From the NCBI GenBank assembly GCA_029252805.1, contig JAQXAR010000037.1:1-38265 (forward strand): a stretch of 38,265 nucleotides of DNA, in the 5' to 3' direction. A program made the translations under genes and the position numbers. The notes beneath the pieces are model-generated. The model had not been told where the DNA came from and made no database searches. It was given only the letters and a program-made list of their open reading frames with translations. The DNA is from Rickettsiales bacterium (GTDB taxonomy: Bacteria > Pseudomonadota > Alphaproteobacteria > Rickettsiales > JALZUV01). The stretch's first letter is position 1. The number at the start of each line of letters is the position of its first letter. This document shows positions 1 to 38,265 of this stretch, in pieces.

Positions 1-4
1 CCGT

Positions 5-116
5 AGAACCCGCAATGAAATATTTTATCAACTCTAACTGCTTATTTCTCGATAACTTACAATGCTTTATATACATCAATAACTCCTAACAATTTAAATG
101 TTAGGTGTCAGCCCCT
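5..116. repeat. Left copy of terminal inverted repeat
   Basis: These 112 bases are the exact reverse complement of positions 38154-38265, compared base by base. The inner edge reads TGTCAGCCCCT; a small hairpin (CCTAACA / TGTTAGG) lies just inside it at about 84-104. Identity stops abruptly after position 116. Such a copy at each edge, pointing inward with the same end, suggests two inverted copies of one mobile or dispersed element at which the assembled segment ends. No transposase is visible inside the window, so the element type is not known. Confidence 0.9.
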
Positions 117-235
117 AATGTTTTAGTAAAAAGTTAGCGACAACTGTAACAACATTAACTTCTTCATACAAATGACAGTTGTGTGACAATGCATTTCATC
201 TTGCGCCTTAGGTGCACCGCGCTACATTCCCTTCC

Positions 236-1753
236 ATGACGATTCCTAAACCTGTTTTACTTTGTATTCTTGATGGCTGGGGCCATAGTGACTCCGCGCA
301 AAATAACGCCATCGCGCAAGCGCATACTCCGAATTGGGAGATGCTGACGCGCAGCTATCCGCATAGCTTGGTCGATGCTTCTGCCGGGGCCGTTGGCTTG
401 CCGGAGGGGCAAATGGGAAATTCGGAAGTCGGGCATACCAATATCGGCGCCGGTCGCGTGGTACTGCAAGATTTACCGAAAATTAATCAAGCGATTAGCG
501 ATGGCAGCCTCGCCAAACATCCTCGCTTGAATGATTATATCGCGAAATTAAAAACCGCCAACGGCACGTGCCACCTTATGGGGTTACTCTCTGACGGCGG
601 CGTGCATTCGCATCAGGATCATCTGGTGGCTTTGGCGAAAATTGTTGCGGATGCCGGCGTGCCCGTAGCGATTCATGCGTTCCTCGATGGGCGTGATACT
701 CCGCCAAAATCGGCGGCTGATTTCATGCAAGCCTTTGAGGCCGCACTTCCGCAAGGCGCGAGCATCGCCACCATATCAGGACGTTACTTTGCGATGGATC
801 GTGATAATCGCTGGGATCGTGTCGAAACCGCATATCGCTGTATGGTGGAGGGCACCTCTCCCACTCGCGCACCGGATGCTGCACAGGCTATTGCCACCGC
901 TTACACACTTGGCCAAACAGATGAATTCGTCGCGCCCGTCGCCATCGGCGATTATGCCGGTATGAAGCGGGGCGATGGATTGCTGATGGGTAATTTCCGC
1001 TCCGACCGCGCACGTCAAATGCTACATAGCTTGATTGACCCAGCCTTCACAGACTTTACGCGTGAACCAATCGCCTTTACTGATATCCTTGGCATGGTCG
1101 AATATTCCAGCGCGCTTGGCGAGATGATGGACTGCCTTTTTCCGCCTGAAGCACTCTCCAATAGCCTCGGCGAGGTCATTGCTAAAGCGGGCCTTAAACA
1201 GCTCCGCATTGCAGAAACAGAGAAATACGCCCATGTGACCTTCTTCTTTAATGGCGGGTCCGAAGCGGTTTATGAGGGCGAAGACCGTATCCTTGTGCCA
1301 TCACCGAATGTCGCCACTTATGACCTACAGCCCGAAATGTCCGCGCCAGAAGTGACGGAGAAACTCACCGCCGCTATTGAATCTGGTACTTATGATCTCA
1401 TCATCTGCAACTATGCCAATACTGATATGGTCGGCCATAGCGGAAATTTAGAGGCAGCTAAAAAAGCAGTTGAAGCCGTCGACACCGCCATTGGCACATT
1501 GCATTCTGCCATCACGCAAGCGGGTGGAGCCATGCTAATCACCGCAGATCACGGCAATGCAGAGCAAATGGAAGATGAATCAACCGGGCAACCGCATACG
1601 GCGCATACGATCAACCTCGTTCCGTTCCTTGTGGCAGGCGCCGGCGATGTTTCGCTGAAAGATGGCGTATTGGCCGATATTTCACCGACGATTCTACAAC
1701 TCATGCAGCGCGACCAACCGGCAGAGATGACCGGCCAGTCGCTCATTAAATAA
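236..1753 (+). CDS. gpmI: 2,3-bisphosphoglycerate-independent phosphoglycerate mutase
   Basis: GpmI interconverts 3-phosphoglycerate and 2-phosphoglycerate in glycolysis and gluconeogenesis, using two metal ions, in the cytoplasm. The protein opens with the family signature CILDGWG and carries the phosphoserine motif MGNSEVGHTNIGAGR, with the catalytic Ser near residue 63, as usual in this family. The metal-site motif ITADHGNAEQM lies near the C-terminus. From the ATG at 236 the protein has 505 residues, the normal length of about 510. An in-frame GTG at 212 would add eight residues before the conserved start; neither start has a clear Shine-Dalgarno sequence, and I chose 236 by family alignment. 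It is followed after one base by the EnvC-like gene, so the two are probably co-transcribed. Identification is secure. Confidence 0.96.
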   Translation: MTIPKPVLLCILDGWGHSDSAQNNAIAQAHTPNWEMLTRSYPHSLVDASAGAVGLPEGQMGNSEVGHTNIGAGRVVLQDLPKINQAISDGSLAKHPRLNDYIAKLKTANGTCHLMGLLSDGGVHSHQDHLVALAKIVADAGVPVAIHAFLDGRDTPPKSAADFMQAFEAALPQGASIATISGRYFAMDRDNRWDRVETAYRCMVEGTSPTRAPDAAQAIATAYTLGQTDEFVAPVAIGDYAGMKRGDGLLMGNFRSDRARQMLHSLIDPAFTDFTREPIAFTDILGMVEYSSALGEMMDCLFPPEALSNSLGEVIAKAGLKQLRIAETEKYAHVTFFFNGGSEAVYEGEDRILVPSPNVATYDLQPEMSAPEVTEKLTAAIESGTYDLIICNYANTDMVGHSGNLEAAKKAVEAVDTAIGTLHSAITQAGGAMLITADHGNAEQMEDESTGQPHTAHTINLVPFLVAGAGDVSLKDGVLADISPTILQLMQRDQPAEMTGQSLIK

Positions 1754-1754
1754 G

Positions 1755-2798
1755 ATGCTCCGCGTTTTCTTATTGTCTGTTCTACTGCTGGCGACTCCGC
1801 TCTTCGCACAAGCGGGGCAAACAGAGATCAACCAGCTGCAAGAAAAACTCATTACGCTTGCCAAGAAACTACGCAGCGGAGAAGGCAAGCTCGCAAAACT
1901 TGCTCATAAACAAGCCAGACTCGACGCGCGAATTACCGATGCTCGCACCCGTATGGATGAGAATCGCGAGGAAATTGACACGTTATTAAAAAGCCTGATT
2001 CGTCTCTCTCGTACGCCGCCCGAAGCGATCGTCGCCATGCCAGGTGAACTACGCCATACGCTCCAAGCGGCGCAACTCATGACGAACCTGACCGAGCAGC
2101 TTCAAACAAAAACAGGGCAACTCGCCCACACCCTTAAGACGCTCAAAACAGACGAATTAGAGATGGCCGAAACGCGTGTTAGCCTCCAACAGCAACAGAA
2201 GCGATTAGTCGCATCCCAACGGGCGATGGCAGAAAAGCTAAAGATACGAAAAACGGCCTACCGAAAGAATAATAAAAGCTTCACCGAGCGCGTCAAAGAA
2301 GCCAGTAAGATCAAAAAATCATCACGCGATTTAAAACAACTCGTCACCAAATTAGAAAAGACAAAGCGCGGCAAAAAAGCACCCGCAAAAGTGTCCTATT
2401 CAAAAGGTCGCGCATTTAGTAAAAGCAAAGGCAGCGTGCGCCTACCTGTCGCTGGGCGTATCATCAAGCGCTTCGGCCAAAAAGAGGGCGTCGATCAAAC
2501 CAGCCATGGGTATAAATTGGCGAGTGCCGCCGGTGCTACAGTCATCTCCCCTGCCTCAGGCGAAGTGATGTTTACAGGCCCCTTCCTTGATTATGGCAAT
2601 ATTGTGATCTTGCGATATGACCGTGGATACCACTTATTACTCGCTGGAATGGATCGGATCGATTGCTCGGTTGGGCAAAAAATTCGTAAAGGTGAACCCG
2701 TAGGGCGTTTGAAGGGTAGCAATAATTCCAAAGCTGATTTATACATGGAGTTACGCAAAAATGGTAAGCCCGTTGATCCCTCACCGTGGTTTGGCTAA
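1755..2798 (+). CDS. EnvC-type murein hydrolase activator (degenerate M23/LytM)
   Basis: This is a 347-residue exported protein. It has a signal peptide (hydrophobic residues 3-18, likely cleavage after AQA near residue 20), then a long Lys/Glu/Gln-rich coiled coil to about residue 190, a basic linker, and a C-terminal LytM/peptidase M23 domain at about 225-347. The zinc-binding residues of active M23 enzymes are missing: the region of the usual HxxxD reads SHGYKL and the usual HxH reads LYMEL. EnvC proteins of this build do not cut peptidoglycan but activate amidases at the division septum. That role is inferred from family knowledge. It sits one base after gpmI and 45 bases before ctpA, an order found in other alphaproteobacteria. 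It could also be called a general M23-family protein. Confidence 0.85.
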   Translation: MLRVFLLSVLLLATPLFAQAGQTEINQLQEKLITLAKKLRSGEGKLAKLAHKQARLDARITDARTRMDENREEIDTLLKSLIRLSRTPPEAIVAMPGELRHTLQAAQLMTNLTEQLQTKTGQLAHTLKTLKTDELEMAETRVSLQQQQKRLVASQRAMAEKLKIRKTAYRKNNKSFTERVKEASKIKKSSRDLKQLVTKLEKTKRGKKAPAKVSYSKGRAFSKSKGSVRLPVAGRIIKRFGQKEGVDQTSHGYKLASAAGATVISPASGEVMFTGPFLDYGNIVILRYDRGYHLLLAGMDRIDCSVGQKIRKGEPVGRLKGSNNSKADLYMELRKNGKPVDPSPWFG

Positions 2799-2843
2799 AA
2801 CACTCATAAATAGAATAAAAATTATTAAAAGGCTTCTTACATA

Positions 2844-4250
2844 ATGTTAAAATCTCTTGCTACCGCGCTCGTCTGTACTTCTTTTATTTTGACTACCCTA
2901 CCGACCGCGACGCTCGCAGCGAATAACGATGAAATCGATAGCGGCATACGCAAGCTAGATAAACGCACGTTCGAGTTTCTCAACCTCTTTGGCGAAGTCT
3001 TCGAGCGCGTGCGTAATGATTATGTCGAAGAAGTCGATGATGGCGAAGTGATTGAAAATGCGATTAACGGCATGCTCTCCTCGCTTGATCCGCACTCAAG
3101 CTACCTCACGGAAAAAAGCTTCAAAGAAATGCAAGTTCAAACCAAAGGTGAATTTGGCGGCCTCGGCATTGAAGTGACGATGGAAAATGGCTTAGTCAAA
3201 GTGGTATCTCCTATTGATGATACCCCTGCCTCGAAAGCTGGTGTCGAAGCCGGTGATTATATCAGCCATATTGATGATGAACCCGTGATGGGGCTAACCC
3301 TTTCGGAAGCCGTTGAGAAAATGCGCGGCCTAAGAGATACGAAAATTAAAATCACTATCTTACGCGAAGGCGCAAATGAGCCGATCGAAATTACGCTGAC
3401 GCGCGCGATTATTGAGATTCGATCTGCCAAATGGAAAGAAGAAGGCAAAGTCGGCTATCTGCGCGTCACTTCATTTTCGGAACATACAGGCAAAAAAATG
3501 CGCGAAGGCATTGCCGAATTGAAAAAGAATATTCCCGATATGACCGGCCTCGTGCTTGATTTACGCAACAATCCAGGCGGCTTGCTCGACCAAGCTATCT
3601 CAGTTTCGGATGCATTCCTAAGCCGCGGGGAAATCGTTTCCACTCGTGGCCGCGATAAAAACGACATCCGCCGTTACGGTGCGACATCGGGTGATCTTCT
3701 CAGTGACTTACCGATCGTTGTTCTCATTAATGAGGGTTCTGCTTCCGCTTCTGAGATTGTCGCCGGCGCCTTACAAGATCACAAACGCGCGGTCGTCATG
3801 GGCACAAAATCTTTCGGTAAAGGTTCGGTGCAAACGGTGATTCCACTCCCAGGGCACGGAGCCATGCGCCTCACCACTTCGCGTTATTACACGCCATCTG
3901 GCACATCGATTCAGGCGGAAGGCATTGCGCCAGATATTGAAGTGCAACAAGCAAAAATCGAACTCGTTAAAGGCGGTAAACAACGCTACGAATCTGACCT
4001 TCGCGGAGCCCTCAAAAATAAAGACAAAAAAGGCTTATCTCGTTTATTTAGTGGCAAAGATAAAGAGGAGGACAAGAAAGAAGAAGTGACTGCCGGAAAA
4101 GCACCTAAACTTGGTAGCGCTGATGACTTCCAACTTTCTCGTGCAATTGACTTATTACGTGGCCTTTCCATCGTCAGCGGGAAGAACGAAATAAAGCCAA
4201 AGCCCGCTAAAACAGCAGACATAAAGAAGGAACTTAAGGTAGCGAAGTGA
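2844..4250 (+). CDS. ctpA: Carboxy-terminal processing peptidase (S41 family)
   Basis: CtpA is a periplasmic serine protease that trims or degrades proteins from their C-termini. The 468-residue protein has a signal peptide (about 1-25, ending TLA-AN), an N-terminal helical region, a PDZ domain at about 100-175 (starting GEFGGLGIEV), and the S41 catalytic core. The Ser/Lys dyad is visible as Ser301 in GSASASEI and Lys326 in SFGKGSVQ, with the spacing of 25 seen in characterised family members. The C-terminal tail (about 380-468) is charged and Lys/Glu rich. The stop codon overlaps the GTG start of the next gene (GTGA), showing translational coupling. The upstream purine-rich stretch AAAAGG is rather far from the ATG. 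Confidence 0.95.
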   Translation: MLKSLATALVCTSFILTTLPTATLAANNDEIDSGIRKLDKRTFEFLNLFGEVFERVRNDYVEEVDDGEVIENAINGMLSSLDPHSSYLTEKSFKEMQVQTKGEFGGLGIEVTMENGLVKVVSPIDDTPASKAGVEAGDYISHIDDEPVMGLTLSEAVEKMRGLRDTKIKITILREGANEPIEITLTRAIIEIRSAKWKEEGKVGYLRVTSFSEHTGKKMREGIAELKKNIPDMTGLVLDLRNNPGGLLDQAISVSDAFLSRGEIVSTRGRDKNDIRRYGATSGDLLSDLPIVVLINEGSASASEIVAGALQDHKRAVVMGTKSFGKGSVQTVIPLPGHGAMRLTTSRYYTPSGTSIQAEGIAPDIEVQQAKIELVKGGKQRYESDLRGALKNKDKKGLSRLFSGKDKEEDKKEEVTAGKAPKLGSADDFQLSRAIDLLRGLSIVSGKNEIKPKPAKTADIKKELKVAK

Positions 4251-5578
4251 CCTCTGAAACCCCAGAATCCATCTGGCATTGGATTTCCTCCTCAATGTGG
4301 AAAATCATCTGCGGGGCAATGGCACTCATTTGCCTATTTCTACTGCTCAGCTATTTCGCGCAGGGCAGCAAACTAGCTGATAACGCTCTTAGCAATGCAC
4401 AGCGTTTGATTATCCCACTGCAAGAAGATGGCGAATGGGTTGGCACGAAAGTCAAAGTCGATAGGGGTGATAAAACTCCGTCTAGAAAGGGGAAAGCGGC
4501 ACTTACCCCCACCCAAAGCAGAACTACTACTGCAGCACATGTGCCCCAAGAGCACCTCCCCAGTGAAGGTCATGCGGCTAACTTAACGGGTACCGTTCCC
4601 GAAAGCATGCCAGACACGACAGAGCCACGCCTCACACAAGATACAGAGGTCATCATCAATACTGCAATCGAACCACTCACAATGCCTCAAACTCAGACTC
4701 CAACAGCGATTGCTGGAATGGCTCCTGAACCTGAGCCAGCCCCTAATGCGCCCCTAACACCACTCGCGAAACGTCCGTATGATGAAGCATTGAACGCCGC
4801 ACCCACCGCTGACTTAAATGAGAAAATTGGTGAACATTTAATTCCGCGCATTGCCGAAGATGGCACCAAACCGTGGAAGCATTTCGGGAAACCATTTGCA
4901 GATGATAAGGTAAAGCCGATCATCGCCGTGATCGTTCGTGGCCTTGGGCTTGGTCGCCTAACGACCGAAAATGCCCTCAATTTACACGGCAATGTAACGC
5001 TTAGCTTCTCGCCTTATGCAAAGAACACCAATATGTGGGGCAGCCACGCGCGCAATATCGGTCATGAAATCATGATTGACCTGCCACAGGAAAGCGTCTC
5101 ATACCCTGCCGATGACCCTGGCCCTTATGCGCTCCTCAACACGCTAGATGCTGAGAGCAATAAAACTCGCCTACATTGGGTGATGAGCCGTATCCCAGGC
5201 TATGTTGGCTTCCTGCAGAATGACAATCCTGCTCCTCAAAGTGCGGATATGATTAGCGCTTTCACTGAACTGGCGAAACGCGGCGTCTTCCTCATTGAGT
5301 CCCCCATCGAAAAAACAACCAGCCTTACCAGACAGCAAGAGCAAATGGGGTTACTCACGCATCCTTACACCCGTAATTTAGATGAAATTTTAAGCGAAGA
5401 AGAGATTCAACGGCAGCTTGATTTACTCGTCAAGGATGCGAAAAAACATGGCACCGCGATCGCCGTCGCACGCCCCTACCCGCTCACGTTGGAACTCTTG
5501 AATAAATGGACAGAAGAACTGGATGCACTCGGCGTTACGCTTGCCCCTGTCTCAGCGGTGATTGAACGTGAGCTCTAA
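4247..5578 (+). CDS. Divergent polysaccharide deacetylase family protein (DUF610)
   Basis: This 443-residue protein starts at a GTG that overlaps the ctpA stop codon by four bases. It has one membrane anchor at about residues 18-37, a long Pro/Thr/Glu-rich linker to about 190, and a C-terminal domain from about 222 beginning KPIIAVIVRGLGLG. The blocks LSFSPYAKN, GHEIMIDLPQE, PGYVGFLQND and the late GTAIAVARPYP fit the divergent polysaccharide deacetylase family (YibQ/DUF610, PF04748). The usual start of this domain is an I-x-x-V-I-x-D/R-x-G-x-G pattern, here with Arg. The linker-plus-anchor architecture places the domain in the periplasm. Activity on a glycan is not proven for this family. 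Its place between ctpA and rppH matches the order in many alphaproteobacteria. Confidence 0.85.
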   Translation: MTSETPESIWHWISSSMWKIICGAMALICLFLLLSYFAQGSKLADNALSNAQRLIIPLQEDGEWVGTKVKVDRGDKTPSRKGKAALTPTQSRTTTAAHVPQEHLPSEGHAANLTGTVPESMPDTTEPRLTQDTEVIINTAIEPLTMPQTQTPTAIAGMAPEPEPAPNAPLTPLAKRPYDEALNAAPTADLNEKIGEHLIPRIAEDGTKPWKHFGKPFADDKVKPIIAVIVRGLGLGRLTTENALNLHGNVTLSFSPYAKNTNMWGSHARNIGHEIMIDLPQESVSYPADDPGPYALLNTLDAESNKTRLHWVMSRIPGYVGFLQNDNPAPQSADMISAFTELAKRGVFLIESPIEKTTSLTRQQEQMGLLTHPYTRNLDEILSEEEIQRQLDLLVKDAKKHGTAIAVARPYPLTLELLNKWTEELDALGVTLAPVSAVIEREL

Positions 5579-6035
5579 TCTTCCCTACCGCAAATGCGCC
5601 GGTATTATGCTACTAAATGATGCCAATCAGGTATTTGTTGCCAAGCGCATCGACATGCGTGCTGAAGCATGGCAGATGCCCCAAGGCGGCATTGACGAAG
5701 GCGAAGATCCACACACCACGGCCTTCCGCGAAATGGAAGAAGAGATCGGCACAGCTAAAGGCGAAGTGATCGCTGAGAGTGCAAATTGGCTGACTTATGA
5801 TCTACCGGAGGCACTCATCCCCAAAGTATGGAATGGGAAATACCGCGGACAAGAGCAAAAATGGTTCTTGATGCGTTTCACGGGCAAAGATTCCGATATC
5901 AATATCGAAACCGAACATCCTGAATTTCTGGAATGGAAATGGGCTGATCCGCAAACTTTGCCCGATATTATCGTCCCGTTTAAGAAGCAACTATATGCAG
6001 ATATCTTAGCAGAATTTCAGGGTTATCTAAAGTAA
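5568..6035 (+). CDS. rppH: RNA pyrophosphohydrolase (Nudix)
   Basis: RppH removes pyrophosphate from the 5' end of triphosphorylated RNA and so starts mRNA decay; related alphaproteobacterial proteins were called IalA or dinucleoside polyphosphate hydrolase. The complete Nudix box runs from Gly40 to Gly61, with REMEEEIG at its end. The N-terminal YRKCAGIMLLN and the Trp-rich WNGKYRGQEQKWFLMRF block are typical of RppH rather than of MutT. I take the GTG at 5568 (MSSNLPYRKC), which overlaps the upstream gene by 11 bases; an in-frame TTG at 5562 would add two residues, and no strong ribosome binding site separates them. Length of 155 residues is normal. Confidence 0.92.
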   Translation: MSSNLPYRKCAGIMLLNDANQVFVAKRIDMRAEAWQMPQGGIDEGEDPHTTAFREMEEEIGTAKGEVIAESANWLTYDLPEALIPKVWNGKYRGQEQKWFLMRFTGKDSDINIETEHPEFLEWKWADPQTLPDIIVPFKKQLYADILAEFQGYLK

Positions 6036-6039
6036 AGTC

Positions 6040-6053
6040 CCTGCCGTCGCAGG
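6040..6053. terminator. Small hairpin between convergent rppH and udg
   Basis: CCTGC at 6040-6044 pairs with GCAGG at 6049-6053 around a four-base loop, in the 26-base gap between the two convergent stop codons. No T-run follows on either strand, so a terminator role is only suggested by position. Confidence 0.3.
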
Positions 6054-6061
6054 TATGATGG

Positions 6062-6742
6062 CTACAGCAAGCTTTGCGCCTTACTTATCACCTCATCAAA
6101 CATCTTTAAGGTTAGGCGCCCTGTATTCACATTATAGCGCGACGTATGGTAGGAGTTGAGGATTTGGTAACCATCAATTTCATGCACGGCGCTATGCTCA
6201 AACTTAAAGGCAGATTGCTTTTGGCCTAGTGCTTTCAGCACCGCCTTATGCGAAACAAGCCCTAGCGTTAGAATGACTTTTAAATTCTCCATCGCCTTTA
6301 TCTCTTCCAACAAGAATGGATTACATTCGGCGATTTCTTGCGTAGTGGGCTTATTTTCTGGCGGCACACAGCGCACGGCATTGGTGATGCGGGCATTATC
6401 GAGTTCAAAATGAACCTCCGTCGTTTGATGCTCCGCCGAGCGGAAAATGTCACTCGGTAACTTACCGCCTTCCAACCACGCGCTATCTTGCATAAACCCT
6501 TTTCGTGCGAGAGCTGGATAGAGCAAGTCACCCGCATAATCTCCGGTAAAAGGACGGCCTGTGGCATTGGCGCCCTTAAGGCCTGGAGCCAACCCCACGA
6601 CTAAAAATTCGGCTTCAAGCGCGCCAAAGCTCGGAACCGCACCATTAAAAAATGGCGGATATTTTTGACGATTTTGCTCGTGAAAATCACATAATCGCTC
6701 ACATTTAGGGCAATTCTTGTCCGGAAGTGTGTATTTTTGCAT
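6062..6742 (-). CDS. Uracil-DNA glycosylase, family 5 (UdgB-like)
   Basis: This enzyme removes uracil (and in this family often hypoxanthine or other deaminated bases) from DNA as the first step of base excision repair. Motif 1 reads GLAPGLKGANATGRPFTGD (residues 50-68), close to the family 5 consensus and without the catalytic Asp/Asn of families 1 and 4. The second motif is YHTSRYNVNTGRLT (198-211). Cysteines at 11, 14, 125 and 140 fit the 4Fe-4S cluster of families 4 and 5, with Cys18 as an extra. I start at the ATG at 6742 (MQKYTLPDKNCPKC), giving 226 residues; a longer in-frame ATG at 6814 would add 24 residues with no family match and would run into the groES promoter region. It is divergent from groES. 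Confidence 0.9.
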   Translation of the reverse strand: MQKYTLPDKNCPKCERLCDFHEQNRQKYPPFFNGAVPSFGALEAEFLVVGLAPGLKGANATGRPFTGDYAGDLLYPALARKGFMQDSAWLEGGKLPSDIFRSAEHQTTEVHFELDNARITNAVRCVPPENKPTTQEIAECNPFLLEEIKAMENLKVILTLGLVSHKAVLKALGQKQSAFKFEHSAVHEIDGYQILNSYHTSRYNVNTGRLTLKMFDEVISKAQSLL

Positions 6743-6760
6743 TTTATTTCGCTTGCACCC

Positions 6761-6793
6761 CTTGTACTTTAGCCGCGTATACCCTACATCTAG
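6761..6793 (+). promoter_or_regulatory. Candidate sigma-32-type promoter of groESL
   Basis: CTTG at 6761-6764 is followed after 18 bases by CCTACATCTAG at 6783-6793. This resembles the alphaproteobacterial heat-shock promoter pattern (CTTG, 17-18 bases, CYTATNTNNG), with a C in place of the second T of CYTAT. It lies 58 bases before the groES start. No CIRCE inverted repeat (TTAGCACTC-N9-GAGTGCTAA) is present. Confidence 0.45.
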
Positions 6794-6850
6794 CGCACAA
6801 ATGATGCAAAACATCGTTGTAGGAAAATACTATTTAAATGGAGAATTAAA

Positions 6851-7165
6851 ATGAACGTACGTCCGCTACATGACCGAGTATTGGTTCGTCGCCTAGAGTC
6901 TGAAACAAAGACTGCTGGTGGTATCATCATCCCTGACAGCGCCAAAGAAAAGCCTATGGAAGGCGAAGTAATGTCTGTTGGCACTGGCCACAAATCTGAA
7001 GATGGCAAAGTAACTGCACTTGATGTGAAAGCCGGTGATGTTGTTTTATTCACTAAATGGGCTGGCACGGAAGTGAAAGTTGAAGGCGAAGAGCTGATGA
7101 TTATGAAAGAGTCAGACATCCTCGCTATCGTTGAAGATAAATCAGCTGCGAAACAAGCAGCGTAA
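6851..7165 (+). CDS. groS: Co-chaperonin GroES
   Basis: GroES forms the heptameric lid of the GroEL folding chamber. The 104-residue protein begins [14 protein letters not shown] and contains the mobile loop [20 protein letters not shown] (about 17-36) that contacts GroEL, followed by the conserved [10 protein letters not shown] and [11 protein letters not shown] blocks. Lengths around 95-105 are standard. A good ribosome binding site (GGAG, eight bases before the ATG) supports the start. It is followed after 22 bases by groEL in the usual operon. Confidence 0.98.
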
Positions 7166-7169
7166 CTAA

Positions 7170-8852
<1,683 letters not shown>

Positions 8853-8880
8853 TCCAAACACTTTAACGCACTAAGAATCA

Positions 8881-8914
8881 GGGCTGGAGAGAAATCTCCG
8901 GCCCTTTTTCTTTT
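8881..8914 (+). terminator. Rho-independent terminator of groESL
   Basis: GGGCTGGAGA (8881-8890) pairs with TCTCCGGCCC (8895-8904), ten base pairs with one G-T wobble and a four-base loop, followed by TTTTTCTTTT. This is a textbook intrinsic terminator 28 bases after the groEL stop codon. Confidence 0.9.
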
Positions 8915-8942
8915 CTAACTTCTCGCTCGCCTCCTCGCCACT

Positions 8943-8973
8943 CGTCATTGCCCAACTTGTTCGGGCAATGACG
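8943..8973. repeat. Palindromic intergenic repeat
   Basis: CGTCATTGCCC (8943-8953) and GGGCAATGACG (8963-8973) form a perfect 11-bp inverted repeat with a nine-base spacer. The arms resemble the widespread CGTCATTGC-type intergenic palindromes found in many bacteria. It lies between the groESL terminator and the iron-uptake promoter and encodes nothing evident. Confidence 0.75.
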
Positions 8974-9010
8974 GTAGAAAAACATGACATAAATTTAACA
9001 TCCCGACCAC

Positions 9011-9039
9011 TTGCAACTGATTCTCACTTACTATATAGT
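9011..9039 (+). promoter_or_regulatory. Sigma-70 promoter overlapped by Fur-like box
   Basis: TTGCAA (9011-9016) and TATAGT (9034-9039) are separated by exactly 17 bases, a good housekeeping promoter. The sequence TGCAACTGATTCTCACTTA (9012-9030) between and over these elements resembles the Fur box family (compare the classical TGCAAATGATAATCATT type). This would let an iron-responsive repressor block the promoter when iron is plentiful. The promoter is well supported; the Fur assignment is an inference, since alphaproteobacterial iron regulation can also use Irr or RirA. Confidence 0.6.
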
Positions 9040-9060
9040 CTTCGCGTAATGGAGAAACAC

Positions 9061-9381
9061 ATGAAATTCTTAACACTCGCCCTCACCCTTGCTTTGATTG
9101 CCGTTAATGCAAACGCGATGGAAACTCGTGAGATTATTATTAAGGATCACAAATTTATACCAGAGGTACTGACCATCCCGGCTGACACTCGTGTAAAATT
9201 ACTCGTAAAGAATCAAGACCCAACCGCCGCCGAGTTCGAAAGCGACGATTTCAAACGCGAGAAGATCCTCCCCGGCAATAGCCAAGCAAATATCTTCATC
9301 CCCGCGCTGCCAGTCGGCGAATATAAATTTTTCGATGAATTTAACGTCGACACCACCCAAGGCATTTTAAAGGTCGAATAG
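9061..9381 (+). CDS. Periplasmic cupredoxin-like protein, iron-uptake partner
   Basis: This is a 106-residue exported protein: signal peptide at 1-19 (MKFLTLALTLALIAVNANA) and then a single cupredoxin-like beta-sandwich domain (IIIKDHKFIPEVLTIPADT, KNQDPTAAEFESDDF, PVGEYKFFDEF). Proteins with the same block order (KNQD..EFES....REK..PG) commonly sit beside FTR1 permeases. The copper ligands of classical cupredoxins (His-Cys-His-Met) are not present: there is no Cys, and one His. Several acidic residues (EFESDD) could bind iron instead, which is an inference. The start at 9061 has GGAG eight bases upstream; an upstream in-frame ATG at 8968 lies inside the palindromic repeat and before the promoter, so is not used. 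It is three bases from the permease gene. Confidence 0.82.
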   Translation: MKFLTLALTLALIAVNANAMETREIIIKDHKFIPEVLTIPADTRVKLLVKNQDPTAAEFESDDFKREKILPGNSQANIFIPALPVGEYKFFDEFNVDTTQGILKVE

Positions 9382-9384
9382 ATA

Positions 9385-10179
9385 ATGTACGGCGTTAGCA
9401 TATTTGTATTACGAGAAGTGTTTGAAATTGCACTCATCATCAGCGTCATGCTCGCCGCAACACGCGGTCTTAGCGGACGCATGCCTTACATCTGGGGCGG
9501 CATGGTTGCCGGTGCTGCGGGTGCTGCCGTGATCGCCGCCTTCACCAGCACCATCAGCCAACTAGCCGATGGTATGGGGCAAGAAATCCTCAATGCCGGC
9601 ATCCTCCTGACTGCCGCCGCAATGATTGGCTGGACGGCGATCTGGATGCGCGTACATGGCCGCGAGCTGTCTCAAAACATCAAAAGCGCTGCCAATAACA
9701 ACTCCATGTGGATACTCTTCACTATCATCGCCCTCGCCGTATTCCGCGAAGGCGCAGAGATGGTACTTTTCTCTTTCGGCGCCCATGCTCAAGGCACTAC
9801 ATGGTTCGAAATTAGCGAAGGTGCCGTGATCGGCCTTATTGGCGGCGTGGTCATCGGCACGCTCTTCTATCTGGGCATGATCAAGCTCTTCGCCCGCCAT
9901 TTTCTTAGCATCACGAGTACGCTCCTGACCTTCCTAGCCGCGGGCTTAGCCGCCAAAGGCGTCTATTACCTCGCCATGGTCGGCTTGGTGCCAGAATTTG
10001 GTTACCAGCTATGGGATAGCAGCTTCCTCGTCAGCAATGAAAGCATCCTCGGCGAATCCCTCGGCGTGCTACTAGGCTATAACGCCACCCCATCCGGCAT
10101 TGAGCTAATGGTTTACGTCGCCACCCTAGCCCTCATTTACAGCGGTTTGAGAGCCTCACAGAAAAGCCACTCCTCCTAA
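9385..10179 (+). CDS. FTR1-family iron permease
   Basis: This 264-residue integral membrane protein, with about seven hydrophobic segments, belongs to the FTR1/EfeU family of iron transporters. The two acidic iron-binding motifs are visible: REVFE at residues 10-14 and FREGAE near residue 120. The family consensus is REGxE, so the first copy has Val for Gly but keeps the Arg and both Glu. Conserved blocks around GVYYLAMVGLVPEFGYQLWD near residue 200 also fit. The gene follows the cupredoxin gene by three bases, and both are probably made from one iron-regulated transcript. Whether the pair takes up ferrous or ferric iron cannot be told from sequence; no EfeB peroxidase is adjacent. Confidence 0.9.
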   Translation: MYGVSIFVLREVFEIALIISVMLAATRGLSGRMPYIWGGMVAGAAGAAVIAAFTSTISQLADGMGQEILNAGILLTAAAMIGWTAIWMRVHGRELSQNIKSAANNNSMWILFTIIALAVFREGAEMVLFSFGAHAQGTTWFEISEGAVIGLIGGVVIGTLFYLGMIKLFARHFLSITSTLLTFLAAGLAAKGVYYLAMVGLVPEFGYQLWDSSFLVSNESILGESLGVLLGYNATPSGIELMVYVATLALIYSGLRASQKSHSS

Positions 10180-10188
10180 GGGGGAGTG
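10168..10188. terminator. Bidirectional hairpin between FTR1 gene and htpG
   Basis: CACTCCTCC (10168-10176) pairs with GGGGGAGTG (10180-10188) as a nine-base stem (one G-T pair) whose loop is the TAA stop codon of the permease gene. On the minus strand it is followed by GGCTTTTCTG, a short T-run, so it probably ends htpG transcription and may also end the permease transcript. Confidence 0.6.
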
Positions 10189-10189
10189 C

Positions 10190-12115
10190 TTAAGCTGCTA
10201 AACCACTCGTCAAAAACTGTGTCAGACGGCGACTGAATGCGGCAGGGTCAGAAATTTCCTCACCCTCCGTAATCTTCGCTTGGTCTAGCAACAGCCACGC
10301 CATATCTTCGGCTTTGGCATTACGTCCCTGATCACCGATATTCTCAGCCAAGGCCTTAATCACCTGATGGTCAGGATTAATTTCCAGAATTTTGGCATAG
10401 GCCGTATCGGGCAGCTGCTTATTCTCGCGCATGAAGCGTTCCATTCGGATATCCATATCACCCTCAGCGACCGCCAAACAAACCGGGCTTTCCGACAGTT
10501 TATTCGTGGTACGCACTTGCTTTACAGACTCGCCGTAAATCTCTTGAAGCATCGTAACGAGCACCTCCATTTGACCAGATTCCTTCTCGTCTTCCTTGCT
10601 TTCCTCCGCCTTATCATCATCGGTATATTTATCGAGATCATTGCTGGCTTTGGTGACAGACTTGAACTGCTTACCCTTATATTCATTCACCACATTCACC
10701 CAGAAATCATCGACATGGTCATGCAGCAATATCACATTGATGCCATGCTTCTTGAAGCCCTCTAATTGTGGGTGATGGCGCAACGTTTCAAGCTTCTCTC
10801 CGGTCAGGTAATAGATCGTATTCTGATCTTCCTTCATGCCTTCAACATACGCATCCAGCGTGGTCGTAGAATCCCCTTCCGAGGTACTAAACATACAGGT
10901 TTCTAAGATACGTTCCTTCATCTGGCTCTGCTCGCACAGACCTTCCTTCAGCACGGCACCAAAATTATTCCAGAATTTCGTATATTCTTCCGGCTCTTTT
11001 TCGGATTTCTTCTTGAGCGTCATCAGCACTTTTTTGGTGATAGAATCCTGAATCTTTTGCAACATCGGATTATCTTGCAACGTCTCGCGGCTGATATTTA
11101 GCGGCAAGTCTTCGCTATCGACCACCCCACGCAAGAAGCGTAGATAAGCCGGCACAATCTCTACGTTTTCATCCGTAATAAACACGCGCTTCACGTAAAG
11201 CTTCACACGGCGGCGACGCTCCTGATTAAACAAATCAAATGGCTGCTGCGAGGGAATAAACAACAAGTTCGTATAGCTGAGATTGCCTTCAATTTTATTA
11301 TGCAAGATCGCCCAAGGCTCATCAGGCTGATGCGCTACGTGGTTGTAAAATTCTTTATACTGCTCATCCTCAATATCCTTGGTCGGGCGAGTCCAAAGCG
11401 CCGCCGCTTCATTGAGCTGATTGCTCTCACCCTCTTCATCGGTGAAATGGATAGGGAAGCTAATATGGTCCGAATAGGTTTGTGCAATATGGCTGATACG
11501 GTGCTTATCGGCATATTCCTCAGAATCGGCGCGCAAGTGTAGGATGATTTCCGTACCGCGCGTAAATTCATCCGTCACAGGCTCTAACGTAAATTCGCCC
11601 TCGCCTTCGGATTCCCATGTCCACGCTTCTTTCTCACCCGCTTTAAGCGAGCGAACAGTGACTTTATCCGCCACCATATAGGCCGCATAGAAACCCACAC
11701 CAAATTGACCAATCAACGAGGTATCCTTCGCCGAGTCACCCGTTAGCGCTTCCATAAATTCGCCCGTGCCAGATTTTGCAATCGTGCCGAGATTCGCCAC
11801 GAGATCATCACGGCTCATGCCAATACCATTATCGCGAAGGGTCAGCGTACGTTCGCCCTCATTGGACGAAATGGCAATGCTCAACTCTGCATCTTTACCT
11901 AGCAGCTTATCGTTCGAGAGCGCTTGATAGCGAAGCTTATCGCACGCATCGGATGCATTAGAAATCAGCTCGCGCAAGAAAATATCTTTATTGGTATAAA
12001 GCGAGTGAATCATCAGCTTCAGCACCTTGGAAATTTCCGCACTAAATTCGTGTTTCTCTACTTTAGATTCAGTCTTTTTAGACTCAGTCTTTTTCTTCGT
12101 TTTAGCTTCGGCCAT
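10190..12115 (-). CDS. htpG: Molecular chaperone HtpG (Hsp90)
   Basis: HtpG is the bacterial Hsp90, an ATP-driven dimeric chaperone of the cytoplasm. The GHKL ATP-binding domain shows FLRELISNASDACDKLRY, DNGIGMSRDDL and the GQFGVGFYAAYMVAD block; the middle and C-terminal dimerisation domains follow at normal length. I start at the ATG at 12115 (MAEAKTKKK), which has GGGAG eight bases upstream and gives 641 residues. A longer in-frame ATG at 12139 would add eight residues encoded inside a dispersed palindromic repeat and is unlikely. The N-terminus has a Lys-rich extension of about 20 residues before the domain. A sigma-32-like promoter lies at 12191-12218. Confidence 0.96.
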   Translation of the reverse strand: MAEAKTKKKTESKKTESKVEKHEFSAEISKVLKLMIHSLYTNKDIFLRELISNASDACDKLRYQALSNDKLLGKDAELSIAISSNEGERTLTLRDNGIGMSRDDLVANLGTIAKSGTGEFMEALTGDSAKDTSLIGQFGVGFYAAYMVADKVTVRSLKAGEKEAWTWESEGEGEFTLEPVTDEFTRGTEIILHLRADSEEYADKHRISHIAQTYSDHISFPIHFTDEEGESNQLNEAAALWTRPTKDIEDEQYKEFYNHVAHQPDEPWAILHNKIEGNLSYTNLLFIPSQQPFDLFNQERRRRVKLYVKRVFITDENVEIVPAYLRFLRGVVDSEDLPLNISRETLQDNPMLQKIQDSITKKVLMTLKKKSEKEPEEYTKFWNNFGAVLKEGLCEQSQMKERILETCMFSTSEGDSTTTLDAYVEGMKEDQNTIYYLTGEKLETLRHHPQLEGFKKHGINVILLHDHVDDFWVNVVNEYKGKQFKSVTKASNDLDKYTDDDKAEESKEDEKESGQMEVLVTMLQEIYGESVKQVRTTNKLSESPVCLAVAEGDMDIRMERFMRENKQLPDTAYAKILEINPDHQVIKALAENIGDQGRNAKAEDMAWLLLDQAKITEGEEISDPAAFSRRLTQFLTSGLAA

Positions 12116-12133
12116 TTTCTTACTCCCATTACC

Positions 12134-12170
12134 CGTCATTACAAGAAGCGTTAGCGACGCAGCAATGGCG
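12134..12170. repeat. Palindromic intergenic repeat in the htpG leader
   Basis: The sequence runs from CGTCATTAC to GCAATGGCG with an inner GCGT-TAGCG-ACGC hairpin. It belongs to the CGTCATTGC-GAGGAGCG-AGCGACG type of intergenic repeat common in bacterial genomes. It lies between the predicted promoter and the start codon of htpG and so would be transcribed in its 5' leader. Confidence 0.65.
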
Positions 12171-12190
12171 ATATTATTTACCTACAGAGG

Positions 12191-12218
12191 ATATGGTGCA
12201 GTTAAGTGGGATTTCAAG
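12191..12218 (-). promoter_or_regulatory. Candidate sigma-32 promoter of htpG
   Basis: On the minus strand CTTGAAA (12218-12212) is followed after 13 bases by CACCATAT (12198-12191). This is one mismatch from the classical heat-shock promoter CTTGAAA-N(11-16)-CCCCATNT. It is about 75 bases before the htpG start codon and just past the truncated GIY-YIG gene. Confidence 0.65.
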
Positions 12219-12232
12219 AGGCAGAATTGTCA

Positions 12233-12445
12233 TCAAACGGTAATATTAGAGGTGTATAATGTAGCATCCTCAATACATTCATGCAGTTCGTAGTAAACCA
12301 GCGCTTTAGTTTGGTATTTGCGGGAGAAACCTTCCATGACATCCGTACGATGCTCATAAACCCGACGAATTAAATTCGTCGTCATACCAATATATAACGT
12401 GCCGTTGCGCTCACTCGCTAAGATATAAATAGCAGGTTGTTTCAT
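12233..12445 (-). pseudogene. Truncated GIY-YIG nuclease-like protein
   Basis: The first 57 residues are clearly of the small GIY-YIG family: YILASERNGTLYIGMTTNLI, RRVYEHRTD, FSRKYQTKALVYYELHE. Family members of this type are about 90-100 residues and continue with an RREKQIKKW-like helix that carries part of the active site. Here the match stops after HECIEDA and the frame ends 70 residues from the start with an unrelated tail. No frame of the following DNA restores the missing end, so this looks like a 3'-truncated remnant, not a simple frameshift. The lost end coincides with the htpG promoter region. The ATG has only a weak ribosome binding site. Activity is unlikely. Confidence 0.7.
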
Positions 12446-12452
12446 ATTCTCA

Positions 12453-12479
12453 CTGGATACCCGCCTACGCGGGTATTTC
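12453..12479. repeat. Dispersed hairpin repeat, copy 1 (CTGGATACCCGC type)
   Basis: ATACCCGC (12457-12464) pairs perfectly with GCGGGTAT (12469-12476) around a CTAC loop, preceded by CTGG. A related copy in reverse orientation lies at 19963-19986 and a more distant one at 38111-38139. It fills the gap between gatB and the GIY-YIG remnant and may act as a transcript end for gatB, though no T-run follows. Confidence 0.65.
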
Positions 12480-12481
12480 GG

Positions 12482-13942
12482 TTAAGAAAGTTTTGCCTTA
12501 AGCACTTCATTCACCGCCTGCGGATTCGCTTTGCCTTGGCTGGCTTTCATCACTTGGCCGACGAAGAATCCGAATAGCTTGTCTTGACCGCCTTTATAAG
12601 CTGCTACTTTATCGGCATTGGCCGCCAGCACTTCATCAATCATCGCTTCAATCGCGCCCGTATCGGTCACTTGGCGTAGACCTTCTTCTTCGACGATCGT
12701 CGCCGCATCTGCGCCCGTTTCAAACATTTTATCGAGCACGTCTTTGGCGATCTTACCAGAGATGGTATTATCTTCCATAAGCGCCAGCAAACCACCAAAG
12801 GCTTGTGGCGAAACAGGAGAATCTTCAATGTCTTTTTCCAGCTTATTGAGGCGCGCGAAAAGTTCGCCTGTCATCCAATTCGCCGCAAGCTTGGCGTTAT
12901 TATCATTGGCCACTTGCTCAAAATACTCCGCCGAGGCTTTATCCGATACAAGCACCGATGCATCGTAAGGCTTTAGCCCCATATCGGTGATGTAGCGTTG
13001 TTTTTTATCATCCGGAAGCTCTGGCAAAGTCGCACGAATTTTCTCGACATACTCATCTGAAAATTCGAGTGGTAGCAAATCAGGGTCCGGGAAATAGCGA
13101 TAATCATGCGCATCGGCTTTGCTGCGCATACTACGTGTTTCGTTCTTGGCGGAATCATAGAGGCGCGTTTGTTGGTCAATCTCGCCGCCCGCTTCCAAAA
13201 TCTCCACCTGACGATTCGCTTCAAACTCAATCGCCTTTTGCAAGAAACGCATGGAGTTCAGGTTCTTAATTTCACAACGGGTACCAAGCTCAGTCTCGCC
13301 CACTTTACGCACGGATACATTCGCATCGCAACGCATGGAACCTTTTTCCATATCACCATCACACGTACCGAGATAACGCACGATAGAACGCAGCTTTTTC
13401 ATATAAAGCGCCGCTTCTTCAGGCGTGCGCATATCAGGCTCAGAAACAATCTCCATCAAGGCAACGCCCGAACGGTTAAGGTCAATGAACGTGCTATCCG
13501 GCGAATGCTCGTGCATCGATTTCCCGGCATCTTGTTCCATATGCAGGCGGGTAATACCGATTTCGCGGATCGTGCCATCTGGCATATCGAGCAGCAAGAC
13601 CCCTTCGCCCACGATTGGATCAAGGAATTGCGAGATTTGGTAGCCTTGCGGCAGATCTGCATAGAAATAATTCTTACGATCAAACACCGAACGGTTATTG
13701 ATTTGTGCTTTCAGCCCAAGGCCCGTGCGAACAGCTTGCTCGACTGCCACATCATTAATCACAGGCAACATGCCTGGCATCGCCGCATCAACGAAGCTCA
13801 CTTGTGTGTTAGGCTCCGCGCCAAATTCAGTGGCCGAACCCGAGAATAACTTGGCTTTCGTCGCGATTTGCGCGTGCACTTCAAGGCCGAGAACCACTTC
13901 CCAATCGCCTGTATTACCTTTGATGATATACGGTTCGCTCAT
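12482..13942 (-). CDS. gatB: Asp-tRNA(Asn)/Glu-tRNA(Gln) amidotransferase subunit B
   Basis: GatB is the kinase-like subunit of the GatCAB complex, which makes Gln-tRNA(Gln) and/or Asn-tRNA(Asn) by amidating the mischarged species. The 486-residue protein begins with the family motif [13 protein letters not shown] and carries [48 protein letters not shown] and CDANVSVR, followed by the C-terminal YqeY-like tRNA-binding domain ending [13 protein letters not shown]. The ATG at 13942 has AGGA at normal distance. gatA and gatC are not in the window, so the subunits are encoded at separate loci. It is followed upstream by tRNA-Gly on the same strand. Confidence 0.97.
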
Positions 13943-13964
13943 GATTACTAATCCTCGTGAAATT

Positions 13965-14038
13965 TGGAGCGGGTGGCGGGAATCGAACCCGCGTATTTAG
14001 CTTGGAAGGCTAATGTTCTACCATTGAACTACACCCGC
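13965..14038 (-). tRNA. tRNA-Gly (anticodon TCC)
   Basis: Read on the minus strand, GCGGGTG pairs with CACCCGC as the acceptor stem, followed by discriminator T and an encoded CCA. The anticodon loop is CTTCCAA, and the T-arm has GGTTCGATTCC. Length is 74 bases with all four arms. Confidence 0.97.
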
Positions 14039-14192
14039 TTATCGGCTGGATATGAGAATTAGCAAGCGTAGGCGTTACTGGCAAGCAGTATAATACTTTA
14101 TCTACATAAAATAAGACAAAGAGTTAAATTAACTTCATTTTAAACTATTTATAATAATCTTAGCAAGATACAACTAAAAAGGAAAACATAAC

Positions 14193-14738
14193 ATGGTTAT
14201 GAATTACCAAGAGTTTAACGCGATATTCTCTCCTCCTGCAGAAATTACAGCAAACACGGTTAAAGCGAATGAAGTCGAAGCCAGCACAGCTACACCTGAG
14301 ATAGTCGAAACAGACGCAGTTGCAGCAGACGCTGCTGCAAAAGAAAAAAAAATCCCCAAACGTACAGAAGCTCAGAAAATTCAGGATGATATAAAACACC
14401 ATGCGGAAGCAGTTTTAATAGGTGAATTCTTTCATCTTAAGGAAAGCACCGTTACTGCCACAAACGAACTCCCTGATAAAGATCTATTAAACTTAGTAAA
14501 GCAGTTAAGTCAGCTTGGCACTATCGCTCGTAACGTGGGAACGAATGAACCCACAACGCACAAGATAATGGAGCAAATCGGAGCAGAAATTGCCACCAAA
14601 GGAATAACGTTTAAAGAGGCTTTGGCTACAATTGAAGAAATTCCCAATCATGATGTATATGGCGCCCCAGATGCGAAAGCAGAAATTTTAGATCAGTTTA
14701 GAGAAAAGGCAAAAAGTGGCGGCGGCCCCTCACTTTAG
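14193..14738 (+). CDS. Orphan hypothetical protein, 181 residues
   Basis: I do not recognise this protein. It has no signal peptide and no membrane segment. The first 65 residues are low in complexity, rich in Ala, Glu, Thr and Val, and end in a Lys-rich stretch (AKEKKIPKRTEAQK). The rest looks like a compact mostly helical domain with no cysteine. A ribosome binding site AAGGAAAA lies about nine bases before the ATG and a TATAAT sequence at 14150-14155 offers a promoter, so expression is plausible. It lies on the strand opposite to all its housekeeping neighbours, between tRNA-Gly and tRNA-Asp. Its composition resembles the other orphan gene at 15731-17389, but I see no clear sequence match between them. 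Confidence 0.7.
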   Translation: MVMNYQEFNAIFSPPAEITANTVKANEVEASTATPEIVETDAVAADAAAKEKKIPKRTEAQKIQDDIKHHAEAVLIGEFFHLKESTVTATNELPDKDLLNLVKQLSQLGTIARNVGTNEPTTHKIMEQIGAEIATKGITFKEALATIEEIPNHDVYGAPDAKAEILDQFREKAKSGGGPSL

Positions 14739-14770
14739 CATTATAAAATATCACCACTGGAAAGATGAAG

Positions 14771-14847
14771 TGGCGGGAGTGACGAGACTCGAACTCGCGG
14801 CCTTCGCCGTGACAGGGCGACGCTCTAACCAACTGAGCTACACCCCC
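14771..14847 (-). tRNA. tRNA-Asp (anticodon GTC)
   Basis: On the minus strand the gene starts GGGGGTGTAGCTCAG and ends CACTCCC-G-CCA. The anticodon loop CTGTCAC gives GTC, and the T-arm carries GAGTTCGAGTCTC. The length is 77 bases with an encoded CCA and discriminator G, as in other tRNA-Asp. Confidence 0.97.
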
Positions 14848-14909
14848 GCAGCTTCATTTATGCTTGTAAGATTTAGATGAACTAAAAGCAAGCATTTAAT
14901 CTACTTAAA

Positions 14910-14985
14910 TGGTGGGTGATGACGGGGTCGAACCGCCGACCTATTCGGTGTAAACGAATTGCTCTACCAGCTGAGCTAATCACCC
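14910..14985 (-). tRNA. tRNA-Val (anticodon TAC)
   Basis: On the minus strand GGGTGAT pairs with ATCACCC, followed by A-CCA. The anticodon loop TTTACAC gives TAC, and the T-arm has CGGTTCGACCCCG. The length is 76 bases. It lies between the HU gene and tRNA-Asp, an order also seen after hup in other alphaproteobacteria. Confidence 0.97.
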
Positions 14986-15065
14986 TTACCATAGTAAGTA
15001 GGTGCGTTGTTTAGCCTCTGATTTCACGCTTGGCAAGCGCTTTTGCACGATAAAACGCTGCTAAA

Positions 15066-15102
15066 CGAAAAACGGCGTCGCCACTGAGGCAACGCCGTTT
15101 GT
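15066..15102 (-). terminator. Rho-independent terminator of the HU gene
   Basis: On the minus strand AAACGGCGTTGCC pairs with GGCGACGCCGTTT (13 pairs, one mismatch) around a five-base loop, followed by TTCGTTT. The hairpin starts about 22 bases after the HU stop codon. Confidence 0.85.
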
Positions 15103-15123
15103 TCTTTTAAGTAAAACGCTTAA

Positions 15124-15417
15124 TTATGCAGCTTTTTTCTTATCTTTGTTCACAACTTCTTTCAAAGCCTTACCTGGACGGAATTTAGGCTGGTTAGAAG
15201 CAGCGATTTGGATCACTTCACCGTTACGTGGGTTACGGCCCGTTGTTGCTTTACGGTGTACGACAGTGAAAGTACCGAAACCTACGAGACGTACTTCATC
15301 GCCCGAAGCCATAGCACCCGTGATCGCTTCAAATACAGCATCAACCGCTTCAGTTGATTTTGCTTTAGTCAGATCAGACTGTGCTGCCACGGCTGAGATA
15401 AGTTCATTTTTGTTCAT
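15124..15417 (-). CDS. hup: HU family DNA-binding protein
   Basis: HU is a small dimeric nucleoid protein that bends DNA without much sequence preference. The 97-residue protein begins MNKNELISAVA and has the GFGTFTVVHRKATTGRNPRNG arm region followed by FRPGKALKEVVN, the standard HU layout, plus a Lys/Ala tail. An IHF subunit would be expected to differ in the arm and tail, so HU is preferred. The ATG has GGGAGTG six bases upstream. In related genomes hup directly follows lon on the same strand; here a 552-residue orphan gene on the other strand separates them. Confidence 0.95.
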   Translation of the reverse strand: MNKNELISAVAAQSDLTKAKSTEAVDAVFEAITGAMASGDEVRLVGFGTFTVVHRKATTGRNPRNGEVIQIAASNQPKFRPGKALKEVVNKDKKKAA

Positions 15418-15730
15418 AATTACACTCCCTATATATTGTGTATTTTACTATTAAAACGGGCTAAATAACTGCCAAGACCCGCTGTGAGCCTTGCATTATC
15501 GCCTCTGGAGCGGATGAAAGCACCAAAGAGCCATCATGTAAAGGGTAAAATGAGCTAAAATGGCAGTTTAGGGCCTTTTCAGGTCATTAAATGGAGAATA
15601 ACTCCCTATCCCCACAACTAAAAGGAGAGTTTTTGCAGAAAAATGTCCAACCTTAACAAAACTGAAACATTCGAGGAGTAGTATGAATGTAGTTAGAAAT
15701 ACAAATTGAAAGCCGCTTGAGAGCAAAATT
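15418..15730. other. Spacer between divergent HU gene and orphan gene
   Basis: This 313-base gap must hold promoters for both divergent genes. On the minus strand TTGGCA, 16 bases and TAATAG offer a weak HU promoter near 15450-15475. Toward the orphan gene there is a purine-rich AAAGGAGAG near 15621 and two very short reading frames (15643-15681 and 15683-15709), neither convincing. I see no RNA gene or repeat here. Confidence 0.4.
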
Positions 15731-17389
15731 ATGACTAAAGCACCACAATTCTTTAATCCGGTAAAGGCCTTATCCGAAGACGGCCGCCTCCTTACAGTAG
15801 CATCGAATATCGATCACCGTGATGAATACAAACGTGTTCAATCTGGGTTACGTGGAGGGGGCGACAACCTACAAGCTTCAGCTGCGCACCATTACGCTGC
15901 TGCAGTGGAAGCCTACGCATTTCTGAAACAGCAATCACAGGGCATAGACCCAACACAAGACATAGACTCAGAAGTTCACAAGGCCGAAAGAGAAAAAATG
16001 GCGACTGAACTAATGCGAAGACCCGCTGAAGCGCAGCGCAAAGAGCTTGAAGCAGTGATGAAATATGCAAAAGATGCAGGGCTAGGTAAGGCATGGCTAT
16101 TTGAAAACCGCGCAGAAGCCTATACGGATGACCTAGCGTATCTTATGAGAGACTTCAGATTCATAGATAATAAAGAAGCGGTGATGCATGCGTTCAAAGA
16201 TGCCTATTATGAAGACCAGTATATAGGACGAGATGCTACTACGTATCGTCAAAATCAACAAGATTACCTACAAGAAAAGAAAACCGCTAGAGCCAATCTT
16301 GTGATCGAACCAATTCCAGAATCTGCTCCCGAAGTTGAAACGACACAAAAAACTGCAGCAGCTGATCCGAAAAAGGGCGCGACCACTCCAACTGGAGAGG
16401 TTGAAGAAGCGAAACCAGTCGATCTCAGCACTCTCACTCCAGAGGCACAAGCAGCAAAAACAGCAGAACAAGAAGCAAACACGAACACAACAGGGTCTGA
16501 TGCCCAAAAGACTGGAGAAGCCGCCAAGACAAAAGATCCTCACTTCAATGAAGATTACCATGCCCGACTAAATAAAGACCATAAAGATCTAGATGGGAAA
16601 ACGGTTACGATTGACAAAGGTGATGGCACCTCACTTGTCGTGACCAATGCACTCGAAATGATGCACTTACTCGGCGAAGAAGGCTATAAGAAAATGTGCA
16701 ACTGCGATCCCAACTATATCGCACAAGCCGAAGAATACTCCGGTAAGAATTTCGAAATTAAAGTCGATGGTAAAGTAGTGGCCTCTTATGCTGCAAGTAT
16801 TGAAACTGTTAACAATGTTAAAGCACGCGAGGCAGTCAAAGAAGCTCCTCAGCTTGAAAAAATTTCTACACTAAAGCCAATAACGCCAAGCATAAGCCCT
16901 GAAGAACAAGCGCATATAGATATTACTAAAATCATAAACGACCGTGCAACTCGTGAAGTAACCTTGGATAGGATCAGAAATACCATGGTCAACAATCCAA
17001 AACATTTCTCAAATGCTAATATGAGGCGTTTTGACGAAACCGCTGCAGAATACGAAGCTGGAGACGGGGGTTTAGTAGAGTTTGAGAAAGATGTTTACCA
17101 GGCTCTTAACGGAAGTAAAATAGATTGGGCTGATAAAGACGGAGTGTCTCCTCTTGAAAAACTAGCAATCAAGAATCAAACCGCTCATAACACAAAACCT
17201 GGTGCAGACGCACCGATAGAGTTTGCAAGCATCCATGCCACCATTGCTAAAGCAGCAGCAGGTGCTAAAGCCGCGATTATGGAGCTGGAACCACCATCTG
17301 GAACAAAAGTTGATGTAGAAGCCCTAGCGGTACAAAGTGTAATTAAAGCAGACAACTATGCAATTAACACAGGTGGCATACAACATTAA
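15731..17389 (+). CDS. Orphan hypothetical protein, 552 residues
   Basis: I do not recognise this protein. It is hydrophilic throughout, without signal peptide or membrane segment. Three parts can be seen: a helical, charged N-terminal region (1-200) with many Ala/Tyr/Asp; a disordered Thr/Ala/Glu/Lys linker (about 200-275) with EAQAAKTAEQEANTNTT; and a C-terminal half with a small segment LDGKTVTIDKGDGTSLVVTN followed by LLGEEGYKKMCNCDPNYI, whose two cysteines are the only ones in the protein, and long helices to the end. It ends three bases before the end of convergent lon. Its orientation is opposite to lon and hup, which it separates. The architecture would fit a cytoplasmic structural or secreted effector-like protein, but no function can be assigned. 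A weak GAGAG precedes the ATG. Confidence 0.75.
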   Translation: MTKAPQFFNPVKALSEDGRLLTVASNIDHRDEYKRVQSGLRGGGDNLQASAAHHYAAAVEAYAFLKQQSQGIDPTQDIDSEVHKAEREKMATELMRRPAEAQRKELEAVMKYAKDAGLGKAWLFENRAEAYTDDLAYLMRDFRFIDNKEAVMHAFKDAYYEDQYIGRDATTYRQNQQDYLQEKKTARANLVIEPIPESAPEVETTQKTAAADPKKGATTPTGEVEEAKPVDLSTLTPEAQAAKTAEQEANTNTTGSDAQKTGEAAKTKDPHFNEDYHARLNKDHKDLDGKTVTIDKGDGTSLVVTNALEMMHLLGEEGYKKMCNCDPNYIAQAEEYSGKNFEIKVDGKVVASYAASIETVNNVKAREAVKEAPQLEKISTLKPITPSISPEEQAHIDITKIINDRATREVTLDRIRNTMVNNPKHFSNANMRRFDETAAEYEAGDGGLVEFEKDVYQALNGSKIDWADKDGVSPLEKLAIKNQTAHNTKPGADAPIEFASIHATIAKAAAGAKAAIMELEPPSGTKVDVEALAVQSVIKADNYAINTGGIQH

Positions 17390-17392
17390 GCC

Positions 17393-19783
17393 CTAGTGCT
17401 TAACTACGCTTCCATCGCCTGAATCATCGGGCATTTTCATGAAATCTTGTTCCATGGCTTCGGTCCACTCGATCGGCTTGAGGGGCTCCGTTAGCGCAAT
17501 TTTCAACACTTCATCGACCGTAGAGACCGGAATAATCTTCAGGCCCTCTTTGACATTTTCTGGAATCTCTTCCAAATCTTTCTCATTATCAATCGGGATA
17601 AGCACGGTTTTAATGCCGCCTCGTAATGCGGCCAGAAGCTTCTCTTTCAACCCACCAATCGGCATCACACGGCCACGCAAGGTCACCTCCCCTGTCATCG
17701 CCACGGTGCGATCCACCGGAATGCCGGTAAAGACCGACACAATCGTTGTTGTCATCGCAATACCCGCACTTGGGCCATCCTTCGGAGTCGCGCCATCTGG
17801 CACGTGAATATGCATATCTTTACGCTGCATGTGGCGCGGATCAATGCCGAACTCGATCGCGCGTGAACGCACATAGCTCAGCGCTGCTTGCGCCGATTCC
17901 TGCATCACATCGCCCAATTTACCGGTAATGCTCACTTTGCCTTTACCGCCAACCGCAACCGATTCGATAATCAACAGATCACCGCCGACTTCCGTATAAG
18001 CGAGGCCGGTTGTCATGCCTACAAGGTTTTCTTTTTCCGCTTCGCCGTAACTGTACTTCTTGATACCGGCATACTCTTTCAAATTCTTCGACGTCACTGC
18101 AACCGACTCACACTGGCCTTGCAGAATCTGTTTCACCGCTTTACGCGCCAGTTTCGCCAGCATACGCTCTAAACCACGCACCCCCGCTTCGCGCGTGTAA
18201 TAGCGGATCACTTCGCGTAAGGCTTCTTCGTTGATCGACCATTCTTTGGTCTTCAAACCATGCGCTTTGATTTGCTTGGTAATTAGATGCTGCGTCGCAA
18301 TTCCGACCTTCTCATCTTCGGTATAACCCGAGAGATGAATGATCTCCATACGGTCAAGCAAAGGGCGTGGCATGTTCATCGAATTTGACGTCGCAAAGAA
18401 CATCACACTTGATAGATCATAATCTACTTCTAGATAGTGATCGCCGAAATTCGCATTTTGCTCAGGATCTAGCACTTCGAGAAGTGCCGCCGCAGGGTCA
18501 CCACGGAAATCATTGCCCATCTTATCAATCTCATCCAAAAGGAAGAGCGGGTTTGACGTTTTCGCCTTTTTCATCGATTGGATGATTTTACCTGGCATCG
18601 AACCAATATACGTACGGCGATGACCACGGATTTCCGCCTCGTCACGCACGCCACCGAGCGAAATTTTGACAAAGTTACGACCTGTCGCCTTCGCAATCGA
18701 ACGCGCAAGTGAGGTTTTACCCACGCCTGGAGGACCTACCAAACAAAGCACAGGACCTTTGATTTGCTTCATACGCGCCTGTACCGCTAAATATTCAACG
18801 ATACGTTCTTTGACTTTTTCCAAACCGAAGTGATCCGCATCCAGTACGGCTTCTGCCTTGTTAATATCGCGTAAAACGCGGCTATTTTTCTTCCATGGAA
18901 TATCAAGCATCCATTCCAGATAATTACGGATAACCGAAGCTTCTGCCGACATCGGGCTCATATTTTTAAGCTTCTTCAATTCCGAAAAGCACTTATCTTT
19001 CGCTTCTTCCGAGAGTTTGAGTTTTTCAAGCTTCTCTTGAAGCTCTGCGATCTCGCCCTTGCCTTCACCATCAGCATCGCCAAGTTCTTTCTGAATCGCC
19101 TTCATTTGCTCATTCAGATAATATTCGCGTTGGGTTTTCTCCATCTGACGCTTGACGCGTGAACGGATACGTTTTTCCGTATTCAACACCGAAATTTCAG
19201 ATTCCATAAGGGAATAGATTTTCTCCAAACGCTCAGCAATACCGATAATCTCCAGTAGCTCCTGCTTCTGCGCAATCTTAATCGCGAGATGTGAGGCCAG
19301 CGTATCGGCCAAACGGCTTGGATTATCAATCTGATTCACCGTGCCGAGAATCTCCGACGGGATCTTTTTATTCAATTTGATATATTGATCAAAATGGCTC
19401 TTCGCGGTGCGCGCCATGGCTTCCGCTTCGGATGGATCTTTCATCTCATCTTCGAGTTGTGCCGCTTCCACTTCGACAAAATCTTCATTCGTCACAAAGC
19501 GGGTAACTTTCGCACGCGCCGAACCTTCGACCAAGACTTTCACCGTACCATCTGGCAGGCGCAGCAACTGCAATACCGTCGCCAGCGTTCCTACTTCAAA
19601 CAGGTTATCCGGATTTGGATCATCCTCGCCCGCCTCTTTTTGGCTGAGGAGTAGAATCTTTGACTCTTTGCCAACCACTTGCTCAAGCGCTTTGACAGAT
19701 TTTTCACGCCCCACAAAGAGTGGCACAATCATGCCAGGAAACACCACAATGTCACGAAGAGGAAGAACCGGATACACCGCCAT
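17393..19783 (-). CDS. lon: ATP-dependent protease Lon
   Basis: Lon is a hexameric AAA+ serine protease that degrades misfolded and selected regulatory proteins. The 796-residue protein shows the N-terminal substrate domain (YPVLPLRDIVVFPGM), a coiled region, the ATPase with GPPGVGKTSLARSIA (from residue 350) and LLDEIDKM, and the C-terminal protease with the catalytic Ser in KDGPSAGIAMTT and the Lys in LKEKLLAALRGG. Length is standard for LonA (about 780-810). In alphaproteobacteria Lon degrades CcrM and other cell-cycle factors, so its presence fits the CtrA system in this window. It follows clpX on the same strand but with a 245-base gap holding its own candidate heat-shock promoter. Confidence 0.98.
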   Translation of the reverse strand: MAVYPVLPLRDIVVFPGMIVPLFVGREKSVKALEQVVGKESKILLLSQKEAGEDDPNPDNLFEVGTLATVLQLLRLPDGTVKVLVEGSARAKVTRFVTNEDFVEVEAAQLEDEMKDPSEAEAMARTAKSHFDQYIKLNKKIPSEILGTVNQIDNPSRLADTLASHLAIKIAQKQELLEIIGIAERLEKIYSLMESEISVLNTEKRIRSRVKRQMEKTQREYYLNEQMKAIQKELGDADGEGKGEIAELQEKLEKLKLSEEAKDKCFSELKKLKNMSPMSAEASVIRNYLEWMLDIPWKKNSRVLRDINKAEAVLDADHFGLEKVKERIVEYLAVQARMKQIKGPVLCLVGPPGVGKTSLARSIAKATGRNFVKISLGGVRDEAEIRGHRRTYIGSMPGKIIQSMKKAKTSNPLFLLDEIDKMGNDFRGDPAAALLEVLDPEQNANFGDHYLEVDYDLSSVMFFATSNSMNMPRPLLDRMEIIHLSGYTEDEKVGIATQHLITKQIKAHGLKTKEWSINEEALREVIRYYTREAGVRGLERMLAKLARKAVKQILQGQCESVAVTSKNLKEYAGIKKYSYGEAEKENLVGMTTGLAYTEVGGDLLIIESVAVGGKGKVSITGKLGDVMQESAQAALSYVRSRAIEFGIDPRHMQRKDMHIHVPDGATPKDGPSAGIAMTTTIVSVFTGIPVDRTVAMTGEVTLRGRVMPIGGLKEKLLAALRGGIKTVLIPIDNEKDLEEIPENVKEGLKIIPVSTVDEVLKIALTEPLKPIEWTEAMEQDFMKMPDDSGDGSVVKH

Positions 19784-19809
19784 AGCAGAAGCCTTTAATT
19801 TGTTATGTA

Positions 19810-19841
19810 CTTAATATAGGCACGATTGCGTAAATTTCTAG
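19810..19841 (-). promoter_or_regulatory. Candidate sigma-32-type promoter of lon
   Basis: On the minus strand CTAG (19841-19838) is followed after 17 bases by CCTATATTAAG (19820-19810). The -10 part fits the alphaproteobacterial heat-shock pattern CYTATNTNNG at all but the last position; the -35 part differs from CTTG by one base. It lies 27 bases before the lon start. Confidence 0.4.
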
Positions 19842-19962
19842 TCTCTGCGCAGAAAAACCCACCTGAAGCCCTAAGATTAACCCTATTTATGACAGAAAAG
19901 AGTTAAAAATTGATGAGGGAACCAATACTTTTACGCTTAACGGCAAAAAACCATCTCTCAAA

Positions 19963-19986
19963 ATACCCGCGAAGGCGAGTATCCAG
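19963..19986. repeat. Dispersed hairpin repeat, copy 2 (CTGGATACCCGC type)
   Basis: ATACCCGC (19963-19970) pairs with GCGAGTAT (19975-19982) with one mismatch, and CCAG follows. In reverse orientation it matches the copy at 12453-12479 closely (CTGGATAC-CGCC-CGCGGGTATTT). It lies in the gap between clpX and lon. Confidence 0.6.
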
Positions 19987-20028
19987 CACAACCAAACACT
20001 AGCCCCTCGTTTTCGAGAGAGTTACAGT

Positions 20029-21282
20029 TTAGCTGGCCTTTTTCTTCGCGCCCTTAACAATCTTCGGCTTCGCATCGCCTAACACTACTTTCGCATTGAT
20101 GACAACTTCTTTAACATCTTTGGCAGATGGAATGTCATACATCAATTCAAGCAATAGCTCCTCGATAATGGCACGTAAGCCACGAGCACCTGTCTTGCGC
20201 TCAATCGCTTTCTTGGCGATTTCTTTGAGCGCGCCTTCATCAATCGTAAGCTCAACGCCTTCCATATCAAACAACTTCTTATATTGCTTGATAAGCGCGT
20301 TTTTCGGCTCCGTCAGGATGGTGACTAGCGCATCTTCATCGAGATTCTCTAGCGTCGCAATCACTGGCAAACGCCCTACAAATTCTGGGATCAAACCATA
20401 TTTCACGAGATCTTCAGGCTGCAGGCTCTTCAATGCTTCGCCCACTTCCGTTTTCTCTTCATTCTTCACGTCAGCACCAAAGCCGATTGCAGACCCTTTG
20501 CCACGCTGAGCAATCACCTTCTCAATGCCGGCAAATGCACCGCCACAAATAAAGAGGATATTCGCCGTATCCACTTGCAAAAATTCTTGCTGTGGATGCT
20601 TACGCCCACCTTGCGGCGGAACAGAGGCAACCGTGCCTTCCATAATTTTCAACAAGGCTTGCTGTACGCCCTCACCCGAAACATCACGTGTGATAGATGG
20701 GTTATCAGACTTACGAGAGATTTTATCTACCTCATCAATATAAACAATACCACGTTGCGCACGCTCTACATTGTAATCCGCAGATTGCAGCAAACGTAGG
20801 ATGATATTTTCGACATCTTCACCCACATAACCCGCTTCGGTAAGCGTGGTCGCATCGGCCATTGTAAACGGAACATCCAAAATACGCGCGAGAGTTTGCG
20901 CGAGGAGTGTCTTACCACAACCCGTTGGGCCCATGATCAAGATATTCGATTTCGCAAGCTCAATGTCAGTGCCTTTATCAGCCGCTTCCATACGCTTATA
21001 GTGATTGTAAACAGCCACCGCGAGAATCTTCTTCGCATCGGCCTGACCAATCACATAATCATCGAGGAACTTACGAAGCTCCGCCGGAGTCGACAAGCTC
21101 TCGCTTGAAGCAGCCGCTGGACCACCCTTATCAGCCGCCTTGATGATATCCATACAAAGCTCTACGCACTCATCACAAATAAACACCGTTGGGCCAGCAA
21201 TAAGCTTGCGCACTTCATGTTCGCTCTTTGCACAGAAAGAGCAGTAACGTGTATTTTTCGAATCTTTTCCGCCTTTAGTCAT
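20029..21282 (-). CDS. clpX: ClpXP protease ATPase subunit ClpX
   Basis: ClpX is the AAA+ unfoldase that feeds proteins to ClpP. The N-terminal zinc domain has Cys14, Cys17, Cys36 and Cys39 ([21 protein letters not shown]). The Walker A motif GPTGCGKT is at 118-125 and Walker B reads [10 protein letters not shown]. The pore and sensor regions follow and the total of 417 residues is typical. In alphaproteobacteria with CtrA, ClpXP degrades CtrA at the G1-S transition with the help of CpdR, RcdA and PopA; those adaptors are not in the window. It lies 31 bases after clpP in the conserved tig-clpP-clpX order. Confidence 0.98.
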
Positions 21283-21313
21283 GGCCTAGCCTTTCAAAGC
21301 TTATACTTACTAC

Positions 21314-21931
21314 TTATTCAGCAACATCGCCGCGCTGCTCAACGATCTCATCTACCAAGCCAAATTCTTTGGCTTTTTCAGCAGACATAAAGTTATCGCG
21401 TTCCATCGCTTTTTCGATCACAGCAAGCTTCTGTCCGGTATGCTTCACATACACATTATTCAGACGCTTTTTGAGATCGAGAATCTCTTTGGTATGAATT
21501 TCGATATCCGTTGCTTGACCGCTTGCACCGCCAGAAGGCTGGTGAATCATCACACGCGCATTCGGGGTGATGTAACGCTTATCACCTGCCGTTAGAAGCA
21601 GCGAACCCATAGAGCACGCTTGCCCTACACATAAAGTGTGAATTTCAGGTTTGATATACTGCATGGTATCATAGATAGACATACCCGCAGTCACCACGCC
21701 GCCGGGCGAGTTGATATACATAGAGATCGGCTTATCCGGATTCTCAGATTCCAAGAATAGAAGCTGCGCCACAATGACGGAAGCCATATGGTCTTCCACC
21801 TGACCGGTTAAAAAGATAATACGCTCACGCAAGAGACGAGAGTAAATATCAAAGCTACGCTCACCTCGCGCGCTTTGTTCAACTACCATTGGCACTAGGC
21901 CACTTGCTTCAGTATCGTCCAGATGTTGCAT
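21314..21931 (-). CDS. clpP: ATP-dependent Clp protease proteolytic subunit
   Basis: ClpP forms the tetradecameric proteolytic chamber used with ClpX or ClpA. The catalytic triad can be placed at Ser107 (QACSMGS), His130 ([11 protein letters not shown]) and Asp179 (MERDNFMS). The 205-residue length and the [18 protein letters not shown] block are typical. The ATG at 21931 has AAGGGAG at good distance. A short propeptide before residue 15 is expected from the family. It lies between tig and clpX. Confidence 0.98.
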
Positions 21932-21995
21932 GACAACTCCCTTATGTTTCTCTTATAAGCTTAAGCTAGCGCCCTAATGTTTAAGAAACTACTAA

Positions 21996-23429
21996 TTATG
22001 CCGATTTTTTCTTAGAGGCAGTTTTTGTTTTAGCAGCGGGTTTCTTTTTCGCCGCAGTTTCCTTCTTATCCGTCGATTTTTTAGCTGCCGGCTTCTTTTT
22101 TGCCTTCGCACCCTCTTCTTCATCATCCTTAATAAGATCTTCGATAGAAACCTTCTTATCAGTGACTTTTACTTTATCGAGAATGAAATCAACGGCTTTA
22201 TCTTCAATGATCGGACCGCGAAGCTCTTCCATATTTTCAGGATTCTTCTGATAATACTCAAAAACCATCTGTTCTTGACCTTGGAATTGACGCGCATGCT
22301 CCATAATCGCACCGCTTAACTCTTCTTGAGTTACTTGCAGATCATTCTGACGACCAATGTCAGATAGGTAGAGACCTAAACGCACACGACGCTCGGCAAT
22401 CTCTTCATATTCAGCACGAAGTTCTTTCTCTGGCTTATCGAGGAATGCCTCATCACCTTGATTCTTCGCTTCTTCAATACGAGACCAAATCGCTTCAAAC
22501 TCAGCATCAACCATGCTTTTCGGCGCTTCAAATTTGCATACAGGGTCTAGCGCATCAAAAAGCGCTTTCTTCAATTTCGTGCGAGACACATTGTCATAAT
22601 CTTTGCTCATTTGACCTTTGATCGCTTCTTTAAGCTTATCAAGGCTTTCCATGCCCATCTCTTTAGCGAACTCATCGTCAATCTTCACCGCTTCCGCACC
22701 AAGCACTTCATGCACCTGAACTTCGAAGACGGCATCTTTGCCTTTGAGGTCTTCAGAGTGATACTCATCTGGGAACTTAACATTCACCTTCAAATCGTCA
22801 CCGGCTTTAGCACCAATGAGTTGCTCTTCAAAACCAGGAATGAATTGACCAGCGCCAAGCTCAAGTGTGTGACCTTTAGCCTCACCGCCTTGGAATGCTT
22901 CATCACCGACAAAGCCCTTAAAGTCGATAAGCACTGCGTCGCCATTTTTGGCTTTGGTCGCATCAGGCTTCTTATTATAGCTCTTACGGTGTCCAGCCAA
23001 ACGGTCTAGACCTTCCTGAACATCAGATTCAGGCAGCTCGTAAGTGAGTTTCTCTAGAGAGACTTTCGACAGATCCACCTTCGGCACATCTGGAAGTACT
23101 TCATAAGCGATCGTGAATTCGAGGTCTTTACCTTCGTCGAAACTTACAATCTCAACTTTCGGACGCATTGCAGGGCGCTCGTCTTTTTCTTTCAATACTT
23201 CGCCCGTTTTTTCTTGAACGGTTTTTTCCAAAACTTCGCCCATGACAGACTTACCATAACGCTGCTTCAATACTTTCGCAGGGATCTTACCAGGGCGGAA
23301 ACCAGGGATTTTCGCCTGTTGGCCAACCACTAACAATTGCTCATCAACTTTCGCTTCGATATCTTTAGCAGTGATCGTCACTGAATATTCGCGTTCAAGC
23401 TTCTCGTTTTTAAGTTCTTTAACTTGCAT
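21996..23429 (-). CDS. tig: Trigger factor
   Basis: Trigger factor is the ribosome-bound chaperone and peptidyl-prolyl isomerase that meets nascent chains. The ribosome-binding signature FRPGKIPAKVLKQRYG is at about residues 44-59, followed by the FKBP-like isomerase domain (GDAVLIDFKGFVGDEAF, FIPGFEEQLIGAKAGD) and the helical C-terminal arms. The last 45 residues form a Lys/Ala-rich tail (KKKPAAKKSTDKKE and similar repeats) seen in many alphaproteobacterial trigger factors. The 477-residue length is slightly longer than in E. coli because of this tail. It leads the tig-clpP-clpX run. Confidence 0.97.
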   Translation of the reverse strand: MQVKELKNEKLEREYSVTITAKDIEAKVDEQLLVVGQQAKIPGFRPGKIPAKVLKQRYGKSVMGEVLEKTVQEKTGEVLKEKDERPAMRPKVEIVSFDEGKDLEFTIAYEVLPDVPKVDLSKVSLEKLTYELPESDVQEGLDRLAGHRKSYNKKPDATKAKNGDAVLIDFKGFVGDEAFQGGEAKGHTLELGAGQFIPGFEEQLIGAKAGDDLKVNVKFPDEYHSEDLKGKDAVFEVQVHEVLGAEAVKIDDEFAKEMGMESLDKLKEAIKGQMSKDYDNVSRTKLKKALFDALDPVCKFEAPKSMVDAEFEAIWSRIEEAKNQGDEAFLDKPEKELRAEYEEIAERRVRLGLYLSDIGRQNDLQVTQEELSGAIMEHARQFQGQEQMVFEYYQKNPENMEELRGPIIEDKAVDFILDKVKVTDKKVSIEDLIKDDEEEGAKAKKKPAAKKSTDKKETAAKKKPAAKTKTASKKKSA

Positions 23430-23469
23430 GGCTAGGCCCTTTCCGGCGGTATTTAAAAAATGTTGTACA

Positions 23470-23497
23470 GAGATAGAGGATGACGGGAAGGTGTCAA
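23470..23497 (-). promoter_or_regulatory. Candidate sigma-70 promoter of tig
   Basis: On the minus strand TTGACA (23497-23492), a perfect -35 element, is followed after 16 bases by TATCTC (23475-23470), a weaker -10 element. It lies about 40 bases before the tig start codon and could drive tig-clpP-clpX. Confidence 0.5.
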
Positions 23498-23514
23498 CCG
23501 CTGAATCGCGGTTT

Positions 23515-23940
23515 TTAGCCCATTAATGTGTCTTTGGCCGCATTAAGCTTACTCGCGAGATAGTCATTGCCGCCTTGATCAGGGTGCAGCTTCTTCATCA
23601 ACTTCTTATAAGCCGCTTTGACCTGAGCCTCTGAAGCGCCCGCCTCCACACCTAGGATCAACGCCGCTTCTTCGCGTGACATACCCGTTTTTGCAAGGGT
23701 CGAAGCGTGCGTTTCCGTCCTCGCCTTACCTTTACCGCCTCCCACCATCCACGCCTGAATCGCCGGAATAAAAGCATATAGAATCCGCCCACCAAACACG
23801 CGTGAGGCTAAGAACAACGTCACAATCATGCCGCCACCCAAAATCCACCGCGCAAGCGAACTTCCTTTATTCGAGCCCACCACCAAACGATGAATCACAA
23901 AAACAAGCAGAATCCCAACAATCAGAGCAATAAGAGGCAT
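23515..23940 (-). CDS. Membrane-anchored J-domain protein
   Basis: This 141-residue protein has two hydrophobic segments (about 1-20 and 32-58) followed by a C-terminal J-domain (about 86-141) with LGVEAGASEAQVKAAYKKLMKKLHPDQGGN; the HPD motif that stimulates DnaK ATPase is intact. The build, short membrane part plus C-terminal J-domain, resembles the TIM14/Pam18-like proteins common in alphaproteobacteria. No Zn-finger or substrate domains of DnaJ are present, so it is not DnaJ itself. It probably recruits DnaK to the inner membrane (inference). It lies upstream of tig on the same strand with an 85-base gap and ends just past the tig promoter. Confidence 0.85.
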   Translation of the reverse strand: MPLIALIVGILLVFVIHRLVVGSNKGSSLARWILGGGMIVTLFLASRVFGGRILYAFIPAIQAWMVGGGKGKARTETHASTLAKTGMSREEAALILGVEAGASEAQVKAAYKKLMKKLHPDQGGNDYLASKLNAAKDTLMG

Positions 23941-24008
23941 AGATTACATATGCTACATATCAGACGCTTGCACAAGAGGCACGAACCCTGCATATAAGTA
24001 AGTAGTGC

Positions 24009-24085
24009 GCGCCCATAGCTCAGCTGGATAGAGCAACTGCCTTCTAAGCCGTAGGTCGCAGGTTCGAATCCTGCTGGGCGCGCCA
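24009..24085 (+). tRNA. tRNA-Arg (anticodon TCT)
   Basis: GCGCCCA pairs with TGGGCGC, followed by G-CCA. The anticodon loop CTTCTAA gives TCT, the D-arm has AGCTCAGCTGGATAGAGC, and the T-arm has CAGGTTCGAATCCTG. The length is 77 bases with an encoded CCA. It is the only tRNA in the window on the plus strand. Confidence 0.97.
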
Positions 24086-24116
24086 TTGTTGCTTTAGGAC
24101 TCTTTAAAGAGACGTG

Positions 24117-25187
24117 TCACACTCGCATTCTGACGACATATTCCTCTCGCCCCCTAGACAAGCCATGATATTGGATGCTTTCCACCAGCTCGTCTAACCC
24201 ACTTATCAGACGATTAGCCCAGACATCATCCGACTCATGCGCACACTTAGCCAGCATTACCTGCAAGACTTCAACATGTTTTTGCACCGCTATATGATGT
24301 CTTGCGCTCCCGAAAATAAATGACACCGTCAAAAACTGAAAGAGATTCTCTGCCACTTCTTCAATATGATGATAATCAAAGGTTCCGGCATGAGACTTAA
24401 GCTTTAGTAATTGCCGCTGCATTAAGCTGGCCGCTTTCGGCTCCTCACCCTTCGTCAGTTTATAGAGCAATCGATTTATCTTTTTTATATCCTCGGCAAT
24501 CCATTGCAATGACTCCCCCCTCATGGCATCGATTGCCTGCTGTGCTTCAGCTAATATTTCGGGCACAATCACTTCGCGCAAACTTCTTGGAAGTTGCATT
24601 TTCCTTCTCAAGGCCTTCCCCGCCATTATTTTAACCGGCGATTTATACCTACGCTTTATTTTAGACGATAAACCATACTCCGTGGGCACCACCTTCCGGC
24701 GTTCCTCATGCTGCTGAACGTAGTCTTCTTTTCGTTTACCTCGTCGGCGGTCAGGTCCGATATATTCATCTGACACAATAAACTCTCTAGGGAAATCGAT
24801 AATATGCTCCATTCTATTATAGAGAGAACGAACGGTGTAAGGCTTTGCCAAAAACTCCGTTACGCCACAATCACGAGCATATTTCACCGCTTCTTCGGTA
24901 CTATTTTCTGACATCAGAATCGTTGGCACGAGAGCGACCTTCGCCAGCTCGTTACGACGAATCTCTTGCACCAGCCTCACCCCATCCAACGGACGAGTAT
25001 TCCACTCTGCCAGCAGAATATTGACTTCCTTTTCCTGAAAAACCTGCAGCGCTTCGCAACTTTTACGAACTGCCGTGATATTTGCAAAACCCATTTTAAA
25101 TAGAATATCCTTCAGGAGGATCAACATATGACGATCACCATCTACAATTAAGATATGCGCGTTTTCGAGTTTCTTTCTGGCGTTCAT
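24117..25187 (-). CDS. Atypical response regulator with Glu at the phospho site
   Basis: The first 125 residues form a CheY-like receiver domain (HILIVDGDRHMLILLKDIL, then AEWNTRPLDG, ILMSENS and EFLAKPYT). Aligned on Asp16, the phospho-acceptor position (45 residues later, as in CheY) is Glu61, and the second acidic residue of the usual DD pair is Gly17; Ser93 and Lys115 are kept. A motif YIGPDRRRGKRK follows (about 142-153), then a basic linker and a helical C-terminal domain from about 200. Within it LKSHAGTFDYHHIEEVAENL (263-282) has the LKG-AG-F pattern of histidine phosphotransfer domains, but the phospho-His position is Leu261. I start at the ATG at 25187, which has GGAAG five bases upstream; an ATG at 25211 lacks a binding site. 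Its targets are unknown. Confidence 0.78.
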   Translation of the reverse strand: MNARKKLENAHILIVDGDRHMLILLKDILFKMGFANITAVRKSCEALQVFQEKEVNILLAEWNTRPLDGVRLVQEIRRNELAKVALVPTILMSENSTEEAVKYARDCGVTEFLAKPYTVRSLYNRMEHIIDFPREFIVSDEYIGPDRRRGKRKEDYVQQHEERRKVVPTEYGLSSKIKRRYKSPVKIMAGKALRRKMQLPRSLREVIVPEILAEAQQAIDAMRGESLQWIAEDIKKINRLLYKLTKGEEPKAASLMQRQLLKLKSHAGTFDYHHIEEVAENLFQFLTVSFIFGSARHHIAVQKHVEVLQVMLAKCAHESDDVWANRLISGLDELVESIQYHGLSRGREEYVVRMRV

Positions 25188-25266
25188 TATTTCTTCCGAT
25201 TGCTTATTCATTTAAAGGACGGCCTTATTGCCCCAGAAGTATTAATTTTGGTTTAGAAAAACGTGT

Positions 25267-25363
25267 AGTTATCCACATATCACCATAAATCTGTGGATAA
25301 CTAAGGTTATACAAAATTAATTACCATTTATTCCAATTGAACAATAATTTTATGTAAATAACA
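25267..25363. other. Three DnaA-box-like sites beside an AT-rich stretch
   Basis: TTATCCACA at 25269-25277 and TGTGGATAA at 25292-25300 are two consensus DnaA boxes in opposite orientation, within an 11-bp perfect inverted repeat (AGTTATCCACA / TGTGGATAACT) with a 14-base spacer. TTATACAAA at 25307-25315 is a third site with one mismatch. The 57 bases from 25307 to 25363 contain only about nine G or C. This is the composition expected of an unwinding element, but also of a DnaA-controlled promoter region. It lies between the divergent response regulator and gcvT. Confidence 0.6.
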
Positions 25364-25414
25364 TTCCCCTTCCTCCTGCCCCACATCACTTACCAAATTT
25401 TAATCCGACTTTGA

Positions 25415-25442
25415 TTGACGATACAAAGACAGCCGTTATATT
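25415..25442 (+). promoter_or_regulatory. Sigma-70 promoter of the gcv operon
   Basis: TTGACG (25415-25420) and TATATT (25437-25442) are separated by 16 bases. The start point would fall near 25449, leaving a leader of about 30 bases before gcvT. That is too short for a glycine riboswitch. Confidence 0.6.
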
Positions 25443-25479
25443 GGCTCAGCTTTAACAGGCGCTAAACGAGAGGGACCCG

Positions 25480-26598
25480 ATGGAAAACGCGAAAAAAACA
25501 CCTTTATATGATGCCCATATTGCCATGCAAGGTAAGATGGTTGAGTTCGCCGGTTATGCGATGCCGGTACAATATCCAATGGGTTTAGCGAAAGAACATC
25601 TTTGGGTTCGCGAAAATGTAGGCATGTTTGATGTGTCCCACATGGGCCAAGCTTACCTTGAAGGCGAAGGTGCGGCAGAGTTTTTAAGCTTCATCACCCC
25701 TTCCCCGTTTATGAAAACGCCTCATGGCAATGCTAAATATACCGTTCTTCCCAATGATAAAGGCGGCGTGATTGATGATCTAATCATCACACGCTTATCT
25801 GAGGATAAATTCTTCATCGTGTTCAATGCTTCTCGTAAAGAAATTGACGCTGCATGGATGGAAAAACATATGCCCGATACGTTGACGCTCACGATGCTGC
25901 CAAGCCGTGCGCTTATCGCCGTGCAAGGCCCTAAAGCGGAGGTGATCCTATCGCAGCATGTAAAAGAGCCACTAACCGAGCAAGGGTACATGACGATTCA
26001 AACCGTTCATCTTAACGATGGCACTGAAATCTTCATCAGCCGTTTGGGCTATACCGGTGAAGATGGTTTTGAAATCAGCATTGAAGGCGATAAAGCCGCA
26101 GACTTTTGGAACGCACTCGCCGCACATGATGAAGTAGAACCCGCTGGCCTCGGCGCACGTGACACCCTTCGCCTAGAGATGGGTTACCCGCTTTACGGCC
26201 ATGATCTGGATGAAGAGACTTCGCCGATTCAATCAAGTCTCGGCTGGGTTGTCAGCAAAAAGAATGACATCTTCATGGGTGCCGAGCGCATTCTCGCCGA
26301 TCGTGAAAATGGCCCTGCAACTAAACGTGTCGGCATTAAATTGCTCGATCGCGGTGTCGCGCGTGAGAATACGCCAATCGTAAACGAAGCAGGTGAATCT
26401 ATCGGCACGCTCACCAGCGGCGGCTTCTCGCCTACGTTGAATGCAGCGATTGGCCAAGGCTACCTACCCGCAGCTTACGCAGATGAAGGCAGCAAAGTCT
26501 TCGTCGAAGTACGCGGTAAAAAATTAGCGGCAGAGGTGACAGGATTAACCTTCATCCAAGCCAATACTAAAACGAAAAAACAAAGCAAAGCGGCTTAA
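25480..26598 (+). CDS. gcvT: Glycine cleavage system T protein (aminomethyltransferase)
   Basis: GcvT takes the aminomethyl group from the H protein, releases ammonia and passes the methylene to tetrahydrofolate. The 372-residue protein begins KTPLYDAHIAMQGKMVEFAGYAMPVQY, with the conserved WVRENVGMFDVSHMGQ block, the folate-site region LGYTGEDGFEI, and GARDTLRLEMGYPLYGHDLDE. Length is normal. It leads a gcvT-gcvH-gcvPA-gcvPB operon; the L protein is elsewhere, since it is shared with 2-oxoacid dehydrogenases. The binding site GAGAGGG precedes the ATG. Confidence 0.97.
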   Translation: MENAKKTPLYDAHIAMQGKMVEFAGYAMPVQYPMGLAKEHLWVRENVGMFDVSHMGQAYLEGEGAAEFLSFITPSPFMKTPHGNAKYTVLPNDKGGVIDDLIITRLSEDKFFIVFNASRKEIDAAWMEKHMPDTLTLTMLPSRALIAVQGPKAEVILSQHVKEPLTEQGYMTIQTVHLNDGTEIFISRLGYTGEDGFEISIEGDKAADFWNALAAHDEVEPAGLGARDTLRLEMGYPLYGHDLDEETSPIQSSLGWVVSKKNDIFMGAERILADRENGPATKRVGIKLLDRGVARENTPIVNEAGESIGTLTSGGFSPTLNAAIGQGYLPAAYADEGSKVFVEVRGKKLAAEVTGLTFIQANTKTKKQSKAA

Positions 26599-26615
26599 TT
26601 CAGGGAGAATAAACC

Positions 26616-27005
26616 ATGTCAGATCATAACATTCCAGGTGACCTAAAATACACAAAAGACCATGAGTGGATTCGCGTTGATGGCGATACAGTCGTCATCG
26701 GTATCGACGATTACGCGCAACAAGCGCTCGGCGAACTCGTCTTCGTTGAATTGCCAGGTGTTGGCACAAACTTCGAACGCGGTGCCGATATGGCCGTCGT
26801 TGAATCCTTCAAAACAGCGAGCGATGTGTTTGCGCCAATCAGCGGCGAAGTCGTTGCGGTGAATGAAGCCCTTGGCGACTCTCCACAAACCGTAAATGAC
26901 GCCCCTTTTGAAGGCGGTTGGTTGGTGAAGTTAAAAGTGAGCAACGCCGCTGAATTAGAAGACCTCATGGATGCGACCACTTACGCCGCGCAACTCGAAG
27001 ACTAA
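26616..27005 (+). CDS. gcvH: Glycine cleavage system H protein
   Basis: GcvH is the lipoyl carrier that shuttles the aminomethyl group between the P, T and L proteins. The 129-residue protein has YTKDHEWIRVDGDTVVIGI, the FVELPGVG turn, and the lipoylation site VVESFKTASDVFAPISGEV with Lys66. The final ASDVFAP and NDAPFEGGWLVKLK blocks are typical. A GGGAG binding site lies nine bases before the ATG, 18 bases after gcvT. Confidence 0.97.
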   Translation: MSDHNIPGDLKYTKDHEWIRVDGDTVVIGIDDYAQQALGELVFVELPGVGTNFERGADMAVVESFKTASDVFAPISGEVVAVNEALGDSPQTVNDAPFEGGWLVKLKVSNAAELEDLMDATTYAAQLED

Positions 27006-27036
27006 ATAATAAACGAATAAGAGAATAGAGAAACCT

Positions 27037-28308
27037 ATGCGTTTTTTACCCCATACTGCACAAGAACGGCAAGAAATGTTGAAATCTATCGGCGCGAATA
27101 GTGTTGATGATTTATTCCATCACGTGGCAGAAGAAAGCCGCCTGAAAGTGACAATGGATTTGCCTGACACTCAACCAGAATATTTGGTTGAGAGCGATAT
27201 CACAAAGATGGTGGCAAAAAACAGACCGGCCAATGATAATCCGTTCTTCCTCGGTGCAGGCTGCTATTATCACCATGTTCCTGCAACGGTCGATCACATG
27301 ATCCAACGTTCGGAATTTCTCACCGCTTACACCCCTTACCAGCCGGAAATTTCGCAAGGCACGCTCGGCGTTATCTTCGAATTCCAAAGCATGCTCTGCG
27401 CGCTTACGGGACAAGAAGTAGCCAATGCCTCTATGTATGATGGCGCAACGTCAGTGGCCGAAGCTGCACTCATGGCACGTCGTATCACCAAGCGCGACAA
27501 TGTGCATATCGCCACCCCACTCCACCCCGATTACCGCGATACGCTAGCCACTTACATGGACACCATGGGCGGCGAAGTAAATGACAGCCCGTTGGATAAA
27601 AACTCAGCTTGCCTGATCGTTCAAACGCCTGACTTTAACGGCACAGTTCACTCGCTAGCAGAGTATCGCAAGCAGTGCGATGCGGTCGGCGCAAAGCTGA
27701 TCGTTGCGGTGACCGAAATCGTTTCTCTAGGCCTACTCGCAGCGCCAAAAGAAGCGGATATCGTCGCCGGTGAAGGCCAAAGTATTGGCGTTCCGATGCA
27801 ATATGGCGGCCCTCATGTTGGCTTCTTCGCGTGCTCGATGAAAGATGTTCGTCAAATGCCAGGACGTCTGTGTGGCGTCACTACTGATATGGAGGGTCGA
27901 CGTAGTTTTGTGCTCACGCTCAACACACGCGAGCAACATATTCGCCGTGCGAAAGCGACCTCAAACATCTGTACCAATGTTGGTCTCTGCGCGACAGCCT
28001 TTACGGTTCACATGAGCTTGCTGGGTGAACACGGATTTAAACAACTCGCCCTTCTAAACCATGAAGCTGCCTGCACTTTAGCCGATAAGCTAGAGACCGT
28101 TGGCGTGACCATCGAGAATGAAAGTTTCTTCAACGAATTCGTTGCAGTGCTGCCAGATGATGCCGCTAAAATCTCGGATGCACTTTACGATAAAGGCATT
28201 ACTCCGGGCTTAGCCCTTAATGGCAACCGCATGCTATTTGCGGCCACTGAAATGACGACCGAGTCCGATATGGACGCCCTCATCACGGCGTTGAAAGAGG
28301 TGCTATAA
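27037..28308 (+). CDS. gcvPA: Glycine dehydrogenase (decarboxylating) subunit 1
   Basis: This is the N-terminal half of the P protein, encoded as a separate subunit (423 residues) as in Bacillus and some alphaproteobacteria. It begins RFLPHTAQERQEMLKSIGANSVDDLF and carries the family blocks FLGAGCYYHHVPATVDHMIQ, TAYTPYQPEISQGTL, NASMYDGATSVAEAA and GEGQSIGVPMQYGGPHVGFFA. It does not bind the PLP lysine; that is in subunit 2. Its stop codon TAA overlaps the ATG of gcvPB by one base, giving translational coupling and probably the 1:1 ratio needed. Confidence 0.96.
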   Translation: MRFLPHTAQERQEMLKSIGANSVDDLFHHVAEESRLKVTMDLPDTQPEYLVESDITKMVAKNRPANDNPFFLGAGCYYHHVPATVDHMIQRSEFLTAYTPYQPEISQGTLGVIFEFQSMLCALTGQEVANASMYDGATSVAEAALMARRITKRDNVHIATPLHPDYRDTLATYMDTMGGEVNDSPLDKNSACLIVQTPDFNGTVHSLAEYRKQCDAVGAKLIVAVTEIVSLGLLAAPKEADIVAGEGQSIGVPMQYGGPHVGFFACSMKDVRQMPGRLCGVTTDMEGRRSFVLTLNTREQHIRRAKATSNICTNVGLCATAFTVHMSLLGEHGFKQLALLNHEAACTLADKLETVGVTIENESFFNEFVAVLPDDAAKISDALYDKGITPGLALNGNRMLFAATEMTTESDMDALITALKEVL

Positions 28309-29828
28309 TGACTGCTGCATTAAAGAAAGAATCGAACGTGACCGCATTTGCAAAACAAGACCCTCTCGTAGACCGTAGCCACGGCCTGAACTTTGAAGAG
28401 CCGCTACTGATTGAACGAAGCCGCGAAGGCCGCTGCGGTGTAGATCTACCAAAACCAAAAGGCACGAAGCTACGCACCGGCCAAACCGCGCGTACGGAAA
28501 TCGGCCTGCCGCAAGTGAGCGAGCCGCAAGCCGTTCGTCACTTTGTTCGCTACTCCCAGCAGAATTTCAGCATCGACTCTGGCTTCTATCCGCTAGGCTC
28601 ATGCACGATGAAACACAACCCTCGTCTGAACGAGAAAATGGCACGCCTCCCCGGTCTCGCAAACTTGCACCCGTTGCAAGATGAACGCACCACTCAAGGC
28701 GCATTGGAACTAATGTATACACTCCAACATTGGCTCTCTGAACTGACCGGCCTACCGGGCGTATCGCTCTGCCCTGCGGCGGGCGCACAAGGCGAAATGG
28801 CGGGCATGATGGTCATCCGCAAAGCATTGGAAATGCGCGGCGAAAACCGCAAAACCGTCCTCGTTCCTGATAGCGCGCATGGTACTAATCCTTCGACCGC
28901 TGCTATGTGTGGATTCAAAATCGTCACCTTACCTTCAACGAATGAAGGTTTTGTCGATATGGAAGCATTCGAAGCGGCACTTAATGACGATGTCGCTGGC
29001 TTCATGCTAACCAACCCCAACACCTGCGGATTATTCGATCCTAACGTAAAGAAAATCGCTGATATGCTACACGCAGCCGGCGGCTATTTCTATTGCGATG
29101 GTGCAAACTTCAACGCCATTGCCGGTCGTGTCCGTCCCGCTGATTTCGGCGTGGATGTCATGCATATCAACTTGCATAAAACCTTCTCAACTCCGCATGG
29201 CGGCGGCGGCCCAGGTAGTGGCCCCATCGTCGTGACGGAAGAGCTCAAACCTTACCTGCCAGTGCCACGCGTACTCAAGCAAGGCGATACTTACACGCTC
29301 GAAATGGAAGCGGAGCTAAGCATGGGCCGCATGAAAGGCTTCCACGGCCATATGGGCATGTTCGTGCGCGCACTTTCTTACATGATGGCACACGGCAAAG
29401 ACGGTATCCGCCAAGCCTCTGAAGATGCCGTGTTAAACGCCAATTACGTTCGCAGCCAGTTGCAAGATCACTATCACGTACCCTTCCCCGGCATGTGTAT
29501 GCATGAGTGCCTAATCTCCGATAAAATTCAAAAAGCCGATGGTGTGACCACAATGGATATCGCCAAAACACTGATTGAACATGGCATGCACCCGATGACG
29601 GTCTTCTTCCCGCTCGTGGTTCAAGGCGCAATGCTGATTGAGCCAACGGAAAGCGAAACCAAAGAAACGATTGATCGCTTCATCGCCATCATGAAAATGA
29701 TTGCCGATGATACCAAAGCCGGCAAAGGCGAGGCGTTCACGCAGAATCCAAAATCGACACCACGGCGTCGCCTAGATGAAGCACAGGCCGCTCGTAAGCC
29801 GATCCTTTCTTGGCAGATGATGGAGTAA
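28308..29828 (+). CDS. gcvPB: Glycine dehydrogenase (decarboxylating) subunit 2
   Basis: This is the PLP-binding half of the P protein, which decarboxylates glycine and loads the aminomethyl group on lipoyl-GcvH. The PLP lysine is Lys291 in HINLHKTFSTPHGGGGPGSG. Other signatures are GFYPLGSCTMKHNP (93-106), PDSAHGTNPSTAAMCGF and LTNPNTCGLFD. The 506-residue length matches family members. An N-terminal extension of about 25 residues precedes the conserved part. GAAAGAGG before the ATG can serve as binding site within the gcvPA coding end. Confidence 0.97.
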   Translation: MTAALKKESNVTAFAKQDPLVDRSHGLNFEEPLLIERSREGRCGVDLPKPKGTKLRTGQTARTEIGLPQVSEPQAVRHFVRYSQQNFSIDSGFYPLGSCTMKHNPRLNEKMARLPGLANLHPLQDERTTQGALELMYTLQHWLSELTGLPGVSLCPAAGAQGEMAGMMVIRKALEMRGENRKTVLVPDSAHGTNPSTAAMCGFKIVTLPSTNEGFVDMEAFEAALNDDVAGFMLTNPNTCGLFDPNVKKIADMLHAAGGYFYCDGANFNAIAGRVRPADFGVDVMHINLHKTFSTPHGGGGPGSGPIVVTEELKPYLPVPRVLKQGDTYTLEMEAELSMGRMKGFHGHMGMFVRALSYMMAHGKDGIRQASEDAVLNANYVRSQLQDHYHVPFPGMCMHECLISDKIQKADGVTTMDIAKTLIEHGMHPMTVFFPLVVQGAMLIEPTESETKETIDRFIAIMKMIADDTKAGKGEAFTQNPKSTPRRRLDEAQAARKPILSWQMME

Positions 29829-29830
29829 CA

Positions 29831-30469
29831 TTGGCCCTCACACCCCTTCGTAAGATCTTACTGCGCGAATGGGCGATCAACCTATTACTGTCCGGCTATT
29901 ACCTCTATTTTGCACGTGTGCATGCTGAATATGTATTCGAAACAGGCGAGCCAACCACACTGATTTTCCTGATCTATGAATCACTCATTATCATGTTGCT
30001 GCTGACTCGCCGCACCCCCAAAGAAGTGAGCTTTAAAAGTAAAGATTGGATCGCCGCCACCCTAGGCACGTTTGCCCCACTGATGTTAACTTCTCAGCAC
30101 CAAGCTTTTACGGGCGATTTCATCATTCTCATCCTACAGATAATCGGAATGGTTATTTCCTTAGTCGGCATGTGCGGCCTCAACCGCAGCTTTGGCATCG
30201 TACCGGCGAATCGCGGCGTGCAAGTTTCGGGCCTTTACGAAGTGATAAGGCATCCCATCTATGCAGGCTATTTTCTGAGCCTAACGTGCTTCACCTTGTT
30301 GAATTTACCGAATATCGAAGTAGCCGCACGTAATATTAGCATTCTACTTCTCACGCTCACGGCGATTATCTTTCGCATTCGCTATGAAGAAGCCTTACTC
30401 ATAAAAGATAAAAAATATCAGACCCTCGTCGAGAAAACGCGCTACCGTATTTTACCCGGCATCTGGTAA
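29831..30469 (+). CDS. Isoprenylcysteine/phospholipid methyltransferase-like membrane protein
   Basis: This 212-residue integral membrane protein has five or so hydrophobic segments and the C-terminal methyltransferase pattern of the ICMT/PEMT family: GLYEVIRHPIYAGYFLS near residue 139, then RIRYEEALLIKDKKYQTLVEK and RILPGIW at the end. Family members methylate isoprenyl-cysteine, phospholipids or other membrane substrates; the substrate here is unknown. I start at the TTG at 29831, which has GGAG five bases upstream inside the end of gcvPB; another in-frame TTG at 29810 lies within gcvPB without a binding site. It follows gcvPB by two bases, so is expressed with the gcv operon. It ends immediately before the end of convergent PBP1A gene. 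Confidence 0.82.
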   Translation: MALTPLRKILLREWAINLLLSGYYLYFARVHAEYVFETGEPTTLIFLIYESLIIMLLLTRRTPKEVSFKSKDWIAATLGTFAPLMLTSQHQAFTGDFIILILQIIGMVISLVGMCGLNRSFGIVPANRGVQVSGLYEVIRHPIYAGYFLSLTCFTLLNLPNIEVAARNISILLLTLTAIIFRIRYEEALLIKDKKYQTLVEKTRYRILPGIW

Positions 30470-32749
30470 TTAAAAGACGAGACGTCTCTTACGGCCACCG
30501 ACAGGGTAATCATATTCACGCTCTTCGGTGACTTTTCTCACTTTTTCCTGAATCCAATCACTTGGTCCTGCTTCTTCCTTAGGAGGGATCGGTGCTCTCT
30601 TTTGCGATGTTGGTAACTCGATATCGCGCTCTACAGGGGCTCCGTCATGCAACTGATAACGCGGGTTCCCCTTGGGCTCAACACGGCGGCGGTCATTACG
30701 TCGGTTATTCCATGGAAGGTCTACATTCGGTTTCGCAGCGCTACTATCAGGGCGCCAAGGAAGCCCCTCACCCGTGGCCGTATAAATATCGCCGATCATC
30801 GCCGATCCATCAAAATACTGGAAATGCTGCGGGATACTCATCACCGGTTTGCCTTGATGTGCCACCTTCATCAGGTCACGCCACATCCGTGCAGGCATGG
30901 CACCGCCTGTCACTTTCTTCGTTGGGCTATTATCATCGTTACCCACCCAAGCGCCGGTCACATATTGCGGCGTAAACCCAATAAACCACGCATCACGCGA
31001 GTTCTGACTCGTCCCGGTTTTACCCGCTGCTGGACGGCCAAAATTTGCGCCTCGGCCAGTACCAAAAGCAACGGTATCGGTCATCAGATCATTCATCATA
31101 CGTGTGATATTCCCGCGAAGGGCATAGCCTTCTTCTTCTGCACCCGTACGTTCATAAAGTAGTTCATTATCTTTTTGGCGCACGATTTTACGAATCGCAT
31201 AAGGCTTCATTTTGCGACCGCCATTGGCCAGATGCGCATACGCCCCGACCATCTCCATCATCGTGACCTCGCTCGTACCCAGAGATAGCGATAGATTTGG
31301 CTCCAGCGGCTCCTGAACACCCAAGCGCTTCGCCATGTTAATCACTGAGCCAATCCCCACTTGCTTGGCTAATTGCACGGCCACTGTATTGACTGAACGG
31401 AAGAAGGCCTCACGCAAACGCAAGTCCCCTAAGTAACGACCATTATAGTTTTTCGGCGCCCAGCTACCATATTTTATCGGACGGTCAACGACCCAGCTAT
31501 TAGGGCTTAACCCCCACTCCAATGCCGCCAAATAGACGAATAATTTGAACGACGAACCGGGCTGACGCTTCGCTTGCGTCACACGGTTAAATTGGCTCGC
31601 CGCATAGCTAACACCGCCCACCATCGCTTTCACTGCACCATCCGGTGTCATCGTAAGCATGGTCGCTTGGGTCGCATCTTTTTCTTTGCCTTCACCCTCT
31701 ATATAGCGTGTCACGGTCTCTTCCGCCGTTAACTGCAAACGAGGGTCTAGCGTGGTATAGACTTCCAAATCTCCATCAACCTGCCCGACATGCCGGGGGA
31801 TTAAATCCACCACCCAATCGGCGAAATAACGACTACCATTACCGCTTTCTGTTTTTAAATTGATCGCTTCTGCAAACGTCCCTATCGCTTCTGAGGCCGC
31901 GTGGTCATTGAGAAGTCCTGCATCCTTCATATTCAGGATAACTTGTTTAGTGCGCTTAAAAGAAAGCTCTCGATTGCGCGTCGGGGCATAACGTGATGGC
32001 GCTTTTAACAAGCCCACCAACAAGGCCGACTCTTGCAGCGTCACCTCCACCGCAGATTTATCAAAATAGTGATACGCCGCTGCATCAATTCCGTAATTAC
32101 CTGCTCCCAAATAGACTCGGTTCAGGTAAATTTCGACGATCTTCTCTTTGCTGAAATGCCCTTCGATCCAGAGACTTAACATCACTTCCTGAATCTTACG
32201 TTTCAAGGTACGTTCTGGCGTTAAGAAAGTATTTTTCGCCAATTGCTGGGTAATGGTACTGCCGCCCTGCACCACGCCACCTGCCGCAACATTGCGTACC
32301 ATGGCACGTAAAATACCCCAAGGGTCAATTCCACCATGTTCAAAAAATCGTCGATCTTCTGTCGCCAAAAGCGCATCAATTAACTGCTTGGGAATTTCAT
32401 CATAGGTCACATGTTTCCCCACCACATGACCGTAACTACCGATCATATTTTTCGACGTGTCATACACGCGAATACCGGGAGGCTTGTCGTAACTCTCTAA
32501 CTGCCCCAGATCAGGCAACTCGCTTGCAAACCAAATGAGTGTCAGTAATCCAAGGATAATAAAGGTAAGCCCAAGCGATCCCAGCAAGGTCCATATTTTA
32601 CGTGAGAAAAGAAAACGTTTGCTCGTTGTCGAACGCTTTACCGTCTGCTTACGCTTACTCGACGTGCGTTGTTTGCGCGCAGTACTACTGCGCGTTGTGC
32701 TTGCCGGTTTACGGCGTGAAGGAGTTTTTTTCTTTACCACGCCTCGCAA
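30470..32749 (-). CDS. Penicillin-binding protein 1A (class A, GT51 + transpeptidase)
   Basis: This bifunctional enzyme polymerises and cross-links peptidoglycan in the periplasm. The 759-residue protein has a very basic cytoplasmic tail (1-50), one membrane helix (about 51-75), and a GT51 glycosyltransferase with catalytic Glu131 (ATEDRRFFEHGG) and GGSTITQQLAKN (162-173). The transpeptidase domain shows SxxK in PGSSFKLF, SVN in FRSVNTVAVQ, and KTGTS in AAGKTGTSQNSRDAWFIGF. The C-terminal 90 residues are proline and charge rich. The start is uncertain: TTG at 32749 or GTG at 32740 (MVKKKTPSRRK), neither with a well-placed binding site. It could be classed as a PbpC-like or PBP1A-like enzyme; PBP1A fits better. 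Confidence 0.93.
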   Translation of the reverse strand: MRGVVKKKTPSRRKPASTTRSSTARKQRTSSKRKQTVKRSTTSKRFLFSRKIWTLLGSLGLTFIILGLLTLIWFASELPDLGQLESYDKPPGIRVYDTSKNMIGSYGHVVGKHVTYDEIPKQLIDALLATEDRRFFEHGGIDPWGILRAMVRNVAAGGVVQGGSTITQQLAKNTFLTPERTLKRKIQEVMLSLWIEGHFSKEKIVEIYLNRVYLGAGNYGIDAAAYHYFDKSAVEVTLQESALLVGLLKAPSRYAPTRNRELSFKRTKQVILNMKDAGLLNDHAASEAIGTFAEAINLKTESGNGSRYFADWVVDLIPRHVGQVDGDLEVYTTLDPRLQLTAEETVTRYIEGEGKEKDATQATMLTMTPDGAVKAMVGGVSYAASQFNRVTQAKRQPGSSFKLFVYLAALEWGLSPNSWVVDRPIKYGSWAPKNYNGRYLGDLRLREAFFRSVNTVAVQLAKQVGIGSVINMAKRLGVQEPLEPNLSLSLGTSEVTMMEMVGAYAHLANGGRKMKPYAIRKIVRQKDNELLYERTGAEEEGYALRGNITRMMNDLMTDTVAFGTGRGANFGRPAAGKTGTSQNSRDAWFIGFTPQYVTGAWVGNDDNSPTKKVTGGAMPARMWRDLMKVAHQGKPVMSIPQHFQYFDGSAMIGDIYTATGEGLPWRPDSSAAKPNVDLPWNNRRNDRRRVEPKGNPRYQLHDGAPVERDIELPTSQKRAPIPPKEEAGPSDWIQEKVRKVTEEREYDYPVGGRKRRLVF

Positions 32750-32778
32750 TTACCGGAATTTGCCAAGCCAAACAAGCA

Positions 32779-32800
32779 TTTATAACTTCTTTATAACTTC
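32779..32800. repeat. Perfect tandem 11-bp repeat in the pbp1A-cyaY spacer
   Basis: TTTATAACTTC occurs twice in direct succession (32779-32789 and 32790-32800) in the 89-base gap between the divergent PBP1A and cyaY genes. The unit is about one helical turn, so a protein could bind both copies on the same DNA face. No known regulator site is recognised. Confidence 0.7.
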
Positions 32801-32838
32801 TACTTTTCAACCTCAATAAATACGATTATGATGGGCCT

Positions 32839-33177
32839 ATGTTTGATGAATCAGAATTCCACGAATTAGTTGAAGCCTTCTTAGAAAGGCTCGCCGAAGA
32901 AATTGAGCTTAAAGACGATGATATGTTGATTGATGTCGATCTCAATCAGGGCATCCTCACGCTTGAGCTGGACTCTGGCCAGCAATATGTAATCAGCAAG
33001 CACCTGCCTTCGCAACAAGTCTGGCTTTCATCACCGATGAGCGGTGGCCTGCATTATGATTACAGCGAAGAGCTCGAAAGCTGGGAACTCGTCAAAGATG
33101 GCACCCGCCTAGACGAGCACCTCGCGCAAGAACTCTATCAGCTTACCAGCATCGCTTTTGACTTTATTGGCGAGTGA
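32839..33177 (+). CDS. cyaY: Iron donor protein CyaY (frataxin)
   Basis: CyaY binds iron through an acidic surface and regulates iron-sulfur cluster assembly with IscS. The 112-residue protein has the expected acidic first helix (FDESEFHELVEAFLERLAEEIE), the strand DMLIDVDLNQGILTLEL, and the frataxin core QYVISKHLPSQQVWLSSPMSGGLHYDY. Length of about 110 is normal. It is divergent from the PBP1A gene and 32 bases before the ABC exporter. The binding site before the ATG is weak (TGGG). Confidence 0.95.
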   Translation: MFDESEFHELVEAFLERLAEEIELKDDDMLIDVDLNQGILTLELDSGQQYVISKHLPSQQVWLSSPMSGGLHYDYSEELESWELVKDGTRLDEHLAQELYQLTSIAFDFIGE

Positions 33178-33209
33178 CATCGCCGCCGTAACGCGCTAAA
33201 CCCTGCGGC

Positions 33210-35000
33210 ATGGAAGCACGCAGTCATAGCCTCTATTCGAGCAGCACACATCGCCGAGACAAAGGGGACCTCCCTAGCCTGCGACAGCTCCTGCCCTATC
33301 TAAAACCTTATAAAGGCCTAATATTCGGCGCATGTATCGCGCTGATCTTCACGTCTGTAGCGGTGCTCGGCATGGGTGCCGCCCTGCGCTATCTGGTCGA
33401 TTTCGGTATTAGCGCCGGCGACCCTGCTTTGCTTGATCAAGGCTATTTCATCATGCTTGGTGTGGTTGGGTTGCTCGCTGCTGCCTCTTTCGCACGTTTT
33501 TATTTCGTCTCTAGTATTGGCGAGAGGCTCGTCGCTGATATTCGTCGCGATGTTTTTGCGAAAGTCGTGCAGATGCATATGGGCTTCTTCGAAACCACCC
33601 GCACCGGCGAACTTCTCTCAAGGATGACCGCAGACACCACCTTGCTGCAAAGCGTGTTTGCCGGCACCTTATCCGTCGCCATCCGTAACGGCTTGCTCAT
33701 TATTGGCGGTACGACACTCCTACTCATTACCAGCGGCAAATTAACAGGCATGGTGTTCCTGATGCTACCTGCCGTCATCATACCGATCGTCACCCTTGGC
33801 CGCAAAGTGCGCTTTTGGTCACGCGAGGCCCAAGCGCGCCTGGCCGATGTCAATGTCGAAGCCGAAGAAACCGTGCATGGTATTCGCACCATTCAGTCGC
33901 TCTCGCTCGAATCCTACCAGCAGCAACGCTTCACCTATCGTGTGCAAGAAGTGCTGGACGCCTCCCTCAAACGCATCGGCCTGCGCGGCTGGCTCACCGC
34001 CATCGTCATCGGCCTCGTTTTCGGAGCCGTGATGACCGTGCTGTGGATGGGTGGCCGCGACGTACTTGCCGGACGCATCAGCTCCGGCGAGCTTTCCTCA
34101 TTCGTTTTCTACGCCATTATCGTAGCTGGCGCGACGGGCGCAATTAGCGATATCATCGGCGACCTCCAACGCGCCGCCGGGGCCACCGAACGCCTGCTTG
34201 ATCTGTTAAACGAGCAATCCGAGATCACCTCGCCTGAGCATCCCAAATCGCTGCCGCAACGGATGGAAGGGCGAATCGTCTTTGATAAGGTGAATTTCAA
34301 TTACCCTTCCCGCCCTGATACGGCTTCGCTTTCCGATATCTCCTTTGAAGTCACCTCCGGCGAAACCGTCGCCATTGTTGGCCCGTCCGGTGCAGGTAAA
34401 ACGACGCTCTTGCAACTTCTACAACGTTTCTACGAACCCCAATCGGGCAGCATCACGCTTGAGGGTATTGATATTAACGAGCTTGAACTCACTGCCTTGC
34501 GTCAAGAAATGGGCCTCGTCCCGCAAGATGCCGTCATCTTCTCCACCACGGTCGAAGAAAATATCCGTTTTGGCCGCATTGACGCGTCAGATAGCGAAAT
34601 CGAAAAAGCTGCCGAACTCGCCGCCGCGCTCGAATTCATTCAGGAACTCCCCAAAGGCATGGCGACCTATGTCGGCGAAAAAGGCGTTCGGCTTTCCGGC
34701 GGACAGCGCCAGCGCATCGCCATCGCCCGCGCGCTGTTACGTAACCCTTGCATCTTATTGTTGGATGAGGCCACCAGCGCACTTGATGCCGAAAATGAGC
34801 GCCTCGTGCAACAGGCCATCGACAGGGCCATGGCAGATCGCACCACCCTCGTCATCGCCCACCGCCTAGCCACCGTCAAACGCGCCGACCGAATCATCGT
34901 GCTCAACCAAGGCCGCATCGATGCGATTGGCACCCACGAGGAACTCCTAAAATCCAGCGAACTCTACGCCCGCTTAGCAAAGCTTCAATTTACGGCTTAA
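33210..35000 (+). CDS. ABC exporter, MsbA/ABCB-type half transporter
   Basis: This 596-residue protein fuses a six-helix transmembrane domain (about 35-320) to an ATPase domain (about 355-590), and so works as a homodimer. The ATPase shows Walker A GPSGAGKTT, Q-loop VPQDAVIFS, signature LSGGQRQRIAIARALL, Walker B ILLLDEATSALD and the H-loop VIAHRLATVKRADRI. The TM domain has FFETTRTGELLSRMTADT, typical of the ABCB lipid/drug export family. The substrate could be lipid A core, another lipid or a drug; MsbA itself is a possibility. The first 25 residues are polar. Its codons are richer in G and C than those of groEL or the orphan genes. Confidence 0.88.
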   Translation: MEARSHSLYSSSTHRRDKGDLPSLRQLLPYLKPYKGLIFGACIALIFTSVAVLGMGAALRYLVDFGISAGDPALLDQGYFIMLGVVGLLAAASFARFYFVSSIGERLVADIRRDVFAKVVQMHMGFFETTRTGELLSRMTADTTLLQSVFAGTLSVAIRNGLLIIGGTTLLLITSGKLTGMVFLMLPAVIIPIVTLGRKVRFWSREAQARLADVNVEAEETVHGIRTIQSLSLESYQQQRFTYRVQEVLDASLKRIGLRGWLTAIVIGLVFGAVMTVLWMGGRDVLAGRISSGELSSFVFYAIIVAGATGAISDIIGDLQRAAGATERLLDLLNEQSEITSPEHPKSLPQRMEGRIVFDKVNFNYPSRPDTASLSDISFEVTSGETVAIVGPSGAGKTTLLQLLQRFYEPQSGSITLEGIDINELELTALRQEMGLVPQDAVIFSTTVEENIRFGRIDASDSEIEKAAELAAALEFIQELPKGMATYVGEKGVRLSGGQRQRIAIARALLRNPCILLLDEATSALDAENERLVQQAIDRAMADRTTLVIAHRLATVKRADRIIVLNQGRIDAIGTHEELLKSSELYARLAKLQFTA

Positions 35001-35008
35001 GTCAACTC

Positions 35009-35044
35009 CCTCTCCTAGGTGCCAGGAGGGGTAAGCCTATTTTT
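35009..35044 (+). terminator. Probable terminator of the ABC exporter gene
   Basis: An eight-pair stem (35009-35016 with 35024-35031, CCTCTCCT with AGGAGGGG, one wobble) has a seven-base loop and is followed eight bases later by a run of five T at 35040-35044. The gap before the T-run makes it less than ideal. Confidence 0.45.
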
Positions 35045-35328
35045 GCGTTATAACGAGTATTCCCATATTGCCTAACCATGGTCTTTTATTCCCCGATCCT
35101 CCCGACTTAAGCGAGTCAGCTGCCAGCGGGGAAAGTCCCACTGGTAGCCGGGGGTTAAGAAAACCACACAAAGTTGGCCGCGACGCTTTCAGCGTAAGCC
35201 TATTATATAACGCCACCACCCCGACCCTAGGAACGAGGAGACAGTGTAGTTAACGATTGCTGTCACACAACCGCTTTGTGTAGGGGTTTCTTAAGCCCCA
35301 AAATATCTAAACTAGATACTTCACAGCC

Positions 35329-35357
35329 AATAAATACAATCTAGGCGAGTAAGTCAA
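35329..35357 (-). promoter_or_regulatory. Candidate promoter reading into the structured region
   Basis: On the minus strand TTGACT (35357-35352) and TTTATT (35334-35329) are exactly 17 bases apart, just past the fliJ stop codon. Transcription from near 35322 would enter the structured region at once. The -10 element matches four of six consensus bases. Confidence 0.4.
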
Positions 35358-35376
35358 GCGTGAATCGCTACCTTAG

Positions 35377-35787
35377 CTAATCCGCCGTAAACCCGCGCAG
35401 GCCGATCTCATCGAGTTCGGCATCTTCTTTGCGTTTGAGGGTGGCGGCTTCTTCTTCATCTTTCATCTCTTTGGCGATCTCGAGCTGTTTTAGTTCGGCA
35501 AAAGCGCCGGTGATTGCATCGCGTTGCGCCTCGATGAGCTTACTCAGTGTCTTTTTATTTTCACGCAAGGTTTCTTGCTTCATCTCATTTCCCTTGGCAA
35601 ACTCGCCAAAGTAACGTGCCATCTCTGGCTGCTCGGCAGCAATATTTGCCTCGCGCTGCAATTCATCACGTAATACCTTGGCATTCACCTCCAGCTTATC
35701 CATCTCTTCTTCTAGCTGCACCAACATGCGGCGTTTTTCATCCAAGTCACGCTGCTTGAGATCGATCAAGGTTGAGAGGGACTTCAT
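35377..35787 (-). CDS. fliJ: Flagellar export protein FliJ-like coiled coil
   Basis: FliJ is the stalk-like coiled-coil partner of the FliI ATPase in the flagellar type III export apparatus. The 136-residue protein is a nearly continuous heptad-rich helix (LIDLKQRDLDEKRRMLVQLEEEMDKLE and the later KKTLSKLIEAQRDAI), of the right length and position for FliJ. Sequence conservation in this family is low, so the call rests mainly on structure and its place directly behind fliI, whose stop codon lies two bases before this ATG at 35787. An in-frame TTG at 35793 would overlap the fliI stop. Confidence 0.8.
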   Translation of the reverse strand: MKSLSTLIDLKQRDLDEKRRMLVQLEEEMDKLEVNAKVLRDELQREANIAAEQPEMARYFGEFAKGNEMKQETLRENKKTLSKLIEAQRDAITGAFAELKQLEIAKEMKDEEEAATLKRKEDAELDEIGLRGFTAD

Positions 35788-35789
35788 TA

Positions 35790-37112
35790 TCAACCGCCCT
35801 GCAAAATATGCGCGAGGGCATCATAGCCTTGTTCGAGGCTGCTATATTCATCAATCGCCTGACGCAAGAAATCTTCAAATTGCGGATGAAAGTGAATCGC
35901 GCGATCCACTTCTTCATTGCTACCCTTCTTATAGGCCCCAAGGCGAATCATCTCCGCCATATCATCGTAAGTCGTCATGAGGGCGCGGGCCTGCATCAGC
36001 AGATCATTCTCCTCCTGCGTATTACAATGCGGCAGGGCCCGCGAGACGGAATGCAAAATATTAATCGCCGGGAAACGTCCGCGCTGCGCAATTTTACGAT
36101 CGAGCATAATATGCCCATCGAGAATACCGCGTACCGCATCCGAAATCGGCTCATTCGTATCGTCGCCTTCCACCAGCACCGAGAACAACCCCGTGATCGC
36201 ACCTTGTCCCGGCTCGCCCGGCCCCGCACGTTCCAGCAGTTTTGGTAATTCGGTAAAGACGGTCGGCGTGTAACCTTTACTGGTCGGGGGTTCGCCCGCC
36301 GATAATCCGATCTCACGCTGCGCCATGGCAAAACGCGTCACACTATCCATCATGCAGAGCACTTCTTTGCCCTGATCGCGAAAATATTCTGCGATCGCCA
36401 TCGTCACATATGCCGACTGCCGACGTTTGAGCGCCGAATCTGCCGAAGTCGCCACGACCACGACTGAGCGCTTCATACCTTCTTCACCCAAATTATCTTC
36501 AATAAACTCCTGAACCTCACGTCCACGCTCGCCGATCAGGCCGATCACATTCACATCGGCAGAAGAATATTTCGCAATCATCGACATCATGATCGATTTA
36601 CCCACGCCCGAACCGGCGAAAATCCCCATACGCTGCCCACGGCACATGGAAAGAAAGGTGTTAATCGCGCGAATCCCGAGATCCACTTTACCCTGCACCC
36701 GCTCACGGCGGTTCGCTTGCGGGGGGCTGGCTTTTAACAAGTAAGCTTCTTGGCCTTGCGTTAACGGGCCTTTATCATCGGCGGACTCGCCCATCGCATC
36801 GACTACGCGGCCAAGCCAACTATCATCCGGATAGATACTTGAATTGGCGCCTAGCACTCTCACGGCAGAACCTAAGCGCACACCATCGGAAGAAGAAAAG
36901 GGCATCAATAAGGCACTTTCCTGCTCGAACCCTACTACTTCACACACAATCGGATCATGGGAGGCGCGCTGCACAATTTCGCATCGGTCGCCAATCGACA
37001 AGAACGAAGTGACCCCACTACATTGCAGCAATAAGCCACGTACAGCCGTAATCTTTCCACGGTACTCTGTCGTCGGAACCCGCTCTATTTCTACTATAAC
37101 ACCATCAGCCAT
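35790..37112 (-). CDS. fliI: Flagellum-specific ATP synthase FliI
   Basis: FliI is the hexameric ATPase that energises flagellar protein export. The 440-residue protein has an N-terminal beta-barrel, the Walker A motif AGSGVGKS (about 166-173), the family block VIGLIGERGREVQEFIEDNLG, and Walker B LCMMDSVTRFAMAQREIGLSAGEPPTSKGYTPTVF. It lacks the features of F1-ATPase beta subunits. A type III secretion ATPase would look similar, but the neighbours fliJ and ctrA argue for the flagellar version; this order also occurs in Caulobacter and relatives. It is divergent from ctrA, and the spacer has many TTAA half-sites that could control both. Confidence 0.94.
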   Translation of the reverse strand: MADGVIVEIERVPTTEYRGKITAVRGLLLQCSGVTSFLSIGDRCEIVQRASHDPIVCEVVGFEQESALLMPFSSSDGVRLGSAVRVLGANSSIYPDDSWLGRVVDAMGESADDKGPLTQGQEAYLLKASPPQANRRERVQGKVDLGIRAINTFLSMCRGQRMGIFAGSGVGKSIMMSMIAKYSSADVNVIGLIGERGREVQEFIEDNLGEEGMKRSVVVVATSADSALKRRQSAYVTMAIAEYFRDQGKEVLCMMDSVTRFAMAQREIGLSAGEPPTSKGYTPTVFTELPKLLERAGPGEPGQGAITGLFSVLVEGDDTNEPISDAVRGILDGHIMLDRKIAQRGRFPAINILHSVSRALPHCNTQEENDLLMQARALMTTYDDMAEMIRLGAYKKGSNEEVDRAIHFHPQFEDFLRQAIDEYSSLEQGYDALAHILQGG

Positions 37113-37165
37113 ATTCCAATTGTGGGGCGAATTCGCTACAACGCAAGTAATATAGCTCGTGAATA

Positions 37166-37247
37166 TTAAGAAATGATGACTTAAATCAGTTTAGGATTGT
37201 AAAAAGTTAACGAATATGGTTAACTATTTGGGTATTAACTAATTTAA
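37166..37247. promoter_or_regulatory. Cluster of TTAA half-sites upstream of ctrA and fliI
   Basis: Six TTAA sequences occur in 82 bases (37166, 37181, 37207, 37220, 37235, 37244), three of them as TTAAC. CtrA binds TTAA-N7-TTAA; none of the gaps here is exactly seven (they are 11, 22, 9, 11 and 5), so individual sites would be imperfect. The region lies between divergent fliI and ctrA, where CtrA control of both is expected from Caulobacter. Confidence 0.4.
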
Positions 37248-37259
37248 AAGAGGTATGCA

Positions 37260-37979
37260 ATGCGCGTATTGCTCGTTGAAGACGATCCATCCACCGCCAA
37301 AGCGATTGAACTCTCATTGGCTTCCGAAGGCATTATTTGCGATACAACCGAACTCGGCGAAGAAGGCCTCGAGATTGGTAAAATCTACGATTATGACATT
37401 ATCATTCTTGATTTGATGCTTCCTGATATTGACGGTTACGAAGTGCTTCGTCGCTTCCGTGCAGCAAAAGTTGCGACACCGATCTTGATCCTTTCAGGTC
37501 TTTCTGGCCCAGGTCAGAAAATTAAAGGCCTTGGTTATGGCGCAGATGATTATCTGACCAAACCATTCAATAAAGGTGAGCTGATCGCACGTATTCAAGC
37601 AATTGTACGTCGTTCAAAAGGTCATTCAGAATCCATCATCCGCACAGGCAAGCTATCGGTTAACCTCGATACTCGTACCGTGGAAGTGGCTGATAAGCCG
37701 TTACACCTTACCAGTAAGGAATATGGCATTATTGAACTTCTCTCTTTGCGTAAAGGTTCAACCCTGACCAAAGAAATGTTCCTCAACCACCTTTACGGCG
37801 GTATTGATGAGCCTGAGCTAAAGATTATTGACGTATTCGTTTGCAAACTTCGCAAGAAACTTCAAACCGCTTCCGGTGGCGAAAACTATATCGAAACCGT
37901 TTGGGGTCGTGGTTACGTGCTAAAGGAGCCTGAAGGTTCTGAAGCGACCACAACAACGAAAGAAGAAGCGCCTGCATAA
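37260..37979 (+). CDS. ctrA: Cell-cycle response regulator CtrA
   Basis: CtrA is the essential OmpR-type regulator that controls replication start, division and flagellar genes in alphaproteobacteria. The receiver starts [20 protein letters not shown], with phospho-acceptor Asp51 in [20 protein letters not shown] and Lys101 in [13 protein letters not shown]; both are at the positions of Caulobacter CtrA. The winged-helix DNA-binding domain (about 125-228) has [17 protein letters not shown] and [25 protein letters not shown], the CtrA-specific recognition block. The tail is acidic and ends APA. AGAGG about six bases before the ATG is the binding site. It is followed by a strong terminator. Confidence 0.97.
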
Positions 37980-38003
37980 GCAGACGTAAGCTTCTAAGAA
38001 CAA

Positions 38004-38038
38004 AAAAAAGGCCGGGGAGGAATCCTCGGCCTTTTTTA
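38004..38038 (+). terminator. Rho-independent terminator of ctrA
   Basis: AAGGCCGGGGA pairs with TCCTCGGCCTT around a GGAA loop (one wobble), flanked by an A-run and a run of six T. It would stop transcription on both strands, and starts about 25 bases after the ctrA stop codon. Confidence 0.92.
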
Positions 38039-38054
38039 TTGTTCACTCTACACG

Positions 38055-38139
38055 TGTCACCCCGTCGCATGACGGAGCCTGGAAGTAACCCGAGAACCTT
38101 AAGAATAAATCTGGATGCCGCCATAAAGACGGCATGACA
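38055..38139. repeat. Composite palindromic repeat, TGTCA...TGACA ends
   Basis: The 85-base stretch begins TGTCA and ends TGACA. It contains two hairpins: CCGTC/GACGG (38062-38075) and ATGCCG/CGGCAT (38115-38135); the second is preceded by CTGG, as in the repeats at 12453 and 19963. It occupies the gap between the ctrA terminator and the terminal inverted repeat and codes for nothing evident. Confidence 0.5.
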
Positions 38140-38153
38140 ATAATAAAAAATTA

Positions 38154-38265
38154 AGGGGCTGACACCTAACATTTAAATTGTTAGGAGTTATTGATGTATA
38201 TAAAGCATTGTAAGTTATCGAGAAATAAGCAGTTAGAGTTGATAAAATATTTCATTGCGGGTTCT
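38154..38265. repeat. Right copy of terminal inverted repeat
   Basis: This is the exact reverse complement of positions 5-116, starting AGGGGCTGACACC on its inner side and running to the last base of the window. The element presumably continues outside on both sides. Confidence 0.9.

Follow-up and report, generated by a model that had tools for sequence, protein, structure and literature searches.

The window, i.e., the whole stretch of 38,265 nucleotides that was analysed, is contig C37 of the source genome (G000; 2.19 Mb in 63 contigs). At about 25.3 kb a response-regulator gene and gcvT diverge, and the intergenic region between them (25212–25479) contains two facing consensus DnaA boxes, two near-matches and an AT-rich stretch (Table 1). 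No DNA-binding domain was found in the response regulator with Pfam or NCBIfam.

Table 1. Features of the divergent intergenic region and its flanking genes (positions in the window)
Feature	Position	Strand	Remarks
Response-regulator gene	24117..25211	-	receiver domain and C-terminal part without family
Inverted repeat	25266..25303		perfect 12-bp arms, 14-bp spacer; consensus DnaA box within either arm
DnaA box TTATCCACA	25269..25277	+	exact match to consensus TTWTNCACA
DnaA box TTATCCACA	25292..25300	-	exact match to consensus TTWTNCACA
Near-match box TTATACAAA	25307..25315	+	1 mismatch to TTWTNCACA
AT-rich 57-mer	25307..25363		15.8% G+C
Near-match box TTATTTACA	25353..25361	-	1 mismatch to TTWTNCACA
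Likely gcvT promoter TTGACG-N16-TATATT	25415..25442	+	also in the same-genus genome G001
gcvT	25480..26598	+	heads a gcvT-gcvH-gcvP-gcvP series

A preliminary description of this DNA had pointed out the two facing boxes, a third near-match, an adjoining stretch of about 16% G+C and the divergent directions of the surrounding genes. All of this could be confirmed, and the symmetry of the exact boxes was found to extend further, to the arms TAGTTATCCACA-N14-TGTGGATAACTA, which matched once in the window and in none of 100 shuffles; these 38 kb contain no other perfect inverted repeat of 12 bp whose spacer is 30 bases or shorter. The AT-rich 57-mer has the second-lowest G+C content in the window, after a 57-mer at 14106. 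With one mismatch allowed, boxes reached a density of 14.9 per kb between the two genes and of 1.2 per kb elsewhere in the window; over the whole window, TTWTNCACA was not enriched (3 found, 3.2 expected). TTAA motifs occur in the intergenic region at 25212, 25242, 25317, 25400 and 25452. Those at 25242 and 25317 had been regarded as possible CtrA half-sites and are present, but the motifs are never spaced as TTAA-N7-TTAA, and thus the region contains no full CtrA site. A search of the box region for an IHF-like match was negative, as was a search for a tandem partner at 2–3 bp from the window boxes, where the best candidates had 4 and 5 mismatches.

The repeat starts about 55 bp upstream of the start of the response-regulator gene, and on its other side about 110 bp separate it from the -35 element of the likely gcvT promoter. 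This promoter is supported by conservation, as judged by eye, while a scan gave 2 promoter-like sites versus 1.7 in shuffles. At the gcvT locus of G001 the promoter is kept, a different gene lies upstream, and the box is absent from the 222 upstream bases; therefore, the response regulator appears to be the likelier target. Its candidate promoter, TTGGAA-N19-TATAAC (25336–25306), is weak and one among several weak candidates. A conserved box site was sought at homologous loci and not found: TTWTNCACA did not occur upstream of gcvT in any of nine relatives (400 bases each; 222 in G001), and TTATCCACA was absent from each of 21 loci encoding homologues of the response regulator, including two paralogues from the source genome itself. 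In G001, the best match of the response regulator shares 34% identity with it along only a part of the protein, which leaves no clear ortholog. Elsewhere in the window, two plus-strand ORFs without NCBIfam match (14193–14738 and 15731–17389) lie in an AT-richer stretch adjoining three tRNA genes and are possibly an acquired island.

The genome encodes a DnaA protein with ATPase and helix-turn-helix domains. The genome has 40 copies of the word TTATCCACA, versus 9 of the reversed word; in G001 the numbers are 26 and 6. The excess is missing in some relatives, e.g., G012 (11 versus 171 reversed). The highest count among 55 genomes was that of G049, a relative with a genome of 1.6 Mb (111 versus 20 reversed). 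In the source genome, 22 of the 40 sites are intergenic; 3 would be expected, since the intergenic share is 7.5% according to a crude ORF caller, which overcounts coding DNA and was applied to sites and background alike. The other 18 sites are within ORFs. One intergenic site is located in the gap separating dnaA from the ORF that follows, whose protein is closely similar, by eye, to the Pfam-identified DnaN of the same-genus genome. Eighteen further intergenic sites were inspected; genes face 14 of them, 16 in number, of which 10 have a Pfam family and 6 do not. The families comprise ribonucleotide reductase (nrd), MraZ, Obg GTPase, a DivIC-like protein (slightly below the Pfam cut-off), a SIS/glutamine-amidotransferase protein (GlmS-like in appearance), FliK, QueH, a FeeM-like protein, a symporter and an outer-membrane efflux protein. 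The first few of this list would fit a DnaA regulon; the others need not belong to it, and queH, the efflux gene, the symporter and fliK are not known to be tied to DnaA. At position 50905 of contig C58, 419 bases upstream of mraZ, a tandem double box with a 3-bp gap, TTATCCACA-ATC-TTATCCACT, was observed, which is the arrangement preferred by E. coli DnaA. Apart from the window pair, no facing consensus pair with a spacer of 4–34 bp occurs in the genome; the number of facing intergenic pairs expected within 40 bp was 0.03.

Facing consensus pairs with spacers of 4–34 bp were present in 17 of 343 genomes of the same order, at 19 places, versus 3 of 343 for a reversed-pattern control. One locus was read in each of the 17 genomes (a second place in G007 was left out). 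The pair lies beside hemE or DUF299 in eight of them, by coordinates in G007 and G017 and by Pfam in G162, G175, G176, G177, G185 and G334; in G001 it is situated between dnaA and dnaN, and the remaining eight pairs, including that of the window, are at other locations. In this small sample of 19 places, 6 spacers were of 13–17 bp, 2 of 8–12 and 2 of 18–22. When genome contigs were scanned for the extended pair, with spacers of 12–16 bp allowed, at least 116 stretches were returned. Among the 80 loci listed, 27 pairs were within 1 kb of dnaA; a spacer of 14 bp was the commonest among the matches listed (34 of 83 pairs), and this held close to dnaA (11 of 27 loci) as well as at the other loci (20 of 53).

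Viral contigs were scanned for box pairs with facing spacers of 0–30 bp; identical copies were removed, and relatedness was corrected for only in a crude way. Three of the four scans returned at least 120 stretches. The 124 facing pairs among the matches listed had 39 spacers at 3–7 bp, 5 at 8–12, 54 at 13–17, 3 at 18–22 and 18 at 24–29, and the single commonest spacer among them was 14 bp (19 pairs), which is also that of the window pair. With reversed letters as a control, the entire collection yielded 28 stretches and 25 pairs, 4 each at 8–12, 13–17 and 18–22 bp. Tandem pairs, counted only at loci first returned by the tandem scan (145 among the matches listed), peaked at 2–4 (78) and 11–13 bp (31), and everted pairs (131 among the matches listed) at 1–2 (20), 9 (13) and 20–23 bp (35); box spacers among these matches are helically phased in all three orientations, with a separate phase for each. 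In E. coli, DnaA was found by ChIP to prefer tandem boxes at 2–3 bp (available text of PMC11317965), and the agreement of the viral tandem peak at 2–3 bp with that result is a check on the method. Part-turn changes between boxes are reported to harm oriC (PMC4285127, in a passage citing Woelker and Messer 1993). The accessible portions of the open-licence papers searched yielded no statement of a 14-bp preference of facing boxes. Facing consensus boxes with phased spacers of approximately 3–7, 13–17 and 24–29 bp could perhaps represent a DnaA operator type that is widespread, differs from the tandem double box and serves origins, the dnaA gene and scattered promoters; the 14-bp example of the window would then tie the response regulator to the replication cycle. 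This generalisation is tentative, and doubt outweighs confidence in it. If valid genome-wide, the spacing statistic would be a simple criterion by which DnaA operators could be recognised in raw sequence.

An origin of replication at 25.3 kb had been proposed in the preliminary description, and strand skew in the window speaks against it. Plain GC skew is negative on both sides of the box pair, with no change of sign there. Since gene direction confounds plain skew, the four-fold degenerate third positions of the 29 main ORFs were used, read on the plus strand. This skew was negative in 29 of 29 genes, 19 to the left and 10 to the right, irrespective of gene direction; repetition with a second ORF caller gave the same sign (18 of 18 left, 8 of 8 right; 26 of 26). 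The measure is coherent within other contigs (positive in 52 of 54 genes of C3 and in 19 of 19 at 1–20000 of C15) and should thus be informative for the window. The best ParB match was tried as an origin marker and failed, as its contig, C3, keeps one sign. A control at the hemE/DUF299 locus of relatives was mixed: in G018, 22 of 26 genes to the left are negative, and to the right minus-strand genes are positive and plus-strand genes near zero (10 negative and 11 positive in all), whereas G007 is without a clear switch. This result, as well as the statement in the available text of PMC1914354 that plain GC skew is insufficient in several alphaproteobacteria, calls for caution with the skew argument.

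According to the same source, oriC of Caulobacter and Rickettsia is located between hemE and the DUF299 gene. As had been stated previously, the usual neighbours of oriC are absent from the window; hemE, dnaA and ParB-family genes were found elsewhere in the genome. The hemE match stops 54 bases short of the end of contig C59 and the DUF299 match 299 bases short of the end of contig C29, with the start sides of both genes facing their contig end. The 299 bases beyond DUF299 (C29 16532–16830) terminate in AT-rich DNA and contain TTATCCACA and TTATACACA together with four boxes of one mismatch, which amounts to 20.1 per kb. Both contig ends have an 11-base overlap in common, which is suggestive only, because the sequence is simple. 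TTAA-N7-TTAA does not occur in the C29 end either, and thus a CtrA site is a weak discriminator here. Skew is mainly negative in C59 (25 of 29 genes) and C29 (12 of 16), as would be expected if the origin were at the junction of both contigs. Among 55 genomes searched, 44, including the source genome, possess both hemE and DUF299. In 25 of these 44, the two genes are neighbours in divergent orientation, no more than 2 kb apart; they are on separate contigs in 12 (including the source genome) and apart on the same contig in 7; partial second matches of either gene were omitted from this count. Among the 25 intervals, 17 were read; all 17 contained at least one TTWTNCACA, and 14 at least one TTATCCACA. 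The ends of C29 and C59 are likely the true origin, divided by an assembly break.

An origin at the box pair, chromosomal or second, would imply binding of DnaA to the pair, melting of the AT-rich stretch and departure of forks in both directions. The grouping of two consensus boxes and two near-matches with an AT-rich 57-mer, in a place where genes diverge, is in keeping with such a function, and the hemE-DUF299 junction was not seen assembled in the source genome; but in view of the constant skew, the position of hemE and DUF299 with a box cluster of their own, and the missing full CtrA site and IHF-like match, the origin reading is very probably wrong, and the box pair was rejected as chromosomal origin on the grounds of skew and of the hemE/DUF299 location. 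We would give it hardly any chance. A different role could be that of a mere store of DnaA, by titration or in the manner of DARS or datA, with no gene regulated. The scattering of the 40 TTATCCACA sites over the genome, 18 of them inside ORFs, would agree with it, and chromosomal titration has support in E. coli (PMC12371093, as far as available). Nevertheless, the pair is upstream of two divergent genes, the excess of boxes is between genes, and the box order of DARS is not found, which makes a store unlikely, albeit the least unlikely of the alternatives.

The inverted repeat might also serve as operator for a protein other than DnaA or form an RNA hairpin, the match to DnaA boxes being incidental. 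Its 12-bp symmetry is perfect and its RNA fold is stable (z -4.4 and -3.6); yet both arms contain the exact DnaA consensus, the 14-bp spacer is that preferred by facing DnaA boxes among the matches listed, and neither a known RNA (Rfam) nor a terminator-like site (terminator scan) was found at the repeat. This explanation is quite improbable, although less so than an origin.

The site is thus probably an intergenic DnaA-binding element, and its likeliest effect would be to place the response regulator under DnaA-dependent control; gcv is the less likely target. A DnaA-controlled divergent promoter, previously named as the main alternative to an origin, is the best fit overall; its gcvT half is the weaker one, as the gcvT promoter of G001 carries no box within 222 bases upstream of the gene. 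Two DnaA protomers could occupy the two facing boxes, the spacing corresponding to a preferred helical phase, and the response regulator would then be coupled to the replication cycle; the pair may additionally retain some DnaA. If the weak candidate promoter TTGGAA-N19-TATAAC is real, the transcript would start within the repeat, and DnaA would then act as a repressor. A link between DnaA and gcv could be the supply of one-carbon units for nucleotides. Several points count against this interpretation, namely the failure to find a relative with the same site, the lack of a tandem partner, the 18 of 40 sites in ORFs, facing genes without a family or a known tie to DnaA, and relatives in which TTATCCACA is not in excess. 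With the false origin removed, the likely true one is indicated at the contig ends carrying hemE and DUF299, and a DnaA regulon is suggested in a little-known lineage.

Comparisons with known systems are based on the available parts of the papers cited. Intergenic DnaA boxes and AT-rich DNA are shared by the window site and alphaproteobacterial oriC (PMC1914354); the site differs in its flanking genes, hemE and DUF299 being on other contigs, and has neither a full CtrA site nor a skew switch. E. coli DARS1 and DARS2 (PMC5742627) likewise have opposed DnaA boxes in non-coding DNA, but there box I opposes II and III, whereas the order in the window is +,-,+ with a one-mismatch third box and no IHF-like match. 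DnaA-regulated promoters (purH, nrdAB and dnaA of E. coli; gcrA, ftsZ and podJ of Caulobacter; PMC8203912, PMC11317965) have consensus boxes upstream of genes, as does the window pair, although its boxes face each other at 14 bp and are not in tandem at 2–3 bp. Like those species, the source genome also has box sites at nrd and at dnaA-dnaN.
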